Source: Candidatus Scotarchaeum otlingeri
Lineage (GTDB): Archaea > Thermoproteota > Nitrososphaeria > Geothermarchaeales > JDFR-13
Reading direction: 5' to 3'
DNA: 64,000 bases
Assembly (NCBI GenBank): GCA_002011075.2
Contig: MTMA02000006.1
Coordinates: 1,356,599 to 1,420,598, forward strand
The notes beneath the pieces were generated by a model that made no database searches, had not been told where the DNA came from, and saw only the letters and a program-made list of their open reading frames with translations. How positions within the stretch are numbered: position 1 is the stretch's first letter; each line of letters starts with the position of its first letter. This document shows, piece by piece, positions 1 through 64,000 of the stretch. Position numbers and translations under genes: made by a program.

Positions 1-279
1 CTTCATGATGAAATAGGGCTTTATTACTGGATCTAGGGTTCTACGCTTATACCCAACGACCTTCTGTAGATATATGAATATCAATATATCCCGCATCTTC
101 ACAAAATAGAGGAACCTTATCGTAATGGGGTTATTAGAGGGGGTATAGAAAAGTCAAGTAGTTACTTTAAGCCTCGTACTAATGCTTTAATATTAAGGAA
201 AAGTTGTGGATAAGTGGCTAATGCCTTATTACGATAAGCACCACTAATCGCAATCTCTTTTTTAGAGGGGCAAACACAA

Positions 280-1308
280 TTGAGCAGTCAAATAACTCTC
301 ACAGAAGAGGAGAAAAAGTGGTTAATGAACCAGTTAGAAATTATAAAGAAGATCCATCCAAATCAGTATAAAAGGATAATGAAAACCATAGCAACATTGA
401 AAAACAAAAATCTCCATGTGGCAAGGATATTTACTAAAAACCTAATCCCAATAATCGGCTTCATATCAAGATTTCACCAAAGAAGAAATACCAGTAAGAG
501 TTACCTCAATGTATTAGTCATCTTTAACAGCTACATAACGGTAACCTTCAAGAAGCACATAATGGAGATTGGAAATAGAGAGCTAGAGGCATATTTTAAC
601 TATGCAAAGGAGAAATACTCAAATAACACATTAGTTCTTCATAGAGATGTCTTAAGGGCATTCTATAGATATAATGATAAGGTAGAGATGGCAAAAAAGG
701 TAGGTCAATGGAAATTCATAAAAGAACATAAGTTCAAGGTGGACTTAACCTATGAAGAAATAATGAGAATTTTAGAGAATGTCGATGATGCGAGAGTCAG
801 ACTTGCAGTATTATTCATAGCTTTCAGCGGAATGCGGCCATCGGAGGCGCTTGGGATATGCTGGGGAGACATCGAGGAAACAGAAGATATGGCATTAGCC
901 AATATAAAATATAGACCAAGCATAAAGTATGGAGCAAAAGGGAAAAGCGGAGAGAGAACAGTGCCCATTAGTAAAGAAGCCATCATAGTACTCTCATATT
1001 TAAAACAGAAATACATCGAAAAATATCATACCTTACCATCTCAGGGCCAGAGAATTATAGATCTAAGCTATACAATGCTGAGAAAGAAATTCCTAAGGGC
1101 CGTGAATAGAGCTGGAATAAAGAATAAGCAGTATCCCATAACACTACACAAACTAAGACACTTCTTTGGACATTATTGGATGGATAAAGTTAGAGATATA
1201 GTTAAACTTAAGGAGATAATGGGGCACAGCGATATAAAAACAACACTGATCTATACGAAACCAACCAAGGAAGAAATAATACAAAAATATAAAGAATTAA
1301 ACGGATAA
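280..1308 (+). CDS. Tyrosine recombinase / integrase (XerC/XerD-like)
   Basis: ORF with catalytic motifs GMRPSEAL, LHKLRH, GHSDIKTTLIYTKP; TTG start. Confidence 0.93.
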   Translation: MSSQITLTEEEKKWLMNQLEIIKKIHPNQYKRIMKTIATLKNKNLHVARIFTKNLIPIIGFISRFHQRRNTSKSYLNVLVIFNSYITVTFKKHIMEIGNRELEAYFNYAKEKYSNNTLVLHRDVLRAFYRYNDKVEMAKKVGQWKFIKEHKFKVDLTYEEIMRILENVDDARVRLAVLFIAFSGMRPSEALGICWGDIEETEDMALANIKYRPSIKYGAKGKSGERTVPISKEAIIVLSYLKQKYIEKYHTLPSQGQRIIDLSYTMLRKKFLRAVNRAGIKNKQYPITLHKLRHFFGHYWMDKVRDIVKLKEIMGHSDIKTTLIYTKPTKEEIIQKYKELNG

Positions 1309-1311
1309 CTC

Positions 1312-1914
1312 CTATTTTCTCTCCTTAATTTTTACTACAATATATGAAATTATAGCCGATATAAGAGTTATTGTTAAACCTAGTCTAATTATGAAATTAA
1401 GATTAGTTAGATTTATTATGTTCTCGATTTGTGAGTTAAGATAATTAATTGAAATACTGGTGCTTTCCATAAACCTCTTGAATTCTCTTTCTTCACCCGC
1501 TTGCAATAGGGTAACTCTAAGAAGATCTATTTTCTCGTGATCAACAACCATAAAAGCATATCTATCTGTTACAGGTACCTTATATTCAAAATCGATTTCT
1601 TGTTGATATTCCTTAAAAATTAGTGCTAAACCAATCTGAGGAGACGCACCATATACATAAGATTCTGCATAAACAATAAATGCATCATATTGAAATAGGT
1701 AAAAATCTCCACCTTGGCCAGTCTGCTTTACATAGACATTAATGGTATCATTTTGATAAAGCTGAATAACCCAATAATTAAACTTGCCAGTTTTGACAAA
1801 GTCCTTAACCTCGAACAATACTTTAGGATATCGGTTTTCTGAGTTAATATGTAGTGTCATAGGGATTGTAAGAAGAAAGGCTACTAATATTATTAGAATC
1901 GTTTGATATTTCAT
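1312..1914 (-). CDS. Hypothetical exported/membrane protein (N-terminal signal and C-terminal TM)
   Basis: ORF; hydrophobic N-term ILIILVAFLLTIPMTL and C-term TM. Confidence 0.6.
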   Translation of the reverse strand: MKYQTILIILVAFLLTIPMTLHINSENRYPKVLFEVKDFVKTGKFNYWVIQLYQNDTINVYVKQTGQGGDFYLFQYDAFIVYAESYVYGASPQIGLALIFKEYQQEIDFEYKVPVTDRYAFMVVDHEKIDLLRVTLLQAGEEREFKRFMESTSISINYLNSQIENIINLTNLNFIIRLGLTITLISAIISYIVVKIKERK

Positions 1915-2028
1915 AAAAAATTATTAGTATAATGATTTCTAATAAATGTATAAAAAACAGATAATGATAGCGAAAATTCAAATATCGTTTATTATTAGAA
2001 AATTACTTTTATTATTCAATGTATAGCG

Positions 2029-2478
2029 TTGAGGGATCGCATATTGAACATAAGCGTTATCATCCAGATAATAGGATTATTATTTGATGTAATAGCAGGT
2101 GCTTTTTTTGTATTTGAGTTACTAGATGAAGCCATATCCTCAATTTCTCAATACCACAAGAATTTGGATTCAGGCCTCAAGAATCTTTTTGGAAAAAAAG
2201 AAATATTTAAGGGAGATAAAGGATTTAAAGAACTACTAGAAGTCTTAAATTTATCTCATAAGAAATGTAGAAAAATAGAAATTAGAGAAAAAATCATATA
2301 TGCATCATGCTCGATAACAACAAATGAAATTATATATTTTAGTATTACTACCGAGGAATTGCTAAGAAAACAGGTTAAAGAAATTTTTGAAAAAAAAAGG
2401 CATCAGTATGGGTTTATGATACTTTTAATAGGATTTATATTACAAGTGATCGGGATGCTTCTATTCTTAATGGCTTAA
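2029..2478 (+). CDS. Hypothetical membrane protein, two TMs flanking a soluble segment
   Basis: ORF with N- and C-terminal hydrophobic stretches. Confidence 0.55.
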   Translation: MRDRILNISVIIQIIGLLFDVIAGAFFVFELLDEAISSISQYHKNLDSGLKNLFGKKEIFKGDKGFKELLEVLNLSHKKCRKIEIREKIIYASCSITTNEIIYFSITTEELLRKQVKEIFEKKRHQYGFMILLIGFILQVIGMLLFLMA

Positions 2479-2490
2479 TTCTCTATTCAA

Positions 2491-2562
2491 ATGACGGTGA
2501 TCTACGCCAAACCCACAGAAGAAGAAATAATACAGAAATATAAAGAGCTTGATAATTACTGA
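2491..2562 (+). pseudogene. Remnant of a second integrase gene (3' end only)
   Basis: Translates MTVIYAKPTEEEIIQKYKELDNY*, matching the intact integrase C-term TLIYTKPTKEEIIQKYKELNG*; 2521-2546 is 25/26 identical to 1270-1295. Confidence 0.8.
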
Positions 2563-2893
2563 TTTTTGGGAGCATAGATTGCCTAGTCTAGAGCATGGGT
2601 TAAGTAGGGCAATAGTAGAGACGATTCAAGGTTTTGTTATTATAACATTTTTGAATGCGATATTTACAGTATTTGATTATAATGTTGGAATTCTCTATTT
2701 AATCATACGAGTCATAGCTATAGGTGGCGTACTGGAATTGCTTAATAAAATGAAATATTGGTCATCAACATACCTAACGGGGTACATATTTGGTCTAGCC
2801 CTCTTATATCTTATAAATATGATAGATTTTACGGAATTCGTCGTTTTCCTGGCTGTCGGTGGTCTATATTTGCTCCGAAGATACTCCAAATAA
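2549..2893 (+). CDS. Hypothetical multi-TM membrane protein
   Basis: ORF, hydrophobic segments; start overlaps integrase remnant. Confidence 0.5.
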   Translation: MIITDFWEHRLPSLEHGLSRAIVETIQGFVIITFLNAIFTVFDYNVGILYLIIRVIAIGGVLELLNKMKYWSSTYLTGYIFGLALLYLINMIDFTEFVVFLAVGGLYLLRRYSK

Positions 2894-3538
2894 TTATTTT
2901 GATAATGGCATTCCGCTTTCTATTGCTATTATTTTTGCCATCAGGTCATTTAGTATTTGTTCGGCGAGGTCTCTTCTTCTTTGGAGTGATGATATTATGT
3001 AGTTGTTTGCGTCTCCAGCTAGTTTTATGAGTTCTGTGCTGAAGTGTCTTATCTCGAATTCTAGCCTACCCTTGTCTTCTGGCGAGTCTTGAAATGATAT
3101 TAGGGCTCTATGCCTCTCGTATTCGTAATAGATCTCCCCTAGCTTGTCGAGGATTCTATATGCATATTCTAGGCTTGGTGTTAGATTGACTTTTTCCGGA
3201 GGCTTTACAGTAGGCTTTCGTTGTACTGGAAATAGCCTTCGCAATAGGCTCTTTTTATCCGAGTTCTCCTCCAGTTTTACTGTTTTGGTTGGTAATAGGG
3301 AATATTGTTCCCTTAGGCTATATATCATTTGCTCGATATCAATCATGTACCTTATTAGGCTGTCAAATCTACTCTGGAGATCAAAAAGCCGTCTCTTGAA
3401 TTGATTGGGATATTCAAATAAGTCTGGGCTCGACACAAAGTCTACGAATCTACTTATCTCTTTCTGCGTCTCATCAATAGCCTTATCGACTAAATGGATC
3501 TTACCTCGTATATCATCGAAATAGTCTTCTAGGCTCAT
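2894..3538 (-). CDS. Hypothetical coiled-coil soluble protein (module member)
   Basis: ORF; heptad-like helical sequence; overlaps next gene by 4 nt. Confidence 0.6.
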   Translation of the reverse strand: MSLEDYFDDIRGKIHLVDKAIDETQKEISRFVDFVSSPDLFEYPNQFKRRLFDLQSRFDSLIRYMIDIEQMIYSLREQYSLLPTKTVKLEENSDKKSLLRRLFPVQRKPTVKPPEKVNLTPSLEYAYRILDKLGEIYYEYERHRALISFQDSPEDKGRLEFEIRHFSTELIKLAGDANNYIISSLQRRRDLAEQILNDLMAKIIAIESGMPLSK

Positions 3539-3792
3539 TTATACCCACCTATTCTAGATTCTATTTCAGCCAATATCTCTCTCAGCTGGGAATCACTTAG
3601 GATAGGAAGTATCTCCTTCACCAATCTCATTAACTCCTCTACGGTAAATCTAGGGTGTCCTTCCCCCTTAACCCTCTTTTTGTCTCGCATAACATGATGT
3701 TTACCGTCGAAAAAATAGTGCCTCTCAACAACTAGGTAGATCTTATATTTATTGTCATGAGCCTTCTCAAGCCTGAATCTATAGGAGATCAC
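3535..3792 (-). CDS. Hypothetical small basic protein (module member)
   Basis: ORF overlapping both neighbours. Confidence 0.6.
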   Translation of the reverse strand: MISYRFRLEKAHDNKYKIYLVVERHYFFDGKHHVMRDKKRVKGEGHPRFTVEELMRLVKEILPILSDSQLREILAEIESRIGGYK

Positions 3793-4832
3793 TATTTTTC
3801 ACCAAAGAAAAGGTAGAAGATGAAAGCACCGAAAATGCTACCCACAAATACGCTAACAGCGATGTCAAGGCCAAGGATGCCGGGTAATAATGTCATGCCC
3901 AGAGCTTCCCCAAAAAGTATGCTCATAAGCATCTCCATATACTTAGCCTGAATAGGTCTAGCCTTAGCAATCTTAGCCTCTTCCTCCGTCGGCCCCCATA
4001 TAGATTTGGCTGACAAAGCGAGACGGGCATTGTCAAGCTCCTTACTCAGCCGAGCCAACTCCTTTTGTTGCTCCTTGGCCCTATCTCTTAATGCCTTTAT
4101 TTCCCGTTTTAATGCTCTATTTTCAACAGTTAGTTTTAATGCCGATGTAATTGTAGATCCAAGGTATCCTAATGCATTTACCGCATCATCAGTCAATTGA
4201 TATAGTTTAGCCTTGTAATCCTCTTCATCAGGATCTAATATGGGCATGAAGATGTGAACCCGTAGTTTTCCTAACCCTTTTGCTCTAACCGGTTTTGGAA
4301 GGTCGTATCTAACTCCCCATATAGCCATCCGCCTGATAAAGCTTAGGAATGCCCATTCAAAACTGACAAGCTTACTCGGTACAGCATATTCCTCAATAGG
4401 CTTCTTTGCCCCAACAACTATCCATATATGTTTGATAAAGTCCCTCCGTGTACCTAAAACCTGGATATAATCAGTTATATCTTCCCCCTTTATCATACTC
4501 TCCAATGTAGATTTTAATTTTCCGAGTGTCCGCTTAGCAACTTCATTTGGGGTAGTTTCTATCTCCTTAGAGATGTTGCTATGAGCAAGCTTTAGAAATT
4601 CAGTTAATGTATATGGATTAAACACCGAATCAGTTATATCGACCATGAGACCTGCGAACCGCCTATAATAGCCTATTGGAAGATGCCCATAAAATAATAG
4701 GATCCCTATAATTCTGCCAGGAAACGCAGGTCTTTTATTAGCATATATCCACCATAAGAAGACTATAAGGGCTATAAGAGCTGTATATCCCACAACAGGA
4801 TATTGATTAAAGAGCAGATCCACTAGCTCCAT
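3792..4832 (-). CDS. Hypothetical membrane protein with N- and C-terminal TM segments and central coiled coil
   Basis: TM VVGYTALIALIVFLWW; coiled coil ENRALKREIKALRDRAKEQQKELARLSKEL; C-terminal hydrophobic region. Confidence 0.65.
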   Translation of the reverse strand: MELVDLLFNQYPVVGYTALIALIVFLWWIYANKRPAFPGRIIGILLFYGHLPIGYYRRFAGLMVDITDSVFNPYTLTEFLKLAHSNISKEIETTPNEVAKRTLGKLKSTLESMIKGEDITDYIQVLGTRRDFIKHIWIVVGAKKPIEEYAVPSKLVSFEWAFLSFIRRMAIWGVRYDLPKPVRAKGLGKLRVHIFMPILDPDEEDYKAKLYQLTDDAVNALGYLGSTITSALKLTVENRALKREIKALRDRAKEQQKELARLSKELDNARLALSAKSIWGPTEEEAKIAKARPIQAKYMEMLMSILFGEALGMTLLPGILGLDIAVSVFVGSIFGAFIFYLFFGEK

Positions 4833-5981
4833 TTAAATCAACCTCCTCAGAAACTCAAAAAACCAGTCAAAAATAGGGATGTCAAAGAAGAAGTGTAGCA
4901 AAATCGATATAGCCAACCCAGCCATAAAAACAACGAATACTATCGGCCAGATAGATCCACCGGCCTTCTTTCTCTTCCGCTTCTTAGGTTTCTCCAATTC
5001 AGCGGTTATAATAACTTCTTCCTTGGATCTATAGAGAGCTAACATACTTATTCCGATAACCACGAGAAAACTGGAAATTAGTATTAAACCTATCCATGTG
5101 TTTCCAAATAACCTATACATCTCGTTTGTAGTGGTAGTTAAAGCATCAGAGAAAGATGATAATAGGTTTGTAGTTGAATTCGAAGACTGATATACCGTTC
5201 TAGACAGATTCTTGAACTCCACATACAATTTAGTGTTTAACTGTGCAATCTCCTTAATAATATCATTCTTAAACTCCATTAGCAATTTTGTTTGAGCCGC
5301 AGCAACCTCCTCCGGAGTAGGATAGTGAGGCCCAACTATAGCCTCAACCGTTGCAAGTATCTTAAGATTCTTCGAGTAAAATGAAAACCCCTGGACAGTT
5401 TTCAGGAAAGCAGTTTTACTATAAGTTATTAGGCTTCCACTATACCAATCAAGCCTACGATAACTAACATCGATATCAATGATATAGATATCGCTTACAT
5501 TCGCCTCAAACTTGATAATATTATTCTTAACAATAAGCGTGTATTCGGTACCAGGCTTAAAGGTAACGACATTAGCAGAAACATTGTCAGCTTTCTCGAA
5601 AGTCAATATAAAGCCACCTGGAGTCCAGATAGTCAATCGTAAGGGCAAGGTGTAGGTCTCGATAGGCAAACCATACTTGGCAACGAAATTCACCACAGTA
5701 GTATGATTTAGATATATCGTCTTACTGTCATTCCAGACACCATAACTAACTATAATAGTATAAGTCTTATTACCTGGTAACTGAAATATCACCTGGCCAT
5801 TCTCATCAGTAACCCCGGATTCTACAAAAACATCATCCATAGATATATTGACAAGCACACCAGCAATAGGAGTACCATCGGAGAGAGTAACATTAATAAT
5901 CAAAGGAATAGTCTTCTCGGCAGAAACAGAAACAAACGAAACTAATAATAATAAAATAATGAGAATAGCTTTACATCTCAC
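4833..5981 (-). CDS. Secreted/anchored protein: signal peptide, Ig-like (carboxypeptidase-regulatory-like) domain, stalk, two C-terminal TMs
   Basis: MRCKAILIILLLLVSFVSVSA signal; TLSDGTPIAGVLVNISMDDVFVESGVTDENGQVIFQLP Ig-like motif; coiled stalk then TMs. Confidence 0.65.
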   Translation of the reverse strand: MRCKAILIILLLLVSFVSVSAEKTIPLIINVTLSDGTPIAGVLVNISMDDVFVESGVTDENGQVIFQLPGNKTYTIIVSYGVWNDSKTIYLNHTTVVNFVAKYGLPIETYTLPLRLTIWTPGGFILTFEKADNVSANVVTFKPGTEYTLIVKNNIIKFEANVSDIYIIDIDVSYRRLDWYSGSLITYSKTAFLKTVQGFSFYSKNLKILATVEAIVGPHYPTPEEVAAAQTKLLMEFKNDIIKEIAQLNTKLYVEFKNLSRTVYQSSNSTTNLLSSFSDALTTTTNEMYRLFGNTWIGLILISSFLVVIGISMLALYRSKEEVIITAELEKPKKRKRKKAGGSIWPIVFVVFMAGLAISILLHFFFDIPIFDWFFEFLRRLI

Positions 5982-6136
5982 TTCTCAACCACCTCAAGCC
6001 TAGAGATCTCCAAAGTAACAACAGAACCACATCTAATCCCATAAAGCTCCCTAAGCCACTTAGGAATAGTAACTCTACCCCTTCGATCCAACTTAACCGT
6101 CAAGGTAACTATACCCTCTTTACCCACAAAACCCAC
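5978..6136 (-). CDS. AbrB/SpoVT family DNA-binding protein (52 aa, not in ORF track)
   Basis: Manual translation VGFVGKEGIVTLTVKLDRRGRVTIPKWLRELYGIRCGSVVTLEISRLEVVEK*; overlaps 4833-5981 start (GTGA). Confidence 0.8.
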   Translation of the reverse strand: MGFVGKEGIVTLTVKLDRRGRVTIPKWLRELYGIRCGSVVTLEISRLEVVEK

Positions 6137-6212
6137 CAAAAAATAGAGAAGCCAATCGAACTCAATCTTACAATAAACAACTTATTTAGCATATTTTCCA
6201 TCTTTGAAATAG

Positions 6213-6566
6213 ATGGAGAATTTCAATAAAAAATTGCAAAGATATACAGGTTATTTCATATCTGGACTGTTCATAGCTTTAATTCTTAATATCGCCCCAT
6301 CTCAAATCGAGATACTTGTAGCAGCTAAAATACTCAGTAATGAAATAAGTAAAATTTTAATTTTTATTAATCTTATTACTCCAATACTTATAGCGGTTTA
6401 CAAGGAAACATGGCTGTTGAAAGAACTCATATATAATATTGGTTATTGCGTTGGACTTATATTCTACTTTAAAAGTGGATTATTCTCTATCAGCCTAATT
6501 AATTGTATACTAATCATTTCATATTCATTATCAATAATAATACTTGTTATTAGAAAGTTCGGTTAG
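6213..6566 (+). CDS. Hypothetical membrane protein
   Basis: ORF with several TM-like stretches. Confidence 0.5.
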   Translation: MENFNKKLQRYTGYFISGLFIALILNIAPSQIEILVAAKILSNEISKILIFINLITPILIAVYKETWLLKELIYNIGYCVGLIFYFKSGLFSISLINCILIISYSLSIIILVIRKFG

Positions 6567-6578
6567 CAACTATATAAA

Positions 6579-7232
6579 TCATTCTAGAACGAGATGGTTA
6601 TCTCGCCATAGATTCCTCTTCTCCTCAAAGATAACTGGATAGATTGTTGCCACAAGTTGTTTCTCCTCTATAAATGCTGAAAGCTCTTTTAGATAATCTA
6701 AGTATATTTGAACACATAATTTCTTTATTCGATATAGGAGGAGAAATGCATTTTCCCATCGTGGCAATCTAATCCCAAGTTGATTCATAGCAACCTTGAA
6801 TAATGCGAGTACGAAACTCTCCATATCACCGTTGGACACCTTACTAACCTTCAGAAATTCTAGCCCTATTAATGTTGCCGTCTCAATCAACTCCTTATTA
6901 TAGGTATCAAGCAGATTAGCGATATAGATCACTTTTCTCTTAAAATACTTCTGTTTAGAGGAATCTCCAGGCTTTATCGAGAAATGATTATTTGGAGGCC
7001 CATTATGATTAAGACTGTATTCACAATTACTAATATTATTAGGGGAAAAGTTATCCTCATATAACTTGTGAAGAACATGTAACACTTTGTTAGGAAATCT
7101 AGGCTTTCTCTTACCTTTAGCCCAATAATAGACAGCCATGTGGGAACAGCCTAGGATTCTACCCAGCTCTCTATAGCTAAATCCAATCTTATTTAATTTG
7201 AAGATGATTTCGCCGACCTCATCCGTAAACAT
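6579..7232 (-). CDS. HTH domain protein (resolvase/XRE-like N-terminal HTH)
   Basis: FSYRELGRILGCSHMAVYYWAKGKRKP helix-turn-helix. Confidence 0.6.
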   Translation of the reverse strand: MFTDEVGEIIFKLNKIGFSYRELGRILGCSHMAVYYWAKGKRKPRFPNKVLHVLHKLYEDNFSPNNISNCEYSLNHNGPPNNHFSIKPGDSSKQKYFKRKVIYIANLLDTYNKELIETATLIGLEFLKVSKVSNGDMESFVLALFKVAMNQLGIRLPRWENAFLLLYRIKKLCVQIYLDYLKELSAFIEEKQLVATIYPVIFEEKRNLWRDNHLVLE

Positions 7233-7363
7233 TATTGTTTACACCAATAAATAGATAGATGAGTAGGTAACTATCTTACAATTTCTATCCTAACCCCCCT
7301 CATATAACCCTAGTAGACGCTTATGATACCTATCCCATATCGCTACCCACAAAAAATTTAGAA

Positions 7364-7510
7364 TCATAAAGTTACACCTCCTTCTTCTATGACATGCTTA
7401 ACAATAGATCTATACTCCTCGGCCCAACGGCAATAAACCGTATCAACTAGATCCAGATAATAAGGGCACTCCGGGTTACAATCGATACAGAAACCAACTC
7501 TAACCTTCAT
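7364..7510 (-). CDS. Cysteine-rich microprotein (48 aa, not in ORF track)
   Basis: Manual translation MKVRVGFCIDCNPECPYYLDLVDTVYCRWAEEYRSIVKHVIEEGGVTL*. Confidence 0.55.
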   Translation of the reverse strand: MKVRVGFCIDCNPECPYYLDLVDTVYCRWAEEYRSIVKHVIEEGGVTL

Positions 7511-7536
7511 GCTCCACCTCTTCAATCCTCATAATC

Positions 7537-7803
7537 TTAATGGATACGCTCCCCCAGAAGAAACAACTTATAATCATATTCCTCACGGACAACCTCCATA
7601 AACTTCCAAAACATTTTCACAAGATTATCCTCTGACTTGTTCTTAGCAAAAGGCCATATCCTATCTAGAAAATAATTCATATGAAGCCTCACAAGTCTTA
7701 GAATATAGAGATATCTCTCTTTACCTAATGAGGGGCCATATCGAAAATTAGTATAGCCATATCTAATGATTCTCTTGATTAAACCTTCACTCATTTTGCA
7801 CAC
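7537..7803 (-). CDS. Hypothetical protein
   Basis: ORF; start overlaps the end of upstream zinc-ribbon gene. Confidence 0.5.
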   Translation of the reverse strand: MCKMSEGLIKRIIRYGYTNFRYGPSLGKERYLYILRLVRLHMNYFLDRIWPFAKNKSEDNLVKMFWKFMEVVREEYDYKLFLLGERIH

Positions 7804-8026
7804 CTTTACATAGATGTGTAGGGGCAGGGAGATCCGATGGATCGTTAATCATTTTTATAAAACAGAATCTAGGCTTTCTACGGCCATGGTCAAGATATAA
7901 TTCATAGCTAGATCCGCAAAATCCAATAACTTCCCTTACCCGGTATATCCCGTATTTTCCGCATTTAGGGCAAATTGTTCTACCAAATTTTTTTCTCATC
8001 CACTTAACAAGGCGGTAACTAGGCAA
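7787..8026 (-). CDS. Small zinc-ribbon-like protein
   Basis: CPKCGKYGIYRV motif plus further Cys. Confidence 0.55.
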   Translation of the reverse strand: MPSYRLVKWMRKKFGRTICPKCGKYGIYRVREVIGFCGSSYELYLDHGRRKPRFCFIKMINDPSDLPAPTHLCKGVQNE

Positions 8027-8037
8027 TCTAGGTCACC

Positions 8038-8985
8038 TCAGCCATAAAAGTCGCCTCTAACCTCCTTCTCATTAGAAAGTTTCCCAGATAATAGTCCTTC
8101 AAGGACAGTAGCCAACTTATCCATACTCTCAGTAAGCCTAGCTAGATTACTCTCCAACCGCAACACCTTATGATATAACGACTCGACCATATCCGGTAGA
8201 TCCTTGAACTTCTTTGCATCCTCGGCTGCCAACAAATAATTCTTCCTATTCCTAAAGCCAAGCTCCCCCTCGCTAGGGGGACTGCTATCAACGAAAAGCT
8301 CAGAGCCCTCCTTATCACTATAAGCGATATTCTTGAAGCCGCTAATGGTAAACGCCTTAGCAAGGGGATGATCAACAAACTCGAAACTAGGAGATCTATG
8401 AAGCTCAGGCGGACCAACCCTATACCCAGTCACAGAAACAAAATAATTAATGAACCTCAACGCCGTGTCATAGGCATAAGCAACACACTTAAAAGGATCA
8501 TCACTAACAACCCTCGAAACATAAACATAAAGAAACCTCGTAGTCTCCTCAACCCGCAACCCACCAAAAACAGCAAAACGCTTAACCCAATTCCGCAACA
8601 AAACATCCCCATCCCAACGAAAAACACCCCTACCCAAAACAGGAAACCTCAAACAAAACTCATCCATCCTCACCCTCAGCCCCTCTGAGAAATTTTTGAC
8701 ACTTCGCTCATGTAACTCATATAGTTCTGTGAGAAGCTGATGTCCCTCCTTAGTTAGTTCATATATACTTCCGTTGGAGGAGCGATATACGAATCTGATG
8801 TAGCCTAAGTTATGTAATTTTTTAATATAATATGATATAAGTTGCTTGGTAATACGCCTATCAAGATCCTGCGATATCTTTATAGCAAGTTTAGTTACGG
8901 TCCAACCTTTAGCAGGATTCTGAGAGAGATATTTTAACATCATATATGTCAAAAATTTCTGTAAAAATTTTTGACTTCTAACCAC
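8038..8985 (-). CDS. Winged-helix DNA-binding protein with C-terminal coiled coil
   Basis: N-terminal wHTH (WTVTKLAIKISQDLDRRITKQLISYYIKKLHNLGYIRFVY), C-terminal heptads. Confidence 0.65.
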   Translation of the reverse strand: MVRSQKFLQKFLTYMMLKYLSQNPAKGWTVTKLAIKISQDLDRRITKQLISYYIKKLHNLGYIRFVYRSSNGSIYELTKEGHQLLTELYELHERSVKNFSEGLRVRMDEFCLRFPVLGRGVFRWDGDVLLRNWVKRFAVFGGLRVEETTRFLYVYVSRVVSDDPFKCVAYAYDTALRFINYFVSVTGYRVGPPELHRSPSFEFVDHPLAKAFTISGFKNIAYSDKEGSELFVDSSPPSEGELGFRNRKNYLLAAEDAKKFKDLPDMVESLYHKVLRLESNLARLTESMDKLATVLEGLLSGKLSNEKEVRGDFYG

Positions 8986-9033
8986 TTCAAAATCACCACA
9001 TGCAGGACATAATTAGAGGCACTTCAGAGCCTC

Positions 9034-9156
9034 CTAAAGAAAAACATCTAGGGGGGAGAGCTCCTCCTCATGCATACAATGGGGGCAATATAGAAACACC
9101 CTGCCACCAATACGCTTAGAATAAAGCCTTCCACCACACCTCGGACACTCCTTCAC
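9034..9156 (-). CDS. Zinc-ribbon microprotein (40 aa, not in ORF track)
   Basis: Manual translation VKECPRCGGRLYSKRIGGRVFLYCPHCMHEEELSPLDVFL*; CxxC...CxxC. Confidence 0.6.
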   Translation of the reverse strand: MKECPRCGGRLYSKRIGGRVFLYCPHCMHEEELSPLDVFL

Positions 9157-9171
9157 AGACCTCTCCCCGCT

Positions 9172-9492
9172 TTATATTGACATTTCAAGGTCGAGCAAGG
9201 AATCCACCAGCTGATGCAACTGATCCAGATTCAATACGATGAATCCCCTGGACACCCATGTCTTAGGATCCTTTCGATAGTAACATAGATCCTCGACATG
9301 AAAGTTTCCTAGAAAAACTATCTCCACCTCCCCGGCCCCTCTATTTGTCAATTTAACTAGGATTCTGGGTTTTTCACCGGACTCTCTTGTGCAATCAACC
9401 TCTTTTTTAATCTCTGGAAGATAAATTCTGATGGCATCAATATCGATTAGGTATCTCTTTATGGCGGGAACTACTTTAATTTTAGACAACAT
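9172..9492 (-). CDS. Hypothetical protein
   Basis: ORF in operon-like array. Confidence 0.55.
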   Translation of the reverse strand: MLSKIKVVPAIKRYLIDIDAIRIYLPEIKKEVDCTRESGEKPRILVKLTNRGAGEVEIVFLGNFHVEDLCYYRKDPKTWVSRGFIVLNLDQLHQLVDSLLDLEMSI

Positions 9493-9493
9493 A

Positions 9494-9772
9494 TCACCTT
9501 AGAGAAAAATCGATGTTCTGTGGGTTCTTTCTATCATGATTTGCTTTTTTCATAAGAAGTATATCCAGAAGAGCTAAGGTGTTCCTTAGGCGTCTCGGAA
9601 TGCTTGTATTTAACTCAGGATCTAGTATTAGCGATATTCTATATAATGTATCGTGTTTTTTCTTTAGATCTTTGAGCTTATTAGGATCTAGTTGCAATAA
9701 CTCGTATTGCAGCTCTATACCTTTGGCTTCTAGGCCACCGTGATTATAAAAAAGGTAGGGTTTCCGCCTCAT
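9494..9772 (-). CDS. Hypothetical protein
   Basis: ORF in operon-like array. Confidence 0.5.
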   Translation of the reverse strand: MRRKPYLFYNHGGLEAKGIELQYELLQLDPNKLKDLKKKHDTLYRISLILDPELNTSIPRRLRNTLALLDILLMKKANHDRKNPQNIDFSLR

Positions 9773-9774
9773 AG

Positions 9775-10704
9775 TTAATCCCTCTCGTAAGCAAGGATGA
9801 TCTCAACTACCAATCGGTTTATTGTTTCTTTGGTAGGCTTCTCATAACTTAGCTCTAGTACCTTGTATCCCCTTCTCCTCAATGCATCTCTAAGCTCTTG
9901 ATCTCTATCTTCTCTACCACTATGAACAGGGCCATCTATGTATACAGCGAGTCTTTTATCTGGGAAGAAGAAATCTGGTATAGTCTGCTGAATAACTATG
10001 GGATGCTGAGTCAAAAAACCAGTTATACCGGATTCATTTAATGCATTAGCAATAGCTATCTCAATATTAGACACAGGATGATGCATTCTATCCCTAATAA
10101 TCTCTTCGGTGATAAGAACCCTTTCTCTCTCAGGCTCCATCTCGCCTTTATCCTCCTCAACCTCTGTAGTTTCCTCATATTCTGTATGTATGTTTTCAAT
10201 ACTTTTTTCAGTAGGGTGAACTAGTTCACCCTTATGTAAATCCGATATATGCTGTATATCAGGTCTGAACTCGACCTGCTTATACTCATCAGGCAATAAT
10301 TCCAATACATACCTCTTCGAGTAAGGCACATACTTGCTGTATATCTCTGAAGCAATCTTTTCTTTTGGTACTCCTTTTTTCTCTAGTTCTTTAGCCATCT
10401 CTAGAAGCATCCTTTGAGTCTCCTCCCTCTTCATCCTTCTCTGAACATTGCTATGTAGCTTAATCATGAGCTTAGCTATCTTCTCCGGGATCCCCAACTT
10501 CTCAGCTATTTTTCTTGAATCAACCTCATGAATTATATTTGCTCCAGCTTTAATTCGATGCCTACCAGACAATATCTCGCCATCATAATCCCTTATCACC
10601 GCATAAATCTGTCCAATCTGCTGAAGCGACCGCTTAAGGTTTTCAATAGTCTCCCTATCATACTCCTCAACCAATGCTAACACCCCCGCTCCTAGTAGCC
10701 TCAT
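9775..10704 (-). CDS. ParB-like N-terminal domain fused to C-terminal Vsr/DUF559-like PD-(D/E)XK nuclease domain
   Basis: ParB motif QQIGQIYAVIRDYDGEILSGRHRIKAG; nuclease motif IPDFFFPDKRLAVYIDGPVHSGREDRDQELRDALRRRGYKVLELSY. Confidence 0.7.
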   Translation of the reverse strand: MRLLGAGVLALVEEYDRETIENLKRSLQQIGQIYAVIRDYDGEILSGRHRIKAGANIIHEVDSRKIAEKLGIPEKIAKLMIKLHSNVQRRMKREETQRMLLEMAKELEKKGVPKEKIASEIYSKYVPYSKRYVLELLPDEYKQVEFRPDIQHISDLHKGELVHPTEKSIENIHTEYEETTEVEEDKGEMEPERERVLITEEIIRDRMHHPVSNIEIAIANALNESGITGFLTQHPIVIQQTIPDFFFPDKRLAVYIDGPVHSGREDRDQELRDALRRRGYKVLELSYEKPTKETINRLVVEIILAYERD

Positions 10705-10966
10705 TAAACTTGCCTATAACCTCAAGATTCTTAACATAATCCATGCCATCGGCCTTACCATAGGGATTAACAGCTAACTCGAACCTAACCCTATCCCCAG
10801 GCTTAACAACATACTGGACATATCCATCGTCATCTGGATATATCGGGCCACGCAAAATAAACCAGTTCCAATGAACCGCTATAGGCCTATTTCTACCATG
10901 AAGAAATATCCTGAACCATCTCGGCCTAATAAACTGTATAGCCTTGACAATTCCCTCCTCTATCAT
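10667..10966 (-). CDS. Hypothetical protein, beta-rich (OB-like?)
   Basis: ORF; ATGA overlap with upstream microORF. Confidence 0.5.
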   Translation of the reverse strand: MIEEGIVKAIQFIRPRWFRIFLHGRNRPIAVHWNWFILRGPIYPDDDGYVQYVVKPGDRVRFELAVNPYGKADGMDYVKNLEVIGKFNEATRSGGVSIG

Positions 10967-11061
10967 TCACTCTCACCTTCAAGGATCCTTCTAGCCTTAG
11001 CTATGGTCTCCTTAATCTCCTCAAGGAACTTTTTTGGAACAAGAACATACTCCTCATTCAT
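10963..11061 (-). CDS. Microprotein (32 aa, not in ORF track)
   Basis: Manual translation MNEEYVLVPKKFLEEIKETIAKARRILEGESE*; overlapping stop/start with 10966. Confidence 0.5.
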   Translation of the reverse strand: MNEEYVLVPKKFLEEIKETIAKARRILEGESE

Positions 11062-11416
11062 CGTTATCACCATGATAGGATAAGTAAAGCTTGACGGCCT
11101 TCAGGAGAAGATTGTTTATAGATGTTGCCTTCTTGAAAGCCTCTTCCTCCAGCATCTTATACAACTTCTCATCAACTATAAGTGGAACCAGATAGAGCTT
11201 ATTTAGAAGCAATGTAAGTTCCCAGTGATGCCCTTCGTAATCGGTGGGGACAGCATAAATTGCATTTAAACCATAATATATCGAGTTATATTTTAACCAC
11301 TCATTGAGTTCTCCAGGTATGTCGTCAAGATGCAATCCACCATACATGTATAGGTCAGATGTTTGGAGATTGAATATTTTACCTGGAAAAGTCTTTGACA
11401 TCGATGAATCGCTCAT
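11054..11416 (-). CDS. Hypothetical protein downstream of AbrB-like gene
   Basis: ORF directly abutting AbrB-like stop. Confidence 0.55.
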   Translation of the reverse strand: MSDSSMSKTFPGKIFNLQTSDLYMYGGLHLDDIPGELNEWLKYNSIYYGLNAIYAVPTDYEGHHWELTLLLNKLYLVPLIVDEKLYKMLEEEAFKKATSINNLLLKAVKLYLSYHGDNDE

Positions 11417-11581
11417 TTAACCGTTCACCTCCGTATTTCTCGGTATCTTTGAGATCGTTACTCTCACTATGTCCCCCTTATCTATACCCAAGACTTCCCT
11501 CACTTCTTGGGGAATGGTTATCTTTCCTTGGTCGAGAACCTTTGCCGGAAACTCCATTATTTCGATTTTTCGACTTTCCAT
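11417..11581 (-). CDS. AbrB/SpoVT family DNA-binding protein (54 aa, not in ORF track)
   Basis: Manual translation MESRKIEIMEFPAKVLDQGKITIPQEVREVLGIDKGDIVRVTISKIPRNTEVNG*. Confidence 0.85.
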   Translation of the reverse strand: MESRKIEIMEFPAKVLDQGKITIPQEVREVLGIDKGDIVRVTISKIPRNTEVNG

Positions 11582-11625
11582 AATTTCACCTCATATAATA
11601 ATAGGGGACGGCACAATATATAAGG

Positions 11626-11643
11626 TTTTCGATTAATCGAAAA
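11626..11643. promoter_or_regulatory. 18-bp perfect palindrome TTTTCGATTAATCGAAAA, candidate operator
   Basis: Lies directly upstream of the minus-strand TATA-like CTTATATATT for the AbrB operon, in a divergent intergenic region. Confidence 0.7.
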
Positions 11644-11706
11644 ATCAACCTTACGAAGCAACAATTATATGTATATATAAAAGATAGAAATATTGGGTAT
11701 AAAATA

Positions 11707-11976
11707 ATGATAGAGAAACTTTCAGGATCAATGATGAGAATACTAATACTCCTACACAATCACGGCGGAGAAGTAGAGAAATGGACCATATTGAAAAACG
11801 AAACTCGATTCAGCAATAGCAAACTAAATTCGGCGATCGAGAGGCTTATAAGCCTTGGTTTAATAAAAAAAGAGAAGACCTCTACGGCTCCGCCTACAAC
11901 AGTAATAGCCCTCACAGAAAAAGGAGAAAAGGTAACTGAGTGCCTAGTAAAGATTGAAGAGTTAATTCAATCCTAG
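11707..11976 (+). CDS. Winged-helix transcriptional regulator (MarR/PadR-like)
   Basis: MMRILILLHNHGGEVEKWTILKNETRFSNSKLNSAIERLISLGLIKKE...ALTEKGEKV. Confidence 0.75.
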   Translation: MIEKLSGSMMRILILLHNHGGEVEKWTILKNETRFSNSKLNSAIERLISLGLIKKEKTSTAPPTTVIALTEKGEKVTECLVKIEELIQS

Positions 11977-12144
11977 TTCACGGAGTATCGACGCTATCTT
12001 ATCATCCTTTACACCGATTAGTAGATCATCTAGTATCTCATTTATCTTGTCAGATAATAACTTGTTGGCTCTAAGCAATGCCTTTACCACCTCTATTGCA
12101 TCCTCGAAGCCCCTTCTGTAGCTAGTTCTATCCATAAGTTTCAC
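11962..12144 (-). CDS. Small helical protein, paralog of 12148-12300
   Basis: YRRGFEDAIEVV motif. Confidence 0.5.
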   Translation of the reverse strand: MKLMDRTSYRRGFEDAIEVVKALLRANKLLSDKINEILDDLLIGVKDDKIASILRELGLN

Positions 12145-12147
12145 CGT

Positions 12148-12300
12148 CTAACTATCGTTTAACACTTTTCTTAACGCCTCCAGACGCTCACGTAGCCTCT
12201 TTATATCTATTCCTTCATTAATGTACTCCAGCACGATCTCTATAGCCTCTCTAAACCCCGTCATATATGCGTTTTGGTTAATTAAAATTTTCTTCGGCAT
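12148..12300 (-). CDS. Small helical protein (50 aa, not in ORF track)
   Basis: Manual translation MPKKILINQNAYMTGFREAIEIVLEYINEGIDIKRLRERLEALRKVLNDS*; shares Y.xGF.-AIE.V with neighbour. Confidence 0.5.
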   Translation of the reverse strand: MPKKILINQNAYMTGFREAIEIVLEYINEGIDIKRLRERLEALRKVLNDS

Positions 12301-12636
12301 ATTCAATCCTTATCGCTATGCATCCTGCATTATTAATAAGCTTAGTGGATAAAGATGTAGCATAAAGAGGATAAAGCATTATCACGGGCTATAAATTTGA
12401 CATCAAGAGTGAGGAAAATTAAAGTAATATAGAAAAACTTCAGCAAGATAGGCTATTTATCTTATTTGTATCAACTGGCTATATCCAATTCGTCACTAGA
12501 TTCTGGATACACCTTGTTTATGCATATTTCTTAACAACTATTATAATCATGAGGGAACCGAAACTTTTATCCGATATCCGGCCGGCGGCGCCAACAAAAA
12601 GGTTCAGAGTCCTTCTAGCTTTGTAATATTAATCCT

Positions 12637-12837
12637 CTACTCCTCGAATCTCATTATTATGCCTAGGAACCCTACTAATGATAGTGAGCCGCCTATGAGA
12701 TAACCTATATTCTTATATTCGACTGTTAACTCTGGGCTGTTCATAACCATATATAGGAGAATCAGCCCTATAACTAGGAAGAAGAGTGATATTAGTTTTA
12801 TTCCTATAGATGCTTTCGATGGGGGAGCGCTCGACAT
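12637..12837 (-). CDS. Small two-TM membrane protein
   Basis: Two hydrophobic segments. Confidence 0.6.
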   Translation of the reverse strand: MSSAPPSKASIGIKLISLFFLVIGLILLYMVMNSPELTVEYKNIGYLIGGSLSLVGFLGIIMRFEE

Positions 12838-13023
12838 TCTTTTACACCTATATTAAAGATATAAACTCTACTTCTTTAAAAACTAAGTTCTCTTTATTCC
12901 TAAGAATCATTTAGTTGATGGATTATAGATGATGGCTGAATATATGTATGGGGATATAATTGGGATTTAATAGATATATCAATATCTATTGATGATGTTA
13001 ATTATTAGTGTAGAGGTGAATCT

Positions 13024-14109
13024 TTGGTGGACCCAATTGTCAGGAGACGAGAAGTGATTAAGAAGCTCTCTAGGCTAGGCTTAGATGTATGGAAAGAGTT
13101 AAATGATACTAGGTTTCCATCTATTAAGCTACCGAGTAGGAGTGTTAGAAATATTGTTTATGATGAAAAAGAGAGAGGATATGTATTAGGTGATTTATAT
13201 AAAGTCCGTACAGCAGCTAATATTGCCCATCTAAGGAAATTTGCGCAATTTATGTGGGTAGCTTATTTTGCAAAAGAACTAATTAAAAGTAGAAAGACAA
13301 GTACTCTTAGGGATGTGTATTATTCTTCTCAGGCCTATGAAATATCATTTGATGAACAGAAGGAGTCTGACGATCTGATTACCGATCTAGAGGCATATAT
13401 TCGGCATCCTAGGGAGGAGATGAATATTTTCCCCGCTGAAAGAGCAGCCATCTTCGGGGAATTAAAGATCGAATATACGGTGCCTGGATATGAGGGGCGG
13501 GTGGTTGATTTGAGTCAACACCCGGATGGGTTGATGATTGGACATGCGATAAAAACCGCCAAATTCAATCAATGCAAAGCTGAGAGGGTCTTTGTAATAG
13601 AGAAAGATGCTATCTTCAACAGATTTATCGAAGAGCGGGTCTTTAAAAAATATAAGGCTATTCTAGTAAGTACCTCTGGACAGGCTCCTAGAGCCGCGAG
13701 ATATCTTATAAGAAGATTGAATGAAGAACTTGGTCTTCCAGTATACATATTTACTGATGGAGATGTATATGGGATGCATATCGCGGGAGTTATAATATAT
13801 GGCTCGGCTAACGCTGCTCATGTGAGGGAACTCCATACTCCAGATGCTAAATGGATAGGTGTATGGGCCTCTGACATAGAAGCTTATAAATTGCCTTCAG
13901 ATCCATTTACCGATAAAGATCTAAAGCGTCTCGATGAATTGCTTAAGGATCCAAGATATAAGGATGATCCGTGGAGAAAGGAGTTGAAGAGGTTTAAGAA
14001 GCTGAGGAGAAAATCTGAGTTAGAGGCATTTAGCCGCTATGGACTTACCTTTATCGTCGATAATTACCTTAAAGATAAGATGGAGCATTTTATGAGTGAG
14101 GAGAACTAA
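13024..14109 (+). CDS. top6A: DNA topoisomerase VI subunit A (Spo11-like)
   Basis: TOPRIM-like VFVIEKDAIF...; YIFTDGDVYGMHIAGVI; DWDP-like region. Confidence 0.95.
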   Translation: MVDPIVRRREVIKKLSRLGLDVWKELNDTRFPSIKLPSRSVRNIVYDEKERGYVLGDLYKVRTAANIAHLRKFAQFMWVAYFAKELIKSRKTSTLRDVYYSSQAYEISFDEQKESDDLITDLEAYIRHPREEMNIFPAERAAIFGELKIEYTVPGYEGRVVDLSQHPDGLMIGHAIKTAKFNQCKAERVFVIEKDAIFNRFIEERVFKKYKAILVSTSGQAPRAARYLIRRLNEELGLPVYIFTDGDVYGMHIAGVIIYGSANAAHVRELHTPDAKWIGVWASDIEAYKLPSDPFTDKDLKRLDELLKDPRYKDDPWRKELKRFKKLRRKSELEAFSRYGLTFIVDNYLKDKMEHFMSEEN

Positions 14110-15662
14110 ACTTTTATCTCCTTTTTCACTTTATACTTCTCTTCAACTCTTGAAATTAGTTTTGTGACGTCCGGTGGCTTTCTACCCGCCAATTCAGCTG
14201 AAAACCGCGCTATCTGCGGTAGATATTTTTGGTAGATTCCCAGCCTCTTAACAGCCTCCTTCTTCTTTTGAACTTGTCGGGTGTATCTCGTTAATCCCCG
14301 AAGCAATTCTCTCACCGCTAGTTCTATTTCTTTTTCCACTTCCGGAATATCCGCGATAAATTCCTTGCCTACGCTCTTGAAAGGCACTTTAGTGCTACAG
14401 ATGTGTATGAAGAAAGCGGTTGGGCCATCCATAGGCCTCCGATAGCTACTCCAACTTAGGTTGCTCAGAATCTTTTTTGAGACATCGCTCCCTTCGTCGT
14501 ATAATAAGGGTATTTTATTTGCATATCGGAAGAGAACTATTTCTCCAGGTCCACCCGGTATTTTGCCTCCATAGGCGACCGCTGCCTCTACGATAAAGGG
14601 GTGTCCCTTATAACTTGAGGAGGGTCGTACCACCACATCTACATACTTGGGCTCGAACTCTTTTATTATACCCTCTTTGAACGCTTCCTTACCTATTGGA
14701 GATAGTATATTTGCGCTTGGGGCTAGGAACCCATCATAATTCTGGAGGGCACGGTATAGCCGTTCTATCAATTTTCTGTCACTTGTCCTTAAGAGTTCCT
14801 TTATAGTCATTTCTCCAGGTATTCTAGCATATGCCAGAAACTTCTTTGCAATTCTATTTCCGACCCTATGAAATTTATTGGTCAAGAATTCTAGTAGTGT
14901 CATATCTTCGTCTGATTCATAAAGCATTTTCTTCAGTATCTCTATGTCGATTCCATGTGGATGAGGCTTAGTCTCCTTCGGCGGTTTCGGCAGCTTTGTA
15001 GTTGTCCTCTTAAAATAGAAAAATCTACCTTCAGGGTCGATAAATGTTATCTCTGCATATGGCGCGATAGTCGCTGTATATTTCAGGTACTCTACTATCT
15101 TTGTCCTCACTCTAGAATAATTTCCTTCTAGCATAAAGTCGATTATCGTGCCATGCCATCTCTCTTTATTCCGAAATCTCTTGAAGTCCTTGACATCAGC
15201 CCTATTATTCCTAATATCGATCGAAAAAGTGTATTGATGCACCTTTCTAGATCTGAGGGTGGCGGACACCACCTTTATAGGCTGATTTGTCGTAATCTGG
15301 CCATATAATAAAGCCATAGTCCCTCCCAAACCAAATGTTCCTCTACTCTGCCTAAGAATATATTTTGATGAATATAGCATCTTACCCAGGGCGCCTAGAA
15401 TATGCTCCTCAGGTATTCCAGACCCATTATCCCTTATATATAATCTGTAAATTGAGACTTCATTACTTATCTTCTGTATTTCCCTGAGGATTATAAGTAT
15501 ATCAGGGGGTATGCCGTGCAATTCACAAGCGTCCATCGCATTTTCAAATAATTCCCTGACAGCCGTATATAATGACCTACTAGGGTTAGTAAACCCTGCT
15601 AATTCCCTATTTCTATAAAAAAATTCACTTGGAGATAACTCCTTATAGCTCTCTACCACCAT
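14106..15662 (-). CDS. top6B: DNA topoisomerase VI subunit B
   Basis: GHKL ATPase motifs ELFENAMDAC, DNGSGIP, GTFGLGGTMALLYGQ. Confidence 0.95.
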   Translation of the reverse strand: MVVESYKELSPSEFFYRNRELAGFTNPSRSLYTAVRELFENAMDACELHGIPPDILIILREIQKISNEVSIYRLYIRDNGSGIPEEHILGALGKMLYSSKYILRQSRGTFGLGGTMALLYGQITTNQPIKVVSATLRSRKVHQYTFSIDIRNNRADVKDFKRFRNKERWHGTIIDFMLEGNYSRVRTKIVEYLKYTATIAPYAEITFIDPEGRFFYFKRTTTKLPKPPKETKPHPHGIDIEILKKMLYESDEDMTLLEFLTNKFHRVGNRIAKKFLAYARIPGEMTIKELLRTSDRKLIERLYRALQNYDGFLAPSANILSPIGKEAFKEGIIKEFEPKYVDVVVRPSSSYKGHPFIVEAAVAYGGKIPGGPGEIVLFRYANKIPLLYDEGSDVSKKILSNLSWSSYRRPMDGPTAFFIHICSTKVPFKSVGKEFIADIPEVEKEIELAVRELLRGLTRYTRQVQKKKEAVKRLGIYQKYLPQIARFSAELAGRKPPDVTKLISRVEEKYKVKKEIKV

Positions 15663-16189
15663 AATTCAGCAGTCCTCCGAAACCTCCTTTGGTTAAATAA
15701 ATATGAATATACGGCTTTATGAGGGGCACCCTCGATAAGCATCTTAATGGCTTCCTTAGCAACTAATATATTATCGAAGGTCCCAATAATAGATACATAA
15801 TGGCGATATATAGATATATAGACCCCCGCAGATTCTTCTATAACTCTCCTGGCCTTTCCCCTCTCACCGATTAGCCTACCTAACACTCTCTTTAGATGGG
15901 ATTCCGATCGCCTTATAAACTCATATATATCTATGATATGAAGGTTGTAATCTGTATCTAGAAGCCTAAATGCCTTTTCAGGTGAGAACCCTAGGTTAAT
16001 CGCCTTAATAACATTAATCGCCGTCATAACATTTTCGAGATTATCCCCTCTAACTCTAACTTGCCCAGTCTCGCTATCTATAGAAATCTCTGTATTAGTG
16101 GCTTCCGATAGTTGTTGCTTTACTTTACCTGCTCTGCCTATTAATACCCCAACACGATCGTCATACATATTGATTACTTGTTCATACAA
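15653..16189 (-). CDS. KH-domain protein (Krr1/Pno1-like)
   Basis: Two KH-like GxxG motifs (IGRAGKVK, IGERGKAR). Confidence 0.85.
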   Translation of the reverse strand: MYEQVINMYDDRVGVLIGRAGKVKQQLSEATNTEISIDSETGQVRVRGDNLENVMTAINVIKAINLGFSPEKAFRLLDTDYNLHIIDIYEFIRRSESHLKRVLGRLIGERGKARRVIEESAGVYISIYRHYVSIIGTFDNILVAKEAIKMLIEGAPHKAVYSYLFNQRRFRRTAELWW

Positions 16190-16196
16190 GGTGAAG

Positions 16197-16997
16197 TCAC
16201 CCCTTAATATACTCTATTACATCATCAAGCGTAGGTACAGATACCCCCCTCACCCGAAAGAAATTCAATATATTGCTTATATCTCTAACTAAATATACAT
16301 CTGCACTTGGATGGGTCGTTAACACCCCCTGCCCAATATCAAAAAGGATAGGCTTCCGTTTATAATAAAATATATTATATTCACTTAGATCTGCATGAAC
16401 CAGATTAGCCTTACTATATAAAAGCCTGACTTGTCGTATGACCTGATAAAACATATAATCGGATACATAAGATAATTCCTTAAGTGTGGGGGCTGGTACA
16501 AACTCCTTACCTATGAACTTCATAATCAACACATTTTTTTCTTGAATTATCGGTTGAGGTACATATACACCCGCCCTAGAAGCTAACTCCAAATTCTTAT
16601 ATTCCTTCGAGGCCCAAGCATAGACGATGCCCCTGGTCGTCGGAGGAATACCCTCGAAACGCGGATCCCCTACGATATATTTAATCCTTCCTTTCCTAAA
16701 CTCAGCTGTTTTAATAAGGTATATTTTGACCGCAAGCTCTGTTCCATCCGGGGCAGTAGCGGCGTATACTCTGGCTTCCTTACCAGATGAAACTACACCG
16801 TGAAACTCATCGATGACCCCTTTATTCATAAGTTTATACAGGGTCATGATGGTAGTTCTGTCAAACACTTCTTCGAGCGTTTCATCTAAATCCGAGTCTT
16901 TACGGAGCATTCTCTGCTCTTTGATGTAGCGATTTATACTCCTTTCTAGCTTATCCACTACTCTCTTGTCTATCTCAAAGTCGTCTACGCTGTCCAT
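16197..16997 (-). CDS. rio1: RIO1-type serine protein kinase
   Basis: GVVSSGKEARVYAA; LVHADLSEYNI; ILFDIGQGV. Confidence 0.93.
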   Translation of the reverse strand: MDSVDDFEIDKRVVDKLERSINRYIKEQRMLRKDSDLDETLEEVFDRTTIMTLYKLMNKGVIDEFHGVVSSGKEARVYAATAPDGTELAVKIYLIKTAEFRKGRIKYIVGDPRFEGIPPTTRGIVYAWASKEYKNLELASRAGVYVPQPIIQEKNVLIMKFIGKEFVPAPTLKELSYVSDYMFYQVIRQVRLLYSKANLVHADLSEYNIFYYKRKPILFDIGQGVLTTHPSADVYLVRDISNILNFFRVRGVSVPTLDDVIEYIKG

Positions 16998-17299
16998 TCT
17001 GGTAGATACCCGTTATCTATTAGCCATTGCTTTTGGGCTTTCGTATATTTACCTATAACATCTCCACGGGTATCATCTTGAAAGCCCCATAACTCAACTA
17101 AAACTGCATCGCCTACTCTGATCCACACCCTTCTTCTAATGCTTCCTTTAATTCTACATACCCTGGTCTTCCCATCAGCACATAAAACTAATACCCTATC
17201 TGCACCGAGTAGTTTTTTAGCTACACCTAATATCTGGCCCTCTGATGGGAGGGGAGTATCCTTTAATTCCTTTTCTGTTAGTACTTTTCTTTTACCCAT
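16985..17299 (-). CDS. Translation initiation factor aIF-1A
   Basis: S1/OB sequence VLCADGKTRVCRIKGSIRRRVWIRVGDAVLVELWGFQDD. Confidence 0.93.
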   Translation of the reverse strand: MGKRKVLTEKELKDTPLPSEGQILGVAKKLLGADRVLVLCADGKTRVCRIKGSIRRRVWIRVGDAVLVELWGFQDDTRGDVIGKYTKAQKQWLIDNGYLPEWTA

Positions 17300-17412
17300 T
17301 TATATCACCTTTTTTATCTACCATATACTATTATAATAGGCTTAATATAACTGTCAAACTTGGTGGTTCCTTACGCTATTTGAACCCGAGTTATATAATC
17401 ATTAATATGCAG

Positions 17413-17691
17413 CTAATAAGTTTTTATGAACATGGCGACCTTTACTCCCTTAAGTTTCTTGACGGCTTCTGGATGAATATAACCCAATTTGATGCCAACC
17501 TTTACAGCAGATTCCCCATAGAAGGTTATTGATACAGCGCCTCTAATTATATTCTTAATCTCCTCTATACTACATTTTCTGTTATATTTGGCTTCTTTAA
17601 TCTTCTTATTTATAATGACATCCTCATCATATATAGATACCATCATACCTATGTGAGTATCTACTTCTTGTACATAGAAGCTACTCGACAT
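17413..17691 (-). CDS. DUF424-family conserved archaeal protein
   Basis: Sequence pattern and position between aIF2-beta and aIF1A. Confidence 0.7.
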   Translation of the reverse strand: MSSSFYVQEVDTHIGMMVSIYDEDVIINKKIKEAKYNRKCSIEEIKNIIRGAVSITFYGESAVKVGIKLGYIHPEAVKKLKGVKVAMFIKTY

Positions 17692-17695
17692 TTAT

Positions 17696-18112
17696 TCATT
17701 TAACCTCTAGCACCGGGGACTCAGCCCCACATATCTCACACTTTATCATCCAATTCCTCTTAGTTATAATTAATTGTGTATCAGGGCCCCCACATATTGG
17801 ACATATTACATACTTCCTTACAAAATAATCTATAGCTGACTGTAGGGTCTGAGGGTCAATTCTGCTATGGAAGATTAATCTGCCATTAGATGGAGATGTG
17901 GGGGAAGCGAGCTCCTTAGCCAAGAATGTCCTAAATATCTTATAATCTCTATTTATATAATCAGCTATCTCCTTAAAGTTAATAAATACAGTTTTATTAC
18001 CTTGATAAAAGAAGCGTGGATAAGGAACTCTAAACCGCCCTTTATCCACTTTTTTAGGCTTAATCTGTTTATATATCTCTTCCAACATGTCGTAATACTT
18101 ATCATCGCTCAT
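17696..18112 (-). CDS. Translation initiation factor aIF-2 beta subunit
   Basis: C-terminal zinc finger CPICGGPDTQLIITKRNWMIKCEICGAESP; likely start MSDDKYYDML at 18112 rather than ORF start 18220. Confidence 0.93.
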   Translation of the reverse strand: MSDDKYYDMLEEIYKQIKPKKVDKGRFRVPYPRFFYQGNKTVFINFKEIADYINRDYKIFRTFLAKELASPTSPSNGRLIFHSRIDPQTLQSAIDYFVRKYVICPICGGPDTQLIITKRNWMIKCEICGAESPVLEVK

Positions 18113-18276
18113 CAAACAATCCCTCCATTCATTCCATTCTAAATAGATATCGATAGTCAGTGATTTAAATATAGTATGACAGATATTGCCTTCAACAAAT
18201 ATAAATAATTTCTCTATCAAGGTGTTTTAAAGATATTTCCTGCAGGGTGTATACTTATTAATATTAGTTTTTACTA

Positions 18277-19089
18277 TTGCAGAGATATTATGTATATGAG
18301 GTGGCACCATTGAGGATTGGGGTTATCGGGGGTTCTGGACTTGAAGATTTATTCGATGAATTTGCAGCGAAGAAATACTCCACTCCATATGGAAAAATCG
18401 ATATATATCTAGGCTCAGTAGAAGGGGTCGAGGTACTCTATATTCCTAGACATGGGCCGGGACATAGATATCCACCCCATAAAGTCAGGTATAAAGCAAA
18501 TATATATGCTTCGAAGAGACTTGGTGTTGAGTGGTTAATAGCTACTAGCGCAGTGGGATCTCTAAAAAAAGAACTTAGGCCGGGATATTTGGTTATACCT
18601 AATGATATCATTGACTATACTCGTAGATCAGAAACATTTTATAACGAAAAGGTTGTACATGTGGATTTCACTCATCCCTATTGCCTAACTATAAGTGATA
18701 TACTCTTCAAATCTGCATATGAATCTCAAGTGGATGTTAGAAAGGACGCGGTATATATTTGCACTGAGGGTCCTAGATTCGAGACGCCTTCTGAGATCCG
18801 GATGTTTAGAGATTGGGGAGCTGATATTGTCGGCATGACAAATATCCCCGAGTGTGTTTTGGCCCGGGAGTTGGCTATTCACTATGCCCTACTTACTGTA
18901 GTAACTAATTATGCTGCGGGTATGCAGGATAGAATCTCACATGAGGAAGTTTATAGCGTTATGAGAGAGGCAAAGAAGCATGTTCTCCGCATTTTACATA
19001 AGTCCATCGTTAAACTCGATAAAATTAGAGATGTAATTGATGACTGCGTATTTTATAAGGAAGAGGCTGAGAAGCTCCTCCATGGGTGA
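18277..19089 (+). CDS. mtnP: S-methyl-5'-thioadenosine phosphorylase
   Basis: GVIGGSGLEDLF; IPRHGPGHRYPPHKVRYKANI; TEGPRFETPSEIRMFRDWGADIVGMT. Confidence 0.93.
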   Translation: MQRYYVYEVAPLRIGVIGGSGLEDLFDEFAAKKYSTPYGKIDIYLGSVEGVEVLYIPRHGPGHRYPPHKVRYKANIYASKRLGVEWLIATSAVGSLKKELRPGYLVIPNDIIDYTRRSETFYNEKVVHVDFTHPYCLTISDILFKSAYESQVDVRKDAVYICTEGPRFETPSEIRMFRDWGADIVGMTNIPECVLARELAIHYALLTVVTNYAAGMQDRISHEEVYSVMREAKKHVLRILHKSIVKLDKIRDVIDDCVFYKEEAEKLLHG

Positions 19090-20417
19090 GTAATATGAAT
19101 CTCCTTGTCAAAGGTAAATACGTTATATCCGATAAAATCATAAAAGATGGCGCTATAGCCATAGAAGACAACATTATCATGGATGTAGGTGAGGAAAGAA
19201 AGATTAAGAGGTCCGTGGGTAGAGGCTACGAAGTTTATGGTGGGGAAGAATACCTTGTCATCCCAGGTCTCATTAATAGCCATACACATATCTCAATGAC
19301 CCTACTTAGGGGTTATGCCGATGACTATAGTTTGCAAGATTGGCTTGAAAAATGGATTTGGCCAGTAGAAGCTAAGTTGAGGCCAGAGGATATTGAGGCA
19401 GGAGCTATCTTAGGTGCAGTGGAGTCTATATCTATGGGAGTGACTACAGTATGTAGCCTATATCACTATTATCCAGATAGAAATGAGGCTAGTGGATTAC
19501 TTAAGGTGGGTATGCGGGGAACCATCGGTACAGCCTTATTTAGTTGGGATAAAGAAAAGTGCATATATAATTTTAGGGATGCCCTGCATAGGTGGCATGG
19601 CAAAAATAACCTTATCCGTATAGCCATAGGTCCTCATGCTCCTTATACCGTAGACCCAGACCTATGGATCGAAGCCAAGGAACTACTAGATTATGCAAAC
19701 AACAAATATGCTGATAAGGGCGACATCATAATGACGACACACATACTAGAAGATGATAAGGAACCTGAGTTAGTAAAGGAAAAGTTTAATGTAGAATTAC
19801 CCGAAGGAAGCGTAGTTAGATACCTCGATAAATTAGGAGTTCTTGATAATTATATGCTCGCAGCACATATGATTCATCTACATAGAGATGATATTGAGAT
19901 CGTGAAGAAGAGAGGTATAAATATAGCTCATAACCCCATCGCTAACTTAAAACTTGGGATGGGGATAGCCCCCGTATCAAGATATATTGACAGGGGAATA
20001 AATGTCTCGTTGGGAACCGACGGCCCCGCCTCTAATAATACACTCGATATTTTTGAGACGATGAAGATAGCGGCACTGCTACAAAAGGCCATTGATAGAG
20101 ATCCAACTACACTTCCGGCTAAAAAGGTTTTCGAAATGGCCACCATAAACGGAGCTAAAGCATTACATTATGATAATTTAGGGATGATCCGCAAGGGATA
20201 TCTAGCGGATATAGTCCTCATTGACCTCAAGAAACCCCATCTAAAACCCATCTTCGACCCATATAGCCATCTAGTATACAGTGTACGCTCACTTGATGTA
20301 GATACTGTAATAATAGATGGTAAAATAGTATATGAGAAAGGAGAATTTAGTACTATCAGTTATGATGATATTTATAAGAAAATAGATAGAATAATAAATA
20401 GGTTAATGAGTGCATAA
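19086..20417 (+). CDS. Amidohydrolase, 5'-methylthioadenosine/S-adenosylhomocysteine deaminase type
   Basis: GLINSHTHISMTLLRGYADD; GTDGPASNNTLD. Confidence 0.88.
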   Translation: MSNMNLLVKGKYVISDKIIKDGAIAIEDNIIMDVGEERKIKRSVGRGYEVYGGEEYLVIPGLINSHTHISMTLLRGYADDYSLQDWLEKWIWPVEAKLRPEDIEAGAILGAVESISMGVTTVCSLYHYYPDRNEASGLLKVGMRGTIGTALFSWDKEKCIYNFRDALHRWHGKNNLIRIAIGPHAPYTVDPDLWIEAKELLDYANNKYADKGDIIMTTHILEDDKEPELVKEKFNVELPEGSVVRYLDKLGVLDNYMLAAHMIHLHRDDIEIVKKRGINIAHNPIANLKLGMGIAPVSRYIDRGINVSLGTDGPASNNTLDIFETMKIAALLQKAIDRDPTTLPAKKVFEMATINGAKALHYDNLGMIRKGYLADIVLIDLKKPHLKPIFDPYSHLVYSVRSLDVDTVIIDGKIVYEKGEFSTISYDDIYKKIDRIINRLMSA

Positions 20418-20428
20418 GGTGATAATTA

Positions 20429-21670
20429 TTGGTTAGTATAATTAAGGACCCGGGCTTGAAGGATAAAGGTGAGGCGATGGTTTCTTGGGCTGCAGAGCAT
20501 ATGCCTGCACTTAAGGAAATAGTCAAAAGTTATAAGGATAATAAGCCCCTCGAAAATGTGAAGGTAGGTGCATGCCTACATATAACTAAGGAGACAGGGG
20601 CCTTCATGCTAGCACTCATGGAGTTAGGTGCGTCTGTCGCTCTATGCGCTTCTAATCCCCTAACGACTCAAGACGAAGTGGCGGCATATTTATCGGATAA
20701 TGGTGTAGATGTATTCGGCTGGAGAGGTGAGAATGAGATAGATTATATGGCCATGATACACAAGGTTATCGATAGTAATCCAAATATTGTAATCGATGAC
20801 GGAGGAGACCTTCACTCTACGATACATAAAGAAAGGTTGGAGGCATTGCCTTACATATGGGGAGGAACCGAGGAAACCACTACAGGGGTGGTTAGACTAA
20901 GGGTAATGGAGAAAGAGGGAAAACTTAAGTACCCTGTTATCGCTGTTAACGATACACCTACGAAGAGAATCTTTGATAATAAATATGGAACTGGGCAGAG
21001 TACCGTTGATGGCATACTTAGGGCTACATCGTTATTAATTTCTGGGAAGACCGTCGTGGTGTGTGGATATGGATATGTAGGAAGAGGCGTGGCTAGTAGA
21101 TTCAGAGGCATGGGTGCAAATGTAATAGTTACGGAGGTAGATCCGATAAAGGCATTAGAGGCCCATATGGATGGATATAGAGTAATGTCCCTCTATGAAG
21201 CGACTAAATACGGAGATATATTTATTACTTGTACGGGTATGAAAGATGTAATCAGAGAAGAACATTTGCGGCAGATGAAGAATCATGTTATATTGGCAAA
21301 TGCTGGTCATTTCAATGTAGAGATAAATATCGGTGCTTTGGAGAAAATGGCAAAGGAGAAGAAGAGGATTAAACCCTATGTAGATCAATACATTCTGGAA
21401 GATGGTAGAAAGATCTATTTATTAGCCGAAGGGAGACTGGTGAATCTTGTTGCAGCCGAGGGTCATCCGCCGGAGGTCATGATGAACTCTTTCTCTAACC
21501 AGTTATTGTCAGTAATTTATATCTATGAAAATAGGGATAAACTTGAACCGAAGGTATATGATGTACCCGTTGAAATAGATAGGAGTGTAGCAATGTATAC
21601 ATTAAAGGGATGGAACATAACAATAGATGAGTTGACTGAAGAACAGAAAAAATATTGGGAAACCTGGTGA
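20429..21670 (+). CDS. ahcY: Adenosylhomocysteinase
   Basis: CLHITKETGAFMLALMELGA; VVCGYGYVGRGVASRFRGMGA. Confidence 0.95.
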   Translation: MVSIIKDPGLKDKGEAMVSWAAEHMPALKEIVKSYKDNKPLENVKVGACLHITKETGAFMLALMELGASVALCASNPLTTQDEVAAYLSDNGVDVFGWRGENEIDYMAMIHKVIDSNPNIVIDDGGDLHSTIHKERLEALPYIWGGTEETTTGVVRLRVMEKEGKLKYPVIAVNDTPTKRIFDNKYGTGQSTVDGILRATSLLISGKTVVVCGYGYVGRGVASRFRGMGANVIVTEVDPIKALEAHMDGYRVMSLYEATKYGDIFITCTGMKDVIREEHLRQMKNHVILANAGHFNVEINIGALEKMAKEKKRIKPYVDQYILEDGRKIYLLAEGRLVNLVAAEGHPPEVMMNSFSNQLLSVIYIYENRDKLEPKVYDVPVEIDRSVAMYTLKGWNITIDELTEEQKKYWETW

Positions 21671-25228
<3,558 letters not shown>

Positions 25229-25361
25229 TCACTATTATTCTTAACCTAATCCATAAATAAGATAATAACCTAAATAAAAATCAAAAAATATAATCAGATA
25301 TCTAAGCAACTTCCCAAAATATTAAATATAGAAAGAAAGAACAATTAATAGATAGAGAAAA

Positions 25362-25466
25362 GCGGGGGTTCCCCTAGCCTGGCTAACGGGGTAGGGCTTA
25401 GGGGCGTATTGCTGGGAGACCCTATGGCGTAGGCCTTCGTGGGTTCAAATCCCACCCCCCGCACCA
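25362..25466 (+). tRNA. tRNA-Leu (TAG) with 16-nt intron at 25403-25418, CCA encoded
   Basis: GCGGGGG/CCCCCGC acceptor, type II variable arm, GTGGGTTCAAATCCCAC T-arm; BHB: CUUA/UGGG. Confidence 0.9.
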
Positions 25467-25999
25467 CGATTCAATTTTGGTGCTTGTACTTTACCCATAC
25501 TTTTCCAGTTCCATTCTTGCTCTTCTCCGAGCTTCCTTCTCCACATACTCCATAAGCGCTTAAATATTTTGAGCTTTGCGTCTCATATTACCCTATCTCT
25601 AAGCACAACGTGAGAGAGGAGCTGTTTATATTTTCTATCCGGCCAGAAATTCTGGGGTAGGTTTAAGTCGACTTTAACTATTCCGAAACATTTTGAAATT
25701 CGAAGAAGTGATCAGAAAGTATATCTAAATGATGCAGATTATTTCCCTACGAAGAGGGTTTTACCAATAAAATAAGGGTATTCTTGTTTTGTTGAGGAGA
25801 AGAAAGGGTTCATCAGTTAGAAAATCTCGATTTTTCGGCTAAAAAGAATAAATATTTCTAAAGGGAAACACCTTCAATGATATATGATCCTAAAAATAAT
25901 AATTTAATGTATCTCCACGAAGTTTGAGAAGAACAAAAGAAAAGAGTAAGTATCTTGAAAGGGATTTATCTTAAGCGATATAATTTTTTATTATTGAAA

Positions 26000-26812
26000 A
26001 TGTGTGAATTATTAGCTCTATCATTTAACTTACCTGTTGCTCCATGCGTCTCTTTTAAAGGGTTTAGAAAAAGAGGTGAGGATAACCCAGATGGATGGGG
26101 ACTAGCGTTTTATCCCGATAAATCAGTGCAAATATTTAAAGAACCCTTAAGTGCGAAAGAAAGCTTTTTATCAGAATTTGTTGAAAAATATCATAAAATA
26201 AAATCTCAAATATTTATCGCTCACGTGAGAAAAGCTAGTAAGGGGAGTGTTTACTTTCGAAATACACATCCATTTAATAGAGAATTAAATGGGAGAGAGT
26301 ATGTATTTGCTCATAATGGAACCCTCTTGAATTACGAAAAGAAACTGAAATTAGGTAGATTTAGACCTATAGGTGAAACAGATTCAGAATATGTTTTCTG
26401 CCACCTTCTCAGTTGTATAGAAGAAAGAAAAATAAAGGAATGGGGAGAAGGGGATTTTAAATGGCTATCCTCAAAATTAAGGAAAATAAATGAATTTGGA
26501 AGTTTTAACTGTCTTCTCTCAGATGGAAAGCATCTTTTCGCTTACCATGACATGAATGGCTATAATGCACTTCAGTTTCTACATCGTAAACCGCCTTATA
26601 GTGAAATAAGATTAATTGATGAAGATTGGAGGATCGATCTTGGTGAAGAGAAGGACCCTAGACAAAAGGGTTATATTATCGCAACCAGAAGACTTACTAA
26701 CGAAGAATGGAAAAGTTTTCGTTACGGTGAATTGATGGTTTTTAAAGATGGAGAATTGATTTATTCCAATAAGAGAAAAATTATAAAGTATTATCATAGC
26801 AAGCCTACATAA
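26000..26812 (+). CDS. Class II glutamine amidotransferase (YafJ/GATase-2-like)
   Basis: MCELLALSFN with Cys2 nucleophile, DNPDGWGLAFY, FAHVRKAS, FAHNGTL; start set at MCELL. Confidence 0.88.
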   Translation: MCELLALSFNLPVAPCVSFKGFRKRGEDNPDGWGLAFYPDKSVQIFKEPLSAKESFLSEFVEKYHKIKSQIFIAHVRKASKGSVYFRNTHPFNRELNGREYVFAHNGTLLNYEKKLKLGRFRPIGETDSEYVFCHLLSCIEERKIKEWGEGDFKWLSSKLRKINEFGSFNCLLSDGKHLFAYHDMNGYNALQFLHRKPPYSEIRLIDEDWRIDLGEEKDPRQKGYIIATRRLTNEEWKSFRYGELMVFKDGELIYSNKRKIIKYYHSKPT

Positions 26813-27213
26813 AGTATCATTTAAGTAGATAAATCAAGTAAGCTGGTCTCTCACATCGAGCGTGAAGGAAATTATTTCTACACTTTGGGAGAATAGTTTA
26901 TAAAACTGGATTCGAGAGACAAAGTAAAAATGGCTCCGACTAAAAACTACATTCTATACTCATCCTTATAAAAGAAAATAAGTCGAGTAAGTTATAGCAT
27001 GTTATACTGTGTGAAGTATTCGTTAGCTTTCTCTACATAACTTAGAATAATTATGAAGATAACTATTCTTTTTTTGTTACTTTCTTTTAATTTGCTATAT
27101 GAATTGGTTGGGCTACTAATTATATTATAACATATTTCTTTAATTGTGACTATATGAATATTATTTTTCATTAATTAACAAATAGTCAAAAAATAAGTTA
27201 TTAGGGAAGTAGA

Positions 27214-28107
27214 ATGCTTCGTTTAAAGTCTGCGTTTATAGCTACAAGGCCATGGAGCTTTATTATGACGGCTATAGCGATTACATTCGGGGCAGTGATG
27301 GCTTATTTCTTGAATAACACTTTCAGCCCTATCCTATATGTATTGACACTTATTGGTGCGATAACTTTGCATGCGACTGCTAATATATTGAATGATTATT
27401 TTGATAGTAAGTATGAGGTGGACACTCCGGATGCTCCTACGGCACGGTATAGACCACATCCAATTATTACGGGGTTTATGTCGCCATCGGACTTGCTGAA
27501 GTTATCGTTATTATTTATTTTGATAACATCAATTATAGGTATTTATCTCACTATTGTGGCAGGTCTATTTGTACTGGTTTTAGGAGTAATCGGATTAATA
27601 CTGGCTGCTACTTATACAGGTCCACCTATTAAATATAAATACATTGCGCTTGGAGAATTTGCTGTATTCGTAATATGGGGGCCTTTAATGGTTCTCGGCT
27701 CCTATTATGTCCAGACAAGCAGTATATCAATGACTGTAATATACACTTCACTACCTATAGGTATACTCGTCTCTGCAGTGTTATTAGCGAATAACTTGAG
27801 AGATATTGAATTTGATTCGGGGAGAAATATAAAGACACTACCCATATTGCTAGGAAAAAAGCGGGGACTGTTAATATTTGATGGAATGATATTATCTGCA
27901 TATGGCATTGCATTAACTCTGTTTTTGATGGGGCAATTATATATAACTGTATTATTAACATTGGTTACATTGCCTAAGGCTATAAACCTATTGAAGACTT
28001 TCAAGAAAGAGATACCAGATCTAGCTGATCCTATGACGGCACAGCTGGTTATGTACTTTGGCATCGTATATATAATAGCTATAATTCTCGGGATATTATT
28101 ATATTAG
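27214..28107 (+). CDS. UbiA-family prenyltransferase (MenA-like)
   Basis: NILNDYFDSKYEVD and NNLRDIEFDSGRN motifs. Confidence 0.88.
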   Translation: MLRLKSAFIATRPWSFIMTAIAITFGAVMAYFLNNTFSPILYVLTLIGAITLHATANILNDYFDSKYEVDTPDAPTARYRPHPIITGFMSPSDLLKLSLLFILITSIIGIYLTIVAGLFVLVLGVIGLILAATYTGPPIKYKYIALGEFAVFVIWGPLMVLGSYYVQTSSISMTVIYTSLPIGILVSAVLLANNLRDIEFDSGRNIKTLPILLGKKRGLLIFDGMILSAYGIALTLFLMGQLYITVLLTLVTLPKAINLLKTFKKEIPDLADPMTAQLVMYFGIVYIIAIILGILLY

Positions 28108-28143
28108 CAATACATATTTTTTGTATTCTGGTGCTAGGATAGA

Positions 28144-28770
28144 ATGGAAGAAAAGCGAAATATAAATAAAGTGGACCTCCCCTATTTTCTGCTTCCATAC
28201 ATATTATGGATAATCACATTCAATATATTTCCTAAATACTTCTGGTTTCTGATGCCGATATCAACGACTATACTAGGATTATATACGTTATTCAAATATA
28301 GGTCGTTTATTAAATTTGGTTCTCTAAGAGTAGGATTGATAGCATCGATCTCATTATCTATAGTGTTGTATCTCATTTTCTATTTTGGAAATTTTCTACT
28401 GACATTGATTTCTATGGCCAAATATGTAGAGAATATATATCTAATGATCCTGACGGCGCCTAACCTATTGAGCTTAAGCCTAATATTACTCTGGATAGGG
28501 TTGATGGAAGAAATTTATTGGAGAGGCGGCCTCCAAGAAATCCTAAAGAATTATGGATTTAGTAGGCCGTGGTTAGCCTCAACTATATTATATACACTTG
28601 TTCATATTGTTACATTGAACCTCATATTGATTTTTGCTGCATTTATAGTAGGTATTATAATGGGAGTCTCTGCATATAAATACGGCTTGTTTACACCGAT
28701 TTTATTGCATATTATTTGGTTGCAACTTATTATAATCATTATTCCTGTATATCCATATACCTTATCTTGA
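28144..28770 (+). CDS. CPBP family intramembrane metalloprotease
   Basis: LMEEIYWRGGLQE; multi-TM. Confidence 0.8.
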   Translation: MEEKRNINKVDLPYFLLPYILWIITFNIFPKYFWFLMPISTTILGLYTLFKYRSFIKFGSLRVGLIASISLSIVLYLIFYFGNFLLTLISMAKYVENIYLMILTAPNLLSLSLILLWIGLMEEIYWRGGLQEILKNYGFSRPWLASTILYTLVHIVTLNLILIFAAFIVGIIMGVSAYKYGLFTPILLHIIWLQLIIIIIPVYPYTLS

Positions 28771-29205
28771 TTCGTCAAGCTTTTTTAGCTTGTCGATATT
28801 CTCTTTTTCGCTAGGATCTATTTTTGTTGTTGAGAACCAAGCATCTATTATCTCTTTAGCCACTTCCTCTGAAGTTAATCGCCCGCTCAATACCAAGACA
28901 TTGGCATCATTCCATAGCCTTGCTCCCTCCGCTGTTTTGGCGTCTATACATAAAGCGGCTCTTACACCTTTTACTTTATTTGCTACTATGCTGGCCCCTG
29001 TGCCTGTATAACATATTACGATTCCGTATCTATATTTTCCATCGGCTACTGCCTTAGCAGCTTCATATATAGAGTCAACCCATGACTCCAATTTTCCTGT
29101 TTTTATAGCGCCGTAGGAGTCAACTTCAAAACCCTTCTCTTTTAGATACCTAGCTAGAAAGACGGCTACCGGATATATATCATCTGAAGCTATAGCTATT
29201 TTCAT
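28762..29205 (-). CDS. rpiB: RpiB/LacA-family sugar-phosphate isomerase
   Basis: IASDDIYPVAVFLARYLKEKGFEV; GIVICYTGTGASIVANKVKGVRAALC. Confidence 0.88.
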   Translation of the reverse strand: MKIAIASDDIYPVAVFLARYLKEKGFEVDSYGAIKTGKLESWVDSIYEAAKAVADGKYRYGIVICYTGTGASIVANKVKGVRAALCIDAKTAEGARLWNDANVLVLSGRLTSEEVAKEIIDAWFSTTKIDPSEKENIDKLKKLDESR

Positions 29206-29308
29206 GTTCCCACCCGATTTTAATGACAGTTTAAGGTTTCTATCGGCGCAATATAAGAATAGCAGATACTTTTCTTATTAATTCATATAGGCTAATCCCG
29301 CTTATACC

Positions 29309-29713
29309 TTATTTTTTCTCTATATAACTAACAAATTCCTTGATTTTATTATACATGGGGTGAGAATCGGGTATGGTATCTACCCAGTGGCTTAGCATAG
29401 AAACCACCTCATGCATTATTAATTCTATATTACTGCATATATTCTCAATAATGATAGCTGGGATATTATCATAATCGATTTTCATATTGACCGTTTTGAG
29501 GAAAGGAAGGGTTTTACCTATAATTGGTGAGGATATAAAAATCCCTTTATCCGTCAGGTATATAGCTTTGTTCTCTATCTCTCCCAGTTTAAGCATCCAT
29601 TCCGGGCCTGGCGGAATATAATCTTGGAGTGCCTTTAATAATTCAGGAACCAATTTTCTATTCCTAGTCTTCTTAATCCTATCATACAAGTTGTATAGAG
29701 ATCTAGGATCCAT
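29309..29713 (-). CDS. Hypothetical protein
   Basis: ORF. Confidence 0.55.
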   Translation of the reverse strand: MDPRSLYNLYDRIKKTRNRKLVPELLKALQDYIPPGPEWMLKLGEIENKAIYLTDKGIFISSPIIGKTLPFLKTVNMKIDYDNIPAIIIENICSNIELIMHEVVSMLSHWVDTIPDSHPMYNKIKEFVSYIEKK

Positions 29714-29906
29714 GGTTAATAAGAATAGTAAGCTAATAAATTATATTTTAGTTACTTTTTAGCTTATATTATTCATTTTGAATTTTTCTGCTTAGGATTA
29801 TCATCTAATAACCTATTTAGCCATTGGTATTGCTATATGATGTTGATACCGAATATATTCGGGTAAGATAATTTAATGTCAAAATCAGATTTTCTATGGT
29901 GACATT

Positions 29907-30182
29907 ATGTTCAAACATTGCCCTGGGATTAAGAGTATAGTTCAGCCCCAAATTATCATACGGACATGTCCACATTGTGGAGAAGAAATAGAGTTTTTTG
30001 AATATGAGACGATGCAGAAATGCTATTCTTGTGGAAGAGAGGTATATAGAGAACCTTCGGAGGTCTGTATTACTTGGTGCAAATATGCGGATAAATGTAT
30101 TGATGAGTTAGAAGGAAAGAGCATGATAGATCACGAGAGAGCCGAGGAATTAAGAAAAATGTTGAGTGAATACAAGGCATAA
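29907..30182 (+). CDS. Zinc-ribbon protein
   Basis: RTCPHCGEEIEFFEYETMQKCYSCGREV, then further Cys WCKYADKC. Confidence 0.7.
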   Translation: MFKHCPGIKSIVQPQIIIRTCPHCGEEIEFFEYETMQKCYSCGREVYREPSEVCITWCKYADKCIDELEGKSMIDHERAEELRKMLSEYKA

Positions 30183-30237
30183 TGATAAAATGAAATCGTA
30201 TATGTTCGGTATCTAGATAATTAAAAGGAATAATTAT

Positions 30238-30267
30238 ATAGTTTGTAAGGTTGTAAGTACAAACTAT
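30238..30267. promoter_or_regulatory. Inverted repeat ATAGTTTGTA-N10-TACAAACTAT abutting a TATA-like box
   Basis: Perfect 10-bp arms; overlaps attatatatataac upstream of FTR1. Confidence 0.5.
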
Positions 30268-30434
30268 TATATATATAACACTGTTATTATTTATCCCAGT
30301 GGTGAAACTGCTGTGAACTCTATTATTAAATCGTGCTTCATAGATTATGAATTATTAGTCATAAGAAATAGAGAGAGCTCTTTCGATCTAAGTAGTTATT
30401 TTATGTTGTGCCTATTCACTCATGGTGATAAGTA

Positions 30435-31262
30435 GTGATAGGTCAGTTATTAATAGTTCTAAGAGAAGGTTTCGAAGCCGCTCTGATAATCTCAATCATA
30501 ATGGCTTACATAATAAAAACAGGAAAAAGCCATCTAACACGTTATGTATGGTATGGTGTGATTGCATCTATTTCAATAAGTTTTTTCTTAGGAGCATCCA
30601 TTTGGATCTATTATGGCACTCTGTCAGAAGCCACTCAGGTTCTCTTTGAGGGATTGGCAGCTTGGTTAGCGGTTGGTGTATTATCCTCAATGGTATATTG
30701 GATGGCGACAAAAGGGAAAGAGATAAAAATAGATATTGAACGGCGGGTGGCTGAGGCGACTACACGTGGTACGTTATTTGGGTTTTTTACCCTTTCATTC
30801 ATATTAGTCTTTAGGGAGGGGCTTGAAACCGTTTTATTCCTTACCCCATTCCTATTGAGTGATACTATAGGTACAATAATAGGAAGCGTAATTGGAGGAG
30901 TAATCGCCATTTCATTATCGTATCTTATATTTGTAATAGGAATTAATATCAATATCCGACGGTTTTTCTATTTTACAAGCATTTTATTAATCTTATTAGC
31001 GGGAGGATTAGCAGGGTATGGAACCCATGAATTGATAGAATATGCAGAAATTTCTAATATAGATTTAGCATGGTTATCTGAGTATGCGTATAAGTTACCC
31101 ATTGATACTGATAATCCATTACATCATAAGAATATTATAGGTTCCATTTTAGCGGTAATGTTTGGCTATACTGTTAAAGCAGAGTGGGGACGTCTACTTA
31201 TTCACCTGTTATATCTATCTATATCTATTCCAGCAGTCGTATATGTATACAGAAAACAATGA
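30435..31262 (+). CDS. FTR1-family iron permease
   Basis: LREGFEAALIISIIMAY and FREGLETVLFL REGxE motifs, multi-TM. Confidence 0.9.
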   Translation: MIGQLLIVLREGFEAALIISIIMAYIIKTGKSHLTRYVWYGVIASISISFFLGASIWIYYGTLSEATQVLFEGLAAWLAVGVLSSMVYWMATKGKEIKIDIERRVAEATTRGTLFGFFTLSFILVFREGLETVLFLTPFLLSDTIGTIIGSVIGGVIAISLSYLIFVIGININIRRFFYFTSILLILLAGGLAGYGTHELIEYAEISNIDLAWLSEYAYKLPIDTDNPLHHKNIIGSILAVMFGYTVKAEWGRLLIHLLYLSISIPAVVYVYRKQ

Positions 31263-31273
31263 TTTTTTGGACG

Positions 31274-31555
31274 TCACTTATTCTGCTGACTAGTAACTCT
31301 AAGCTTTGATACCAGTTGTTCGTATCTTATTGAATATAATATTGATGAATCAAATGGGTCTGCTTCTCTAAATATGAGGTATATCGCATTTTGGGGACAT
31401 ACAGCAATACATGAACCGAAACCGTCACACAGCCTTTCATTGATTAATAAAGCTTTATCATCAACTATTTCAAGTGCACCCGTTAGGCAAGCCTCCACAC
31501 ATTTAGCGCATCCAATACATCTATCTTTATCTATTTCTATAATTAGACGCTTCAT
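31274..31555 (-). CDS. 2x[4Fe-4S] ferredoxin domain protein
   Basis: CIGCAKCVEACL and CDGFGSCIAVCP. Confidence 0.9.
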   Translation of the reverse strand: MKRLIIEIDKDRCIGCAKCVEACLTGALEIVDDKALLINERLCDGFGSCIAVCPQNAIYLIFREADPFDSSILYSIRYEQLVSKLRVTSQQNK

Positions 31556-31561
31556 AATTAT

Positions 31562-31984
31562 CTAACACTTTATCCTACTTCCCCTGAAATTACGTGGATC
31601 ATATGGCTCTTCAGCGCCAGTATCCACCCTTATGATATAGTTCTTTATCTCTATATCTTCTTTACCTAAGTCAGTCAAGGCCTTCTCCACCATCATATGA
31701 ATAACGTGGCAACAAGGCACTTCCATCGAATATACATTCAGCGTCTTTGCCGAAGTATTTTCGATAATCATCTTAATTTTCATAAATAATTTGTCTGGAT
31801 TCTCCAACAGAGGACATCCTATCAATACAGGAATGCTCTGACCAAATTTTTCCCTTAACCCTTTATTTAATAGAACCCCACAATCCGCTGACAAGTATAT
31901 AACATCTTTCTTGAGGTACTCTGCATATGGATGCACTAATAATATTTTAACAGGCCACATAATGTCCAATCTTATCCCAGTCAA
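31562..31984 (-). CDS. Protein resembling the C-terminal region of larger 4Fe-4S proteins
   Basis: VLIGCPLLENPDKLFMKIKMIIENTSAKTLNVYSMEVPCCHVIHMMV. Confidence 0.65.
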   Translation of the reverse strand: MTGIRLDIMWPVKILLVHPYAEYLKKDVIYLSADCGVLLNKGLREKFGQSIPVLIGCPLLENPDKLFMKIKMIIENTSAKTLNVYSMEVPCCHVIHMMVEKALTDLGKEDIEIKNYIIRVDTGAEEPYDPRNFRGSRIKC

Positions 31985-32038
31985 AACTGAAATTCATGAA
32001 AAATATTAAATATAACCCGAGGATATTAGGGATTTTGT

Positions 32039-32671
32039 ATGACATATTATATTGATGAACCGATACATATAGTCTTGGAAATTCAGAACAAGGAGTGTAA
32101 AGTCCTAGAGATATTGAGGTCATTAAATATCGATAAATTCAAGCTTATCGATATACGTAGCCATACCAAGGGCTCTATCAGCCATCTCCTTAAGCTTGAA
32201 CCAGATCATCTAAGAAAAATTCTGCATTCAGAAATTATTAAGACGAAAAGCCGTAGCTATGCAGATACAGATTATGGTATATGGATCGAAGGAGAAGGCT
32301 GTAATGTATGTAATACGATATTATCGGAGGGTGCTTTCGTTATATCTGGAGCCAACCCAAAAGGCGACAGCTTCATATATAGTTTTATAGCACCAAATCA
32401 TGATGTATTCCAGAATATACTGCATTCTCTGAAGAAGAATGGGTTTAATCCGAAAGTATTAAAGGTGATGAAGTATAGATCAAGTGGAAGAGTGCTCACA
32501 GAAAAACAAGAGATTATCCTATGGATAGCCTTACACTCTGGATTCTTTGACTATCCAAGGAAAGTAAAAGTTGAGGAGTTAGCCCGGAGATTAGGGATTA
32601 GCTCATCAACATTCTCTGAGATTACCCGGAGGGGACTGAGGAGACTACTAGAAAAATATTTTAGTGAATAA
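32039..32671 (+). CDS. HTH_10 (bacterio-opsin activator type) transcriptional regulator
   Basis: LTEKQEIILWIALHSGFFDYPRKVKVEELARRLGISSSTFSEITRRGLRRLL. Confidence 0.88.
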   Translation: MTYYIDEPIHIVLEIQNKECKVLEILRSLNIDKFKLIDIRSHTKGSISHLLKLEPDHLRKILHSEIIKTKSRSYADTDYGIWIEGEGCNVCNTILSEGAFVISGANPKGDSFIYSFIAPNHDVFQNILHSLKKNGFNPKVLKVMKYRSSGRVLTEKQEIILWIALHSGFFDYPRKVKVEELARRLGISSSTFSEITRRGLRRLLEKYFSE

Positions 32672-35525
<2,854 letters not shown>

Positions 35526-35538
35526 CTATATCACCCTT

Positions 35539-35865
35539 CTAATCGGCGGCCGGAGACTCTTCAGTAGCAATAATGTCACTAAAGAGCTTATTTCTAACCC
35601 TATGGTCAAGATGTAGCTTTAATTCATCTGTGAAAAAAATGACTTCCCCACAATCTATGCAATATAACCAGCCTCCTGTCTCAAGGGTCTCCCAAAGCTC
35701 CCCTCTATCAATTGGTGAGAAGTGGTTGCAGGTTGTTCTATATACCATCATAAGCTCATACTTAACTTCACAATATCCCATATACCTATAGATATCATGA
35801 AGCTCTATGTATCTACAGTCAATACAGGTATCTCCGCCATTATGGACATATTCCATCAACCCCAC
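35539..35865 (-). CDS. Hypothetical cysteine-containing protein
   Basis: ORF with CIDC motifs. Confidence 0.55.
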   Translation of the reverse strand: MGLMEYVHNGGDTCIDCRYIELHDIYRYMGYCEVKYELMMVYRTTCNHFSPIDRGELWETLETGGWLYCIDCGEVIFFTDELKLHLDHRVRNKLFSDIIATEESPAAD

Positions 35866-36028
35866 CTATTTATTAATTACTAATCGCTATCTGCTTATAT
35901 CTGTATATATAGAAATCTCACCAAGTTTATGCATACCCTCCCAATAAATACATAATGTTAACACTATCCAGAGACCCGGGAAATATTCATAGGTCTATAT
36001 AAAGCTATTAAAAGGTTAAACTATTCTG

Positions 36029-36319
36029 ATGAAAAAAGAAAGATTAGCCGAAGAACTCATAGAGATATATAGAAAGCGTAAAGACCTAGATATGAGGAAG
36101 ACGAGGATTATCAAAGTGATATTGAAGGATCTACGTAGCTATATCACTAAAAATGCTCCTATAGATCCGCAGGAAGGAATTAGAGCTTATGTCAATGGCT
36201 TAGGATTGGAGGGGGAAGATAGGAAGATACTGATAAGGGTAATAAGATATCACCTGGCCAAGACACGTGGCACCAATAAATGCATACCACTCACAAGTTT
36301 TATAGATAAAAATAATTGA
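36029..36319 (+). CDS. Hypothetical small helical protein
   Basis: ORF. Confidence 0.5.
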   Translation: MKKERLAEELIEIYRKRKDLDMRKTRIIKVILKDLRSYITKNAPIDPQEGIRAYVNGLGLEGEDRKILIRVIRYHLAKTRGTNKCIPLTSFIDKNN

Positions 36320-36367
36320 CACGAATTACATCAGATTATCATTAGAGAAGTCATTCAATTTAGGTAC

Positions 36368-36400
36368 ATCAGACTTATATTGTTTTTATATAAGTCTGAT
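36368..36400. other. Perfect 13-bp stem-loop (ATCAGACTTATAT/ATATAAGTCTGAT, 7-nt loop)
   Basis: Seen directly; 47 nt beyond the 3' end of tRNA-Glu. Confidence 0.6.
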
Positions 36401-36446
36401 TAGGAAACAATATATGCTTATTATGCTTATTTATGGAGTGTTTTAA

Positions 36447-36524
<78 letters not shown>

Positions 36525-36565
36525 ATTCAATTTTCTATATTATTCACTGTATTATTAATATTTTA

Positions 36566-37495
36566 ATGGTGAATATGTTGTTCAGAAATGGCCCCGAGTA
36601 CCTGCCGTTAAAGAAGATCTTGATGTACAGACCTGGTGACGAGCTCTTATCTGTAGACTCCAATAACTATAGGGATTATTTGTTTAAAGAGCCTGTCGAT
36701 AGGGATAAGTTGGTTGCAGAATACGATGAGTATATAGAGAGCCTTCGTAATCTAGGGGTAGAAGTAGTCCTCCTAAATGACCTATTCAGAAAAATAGGAT
36801 GGACTCCTAGGTTTATTCCGCCGAATCTTCTATTTATGAGAGATGTGATGGCCATTATAGAGGATAAAGTTGTATATGGCTCGATGCGTTTCGAGATTCG
36901 GCGTATGGAGCCTATTATACTGCAATATGTCTTTAAAAAGTTGGGTTGGGATTACTCTATCGAGTATAATTATGGGGGATATTTCGAGGGAGGCGACCTT
37001 CTATATCTTGATAATAAGACGATACTCATAGGATACGGGCCTAGAACGAGCTATGAATATGCATACTCCCTCGCAGGATATATTAATAGAATCGGTCTTG
37101 CCTCAATATTAGTTCCTTTACCCAAGTTTAGGGTGCATCTCGATGGAGGAATGATGGTTTTAGATGAGGATCTGGTTATAGCTCATATACCCTCTATTAA
37201 ATATTATCCGAGTCTAGTGATACATAGCGATGGAGAAATTGATGTGATTACCCTTTATGACTACTTGGTTAATGATGGTTACACAATAATTGGCGTTAAA
37301 GACGAGGAGTCAATGAAATTCGGGGCCAATAATGTTGTCATAAGGAAGAATCTAGTGATATCGTATTCATGGAATAAAGAAGCTATAAATAGTATGAGGG
37401 AATTCGGTATTGATGTTATATCATTGGAGGCTGAAGAAATCAGAAAAGCTGCCGGAGGACTCCATTGTCTATTTAATATTATATTTAGAGGGTAG
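36566..37495 (+). CDS. Arginine deiminase / dimethylargininase-type amidinotransferase-fold hydrolase
   Basis: GGYFEGGDLLYLD; HLDGGMMVLDEDLVI; AAGGLHCLFN; track start at 36446 overlaps the tRNA so start moved to 36566. Confidence 0.85.
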   Translation: MVNMLFRNGPEYLPLKKILMYRPGDELLSVDSNNYRDYLFKEPVDRDKLVAEYDEYIESLRNLGVEVVLLNDLFRKIGWTPRFIPPNLLFMRDVMAIIEDKVVYGSMRFEIRRMEPIILQYVFKKLGWDYSIEYNYGGYFEGGDLLYLDNKTILIGYGPRTSYEYAYSLAGYINRIGLASILVPLPKFRVHLDGGMMVLDEDLVIAHIPSIKYYPSLVIHSDGEIDVITLYDYLVNDGYTIIGVKDEESMKFGANNVVIRKNLVISYSWNKEAINSMREFGIDVISLEAEEIRKAAGGLHCLFNIIFRG

Positions 37496-37511
37496 AAAAT
37501 CTGTTCCTTAT

Positions 37512-39245
37512 TTATTCTTTTGAAATAATCGGGTCTATCAATTCTCCCTTCAATACATCTACATATCCTTTATTGGTTAGTTTCAATTCAGGTATAACCG
37601 GTAGTGAAACGAATAGTAATTTTAGAAATGGATTTATTTCATGTCTACCTATCTTTCTATATGCATCCATAAGTATACCGAGTTTCTTAGCGACCTTCTC
37701 ACATGGAAGCGGAGACATTAACCCGGCAATATTCAGCTTAAGTGAGGCTAATACCCTTCCATTACCTACAACCGTAAAGCCACCTTGAATTCTAGTAATC
37801 TCTTTGATGGCCAACCACATATCATCTATAGAAACGCCTGCTACAATTAGATTATGACTATCATGTGCAACCGTCGAGGCTAATGCACCGAATTCTAAAC
37901 CCAGTCCCATAATAAAGCCGTTTGACCATCCTCCACCCTTTCCATGCCTCTCTATAACAGAAATTTTGGCAATATCTTTATCAGGGTCGGCATGCACCTC
38001 ACCCTTGATAACCTCCAGTTCTACACTAATATCTCTGGTAAATAAACCCTCCGGTTTCATAACATGTAAAATAACTTTTGAAGCACCATCTACTGTAAAC
38101 TTGAGTCCATCTGACGATAGCTCACTAGGAATTTTTACAGTTTTAAGAGCCCAACTCGGATATCTGGGTCTCCGGCGGGGCACATCAATTATGCTACCAT
38201 TATAGACTATTATCCTCCCATCACAAAGAACATGTTTTACATTTATCTTCTCTAGATCCTCAAATATCACGATATCTCCAAACCTGGGTGGAGCTATGGA
38301 GCCTAATTCTATAGACAATTTATAATGTTCAGCTACATTTAGAGTTACAGCTTGTATAGCAGCAACGGGATCCATGCCTGAATCTATTGCTAATCTGATT
38401 AAATGATCGACATGCCCTCTATGTAACAAGTCTTCCGCTGAGACATCATCAGATACCAATATTATATGTCGAGTGTCAACCCTTTTACTCAAGAGATACC
38501 TTATGATGGTTTTGAGGTTCTTAGAGAATGATGACTCTCTTACATATAGATGAATGCCCAGCCTAAGTTTACTTAGTGCTTCCTTACCTGTGACACTTTC
38601 ATGGTCAGACGTAATACCTGATACAAAATAGCTGGTTAGCTTTTTCTCGTCTACGCCTACTATATGTCCCTCAGCGATATATCCCATTTTTAAGGTATTT
38701 TTGATCCGCTCGATTACATCAATATCTCCTGATATGACGCCTGGAAAATTCATCATTTCACCGAGGGCTATGACTTCCCTATATTTTAATCCATGAGCTA
38801 TATCCTTTACGCCTAAAATTGCGCCTGATGTATCGATATCTCTAGCTGCGGGAACACAAGACGGATATGTTATCAATATTTTTATTGGAGTCCTATAGCT
38901 ATCTCTGATCATTAACTTGATGCCCTTATCTCCCAGTACATTAGCTATCTCGTGAGGATCGATAAAGACAGTTGTAGTTCCGAATTTAATGACTGTCCAG
39001 CCAAAGCTATAGGGGGTAAGATGGCTACTCTCAACATGTATATGGGCATCCATAAAGCCTGGTGCAGCATATGCACCATCAACATCAATCACTCTTGTTC
39101 CATCTCCGATCGTATGACTAGCATCTCCTACATATGCTATCCTATCTCCCTTAATTGCAATATCAGTTTTCTCCCTTATTTCTCCTGTATTAACATCTAT
39201 TAATGAACAGTTTTTTATGACTATATCCGCTTTTAATCTTCCCAT
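37512..39245 (-). CDS. ade: Adenine deaminase
   Basis: APGFMDAHIHVESSHLTP; FIDPHEIANVLG; GLMSPLPCEKVA. Confidence 0.94.
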   Translation of the reverse strand: MGRLKADIVIKNCSLIDVNTGEIREKTDIAIKGDRIAYVGDASHTIGDGTRVIDVDGAYAAPGFMDAHIHVESSHLTPYSFGWTVIKFGTTTVFIDPHEIANVLGDKGIKLMIRDSYRTPIKILITYPSCVPAARDIDTSGAILGVKDIAHGLKYREVIALGEMMNFPGVISGDIDVIERIKNTLKMGYIAEGHIVGVDEKKLTSYFVSGITSDHESVTGKEALSKLRLGIHLYVRESSFSKNLKTIIRYLLSKRVDTRHIILVSDDVSAEDLLHRGHVDHLIRLAIDSGMDPVAAIQAVTLNVAEHYKLSIELGSIAPPRFGDIVIFEDLEKINVKHVLCDGRIIVYNGSIIDVPRRRPRYPSWALKTVKIPSELSSDGLKFTVDGASKVILHVMKPEGLFTRDISVELEVIKGEVHADPDKDIAKISVIERHGKGGGWSNGFIMGLGLEFGALASTVAHDSHNLIVAGVSIDDMWLAIKEITRIQGGFTVVGNGRVLASLKLNIAGLMSPLPCEKVAKKLGILMDAYRKIGRHEINPFLKLLFVSLPVIPELKLTNKGYVDVLKGELIDPIISKE

Positions 39246-39338
39246 AGCGGTATCAATAAGTGAAGGAAAAACTTGCCATAATTTACTCCTACCCTTAAGA
39301 ATTAAGCTGTTAGGCGGAATGTCTGATACACCTCAGAC

Positions 39339-40424
39339 TTATATTCTACTTAAATATCTAACTAACTTTGATTTGTCTTCAAAAACCTTTGTCGAGTAAT
39401 ATTGAAAAAAAGGGCTCATACGATGTGGGAAATATGCATATACATCTTTTTGATGAGTAAAGGCATATATCATTTCACTCAAAACTCCAGCTGAAAGTTC
39501 CTTGACTGGATAGAAAACTATCACCATATCACTCTGGTCTATAAGCCTATAATCCCTAACAACAGTTTGTTCAATAATATACTGCTTAGCTTCTTCTACC
39601 TCATTACGTGGAATAGTTATGGATAGCTCTGGAACCTCAAGTTCGGATCCGCTCTCCTCCAAAAGATCCACTAAAATCATATCTTCCACAGTCGCGGGAT
39701 CAAATATTATGATGCCCTTATTCCTTAGCTGCTTTAATAGTTTATTTTTGTCATCGGTAACTTCTCTGCTCTTCCTTATCATTGTCATTGGGTAGCTCAG
39801 ATAGGCTTTTTTCGCCACTTCTCTGCCTTCTTTTTTAGCCTTCTCGACATCATATATTATTTTATATAATGTCTCCGGTATATCGCTTCCGGAAACGATA
39901 TAATGAGGGACTCCTTGAAAATCGGCTATGGTTTTAGTGGTAAAGATTTCCTCATCTTGCCATATAAGTATTTCTTTGAGCGTTAATCTTTCACGCCAGT
40001 GCATCAAATCCTCTTTTGTCTGGATATTTTCCAGTATATTATGCACAGAGTTGATTATTGTAACATAAAAATCCGGCTTTATCTCTCTAAAGTAATAGAA
40101 GTCGAAGGCTGGAAGTAACACTTTTCTCCATCTGAAACTGGCATGAAGACTTATGATAAGGTCTTTATCACCATCCTTATACTGATCGATATTTCCTAAG
40201 ACTTCCTCGAATGTGGTGGCTCTCAAAAAACCTAATGCCAAGGGATCCAGATCAAGAATCTTGTTTACGGGAATGTCGACCCTAAGTTGATCGGCTTTCC
40301 TAAACATTTCCGGACCTATATCGATATAATCGATATTCTTACCTTCTTTTTTCGCTATTTCTACGACTTCCTTTACGTAATCTGCTCTCCTAGACCCTGT
40401 AACTCCAGTGGCAATTATAATCAT
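39339..40424 (-). CDS. Conserved archaeal nucleotide-binding protein (adenylate-kinase/NTPase-like)
   Basis: N-term MIIIATGVTGSRRADYVKEVVEIAKKEGKNIDYIDIG. Confidence 0.55.
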   Translation of the reverse strand: MIIIATGVTGSRRADYVKEVVEIAKKEGKNIDYIDIGPEMFRKADQLRVDIPVNKILDLDPLALGFLRATTFEEVLGNIDQYKDGDKDLIISLHASFRWRKVLLPAFDFYYFREIKPDFYVTIINSVHNILENIQTKEDLMHWRERLTLKEILIWQDEEIFTTKTIADFQGVPHYIVSGSDIPETLYKIIYDVEKAKKEGREVAKKAYLSYPMTMIRKSREVTDDKNKLLKQLRNKGIIIFDPATVEDMILVDLLEESGSELEVPELSITIPRNEVEEAKQYIIEQTVVRDYRLIDQSDMVIVFYPVKELSAGVLSEMIYAFTHQKDVYAYFPHRMSPFFQYYSTKVFEDKSKLVRYLSRI

Positions 40425-40439
40425 ATTTTATCACCAATT

Positions 40440-41033
40440 TCATTCTTCTATTCTAATATATTTACTCCAGTCAACCTTTAATACTATTACTATAGATAAT
40501 ATAGTAATTATTATTATGGCTAACCCCATAATTATAGATTCACCACCCGTTATATAGTCGAGGATATCTATTGATAAACTACCTGCATATGCGATTCCAC
40601 CTGTTAAAATAGCTTTTCCAGCGAAACACGCGATAAATGTATAGAAAGCATTGTATTTCATCAATCCTAGTATGGGGTAGAGTATGTCATCCGGTAGCGG
40701 AGTGACTGCAAATATAAATATAGCTAGCCAACCATACTTGTCGAGATAACGCCGCATAATATCCAAGTTCTTGAGTTTATTTGGGTCTACTAAATGTCTA
40801 CCTCCCCTTCCCAAGACATATAAGAAGTATTCTCCAAATGTAGCTCCCAATCCACCTAGGATTCCTATCAACACCGGATTATACGCTTTAGAAGCACCCA
40901 TAATGTAGATCGTTATTAGGTAGGGAACAGGAAATATTACGGTTAATGTGCCTAGTAGGCTAATTATGAATGCACCGATATATCCTAGACTTTGAACAAT
41001 GCTAATAATGTCTAATACGGGTGGATAATGCAT
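40440..41033 (-). CDS. DedA/VTT-domain membrane protein
   Basis: GATFGEYFLYVLGRGGR; AIFIFAVTPLPDDILYPILGLMKY. Confidence 0.85.
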   Translation of the reverse strand: MHYPPVLDIISIVQSLGYIGAFIISLLGTLTVIFPVPYLITIYIMGASKAYNPVLIGILGGLGATFGEYFLYVLGRGGRHLVDPNKLKNLDIMRRYLDKYGWLAIFIFAVTPLPDDILYPILGLMKYNAFYTFIACFAGKAILTGGIAYAGSLSIDILDYITGGESIIMGLAIIIITILSIVIVLKVDWSKYIRIEE

Positions 41034-41034
41034 A

Positions 41035-41643
41035 TTACTCTTCTTCCTCCCGAAGGATCTTTTCCAGCTCCTGCATCAATTCATCTAGCTCTCTAGGCTT
41101 CCTAGGCTTTCTTTCACGTTTAACCTTCGGCTTCTCCGGTTTCTCAACCTTAACTTTCTTCTTCTCTACGGGTTCTACAACGGTAAGCGCCAATGCTTCA
41201 CGTAATTTCTCTATTTTACTAGAGATATCCTCCAATTTTTCCCGGAAACTTCTCTCAATATCCTCCTTCTCTCTCATCAGCCTATCTAATTCCTCATATT
41301 TCTCAAGTATACCTATTCTTTCCTCTACTTTTCTAAGCTCATCACTCGCTTTCGAAACAATCATATCCTTGATATCTTCACTCAATTCACCTTTGGAAGT
41401 TAATTCGTAGGCTCGTGCAATCATATGGGATAAAGCTTCTCTTTTTAGCCTTAGATCCATAAGTTCAATGATAGCGCTGGATATATCTGTTGGAGGCTCT
41501 CTAAATGTAGGTATAGGTTTGGGTTCAGCAGACAACTGGATACTTAAATTCTTTATTCTAACGCTTAGTACTACTAAAATTAATGTTGCGATTCCCAGGG
41601 ACGTCAATGAAATAATATCCTGAATATTAATTATAGTAACCAC
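41035..41643 (-). CDS. Membrane-anchored coiled-coil protein
   Basis: N-terminal TM, charged coiled coil, KRERKPRKPRELDELMQELEKILREEEE tail. Confidence 0.6.
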   Translation of the reverse strand: MVTIINIQDIISLTSLGIATLILVVLSVRIKNLSIQLSAEPKPIPTFREPPTDISSAIIELMDLRLKREALSHMIARAYELTSKGELSEDIKDMIVSKASDELRKVEERIGILEKYEELDRLMREKEDIERSFREKLEDISSKIEKLREALALTVVEPVEKKKVKVEKPEKPKVKRERKPRKPRELDELMQELEKILREEEE

Positions 41644-41725
41644 CCAGTTACCCTGACGATTTTACAATAATATATATATTTAATCATTATATTTGATTTT
41701 ACTTTTTATTTAATTATTCTATCAT

Positions 41726-42061
41726 TTATGATTCCCCAATTTTTTCAGGTTCATAGCTATAAACATATCTATGAGTATAACCGCATCTAAGGCATTTAAC
41801 AGATACACTCTTCTTGGGACGGCTTCTAACCCTGTAAATCCCTGTTAAACCAGGCTTCAGCACCCGTTTACACCTTCTACATATGAAAAGCTTCAGTCCC
41901 CGCGGTATAGAAACCCTAGCACGCATACCAAGTTTCCTAGCTAATTCTACATATCTATCTGCATAGACCAATGGTGTATCGGGCTTTAAAGCCAAAGATA
42001 TGAAATAATGTATCTCTCTAACAGCGCGCTTTCTAGTCCTACGTTTTCTGTACATTTCCAA
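41726..42061 (-). CDS. rnp4: Ribonuclease P protein component 4 (Rpp21)
   Basis: RYVELARKLGMRARVSIPRGLKLFICRRCKRVLKPGLTGIYRVR...CLRCGYTHRY. Confidence 0.92.
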   Translation of the reverse strand: MEMYRKRRTRKRAVREIHYFISLALKPDTPLVYADRYVELARKLGMRARVSIPRGLKLFICRRCKRVLKPGLTGIYRVRSRPKKSVSVKCLRCGYTHRYVYSYEPEKIGES

Positions 42062-42081
42062 GCCTCCATTTAAAGGATACC

Positions 42082-42759
42082 ATGTTAAAGTTATTTATAG
42101 ATATGATATCAATAGTCCTGGTCGAAGCGGGTATAGAGATCCCTCCTCAAAGCATAAGGGGGCATCCAGCGATAAAAAATGATGCGTTAAGAAGAGGCAA
42201 AAAACCCGGGGAAATTCTGCTTTATAAGGCTAAACATAGATTTGCAATGGATAAGTTAGGGAACGTTGATAAAAGAGGTAGACCCGACATCACACATAGA
42301 AGCTTACTAGCTATCCTTGACTCACCCTTAAATAGAATGGGTTATCTTAATGTCTTTGTCCATACAATAGAGGATATAATAATATCTTTTGATCCGAAGG
42401 TAAGACTTCCGCGAGACTATTACCAATTTGAGGGGTTAATGGTTCAAGTCTTAAAAAAAGGCAAAGTCCCGCCTATAGGCGACCCTCTTATAGAGATTGT
42501 CGATATAGATATAGAAACCTTTATAGAGAAACACAGATTATCTATACTTTTATCCGAAGACGGCGAGAAATACTCTCAAGAGATAGGGAGGGACATAATC
42601 AATAATGAGTCAATAATATTGATTGGAGCATTCCCCAAAGGCAAAATTAGGGAAGACATTAGTAGCAAGGTGGATTTAATAGTAAGAGTCAGCGACTACG
42701 CTCTCATGACCTCCACCGCCATATGTAGACTACTTACCTTATTAGAAGGATCTTTATAA
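42082..42759 (+). CDS. nep1: Nep1/EMG1 rRNA pseudouridine methyltransferase
   Basis: GRPDITHRSLLAILDSPLNR; VHTIEDIIISFDPKVRLPRDYYQFEGLM. Confidence 0.92.
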   Translation: MLKLFIDMISIVLVEAGIEIPPQSIRGHPAIKNDALRRGKKPGEILLYKAKHRFAMDKLGNVDKRGRPDITHRSLLAILDSPLNRMGYLNVFVHTIEDIIISFDPKVRLPRDYYQFEGLMVQVLKKGKVPPIGDPLIEIVDIDIETFIEKHRLSILLSEDGEKYSQEIGRDIINNESIILIGAFPKGKIREDISSKVDLIVRVSDYALMTSTAICRLLTLLEGSL

Positions 42760-42902
42760 TAATAAGACCTCCAATTTACGCTATTTTTATTACGTTTAAT
42801 ATAGACATAAGTGTGTCCCTCTTGATAATGTATCTTCTCTTTATGTGCAGACACTTATACCGATGGTTATTGTATAGTCATAAAAAAGATTTTTATAATT
42901 CA

Positions 42903-43003
42903 TGGTGCGGCCGCCGGGATTCGAACCCGGGACCTCTGGCTTGGAAGGCCAGCCTAAGCCCCCTTCTCTATGGGAGTGCTCGACCAGGCTACACTACGGC
43001 CGC
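42903..43003 (-). tRNA. tRNA-Gly (TCC) with 22-nt non-canonical intron between positions 25 and 26, CCA encoded
   Basis: GCGGCCG/CGGCCGC acceptor; CTGGC-CTTCCAA-GCCAG anticodon arm; insertion TCCCATAGAGAAGGGGGCTTAG after D-arm; BHB GAGC/GCUU. Confidence 0.9.
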
Positions 43004-43076
43004 CTAGATAAATATATTTTATCCACAATTTATTTAGGCTTAATGAAACACCATTTTTCTATGGGGTTGGCGGTGG

Positions 43077-44183
43077 CTAGCCTATCTTCCTTGGCTCAGC
43101 TGGTTTAGACTCGAATGGAAGTACTATTCCGGCTTCAGGGTCCCATGTTAAATAGACCTTCTCTCCTATTTTATACATCTTCATTGTGGGGCTTATATTT
43201 GGAACGAACACTATGATTTCGTCTGATATGTTGGCACTTATCCTGTACTCTATAGAAGACCCTTTGAAGACCATCATCTCAACCCTACCCTCAACACTAT
43301 TCATCCCTCTAGGAGGAGCCTTATCTCCTATCATAATTCTCTCTGGCCTTATAGCTATCACCGACTTTTTATTAATTGCATCAGGATTATCGGATACCCG
43401 GAGCACCATCCCACCCTTAGCCTCAAATTCTTGGTTACCTTTATATACTCCCTCAATGAAGTTTATCTGTTCACCTATAAATGAAGCTACAAATATATTC
43501 TTGGGCCTCATATAGATCGTATCAGGCGAATCCACCTGTTGAATAACCCCTTCATTCATAACAGCTATTCTATCGGACATAACCATAGCCTCATTCTGAT
43601 CATGTGTTACATACACAAAGGTCGTCCCAACCTCTCTCTGGATACGCTTCAGTTCAACCATCATCTCCTGTCTTATCTTCAGGTCTAAAGCACCGAGAGG
43701 CTCATCCAGTAATAATACTTCCGGCTCCATTACTAGCGCCCTCGCCAAAGCCACCCTCTGTTGCTGGCCACCACTCAACTGATTAATTTTCCTCCTCTCG
43801 AAACCCGGTAACCGTACAACTTCAAGCATCCTCTTGACGCGTCTCGAGATATCATTGTCAGAGAAGCCCCTCATTCGAAGGCCGAAGGCTATATTCTCAT
43901 ATACATCCATATGTGGAAAGAGGGCTAAGTGCTGGAAAACCATGCCGATGTTCCTTTTATGAGTAGGTATATAAGTTACATCTTGGCCGTGAAGCTTAAC
44001 TACACCAGTATCAGGCTTCTCAAGTCCAGCTATAATCCTTAGAGTTGTTGTTTTACCACATCCACTCGGCCCTAGCAGCGAAAAGAACTCGTTCTCTTTT
44101 ATCCTCAGAGAAACATTATTGACAGCAACCACCTGCCCGAACCTCTTGGTAATATTTTCCAGTTCAACAGAATATTTAATCAT
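43077..44183 (-). CDS. potA: Polyamine-type ABC transporter ATP-binding protein
   Basis: GPSGCGKTTTLR; LSGGQQQRVALARALV; TOBE C-term. Confidence 0.9.
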   Translation of the reverse strand: MIKYSVELENITKRFGQVVAVNNVSLRIKENEFFSLLGPSGCGKTTTLRIIAGLEKPDTGVVKLHGQDVTYIPTHKRNIGMVFQHLALFPHMDVYENIAFGLRMRGFSDNDISRRVKRMLEVVRLPGFERRKINQLSGGQQQRVALARALVMEPEVLLLDEPLGALDLKIRQEMMVELKRIQREVGTTFVYVTHDQNEAMVMSDRIAVMNEGVIQQVDSPDTIYMRPKNIFVASFIGEQINFIEGVYKGNQEFEAKGGMVLRVSDNPDAINKKSVIAIRPERIMIGDKAPPRGMNSVEGRVEMMVFKGSSIEYRISANISDEIIVFVPNISPTMKMYKIGEKVYLTWDPEAGIVLPFESKPAEPRKIG

Positions 44184-44957
44184 CTACATCCACCTCTCCA
44201 TCTTGATTCTAATATACGCGAAAAATATAGCTATAATGACTACAATGGTAGCCAAAGCATTTAGGTCTACAGTAACACCCCTTCTTGAGGCCATACTCCA
44301 TATATGTACTGGGAGAGTTGAGAATCCACCGGGCCTAGTGAAATAGCTCTTAATGAAATCGTCATAGCTTTCAACGAAGGCTATTAATGACGCCGCTATA
44401 ATACCGGGCAAGAGAATCGGTAAGGTAACTCTAAAGAAGGTCTTCAATTCATCAGCTCCCAGAGTTCTAGCAGCCTCTTCATATTGGGGATCGTAACCTG
44501 CCATTCTAGCCTTAATAACAAGATAAGCAAACGAGATATCGAAGGCTATATGACCTATTATTATTGTCCACGGGCTTAGAGGTATACCAATTATTATGAA
44601 GAATAACAATAAGGTAAGTGCTTCCACGATCTCAGGAATGATTATCGGTATAAGGAGAAGCATATCTAATATATCCTTACCCTTGAAGTCATATCTAGTG
44701 ACAGCGTATGATAGTAATATAGCGAAGAAAACAGAAGCGATAGTTACCACTATGGCGACCCATATAGAATTATAGAAAGAACTCCAAACCCGCTCATCTG
44801 CAAGGAGCCGATAATAATTCTCCAATGTAAAACCTGTAAATACCGCTCTATTCCTAGAATTATTAAAGGAAAACACTATTAATACGCCTATAGGGACGTA
44901 GATAATCCCTAGCAACAGTATAGTATATATTTTCAGGATAACATCTGATTTACTCAA
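44184..44957 (-). CDS. potC: Polyamine-type ABC transporter permease
   Basis: EEAARTLGADELKTFFRVTLPILLPGI permease motif. Confidence 0.87.
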   Translation of the reverse strand: MSKSDVILKIYTILLLGIIYVPIGVLIVFSFNNSRNRAVFTGFTLENYYRLLADERVWSSFYNSIWVAIVVTIASVFFAILLSYAVTRYDFKGKDILDMLLLIPIIIPEIVEALTLLLFFIIIGIPLSPWTIIIGHIAFDISFAYLVIKARMAGYDPQYEEAARTLGADELKTFFRVTLPILLPGIIAASLIAFVESYDDFIKSYFTRPGGFSTLPVHIWSMASRRGVTVDLNALATIVVIIAIFFAYIRIKMERWM

Positions 44958-45958
44958 CCGAACTGCACCTCCGCCCCTACTAGTTTAATGTAGAGATAGC
45001 TCAGAACCATGATGAATATAATGTATATTAGTCCTGCAGCTGAGCCGATGCCCCAGCCGGCTTCCCCCCTAACCGTTATAAAAAAGCTATAGATCAATGT
45101 TCCAAGGGTAGTCGTATTAACTCCGCCGACCAACATCGGTATTATGAACTCTCCTACTGCTGGGATAAAGACTAGTAGAGAGCCTGCTATAATTCCTGGT
45201 GAAGACAGTGGTAGCGTAACCTTTAAGAAGGTTTTATATGGACTGGCTCCTAGAGTCGCCGCCGCTTCCAACAACTCTTTATCCAGCTTCTCCAGAACTC
45301 CGTATAATGGGAGAAACATTAGGAACATATAATCGTATGCCATGACGATAATCACAGCCAAATCGGTTCCTAAGAATCGTATAGGTTCCTTGATTAGTCC
45401 TAGAGTCATTAATAAAGTGTTGACGAGCCCCTCATCATGGAGGACGAATTTCATAGAATAGGTTCTAAGGAGAAAATTAACCCAAAATGGTATTATAAAT
45501 AGTAGTACTGCAGTGCTTTTATACTTGGGGTCCAATTTAAACCCTATATAATATGCAGCTGGATAGGATAATAAAAGAGTTAAAATGACGGTGACTATAG
45601 CGTAATAGAAGGACCTCTGCATAGTCACAAATATCCCAGGGAAGTCTAGTAGCCTGATGTAATATTCCAAGCTTATTCTCGGAACAAATACATAGGTATA
45701 AACAACCTGCTTAAACATATTGAAGCTATACATTAGTGCGATAATGAAGGGTGAAAAAAAGAATATAGCCAAAAAGATAGAAGCTGGCGCTAACAAAACT
45801 ATTATCTTTAACAGCTTACTAGCCCTTATTCTATCTAATATCTTAATATGAAATGGCTTTCTCTCTTCCTCTAACCTTGACATCAAAAGATCCCCAATGG
45901 ATAGAAAAAGGGGTCTAAGGATAAGATAACTAACTAGCCAGTCATAACCATCGTCCAA
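44954..45958 (-). CDS. potB: Polyamine-type ABC transporter permease
   Basis: EAAATLGASPYKTFLKVTLPLSSPGI permease motif. Confidence 0.87.
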   Translation of the reverse strand: MDDGYDWLVSYLILRPLFLSIGDLLMSRLEEERKPFHIKILDRIRASKLLKIIVLLAPASIFLAIFFFSPFIIALMYSFNMFKQVVYTYVFVPRISLEYYIRLLDFPGIFVTMQRSFYYAIVTVILTLLLSYPAAYYIGFKLDPKYKSTAVLLFIIPFWVNFLLRTYSMKFVLHDEGLVNTLLMTLGLIKEPIRFLGTDLAVIIVMAYDYMFLMFLPLYGVLEKLDKELLEAAATLGASPYKTFLKVTLPLSSPGIIAGSLLVFIPAVGEFIIPMLVGGVNTTTLGTLIYSFFITVRGEAGWGIGSAAGLIYIIFIMVLSYLYIKLVGAEVQFG

Positions 45959-47118
45959 TACTGTTCTCTAAGGGCCCTCTCCTCGGGCGTCATGGGTCTA
46001 CCTATGAACAATCTATCCCATACCTCTGGAGGTGTAAATATCATTGGGTCCTCCTTTAACTCTGTTGGGGTGTATTTTAGACCTGCAGGATAAGGATATT
46101 TAATGGTTATACAGTGAATAGCAGATATAACTGGATCGAGGAACCAATTGATAAATGCGTGGGCGGCATTAATATTAACGGCGTTAGCCGGGATAACAAA
46201 GTTGTCATACCAAGCTATAGCTCCCTCTTCGGGAACCACATATCGCAGATGCTCATAATATCTCTCAATCAATACCTCATATTCATCAGCCGCATAAACT
46301 GCTCCCGCTATATCTCCATTCCATGCATGTGAAATTGCATATGGAGTTCCAACCGGTAATACATCCATATAGTCCTCGGTAGATTTATATCCATATAAGT
46401 ACTGCTTCTGAGCTAATAATACGTCTGCAGCCTCCTGTAACTCAGATTCATTTACACTATCAGGATCATAACCAAGGTAGATCAGGGCAGCCCCGAGAGT
46501 CTCGCCCGAATCGGGCATCATCGTCACTTTCCCAGCATATCTTCTTATATGACTATCGGGGTTATCTACATCAAATATATCCTCCCATTTCGTGATAGGC
46601 TTATCTACAACCTCGCTGTTATATCCTAAACCTGTCGTTCCATAGCTATAGATTACGCTAAATGTATTATCGGGGTCATACTCAAGTCCCTTGAATCCTT
46701 CAGGTACATGCTCAAAATTCGGTATCTTGTCGAGATCTATCTCCTGTAGATACCCTTCTTGGTATAACTCTTGAGCCTCATTGTCGGAGATAACCGCTAC
46801 GTCATATACAGGTTGACCCGCCCTAATCACAGATAATGCGGTATCGAGATCCTCAAAAAACTCGTATACTAATTTGAGTCCATGTTGCTTCTCGAAATCC
46901 TCTATCAGGTTTAGATTAGCATACCATGTCCAGTTATAAATATTAAGATTATCTTCGAGCTCAATACCTATCTTTGAAAGGAGTTCATCAACCCTTTTGC
47001 GAAGGCTTAACACCTCACCTTCTCTGATATAATATCCGGCTCCGGCGCCCACTGCTAGGCCAGCTGCTCCTACAAATGCTACTCTCAAAAAGTCTCTTCT
47101 AGTACTCAAAAAGACCAC
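45934..47118 (-). CDS. potD: Polyamine-type ABC transporter substrate-binding protein with Tat-like signal
   Basis: STRRDFLRVAFVGAAGLAVGAGAG; LNIYNWTWYANLNLIEDFEKQHG. Confidence 0.88.
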   Translation of the reverse strand: MVFLSTRRDFLRVAFVGAAGLAVGAGAGYYIREGEVLSLRKRVDELLSKIGIELEDNLNIYNWTWYANLNLIEDFEKQHGLKLVYEFFEDLDTALSVIRAGQPVYDVAVISDNEAQELYQEGYLQEIDLDKIPNFEHVPEGFKGLEYDPDNTFSVIYSYGTTGLGYNSEVVDKPITKWEDIFDVDNPDSHIRRYAGKVTMMPDSGETLGAALIYLGYDPDSVNESELQEAADVLLAQKQYLYGYKSTEDYMDVLPVGTPYAISHAWNGDIAGAVYAADEYEVLIERYYEHLRYVVPEEGAIAWYDNFVIPANAVNINAAHAFINWFLDPVISAIHCITIKYPYPAGLKYTPTELKEDPMIFTPPEVWDRLFIGRPMTPEERALREQYWTMVMTG

Positions 47119-47165
47119 CTATAATAATTGGTATAAGTAGCTTATAATTTAAATTTATAAGTTAC

Positions 47166-48023
47166 TTATTTAAAGGCGACAACTATATATGAATTTCTCA
47201 GTATCTTGGTTCTAAACCCTGTTCTTGCTAGTCTAGAGGCCACCGTCTTCATTAGATCCATTCTTCTAACTTTATATCTGGGTCGACCAGTGTAATGCGC
47301 TAACCTACCCCCCTTCTCCAGAACCCTATACAGCTCACTATAAAATTTTGAGCTATATAGTTCTCCTGCCAATGATAACCTTGGTGGATCATGAATAATA
47401 AAATCAAAAGACGAATCTCCCAATTCAGATATGTATACGGATGCATCAGCTAGTATAAGATGTATCTGGGGATATGATAATTCCCTGGACCATGGATTGT
47501 ATTTAGCAATTTCAAGAACATTGGGATCTTTTTCAATCGATATAATACTTTTTGCTCCAGATAATAAGGCATGAATGGCTGTATATCCCAAACCAGTACA
47601 TATATCTAGACCCCTTTCTCCCTCTATCTTACCTAGAATAGCGACCTTTAAGGCGGCATCATCCCATGGCAATATATCCTTCGTTCTATGCATCCGTATA
47701 CCGCTTATTTCTAATGTCGGCGCTGAATAAGGGTCGATTGAAAGTAACTTATAAAACTTATTATCCTTGAAGAAGCTTATTCTTAAAAGGCCATCCTTAA
47801 TAAGAGCATAGATATATCCATATTCCATTTTTTTACTGATATCATAAAGGTTTAGCTCTAGTGAACCAAGTGCTATAGTCTTTTTATGCTTTTCAACATA
47901 TATATAGTCCTTGCCTAGCGAAAGGCTTATCTTTATTTTGCCATCTTTTAACCTAAGTATATCTGTCACGAGTTCTTTTGTCAATACTGGATATTCGTAT
48001 GGCTTGAATCCATATGTGGACAT
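47166..48023 (-). CDS. Class I SAM-dependent methyltransferase / spermidine-synthase-like
   Basis: GLDICTGLGYTAIHALLSGAKSIISIEKDPNVLEIAKYNPWS; FIIHDPPR. Confidence 0.8.
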   Translation of the reverse strand: MSTYGFKPYEYPVLTKELVTDILRLKDGKIKISLSLGKDYIYVEKHKKTIALGSLELNLYDISKKMEYGYIYALIKDGLLRISFFKDNKFYKLLSIDPYSAPTLEISGIRMHRTKDILPWDDAALKVAILGKIEGERGLDICTGLGYTAIHALLSGAKSIISIEKDPNVLEIAKYNPWSRELSYPQIHLILADASVYISELGDSSFDFIIHDPPRLSLAGELYSSKFYSELYRVLEKGGRLAHYTGRPRYKVRRMDLMKTVASRLARTGFRTKILRNSYIVVAFK

Positions 48024-48075
48024 CTCTAAATATAAATGTCAGACACGGCAAACAATAAATTAAGGGAGAAAAATC

Positions 48076-49458
48076 GTGAAAATATATAATACGTTAACTA
48101 GAAGAAAAGAAGAGTTCAAACCACTAAGAAATAAGGAAATTAATATATATGTTTGCGGACCCACTGTATACGATAAATCTCATATTGGCCACTTCAAGAC
48201 CTTTACAGTCTTCGACTTCTTAATTAGATATCTAAAAGAGAAGGGCTATACAGTTAGATATGTACTCAATATTACCGATGTTGACGATAAGATAATTGAG
48301 AGAGCTAGAGAAAAAGGTCTAAGTATAGACGAGTATACTAAGCCATACATTGAAAGTTTCATCCAAGATATGGAGGCGCTTAAGATAATTCCCCCAGATT
48401 ACATGCCTAAAGCTACGGAACATATTACCGAGATAATAGAGGTTATAAATAAACTGATTACAAAGGGATATGCATATCAAGGGGATGGAAGCGTATACTA
48501 TAGTGTGAGGAAATTCGAAAAATATGGAAAATTGTCTCGGATCGATATTAAAGAAATAAGCGCCGAACCTGGTGAGGGAAAATTAGATAAAGCCGATTTC
48601 GCCTTATGGAAGGAGCATAAACCTGGAGAACCTTATTGGGAAGCACCATGGGGCAAAGGCAGACCTGGCTGGCATATAGAATGTAGTGTCATGTCTATGA
48701 AATATCTGGGTGAAACCATAGATATCCATGGAGGAGGAGCCGACTTAATTTTCCCCCATCATGAGAATGAAATCGCTCAATCCGAAGCCCTTACAGGAAA
48801 AAAGTTTGTGAGATACTGGATTCATGTAGGTACGCTTAATCTCAAGATGGAGAAAATGTCCAAATCTCTAGGAAATATAATTTGGATAAGTGAAGTCTTA
48901 AAAAAATATGAACCTGATGCACTTCGGTTATATTATTTCTCGCTTCATTACAGAAAACCAAATGACTTTGAATGGGAACAGTTAGACGCTGCGAGTAAGA
49001 ATCTAAGAAGAATAAGAAATACTTATGCCATGTTAATAGAAAAAATGGAGGCCTCAAGGTATAATGAAGATGTTGCTCAGATAGATAAAGTTAAAGAGTT
49101 TAGGTCAACGTTTATAAATGCTCTAGAAGATGATTTTAATACACCTAGGGCGTTAGCGTCAATTCAAGAATTTATACGGTGGTTAAATAATTACTTGACT
49201 CAGGAAACTGATAAGAAAACCTTAGAAGCCGCCAAATCTCTATTTGAGCTATTTTTCAGGATCACAGGTATTGAGCCGTCTAAAAAAACTGTAGAAAAAG
49301 AGGTAGAACCCTTTATAAGATTACTCATCGAGGTAAGAAAAAGGCTTAGAGAAAAAAGGGAATATGAATTAGCGGATTACATTAGGAATGAGCTAAAGGA
49401 CCTAGGAGTCATCTTGGAGGATGTCGGCAAGGAAACCAGGTATAGAATAATCGAATGA
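48076..49458 (+). CDS. cysS: Cysteinyl-tRNA synthetase
   Basis: YVCGPTVYDKSHIGH; EKMSKSLGN. Confidence 0.96.
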   Translation: MKIYNTLTRRKEEFKPLRNKEINIYVCGPTVYDKSHIGHFKTFTVFDFLIRYLKEKGYTVRYVLNITDVDDKIIERAREKGLSIDEYTKPYIESFIQDMEALKIIPPDYMPKATEHITEIIEVINKLITKGYAYQGDGSVYYSVRKFEKYGKLSRIDIKEISAEPGEGKLDKADFALWKEHKPGEPYWEAPWGKGRPGWHIECSVMSMKYLGETIDIHGGGADLIFPHHENEIAQSEALTGKKFVRYWIHVGTLNLKMEKMSKSLGNIIWISEVLKKYEPDALRLYYFSLHYRKPNDFEWEQLDAASKNLRRIRNTYAMLIEKMEASRYNEDVAQIDKVKEFRSTFINALEDDFNTPRALASIQEFIRWLNNYLTQETDKKTLEAAKSLFELFFRITGIEPSKKTVEKEVEPFIRLLIEVRKRLREKREYELADYIRNELKDLGVILEDVGKETRYRIIE

Positions 49459-49740
49459 AAGCATACTTTCATAACCCAAAGTAACAGTTTTTATGGAAGT
49501 ATTCATATTCAAACACTTATGTTTACATAGGAGATTAAAATGCGACCTCAATAAGGATATAGCTTGTAAATCATTGTTATCTAATGAATATAAAAGGAGA
49601 TCTATAAGATGAATAATCCAGTCCTCTAACAACTGATCTTCAAGATCTAATTCACATATAATTTTTTGTGATAGCTCTTCATCCATTAGAATATATTTCA
49701 GGATTAACATCTTCAGCTTAATATGCGAATCGACAGTCAT
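49402..49740 (-). CDS. Hypothetical leucine-rich helical protein
   Basis: ORF; 57-bp antisense overlap with cysS 3' end. Confidence 0.4.
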   Translation of the reverse strand: MTVDSHIKLKMLILKYILMDEELSQKIICELDLEDQLLEDWIIHLIDLLLYSLDNNDLQAISLLRSHFNLLCKHKCLNMNTSIKTVTLGYESMLSFDYSIPGFLADILQDDS

Positions 49741-49795
49741 AGGGACCCAGCAAAGTTAAAGTATTATTTACATTTAAAAGCTCCCATAACTCAAT

Positions 49796-50767
49796 TCAAC
49801 TACCCAGTGCCTCATAAATAGCTCTAACGAGAATAGGGAGAAGAATCGTGGCTTCGCCCCATACCGAGACATCCTTACCTTCTTTCTTTATCTTACCCCA
49901 TGAGACAGCTTCACTGAGTCTAGCGCCGCTTAAACTACCATCAAATTCGATGGCTGTAGTAATTTGAACAGCATAATCTAATCCTCCTCTAAACTGATTC
50001 CACCATAATACATGATGTTTAGAAATCCCTCCGCCGATTATTAAGGCCGCTGTTTTCTTAGCCTCAAACACGATGTCACTAAGTAGAGACTCGTCTCTAT
50101 TTAGATTAATATAAAAATCTTTATGGGTTTGTTGAAAAATCCATATTTGACTACCTACGGCGCCATCATATGGACCCGGGATAATCACGGGTATTTTCCT
50201 TAGATATGCTTGTCCGAGTATCGACTCCTCTCCCAACCTCTTCCCTATTTCCCATGACAGCTCGTAAGTTGATATTTCAGATACTCCGTTTTCCCATATT
50301 TCATTCAGGATAATACTCATTTTTTCCTCTATCAGAACGCCATAATCTTTTCTGGGCACAAATATGTTTCCAAGTCTATGTATATCCCTATCCACTAGCT
50401 TCCGATCGTCCTCATAGAATGTACCGATATAGTATTTTCCATAGGTCCTAGCCAGATCATGATCCCAAGTTCCACAGGTTGTTACAATTATGTCGATCCA
50501 GCCCAGCCTGATCATATCTCTAATTATGCCTCTTAAACCAGTTGCAACGATATCAGCAGGGAAACTCATAAAGAAAGTTACTTCGGTATCGGCTATAGCC
50601 TCTGCAAGTATCTCATAGGCTAGATATAATTCTCGAGCCATGAAACCACCCATAATATCATAGTTTTCTAGTAAGTTCTTCATTGTGGATAGGTCATCTA
50701 TTTTAATGTCCTTAACAGGTTTTTCAGACATATGTTTTACACCATATACACATCTAATTTTAATCAA
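49796..50767 (-). CDS. dys: Deoxyhypusine synthase
   Basis: YDIMGGFMARELYLAYEIL; VTTCGTWDHDLAR; IIGGGISKHHVLWWNQFRGGLDYAVQITTA; likely start MSEKPVKD at 50731. Confidence 0.94.
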   Translation of the reverse strand: MIKIRCVYGVKHMSEKPVKDIKIDDLSTMKNLLENYDIMGGFMARELYLAYEILAEAIADTEVTFFMSFPADIVATGLRGIIRDMIRLGWIDIIVTTCGTWDHDLARTYGKYYIGTFYEDDRKLVDRDIHRLGNIFVPRKDYGVLIEEKMSIILNEIWENGVSEISTYELSWEIGKRLGEESILGQAYLRKIPVIIPGPYDGAVGSQIWIFQQTHKDFYINLNRDESLLSDIVFEAKKTAALIIGGGISKHHVLWWNQFRGGLDYAVQITTAIEFDGSLSGARLSEAVSWGKIKKEGKDVSVWGEATILLPILVRAIYEALGS

Positions 50768-50802
50768 TATTCTTAATTAATATAATAATTGGTGGATTTA
50801 CA

Positions 50803-51483
50803 GTGATATCTTTGTCGATTGATGCACGTATGTCTAGAGAATTGTCTCCATATCTTGTATATCTTGTTATCAAGGATGTAAATGTCAGAGAAACCGATCC
50901 TATACAAAGGGTAGATATGAGAGAGTTAGAAGATCAGATAAGAGATAAATATAAAGATATAAGTCGATTGTTATCAGATCCTATAGTAAGAGCCTATAGA
51001 GACTTCTATTGGCGAATAGGAATAGACCCCACTAAACAAAGGCCTAGTGGCGAGGCGCTAGTACGAAGGATATTAAGAGGCAAAAGCATACCTACTATAA
51101 ATAATGTAGTTGACAGTGGAAATATGGCGAGTGCAGAGACCCTGGTGGCAATCGGACTGTATGATATAGATAAACTAGCCGGAAAAGAGCTTATTCTAAG
51201 ATATTCTGTACCAAATGAAATCTTCCATCCCATAGGTGGTGACGAATACTATCTCAATGGTGAGCCAGTCTTAGCCGATAATGCAAGACCTATACATATA
51301 TTTCCGCATAGAGACTGTGATGAAACCAAGATCTCTATGGATACAAGTAGCGTTCTGATAGTTGGATGTGGTGTACCAAAGCTCCCTATAACAAAAGTTG
51401 TAGAGGCAGTAAATACCACTAAGAACTATATATTAAAATACGCTGGAGGACTCGTTTGGGAAGATATAAAGAAAGTTCTATAA
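50803..51483 (+). CDS. B3/B4 domain protein (PheT tRNA-binding-domain-like)
   Basis: YRDFYWRIGIDPTKQRPSGEALVRRILRGKSIPTINNVVDSGN. Confidence 0.88.
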   Translation: MISLSIDARMSRELSPYLVYLVIKDVNVRETDPIQRVDMRELEDQIRDKYKDISRLLSDPIVRAYRDFYWRIGIDPTKQRPSGEALVRRILRGKSIPTINNVVDSGNMASAETLVAIGLYDIDKLAGKELILRYSVPNEIFHPIGGDEYYLNGEPVLADNARPIHIFPHRDCDETKISMDTSSVLIVGCGVPKLPITKVVEAVNTTKNYILKYAGGLVWEDIKKVL

Positions 51484-51609
51484 CATCGACGGCCCGAAAT
51501 GAATTCAAAACCGGATTAATATAAATTGAAGAAGATAAATTCTATCATTCTGATGAAGTTAAGTTAACAAGAGAGTAAGAAGCACCCATTAATATCAATC
51601 TGAGGAGGA

Positions 51610-52755
51610 TTATAGAAAAACTAAGCTTCTATTTGAATTTGATAGGACCTCGCAGCCGCTCTTAGTAACAAGTATATCTTCCTCGATTCTAACGCCTCCT
51701 TTGTTAGGAATATATATTCCTGGTTCAACAGTCAATACCATTCCTGCTCGTAATACTGTCTTATCTGTTTTAGACAATCTGGGTGGTTCATGGACATTTA
51801 GCCCAATTCCATGTCCAGTAGAGTGAATAAAGTATTTCCCATATCGATATTTATTGATAATCTTTCTAGCTACCTTATCGACCTCTAACGCGGGGATGCC
51901 CTCCTTAACAGTTGATATAGCGTTTTCCAACGCTTCAAGCACTATTTTATAGATCTTTATCAGCTCTTTGTCAGGGGTCCCTAAAAAAACCGTGCGGGTG
52001 ATGTCTCCATAATACCCGTTATATGATGCTACAAAATCGAGAGTTATAGCTTCGCCTTTCCTAATCTTTTTATCGGTTGCCCTACCATGTGGTAGTGCGG
52101 ATCTTTCCCCCGAAGCAACTATTAAGAATTCATATATTTTTTCGGCGCCTTTTTTCTTCATATAATATTCGGCTTCGACGGCCAATTCACTCTCAGTTAT
52201 ACCTTCTGAGATAAGTTCTATGGCATAAGAGACGCCTGATTCAGTAATCTCAATAGACTTACGCATAATGTCTTGTTCCCATTTAGATTTTATGATTCGA
52301 GAGTCAGTTATCACATCATCTGCATTAACGATTTTGTAGCCCCTTAATTTGCGTCGAATAACCGTATAACTTTTATGGGTCACTTCGCTAAAGGGAATAC
52401 CTATTACTGCTTTTTCACCGGTCAACTTATGCATTAGAATCGGAAGGGCTTGATAAATACTACGTGCTTTTATTACATCTCTATCGGTTTTTGAATAGGG
52501 ATTATAACTATATACAGTATCTACCCATGTTACATCGCTAGCCCTTTCTTTCTCCAATATACTGCATAAGACGCCTGTAGAGCCTTCTTTAGTTATATAT
52601 GCCATAGCATAGTCAACTGGTTCTCCAGCGATATACCTGATATTTTGGGGGGATGATACGATTAGAATGTCGATATCCTTTTTCTCCATATTAGCAATAA
52701 GATTTTTTAGGCGGAATTCATCTCTATGCTTCATAAAGATTAGATATAAAAACAT
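51610..52755 (-). CDS. pepQ: Xaa-Pro dipeptidase (M24)
   Basis: ALPHGRATDKKIRKGEAITLDFVASYNGYYGDITRT; HSTGHGIGLNVHEPPRLS; EPGIYIP. Confidence 0.93.
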   Translation of the reverse strand: MFLYLIFMKHRDEFRLKNLIANMEKKDIDILIVSSPQNIRYIAGEPVDYAMAYITKEGSTGVLCSILEKERASDVTWVDTVYSYNPYSKTDRDVIKARSIYQALPILMHKLTGEKAVIGIPFSEVTHKSYTVIRRKLRGYKIVNADDVITDSRIIKSKWEQDIMRKSIEITESGVSYAIELISEGITESELAVEAEYYMKKKGAEKIYEFLIVASGERSALPHGRATDKKIRKGEAITLDFVASYNGYYGDITRTVFLGTPDKELIKIYKIVLEALENAISTVKEGIPALEVDKVARKIINKYRYGKYFIHSTGHGIGLNVHEPPRLSKTDKTVLRAGMVLTVEPGIYIPNKGGVRIEEDILVTKSGCEVLSNSNRSLVFL

Positions 52756-52793
52756 CTTTAATAGAATTTTTATATAGTTTCGGTGATTTGTAA

Positions 52794-53090
52794 TTGAATA
52801 TCAGAGAATTTCAGCAGCATATTTGGCATATATATGGACATCATGACTCTAAAAGAGGATTGTCAAAGACTTATAAATGGCTTCTTAGAGAAGTCGGGGA
52901 ATTGGGGCGTGCTATAGATAATAATGACATTCTTAATGCAAAAGAAGAGATCGCTGATGTACTGGCATGGCTTTCAAGTGTGGCTAAGTTATTGGCTATT
53001 GATATGGAAACTGTAGCCATAGAAAGATATGGTTCTGGATGCCCTAAATGTAAATCTATCCCATGTAAATGTACTTATAGGGAAAAATAG
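52794..53090 (+). CDS. MazG-like nucleotide pyrophosphohydrolase
   Basis: LLREVGELGRAIDNNDILNAKEEIADVLAWL. Confidence 0.88.
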   Translation: MNIREFQQHIWHIYGHHDSKRGLSKTYKWLLREVGELGRAIDNNDILNAKEEIADVLAWLSSVAKLLAIDMETVAIERYGSGCPKCKSIPCKCTYREK

Positions 53091-53098
53091 TGTCGGGG

Positions 53099-54451
53099 TC
53101 AAAAGCCCGTCGTTATATTTACATTCTCTATCGCTATGTATGGAGTATAAGAGGGGAACGGTGTATCCCACCATTTGATCCAATATCTTTTCTTGGTTAA
53201 TCCACGTGTTCTCTGGAATATATTTATTATGTTATCGCTAAGTCGCGCACCCTTGAATCCACTTTTAAACTCGCCATTCTCAATATAGATACCTATATCT
53301 CTCTGTAGGGTCGAGAATTCACCTAACCTATAGTTCTGAAAACGAGTATACCATACATTAGTTATTAATATACCATTACTAACTTCTTTAGCCAGCTCTT
53401 CTAATGAAGAAAAGTCACCCTTACCTACTATTAGTGAATGGGCAGATGGAGCAATTATTCCAGCGTGTCCAGTGCTCTCTACATTATATTTTTTAGCTGT
53501 CGTAGTATTATGAAGATATGTTTTCAATACCCCATTTTCAACAACTACCGTCTTAACAGTAGGAGTTCCTTCATCATCAAATGGAGTTGCCGCGGGATTA
53601 CCCTTCATGGTAGGGTCGTCGATCAACGTTAGCTTATCTGAGACAACTTTTTCATCGAGTTTACCAGTAAACGGCGATATACCAGTGTCTACAGTATAAG
53701 CAGACGCAAATCTCATATGCCAACCTAGAAGATTAGCTGAAACGATGGGGGAAATAATTACATTGTATTTACCCGGAGTAATAATCTTTACATTGTTCAA
53801 GTTACTTAATGCAAGGCCTAATTCTTCACCTATCTTTTTAAAGGGGATAGCATCTAGCTTGGTTGATATAGCACTCATCTGATAACTAATATCTTTTTCC
53901 TTGAATCCTCTCATGTTAAAGGAGATAATAGTCTTCTTAAACTCTCCATTTCGCCCCCCACTAGTTTTCAATACAGTTTTTACCCCTGATAAAACCAGTG
54001 TTCCAGCTACACGTTTAACTTTATTGTCCAATGCCGAGTTTATAGAGGCCTCTAGTTTATCAACAGCTTTATTTATATCAAGAGACTTAGAATCGAATAT
54101 ACCCAATGGCTCTTTATAATCAACAGCTTTATCCGGGAGAGGCGTATAATCATTATATTCTGGCAATTCTCCTATAGATCGTAGAACCTTATTTAGTTGC
54201 TCTGTAATTTTTTCTTCTTCAATCACATTAATAGCTGTTAAGGTTCTCCTCTTATTTGCTCCAACATATATATGCATTACGGAGTCGTCATATGACTTGA
54301 CTGTAGCTAAGCTATTATTATAAAATCTGAGAATAACTCTATACGTTCTTAATCCCTTTATCGCTATATCCTCCGCTCCATTATCAGATAAATATTTATA
54401 TGCCCGATTCATCAAGTCCTCCAAAAATATTGTAGACAAATTAATAGACAT
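53099..54451 (-). CDS. TldE/PmbA-family protein
   Basis: Modulator-of-gyrase family; VIISPIVSANLLGW; LHNTTTAKKYNVESTGHAG. Confidence 0.88.
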   Translation of the reverse strand: MSINLSTIFLEDLMNRAYKYLSDNGAEDIAIKGLRTYRVILRFYNNSLATVKSYDDSVMHIYVGANKRRTLTAINVIEEEKITEQLNKVLRSIGELPEYNDYTPLPDKAVDYKEPLGIFDSKSLDINKAVDKLEASINSALDNKVKRVAGTLVLSGVKTVLKTSGGRNGEFKKTIISFNMRGFKEKDISYQMSAISTKLDAIPFKKIGEELGLALSNLNNVKIITPGKYNVIISPIVSANLLGWHMRFASAYTVDTGISPFTGKLDEKVVSDKLTLIDDPTMKGNPAATPFDDEGTPTVKTVVVENGVLKTYLHNTTTAKKYNVESTGHAGIIAPSAHSLIVGKGDFSSLEELAKEVSNGILITNVWYTRFQNYRLGEFSTLQRDIGIYIENGEFKSGFKGARLSDNIINIFQRTRGLTKKRYWIKWWDTPFPSYTPYIAIENVNITTGF

Positions 54452-54456
54452 CTTTA

Positions 54457-55896
54457 TTACCTCCTTCTAATATTTATATTTCTAAACCTAAGGTGGGGGC
54501 CTCCTAGCCATACGGGCATGGGCTGAGTAGGATCGCCTTTTCCACAGGTCCCCCAATAAAACTTTAAGTCACGACCTCGGGCATCCAATTTGGCTAAGAA
54601 GTCATATGTCGATATCTCTATTACCGGGTTCTTTACAGGTCTCTTGATAGAGCCTTTTTCAATCAAATAAGCTTCTAATCCGGTATATCTCTGGTTTAAC
54701 CGCGTATCATCGATATTCCACTCCATAAATGTTTTAATGTATATTCCATGTTCGATATCTTCAATCAATTCATCTAACGTATAGTCGCCTGGCTCAAAGA
54801 ATGTATTAGCCATCCTAACTATAGGTTCTCTGTCATACGATAGGGCTCTAGCAGCACCATTGCTTTCCACCCCAAGATGCGAGGCAGTCTCCTTATTATG
54901 CAGAAATTCATTTATTACACCTTCCACTATTAATTCTCTCTTGCGTGCTTTAACGCCCTCATCATCATATAGGTAATATCCTCCTGAACCGGGTATGGTA
55001 GGATCGTCAGATACATATACTTCTGAGCTGCCTATCTGCTCCCCTATTTTTTCAGGTTCCATATATGACTCACCTGCCTGTGCTGCTTCTCTGCCCAATA
55101 TCATGTCTGCTTCAAAAGGATGACCTACTGATTCATGGGCAATGATTCCAGCAACTTCATTTCCCACTACTATGTCCATCTTTCCAGTGGGAGAGGAGAT
55201 GCCTTTATTTAATAGATAGTCAATCGATTTTGCTGTATCAAGGACTTCATCCTCAAAATGTAGGTTCTCTATATTTTCTAATCCTCCAGCGCCACCGACA
55301 GTATTAAATTTTTGAGCCAGCTCTCCTTTATTTATACCTGACAATAGATAGAATAGCCATGTACGTGGTATCTGAGATTTTATGAATGTACCTTCGCTAT
55401 TATAGATTATCTTTTCTTCTAGTAACCAGTTTAAGCTGAAGACACGGGCGGGAAACTTCACCTTGTATTCTCCGTTGACCAGATTCTTGTCAATACCCTT
55501 AAGAAAACTTATTTTATCTGATAAATCTCTGTTATACCATTTATTCTGCTCTGCTACAATATACTCCACCTCAAAAGACTCGTATTCCGAAAAGTTTATC
55601 GAATTTATAAATAGCTTTTTTGAGGCCTTAGCCATCTTGATAGCTCTATCAACAGCCTCAGTTAGACCCTTTTCAGTTAATATATTGGTCGATGTAAAGA
55701 CCAATGCACCGTCTAAAAGGATTCGTATTCCTACTCCCTCGCTTATATTTGAATTAACACCCTCAACTATACCATTTCTCAAGACAATATTTTCTTGTAT
55801 ACGTTTATGATACCGAAACTCAACAAAGTCGGCGTCCGATTCTAAGGCTCTGTCGATTACCAACCTAGAATGGTCCTCCGCGTCTATCATTTTCAT
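54457..55896 (-). CDS. tldD: TldD-family metalloprotease
   Basis: GIIAHESVGHPFEAD (HExxxH); GGYYLYDDEGVKARKRELI. Confidence 0.92.
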   Translation of the reverse strand: MKMIDAEDHSRLVIDRALESDADFVEFRYHKRIQENIVLRNGIVEGVNSNISEGVGIRILLDGALVFTSTNILTEKGLTEAVDRAIKMAKASKKLFINSINFSEYESFEVEYIVAEQNKWYNRDLSDKISFLKGIDKNLVNGEYKVKFPARVFSLNWLLEEKIIYNSEGTFIKSQIPRTWLFYLLSGINKGELAQKFNTVGGAGGLENIENLHFEDEVLDTAKSIDYLLNKGISSPTGKMDIVVGNEVAGIIAHESVGHPFEADMILGREAAQAGESYMEPEKIGEQIGSSEVYVSDDPTIPGSGGYYLYDDEGVKARKRELIVEGVINEFLHNKETASHLGVESNGAARALSYDREPIVRMANTFFEPGDYTLDELIEDIEHGIYIKTFMEWNIDDTRLNQRYTGLEAYLIEKGSIKRPVKNPVIEISTYDFLAKLDARGRDLKFYWGTCGKGDPTQPMPVWLGGPHLRFRNINIRRR

Positions 55897-55980
55897 ACAC
55901 CTAGAAAGTATTTCACTCTTTATTAATTCAAATCGTTAAATGAATAAATAAGTTTAATGATAAAAATCATTTGAATAGCG

Positions 55981-56616
55981 ATGAGTTATAAACTAATTGT
56001 CTTTGACATGGATGGTACATTGATAAAGCGGCCTAGTAGTTGGGAACGGCTTCACCAGTATTACAATACTCAAGACAAAGAAGAAAGATATTTAAAGGCA
56101 TATCTAAGGGGAGAGATAGATTATCGAGAATTTATGCGGAGAGATATTAGAACGTGGGGTAAAAAGCTACATATAAATGAGATAAAAAGAGTATTACTGT
56201 CCTATGAATTTATGGAAGGCGCCTATGAATTAGCTTCATTTTTGGCCAATAGAAAAATTACTAAGGGCATCATAACGGCGGGACTCGATATTGTGGCGGA
56301 CGATGTGACACGTAAACTGAATTTCGATTTTTATATTGCGAATGGATTTGAGGTTGATAATAACGGATATCTCACAGGGGAAGGCATATTAAGAGTGGAG
56401 CCCCTAAGGAAAGATGAGGCTATAAAGAATATAATGAAGATTTTGAACGTTAAGAAAGAAAACATCATTTCGGTCGGGGATGCTCATTATGATAAAGGGC
56501 TTTTTGATTACTCAAAGGTTAGCATAGGAGTAGGTGATGATAAACTAAGACCCTATGTTGATTATATAGCTAAAGATCTTAGGGATGTTCTGAGATATCT
56601 CAAGAAAATCCTTTAA
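55981..56616 (+). CDS. HAD-superfamily phosphatase (SerB-like)
   Basis: IVFDMDGTL; ISVGDAHYDKGLF. Confidence 0.9.
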   Translation: MSYKLIVFDMDGTLIKRPSSWERLHQYYNTQDKEERYLKAYLRGEIDYREFMRRDIRTWGKKLHINEIKRVLLSYEFMEGAYELASFLANRKITKGIITAGLDIVADDVTRKLNFDFYIANGFEVDNNGYLTGEGILRVEPLRKDEAIKNIMKILNVKKENIISVGDAHYDKGLFDYSKVSIGVGDDKLRPYVDYIAKDLRDVLRYLKKIL

Positions 56617-56672
56617 CACCTCAAAGTATTTCATTATATATTTCTGTAGGACCGGTATAATTAATTTTTGAA

Positions 56673-56933
56673 ATGAGAGAATTTTTGGAAGTAGGAAACA
56701 TAGAAGAGTTCTATAGATTAGCGGATGATAAAGAGTTTATTCTACGGGTTGATCCCTTTCTAATGATTTTTCATTATGGACTTATATTTTATATTAACAT
56801 GGTTAAATTAGGTTCTGATGAACGCGGCAAATTGCTGAGTAGGCTTAAACATAAAATAGTTTATATTAGGGATGTAAAGTCAGAAAGAGGAATTCTTGAA
56901 TTTATACAGAAAGAACGTGCTCAGGAAAAATGA
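56673..56933 (+). CDS. Hypothetical protein
   Basis: ORF overlapping Taw3 start. Confidence 0.55.
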   Translation: MREFLEVGNIEEFYRLADDKEFILRVDPFLMIFHYGLIFYINMVKLGSDERGKLLSRLKHKIVYIRDVKSERGILEFIQKERAQEK

Positions 56934-57535
56934 TAGGTATTTATATCGATAAGAAGAGATGGAGGCAGAATAAGAAGAAGGCATTATATAAATTATCTAG
57001 AGATATTAGAAAGGGCAGAGTAGATAGAGAAATCATACCATTATTGAAAGCGATAAATGAATTGGATGATTTTTATACCTTAAGTAGTTGTTATGGCAGA
57101 GTTGTCTTAATGGAAATCGAAAATATAGGTGATAAATCTGCTGGTGAATTCTATAAAGCGTGGCACAGTCCTCCTCCAATTGATGAATTAATTAAAGAAG
57201 CATCCGAGTACCAGGGTGACAAAATGTTATGGCTTCTTATCCAAAGCACCATTCTCCACATCTCAACTCATGATTTAAATAAGGCTATTGAAATAAGGAA
57301 TCTAGCATTAGAAGCGGGGTACAAATATTCTAAGATACTGTCGATATCTCATAAAGGAATAGTTATTGAAGTGTTAGGCACAGAACGATTAGATATTCCA
57401 ATTTATATATATGGTAAAAAAATTTTAAATCTAGATTATTTATATTTTCTCCAAAATGTTATATATGAAATGTTCGATAGAATAGAAAATAGAAAAGAAC
57501 GATTTATCAATAAAATAATAAACCGAAAAATTTAA
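56930..57535 (+). CDS. taw3: tRNA wybutosine-synthesizing protein Taw3 (TYW3)
   Basis: LLKAINELDDFYTLSSCYGRVVLME; SPPPIDELIKEA; WLLIQSTILHIS. Confidence 0.88.
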   Translation: MIGIYIDKKRWRQNKKKALYKLSRDIRKGRVDREIIPLLKAINELDDFYTLSSCYGRVVLMEIENIGDKSAGEFYKAWHSPPPIDELIKEASEYQGDKMLWLLIQSTILHISTHDLNKAIEIRNLALEAGYKYSKILSISHKGIVIEVLGTERLDIPIYIYGKKILNLDYLYFLQNVIYEMFDRIENRKERFINKIINRKI

Positions 57536-57575
57536 AAATAAGTAAATCAGAAAAATTATAATGGGGTGAGGGAAG

Positions 57576-58091
57576 ATGTCAGAGGAGTTTTTCAGGGAGT
57601 TTGATAGATTATTTAGAGAAGAAATGCGTAGAATTAGGAAGATGATAACAGAGCTCACTAACATTAGCTCCAGAGAGTGGGAAGAGCTAAGCAAATCTAA
57701 ACGACCTGTTGTATTTGGCTTTACATATCGCTGGAGCACAGGTATGGAAAAGCCAGATATAAGGTTCTTTGGCAACGTGAAGCCAAAGACACCGTTTGGG
57801 ATGAAGATAGAAGACACCGTGTCTCCAGCATATGACATAATTGATAAAGATAACCATTATGAAATAGTAATAGAGTTGGCAGGTGTCCGCAAGGAAGATG
57901 TAGAGTTAAGTGTCAGAGACGACAAGCTACACGTAAAGGCAACGAGTCCATACCGAACCTATGAAGGCATGATACCAGTTCCACAAGACGCAGTCACAGA
58001 GGACATAGAGGCAAAAATGAACAATGGAATACTTGTCATAAAACTTAAAAAGAGCAAGGATAAACGTGAGAGGAAAATAAACATAGAGTAG
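57576..58091 (+). CDS. hsp20: Hsp20/alpha-crystallin small heat shock protein
   Basis: YEIVIELAGVRKEDVELSVRDDKLHVKA; NNGILVIKLKK. Confidence 0.92.
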   Translation: MSEEFFREFDRLFREEMRRIRKMITELTNISSREWEELSKSKRPVVFGFTYRWSTGMEKPDIRFFGNVKPKTPFGMKIEDTVSPAYDIIDKDNHYEIVIELAGVRKEDVELSVRDDKLHVKATSPYRTYEGMIPVPQDAVTEDIEAKMNNGILVIKLKKSKDKRERKINIE

Positions 58092-58097
58092 TACGAA

Positions 58098-59732
58098 TCA
58101 ATATCCCTTCTTTTTTATATAAACATATAACGAGACAACAACTATACTTATAAAATATATTATTATTGCACTATATGCAAGTATATTTATACTTTCACCC
58201 ATCAGTTTAGCGGTCTGCATCAGGTGTTCAGCAGCTGTATATAGATGTCTGCCTGTGGCCAGCAGGGATGACAGGTATAATGAGTATATTATTAAGTTAA
58301 AGGGAAAGATCCAGTCCGGTAGGGAATCAAGAATATCTTCAACTTCTGTTTTTATGCTTTCTATATTAACCGTAGCTTCTATATAAAATCCGGTCTTCTT
58401 GAAATAATCATACATATCATCGGGAACTAATGAATCGAGTACAGAGACGAAGATGTAAGTATCAATGCTCTCATATTCCGAGAGTCTTCTAAATAATTCC
58501 TTATAAAAGTCTAGACCGCCATACCTTTCCCCTATATCGTCAAATATATAATAGGCCGCGGCATAGTAGTATGCTGTATCTATTGGCTCCATACCCCACC
58601 CCTGTATAAAGCCTAAAGAGTCTAGCTGTGCCACTAACATATTATATGTTTCTCTATATTCCTCTGCAACCGTCGAATACCCCAAATAATCCCCTATTTC
58701 AATACTTAGATAAGTAGCAAGTCCTTCATGGATCCAAAGTGTTCCAGGGTCTACACCCATTGCCCATATAAAATGATGAGCCAATTCATGTATGGCTGTG
58801 ATTTCAATGTTTCCCTTTAGAGTTCTAAAATATATCATATTTAGATTTATAGCTCCTAAAGTTCCACTTTCAAAAGGAACAAATCCGGCGATTCCTGCTA
58901 TGAAATCAGAATATTTAGGTGGAAAGAGAATTACTTCTATTTTTTTAGATAATTCGAAGCCGAACAATTCATGGAATTTAGGGTAGGAATAGTTATATAA
59001 ATACAGTATCTTTTTGGCCAGTCCAATGTACCGGTTTGGAGTATAGATATAGAAATTATTTAAGGTTAGATTAGTATACGCACCCAGATAGGTAACTTCA
59101 TATTCTATGGCTACCCGATCTATATTATTTATTTGATTGAGGTATATTATATTGAACTGTTCTGATTCCTTTAATTCGAAGGAGACACTGCCCTGGCTAA
59201 GTTCATAGACTATGTAGCTATCTACTTCAGATTCTTTGGGTAAATAGATATATACTTCTCCTTTAGCATCACTAGAAAAACCAATTTGAGGCGATAAGAA
59301 GAAGGCATAGGGCTCTACGACAAGGGAAGATAAATTAAATATATAGTTAATCTCTAAAATGAAGTCTCCTGTAATTCTATATATAAAGCTGTAGTTATTG
59401 TAAAAGATGTATTCCTGTCCATTATAGACGGCGGGTCCTAAGTGGCTGGAGACAATCTTTCCTTCTAAGACTCTAATATCGAGAGAGAGGTTTTTAGGTA
59501 TCATGATCCACCCCTCTCCTATGATGCCGCCTGAATCAATATATCTTATTGTTATATTTCCAACACCATCTTCATCAACGATAAAGATGTACTGTACCTT
59601 CTTATTGGGAAGAACTGGAAAAGCGCCATATGTAGAACTAGCTATTGATGATAATAGTAAAATTGCTATAATTATGGATGAATAGCCTATTCGGTTACGG
59701 CTTCCACCATTTGAAGACAAGATACTTAACAT
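58098..59732 (-). CDS. Membrane-anchored gluzincin peptidase (peptidase MA-like)
   Basis: ITAIHELAHHFIWAMGVDPGTLWIHEGLATYLSIEIG; signal and C-terminal TM. Confidence 0.82.
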   Translation of the reverse strand: MLSILSSNGGSRNRIGYSSIIIAILLLSSIASSTYGAFPVLPNKKVQYIFIVDEDGVGNITIRYIDSGGIIGEGWIMIPKNLSLDIRVLEGKIVSSHLGPAVYNGQEYIFYNNYSFIYRITGDFILEINYIFNLSSLVVEPYAFFLSPQIGFSSDAKGEVYIYLPKESEVDSYIVYELSQGSVSFELKESEQFNIIYLNQINNIDRVAIEYEVTYLGAYTNLTLNNFYIYTPNRYIGLAKKILYLYNYSYPKFHELFGFELSKKIEVILFPPKYSDFIAGIAGFVPFESGTLGAINLNMIYFRTLKGNIEITAIHELAHHFIWAMGVDPGTLWIHEGLATYLSIEIGDYLGYSTVAEEYRETYNMLVAQLDSLGFIQGWGMEPIDTAYYYAAAYYIFDDIGERYGGLDFYKELFRRLSEYESIDTYIFVSVLDSLVPDDMYDYFKKTGFYIEATVNIESIKTEVEDILDSLPDWIFPFNLIIYSLYLSSLLATGRHLYTAAEHLMQTAKLMGESINILAYSAIIIYFISIVVVSLYVYIKKKGY

Positions 59733-60249
59733 CTCCTGTCACTATATTCGGAATCGCTATAATAAAACGTTTTCTAACAGAGGTGGCAAGCCTACCAGCC
59801 CTAATCAATTCATCTGTGTTTATAATCGATTTTATATTTAATACGTCGACAATATATGGTGCATGTTCTAATCCGGGGCCTTTTTCGTATACTGCGAAAT
59901 CAGTTCCGAATTTTAATCCTGATATCACGATATAGCCTCTATTCCTCAAGTCTTCATAGACAAGGTATTTCTCTTCGAACCGTTCATAGCTTTTCTTAGC
60001 ATATTTTATTATATCATCTACCTCTAAATCTTCGTTAGTAGTGAGCGCCTTTACCCGTAATATTCCTTTCTTCATTAAGTATATAGCTTCAATTAGATCA
60101 AGAAGGAGAGGTTTATTGAATGTTGGAGCTTTTGGTTTACTTATCCCCATAGGTTTTCCATAATAACCTAATGACCATATCCTATGCCCATCCTCTATAT
60201 CAGGAATAATAACCCGCGTATCCATCAAGAAACCTGTTATCTTCTCCAT
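59695..60249 (-). CDS. endA: tRNA-splicing endonuclease
   Basis: YLVYEDLRNRGYIVISGLKFGTDFAVYEKGPGLEHAPYIVDV; RAGRLATSVRKRFIIA. Confidence 0.9.
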   Translation of the reverse strand: MEKITGFLMDTRVIIPDIEDGHRIWSLGYYGKPMGISKPKAPTFNKPLLLDLIEAIYLMKKGILRVKALTTNEDLEVDDIIKYAKKSYERFEEKYLVYEDLRNRGYIVISGLKFGTDFAVYEKGPGLEHAPYIVDVLNIKSIINTDELIRAGRLATSVRKRFIIAIPNIVTGDVKYLVFKWWKP

Positions 60250-60264
60250 GACAACAATCTCCTT

Positions 60265-60909
60265 TTAGGTTAGGAGAATACCCACTAATCTATCTACAAT
60301 CTTCTCTGAAGTGTCCGATGCGTTTTCTAGCCTCGTGGATATCTCCAGAACCTTCAAGAGATCTATTGGATTAAATTTCTGGTGAAAAACTTCTACTATT
60401 AATCCTCTATATATATCGTCCATCATGGTTTCATACTCCAATACTTTTTCTGACGCAGATATTACTTGATTTGGATTGTAACTCATCATATATATACATT
60501 CTCTTAATGCATTAATCTGATCGAATAATATCATTGCCATCTTATGGATATCTTCTAAATATCTAATTGTATTCTTATCAAGCTTAAAGTTGGCTATTCT
60601 AAATGCGGCACCATCAATAGAGTCAACTATCTCGCCGATATTACTAACTAATGCATAAAAATCTTCTTTATGCGACAATACAGGTCCCATACTAAATAAC
60701 TCTCTTACAAATTGTTTCTTCATTTCATCAGCCTTTTGATTAACTTCTTTTGCCTTTTCATATATCTCTACTGCTTCTCTTTGATCGCCATTCTTTACTG
60801 TTTCAGTAATCTGCACGACAAAACGCGTGATTTCCACAACAATTCTAATTAAATCTTGAATAAATGCTATGACCTGACGTCTAGCCTCGATTTCCGCGCT
60901 AGGAAACAT
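60265..60909 (-). CDS. DUF47/PhoU-like protein
   Basis: Helical sequence EKAKEVNQKADEMKKQFVREL; FYALVSNIGEIVDSIDGAAFR. Confidence 0.82.
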   Translation of the reverse strand: MFPSAEIEARRQVIAFIQDLIRIVVEITRFVVQITETVKNGDQREAVEIYEKAKEVNQKADEMKKQFVRELFSMGPVLSHKEDFYALVSNIGEIVDSIDGAAFRIANFKLDKNTIRYLEDIHKMAMILFDQINALRECIYMMSYNPNQVISASEKVLEYETMMDDIYRGLIVEVFHQKFNPIDLLKVLEISTRLENASDTSEKIVDRLVGILLT

Positions 60910-61115
60910 TATAAAAACACCTCTCTATATCCTCCTAATTATAATTATAGCCTCCAACCTTCATATTTTTATAGGCCCATAGATTTAAGGCTCATAGCCT
61001 TCTAAATACATATCATCCTTATTTATGTTCAAGTTGGATTAAGAAGATACATAATGGAATATTTATAACTGTATAAATCCTATAAAAAAATGTAAATTAA
61101 ATTTGGTAAAGAGCT

Positions 61116-62699
61116 ATGAAGAGAGGTGTAAAAATGGAAGAAGAAAAAGGAATTGTTAAAATTAAAGTGTTCGATTTAGAGACAGATGAAAAGATAGTGT
61201 TGATTAGAAGGGATGATGCTGAAAAGCTGGACCTTAAATCTCAGGATAAGATTATCTTACAATCTAAGGAGGGCAAGCGAGTTTACGCGACTATCTATAT
61301 AAGTAACGTAGTAGAAGAGAAAAATCTAGTGCTTGTATCTAACAACCTAGCAGCAGAGATAGATATTAAGGATGGAGATAAGGTTAAGATTTCATTAGCA
61401 CCGATTCCAAAGTCAATCCAGTATATAAAGAAAAAGATTAGTGGACAAAAGTTAGATGCCAATGAGATATACCAGATAATTAGAGATATAGTAGACGGCC
61501 ATATAGGGCCGGTCGAGATCATGGGTTACACCCTAGCTGTTAATTATGTAGAAATGGATATGGATGAGATTGAGGCTCTTACACGCGCGATGTATGAAAC
61601 GGGAAACATAATCGAGTTTGACGCTCCTACATATGACAAACATAGTATAGGGGGTGTACCAGGAAATAAAGTAAGTTTATTGATTGTCCCGATAGTGGCA
61701 GCAGCGGGTCTATTAATACCAAAAACCTCTAGTAAAGCCATTACGAGCCCCACTGGAACTGCAGATACTATGGAAGTCCTAGCTGATGTCGAGTTTGATG
61801 TCGATGAATTCAAAGAAATTGTAAGTAAGACTGGTGGCGCCATAGTTTGGGGTGGAAAACTAGAGTTGGCACCTGCTGATGATATTATTATCCGGGCTGA
61901 GAGAACATTAGGTCTCGACCCGATACCCCAAATGATAGCTAGCATTATGGCTAAGAAAATGGCTACAGGCATAAAGCATCTTGTTCTAGATATCCCTGCG
62001 GGTGTAGGGACAAAGATGACGACAGTCGAGGAGGCTACGAATATAGGTAGGCTATTCATAGAGTTAGGGGATAGGCTGGGAGTACGTGTTCAATGTGGCG
62101 TTACATACGGTGCACAGCCGGTAGGCCATGCAGTTGGTCCTGCCCTAGAGGCGAGAGAAGCTCTACAGGCACTTATCAAGGATGGCCCTGCCAGTTTGAT
62201 TGAGAAGGCGACTTCCTTAGCGGGAATATTATTAGAGATGGGTGGAAAAGCCCCGATAGGTTATGGATATGCTTTAGCGAAAGAGATCCTGAGAAAGGGA
62301 GACGCCTACAGTAAGATGAAGGAGATAATCGAGGCGCAAGGAGGAGACCCTGATGTAAAGCCTGATGAGATACCTGTTGGGGAGTATCATTATGAGGTTT
62401 ATGCACCGGTAGATGGATTTGTTACAGACGTATCCAATATAGCGGTATCTGCTATAGCACGGGCGGCTGGAGCACCTAAAGATAGGGGAGCGGGAATCAT
62501 ATTACATGTTAAGAGAGGACACAAGGTAACCAAGGGTGATAAGATTCTTGATATTTATGCTGAGCGTTCGACTAGGCTACAAGATGCCGTCGGAGTGCTA
62601 CATAGCACAAGACCAATTATTATAGAGGGAATGCTTCTAAAAACAATACCCGAAAGACCAATATATACCTACTTCTCCCAAGGTTCGAGCTCAGAATAG
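61116..62699 (+). CDS. deoA: AMP phosphorylase (thymidine phosphorylase family)
   Basis: DKHSIGGVPGNKVSLLIVPIVAAAGLLIPKTSSKAITSPTGTADTMEVLA; archaeal N-terminal extension. Confidence 0.95.
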   Translation: MKRGVKMEEEKGIVKIKVFDLETDEKIVLIRRDDAEKLDLKSQDKIILQSKEGKRVYATIYISNVVEEKNLVLVSNNLAAEIDIKDGDKVKISLAPIPKSIQYIKKKISGQKLDANEIYQIIRDIVDGHIGPVEIMGYTLAVNYVEMDMDEIEALTRAMYETGNIIEFDAPTYDKHSIGGVPGNKVSLLIVPIVAAAGLLIPKTSSKAITSPTGTADTMEVLADVEFDVDEFKEIVSKTGGAIVWGGKLELAPADDIIIRAERTLGLDPIPQMIASIMAKKMATGIKHLVLDIPAGVGTKMTTVEEATNIGRLFIELGDRLGVRVQCGVTYGAQPVGHAVGPALEAREALQALIKDGPASLIEKATSLAGILLEMGGKAPIGYGYALAKEILRKGDAYSKMKEIIEAQGGDPDVKPDEIPVGEYHYEVYAPVDGFVTDVSNIAVSAIARAAGAPKDRGAGIILHVKRGHKVTKGDKILDIYAERSTRLQDAVGVLHSTRPIIIEGMLLKTIPERPIYTYFSQGSSSE

Positions 62700-63640
62700 A
62701 AGGAACCGAACATTTCTCTTACTACTAGAGGAAATACGCTTGGCGAGAATACCCCTATTTCTGTAATTAAAATATCTATATATTCAGGAGGCGTCACGTC
62801 AAAGGCGGGATTTCTTATCGTTAAATGTTTATATTTATTCACCCAACTTTCCGGAGCGACTTCCCTATAATCCCTCTCCTCAATTATTATTAGTTTTCCA
62901 AAGAGCGTGTCTGGACTAAATTTGTATGTTTCGGCCGCCACCATAAATGGGACTCTTGCTTCGTTGGCGGCGAGAGCTAAGAGAGAAGTCCCTATCTTAT
63001 TTACGACCGCTCCATTTGCGGCTATCGCATCCGCGCCCACAACAACTTTATTAACTTTATTTATGAAATATCTCATTGCAGAGTCCACTATCATCGTTAC
63101 ATCGATACCTTCTTTATTCAGCACTTTGACAGTTATCCTCCCTTGGAAACGGGGCCGTGTCTCTGTTGCATAAACACGTATATTTTTGCCCATGCGATAT
63201 GCATTCACTATGACGGAGAGGGCTGATTGGCTATTACAATGTGTCATTATAATGTCTCCATCCTCTATTCTACCTGCACCATATTTACCTATCTTTTTTA
63301 TTGCCTGTAAAGAAGATTTTATAAAGTTATCTGCGCTTTCAACCAGTACACTCTTCATTTCTTCTACCGAAGCACCAGATTCATATGATTGTAACACCCT
63401 GTTTAATACATATCTAAGTCCATTAGGGAGGGATACTGCTGTAGGCCGGGTGTCAACAAGCTTTTTCGCTGCATCCCTAAGAATAGATATGTATTTGTCT
63501 CTATCCTCTAGATCTATGTTTTCACTGACTAATTTAAGGGCTTTTACCGCTTCTCTAGCGATTCTGCCTGCCCCCCGGATTTTCATGGTTCTAATGCCCT
63601 CTACAACACTATAAAACTTATCTGGGTACATTTCACTCAA
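62669..63640 (-). CDS. Ribose-1,5-bisphosphate isomerase (eIF2B-related)
   Basis: ILTHCNSQ-like IMTHCNSQSALSVIV; TETRPRFQGRITVKVL; VVVGADAIAANGAVVNKIGT. Confidence 0.93.
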   Translation of the reverse strand: MSEMYPDKFYSVVEGIRTMKIRGAGRIAREAVKALKLVSENIDLEDRDKYISILRDAAKKLVDTRPTAVSLPNGLRYVLNRVLQSYESGASVEEMKSVLVESADNFIKSSLQAIKKIGKYGAGRIEDGDIIMTHCNSQSALSVIVNAYRMGKNIRVYATETRPRFQGRITVKVLNKEGIDVTMIVDSAMRYFINKVNKVVVGADAIAANGAVVNKIGTSLLALAANEARVPFMVAAETYKFSPDTLFGKLIIIEERDYREVAPESWVNKYKHLTIRNPAFDVTPPEYIDILITEIGVFSPSVFPLVVREMFGSFYSELEPWEK

Positions 63641-63687
63641 CCTTCATTAAATATGATATAGATGCGGTCTATTAAGACTATAATACT

Positions 63688-63993
63688 TCAACTAGTGAGA
63701 AGCATTATTAGATAAGGTAGATAGACGGGTATAATAGGATGTCCTGTTGAGGCTTGAGTAAGTAATTCATACATATATATCGATGTCGAAATTACATATG
63801 TTACTCTTTTTTTAATCGAATAATCCACAATATGTTCATAATATTTTTTATTGAAGTCTCTAGAGACGCCAAGTGGAGGCAAGTCTGGAGCAAAAGGATA
63901 CTCTACCACGGAAAGGTCAGGAATAATATCCATAATCCTTTCATATGATTTGATGCAATCCTTGTTATCCATCTGAGAGAGGGGGAGAAGCAT
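63688..63993 (-). CDS. Hypothetical protein, possibly truncated by window end
   Basis: ORF open to within 7 nt of the window edge. Confidence 0.45.
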   Translation of the reverse strand: MLLPLSQMDNKDCIKSYERIMDIIPDLSVVEYPFAPDLPPLGVSRDFNKKYYEHIVDYSIKKRVTYVISTSIYMYELLTQASTGHPIIPVYLPYLIMLLTS

Positions 63994-64000
63994 GATCGCA

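What the first reader, a model, noticed from the sequence alone, without database searches (positions are those of the whole stretch)
9775..11581. ParB-like domain fused to a Vsr/DUF559-like PD-(D/E)XK nuclease inside an AbrB-led operon
Seen: the 309-aa ORF has a ParB/Srx-type N-terminus (GQIYAVIRDYDGEILSGRHRIKAG) with a helical HTH-like segment, an acidic linker, then IPDFFFPDKRLAVYIDGPVHSGREDRDQELRDALRRRGYKVLEL, matching the Vsr/DUF559 pattern D...IDG..H...D..R...L...GY.VL. It follows an AbrB-like gene, a 120-aa protein, a 32-aa microprotein and a 99-aa protein with overlapping stops and starts; no ParA is visible. Inference: a sequence-specific or ParB-sliding nuclease used for plasmid competition, defense or element processing.
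Basis: partly seen in the sequence, partly recalled or inferred. Interest (0 to 1): 0.62.

Follow-up and report, generated by a model that had tools for sequence, protein, structure and literature searches.

The report
ParB–nuclease fusion with built-in binding site
A mobile DNA element in an archaeal chromosome encodes a protein that joins a DNA-partitioning (ParB-like) clamp to a DNA-cutting domain, and its gene carries what looks like the protein's own landing site, a perfect 20-letter palindrome, which suggests that the cutter is delivered to a chosen place on the element itself.

Summary
Window 9775-10704 (minus strand) is an intact 309-aa ORF: a divergent ParB N-domain plus HTH (residues ~17-142; no Pfam ParB hit, but 96.8% profile-profile probability and ParB as best PDB and Foldseek hits) and a DUF559 nuclease (207-302; 34.4 bits, cutoff 20.6) with Vsr-type catalytic residues intact. 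The fusion was found nowhere else in the genomes and collections searched.

New here: (1) the operon sits at the right end of a ~31.25-kb element integrated in tRNA-Asn. (2) The gene holds a perfect 20-bp palindrome, AGGGTGAACTAGTTCACCCT, just after the HTH; its core occurs once in the genome. A 53%-identical ParB-like gene elsewhere, lacking the nuclease, has TTGCGGAACTAGTTCCGCAA in the same linker, and distant HTH relatives have CTAG-centred palindromes there too. The arms differ between genes but stay self-complementary, so selection acts on the DNA: an intragenic parS-like site.

Best reading: an orphan ParB-type protein loads at its own site and delivers a nuclease to element DNA. ParB fusions are known; this nuclease partner and an archaeal intragenic parS were not found described. 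Binding, cleavage and purpose are inferred.

The parts
9775..10704 (-). 309-aa ORF: ParB-N/HTH fused to a DUF559 (Vsr-like PD-(D/E)XK) nuclease
   Evidence: ORF; DUF559; ParB
10279..10656 (-). ParB-like N-domain plus HTH, residues ~17-142; box II-like GRHRIKA (47-53), box III-like NVQRR (86-90), HTH ending in DEYK (139-142)
   Evidence: motif residues verified
10213..10232 (.). Intragenic 20-bp perfect palindrome AGGGTGAACTAGTTCACCCT, candidate parS-like loading site, in the linker just after the HTH
   Evidence: core GAACTAGTTC occurs once in the whole genome
10087..10269 (-). Acidic linker, residues ~146-206 (contains the palindrome)
   Evidence: sequence; low pLDDT 144-212
9799..10086 (-). 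DUF559/Vsr-like nuclease domain, residues 207-302; E215, D244, D257, H261, D268 retained
   Evidence: active-site mapping of a DUF559 Vsr-like protein in PMC12907096
10667..10966 (-). 99-aa protein, unknown
10963..11061 (-). 32-aa microprotein frame
11054..11416 (-). 120-aa protein with an Arc/RHH-like C-terminus
   Evidence: weak match to the RHH neighbour of the G519 relative
11417..11581 (-). 54-aa AbrB/MazE-type DNA-binding protein, first gene of the operon
9494..9772 (-). 92-aa protein downstream, unknown
9172..9492 (-). 106-aa protein downstream, unknown
11626..11643 (.). 18-bp palindrome TTTTCGATTAATCGAAAA in the divergent promoter region between the AbrB-led operon and a wHTH gene (11707-11976 +); likely operator
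12576..12600 (+). attR: 25-bp direct repeat ATCCGGCCGGCGGCGCCAACAAAAA; attL is the 3' end of tRNA-Asn, about 18.7 kb left of the window start
280..1308 (+). Second tyrosine integrase of the element (342 aa); the first (383 aa) lies next to attL outside the window

Best explanation
The gene encodes an orphan ParB-family protein of an integrated archaeal element. Its ParB-N/HTH part recognises a single parS-like palindrome inside its own gene; by analogy with ParB it would load there, probably in an NTP-controlled way, and could spread onto nearby element DNA. The flexible acidic linker tethers a Vsr/DUF559-type metal-dependent nuclease, so that nicking or cleavage is directed to element DNA around that site, most plausibly to process the element (start of transfer or replication, resolution or excision). 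Shown: the domains, the intact catalytic residues, the palindrome and its recurrence in relatives, and the integrated element. Inferred: that this protein binds this palindrome, nucleotide control, sliding, cleavage, and the biological purpose.
For: Domains. Catalytic residues kept relative to 11 stand-alone homologs and matching the mapping E73, D102, D115, H119 of Caulobacter VsrA, with the spacing D-13-D-4-H identical. Palindrome: the only 20-bp perfect gap-free palindrome in 140.6 kb of the chromosome; 0 of 3000 synonymous-codon shuffles of the gene give one, and 1 of 3000 for the G519 relative. The G519 relative carries TTGCGGAACTAGTTCCGCAA in the same linker, and distant HTH relatives carry CTAG-centred palindromes 12-16 aa after the same DE(Y/F)K motif: L077 TTGCGGCCCTAGGGCCGCAA, L053 GGCGCTACTAGTAGCGCC, L049/L081 GGCCCTAGGGCC. 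Control: none of 25 DUF559 genes has a 10/10 palindrome. The core is unique in the genome. Element.
Against: The fusion is a singleton, so the nuclease could be a recent, non-essential addition: ParB-like relatives have other C-termini. No binding, NTPase or cleavage data exist. ParB sequence similarity is below Pfam threshold, and the Foldseek E-values are weak (0.06 to 0.25) on a model of mean pLDDT 68. The relatives L028, L029 and L086 show no comparable palindrome, so the site is not universal. The 309-aa frame could also yield a separate nuclease from an internal start (M189).
Confidence: 0.45

Rival explanations
1. Exclusion or defence: the ParB part loads on related incoming elements that carry the same palindrome, or on any invading DNA, and the nuclease destroys them; the element's own copy is protected by regulation or by its own DNA methyltransferases.
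For: The element carries other DNA-conflict genes: a type II restriction enzyme (PADLOC E=1e-64) with an Eco57I-type methyltransferase, and a further N6/N4 methyltransferase. ParB-fold fusions on mobile elements, notably in prophages, have been suggested to act in such conflicts (PMC12704722).
Against: The only candidate site in the genome lies on the element itself; no PADLOC match for the protein; no evidence that the element's methyltransferases cover the palindrome.
Confidence: 0.25
2. Centromere or maintenance protein with an accessory nuclease: the ParB-HTH/palindrome pair does partition-, condensation- or copy-control-like work, or autoregulates the gene from within, and the DUF559 domain is a captured passenger of minor or repair function.
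For: The palindrome recurs in a relative without the nuclease, so the site serves the ParB part, not the nuclease. DUF559 is the only copy in the genome, consistent with capture.
Against: All catalytic residues are intact, which argues against a decaying passenger; no ParA in the element.
Confidence: 0.22
3. The intragenic palindrome is unrelated to the ParB part (for example a transcription pause, an operator of the AbrB or RHH protein, or chance).
For: Other DNA-binding proteins are encoded in the same operon, and one relative group (L028, L029, L086) lacks a palindrome.
Against: Chance is excluded at about 1 in 1000 or below in each of three genes, with the same CTAG centre and the same place just after the HTH. 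What the distant Nitrososphaeraceae genes share with this one is the HTH.
Confidence: 0.08

Closest known systems
pNOB8-type archaeal ParB-N (PDB 5k5a, 5k5d)
   Same: Best PDB relative of the N-domain by profile and by fold; archaeal mobile-element ParB
   Different: From general knowledge of pNOB8 (Schumacher 2015): its ParB has a CenpA-like C-domain and works with AspA and ParA; here the C-domain is a nuclease and no ParA is in the element
ParB-CTPase-fold fusions (PMC12704722), including ParB-HNH and ParB-methyltransferase
   Same: Orphan ParB fold on a mobile element fused to an effector enzyme
   Different: Vsr does not occur in the paper's text, and in the passages read HNH is the nuclease partner named; this ParB domain is too divergent for PF02195 and would escape a Pfam-based survey
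DUF559 / Vsr-like nucleases such as Caulobacter VsrA (PMC12907096)
   Same: PD-(D/E)XK core with E, D, D, H residues, the last three at equal spacing
   Different: Vsr-family model TIGR00632 is far below threshold (14.4 against 97.85 bits); here fused to a ParB-HTH instead of acting alone
parS sites of ParABS and repABC systems
   Same: Short perfect palindrome close to or inside the genes of its binding protein; repABC parS sites lie inside or close to the operon (PMC9040568)
   Different: Different sequence (CTAG-centred), one copy, archaeal orphan protein without ParA; binding untested
ParB-like genes of thaumarchaeal integrative-conjugative elements (PMC6563490)
   Same: ParB-like gene in an integrated element of archaea, no relaxase found there
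   Different: No nuclease fusion described, TFIIB genes are upstream there; VirB4/VirD4 not established in this element

Membership tests
ParB-CTPase fold (ParB N-domain) | Match to the curated ParB_N profile (PF02195) above its cutoff | tested here: not met
   No hit in the protein or in the genome
ParB-CTPase fold (ParB N-domain) | Remote homology in sequence profile and predicted fold | tested here: met
   PHROG_620 E=5e-4, hhalign 96.8%, PDB profile best hit ParB, Foldseek top 3 all ParB at weak E
ParB-CTPase fold (ParB N-domain) | Box II (GxxRxxA) and box III (ENxQR-like) motifs | tested here: met
   GRHRIKA 47-53 and NVQRR 86-90; the glutamate of ENxQR is absent
ParB-CTPase fold (ParB N-domain) | CTP or other NTP binding and hydrolysis, clamp formation | not testable with these tools
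   needs biochemistry
ParABS partition system | ParA partner in the operon or element | tested here: not met
   ParA-family ATPases only about 600 kb or more away in the chromosome
ParABS partition system | Palindromic parS-like site in or near the parB gene | tested here: met
   binding itself not tested
DUF559 (PF04480) | Score above Pfam gathering threshold | tested here: met
   34.4 against 20.6 bits
DUF559 (PF04480) | Catalytic residues of the Vsr-like PD-(D/E)XK site | tested here: met
   E215, D244, D257, H261, D268
Vsr mismatch endonuclease (TIGR00632) | Score above family cutoff | tested here: not met
   14.4 against 97.85 bits
Integrated mobile element | Direct-repeat att sites at a tRNA 3' end and an integrase | tested here: met
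   25-bp repeats, tRNA-Asn(GTT) with 11-nt intron, two tyrosine integrases

The most novel reading that the evidence does not exclude
Relaxases have not been found in the archaeal conjugative elements described; this protein would be a substitute in which a ParB-type clamp loads at an intragenic CTAG-centred palindrome and its Vsr-like domain nicks the element nearby to start transfer or replication, so that the palindrome acts as centromere and origin of transfer in one.
Probability: 0.15. Interest if true: 0.85.

Novelty: new variant of a known kind. Interest (0 to 1): 0.55.

Why it matters
It adds a nuclease partner to the growing list of ParB-fold fusions and gives a concrete candidate DNA target for an archaeal orphan ParB, so that site binding, NTP control and site-directed cleavage can all be tested on one small protein. 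The CTAG-centred intragenic palindrome is a sequence signature that could reveal parS-like sites in other archaeal mobile elements, where centromeres and transfer origins are mostly unknown. If the nuclease acts in cis, it would bear on how archaeal elements without relaxases start transfer.

Tried and rejected
Searched for the same fusion in 398 genomes of the phylum and 400 of the class (overlapping samples), plasmids and phages by tblastn, viral contigs and genome contigs: not found. The genome-contig scan used only two short peptide patterns, so it is not a strong negative. AlphaFold of the full protein with 3 sequences was poor (pLDDT 49) and its fold search is meaningless. PADLOC gives no defence family. 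A broken ParB-like frame next to a NOV_C domain gene in G684 (L035) looked like a second ParB-nuclease pairing but is interrupted by stops and not in one frame, so it was not used. ParB-like genes of family f6 and the ParB-methyltransferase genes show no significant palindrome, so the intragenic site is not general to all ParB-like genes. VirB4/HerA identity of the 692-aa element ATPase stays unproven.

Full report
Observation. The 309-aa ORF at window 9775-10704, minus strand, is real and intact, the fifth gene of an AbrB-led run of overlapping genes. Pfam finds DUF559 at residues 207-302 above threshold. The start codon is uncertain within about ten codons, which does not affect the domains.

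ParB half. Pfam's ParB_N does not match it, in the protein or anywhere in the genome. Remote evidence agrees from four sides: PHROG_620 'ParB-like partition protein' E=5e-4; a profile of four relatives has as best PDB hit a 'ParB domain protein nuclease', 5k5d, E=0.0019, with 5k5a third after an unrelated FAP360; hhalign against four proteins, three of which hit ParB_N in Pfam (one above its cutoff), gives 96.8% probability over 108 columns; and the AlphaFold model of residues 1-150 (pLDDT 67.6, two sequences) has three ParB chains as its top Foldseek hits, at weak E-values of 0.06 to 0.25. The motifs GRHRIKA and NVQRR are present.

Nuclease half. Aligned with 11 stand-alone homologs (33-41% identical), it keeps every invariant residue, among them E215, D244, D257, H261 and D268. 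For the DUF559 protein VsrA of Caulobacter, PMC12907096 maps E73, D102, D115, H119 and D124 onto the E. coli Vsr site; the spacing D-13-D-4-H is the same here. The acidic residue that, from general knowledge, DUF559 proteins often have two positions before this D257 is a tyrosine here, as in most of the stand-alone relatives, so an active site of Vsr type is the right comparison. It is the only DUF559 in the genome. No other fusion was found.

Surroundings. A 25-bp direct repeat lies at window -18654 and 12576-12600; the left copy is the 3' end of tRNA-Asn(GTT), which has an 11-nt intron. The element is about 31.25 kb, with two tyrosine integrases, a type II restriction-modification pair and another DNA methyltransferase, a P-loop ATPase of unproven type, and membrane proteins. 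The operon is near its right end; genes read as topoisomerase VI (from sequence, not profile-tested) lie just outside.

The palindrome. A scan of the element for gap-free or near-gap-free inverted repeats gave a perfect 20-bp palindrome inside the gene itself, at 10213-10232, AGGGTGAACTAGTTCACCCT. It encodes part of the linker (KGELVHP) just after the HTH. It is the only perfect 20-bp palindrome in 140.6 kb, and its 10-bp core occurs once in the genome. The 53%-identical relative in G519, in another family and with a different C-terminus, has TTGCGGAACTAGTTCCGCAA in the same linker. The outer arms differ, but each is self-complementary, so protein conservation cannot explain it. Synonymous-codon shuffles reach this in 0 of 3000 and 1 of 3000 cases. 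Distant relatives sharing the HTH in Nitrososphaeraceae (family f4; the name is my inference) carry CTAG-centred palindromes 12-16 residues after the same DE(Y/F)K motif: perfect in L077 (0 of 1000 shuffles), 9 of 10 in L053 (p=0.01), 8 of 10 in its ortholog L048 and in L049/L081, which are not significant alone. The 25 DUF559 control genes give no 10/10 case. Three other relatives and the f6 ParB-like genes do not have it. L077's gene is interrupted upstream by stops.

Interpretation. A palindrome under selection as DNA, beside the HTH that would read it, is what a parS site looks like, and parS sites inside or beside their own operon have bacterial precedent in repABC replicons. The ParB-like part would then place the nuclease on the element's own DNA. 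I favour processing of the element (0.45) over exclusion of other elements (0.25) and over a maintenance role with a passenger nuclease (0.22). Binding, nucleotide use, cleavage and purpose are all untested.

Comparison. A 2025 survey of the ParB-CTPase fold (PMC12704722) describes orphan fusions on mobile elements, among them ParB-HNH; 'Vsr' does not occur in its text, and DUF559 did not appear in the passages read. A full-text search for ParB together with DUF559 found no paper in the library held. The case is a new variant of a known kind.

Noticed in passing
window 21671-25222 (-): CDC48-like AAA ATPase interrupted by a long in-frame insertion between MSKWYGES and SEKRLRDVF that looks like an intein.
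   Followed up: no
L038:7573-15968 (left of the window, same element): Type II restriction enzyme plus Eco57I-type methyltransferase, and a separate N6/N4 DNA methyltransferase, inside the element.
   Followed up: partly
genome C6 near 1337945 (L041): tRNA-Asn(GTT) with an 11-nt intron, found only with an intron-aware ARAGORN run, serves as the attachment site.
   Followed up: yes
L034:8870-9220, L076:2941-3315, L077:3030-3470: A ribbon-helix-helix-like protein lies near the ParB-like/HTH gene in three distant loci, suggesting a conserved two-gene module.
   Followed up: partly
window 8948-8975: Inverted repeat GTCAAAAATTTctgtaaAAATTTTTGAC at the start of the 315-aa wHTH-like gene.
   Followed up: no
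L035:4945-5945: Broken ParB-like frame followed by a NOV_C-domain (possible PD-(D/E)XK) gene in G684.
   Followed up: partly
L109:1481-1500: CTAG-centred near-palindrome (9/10, p=0.02) in the linker of a short ParB-like gene of another archaeal family.
   Followed up: partly
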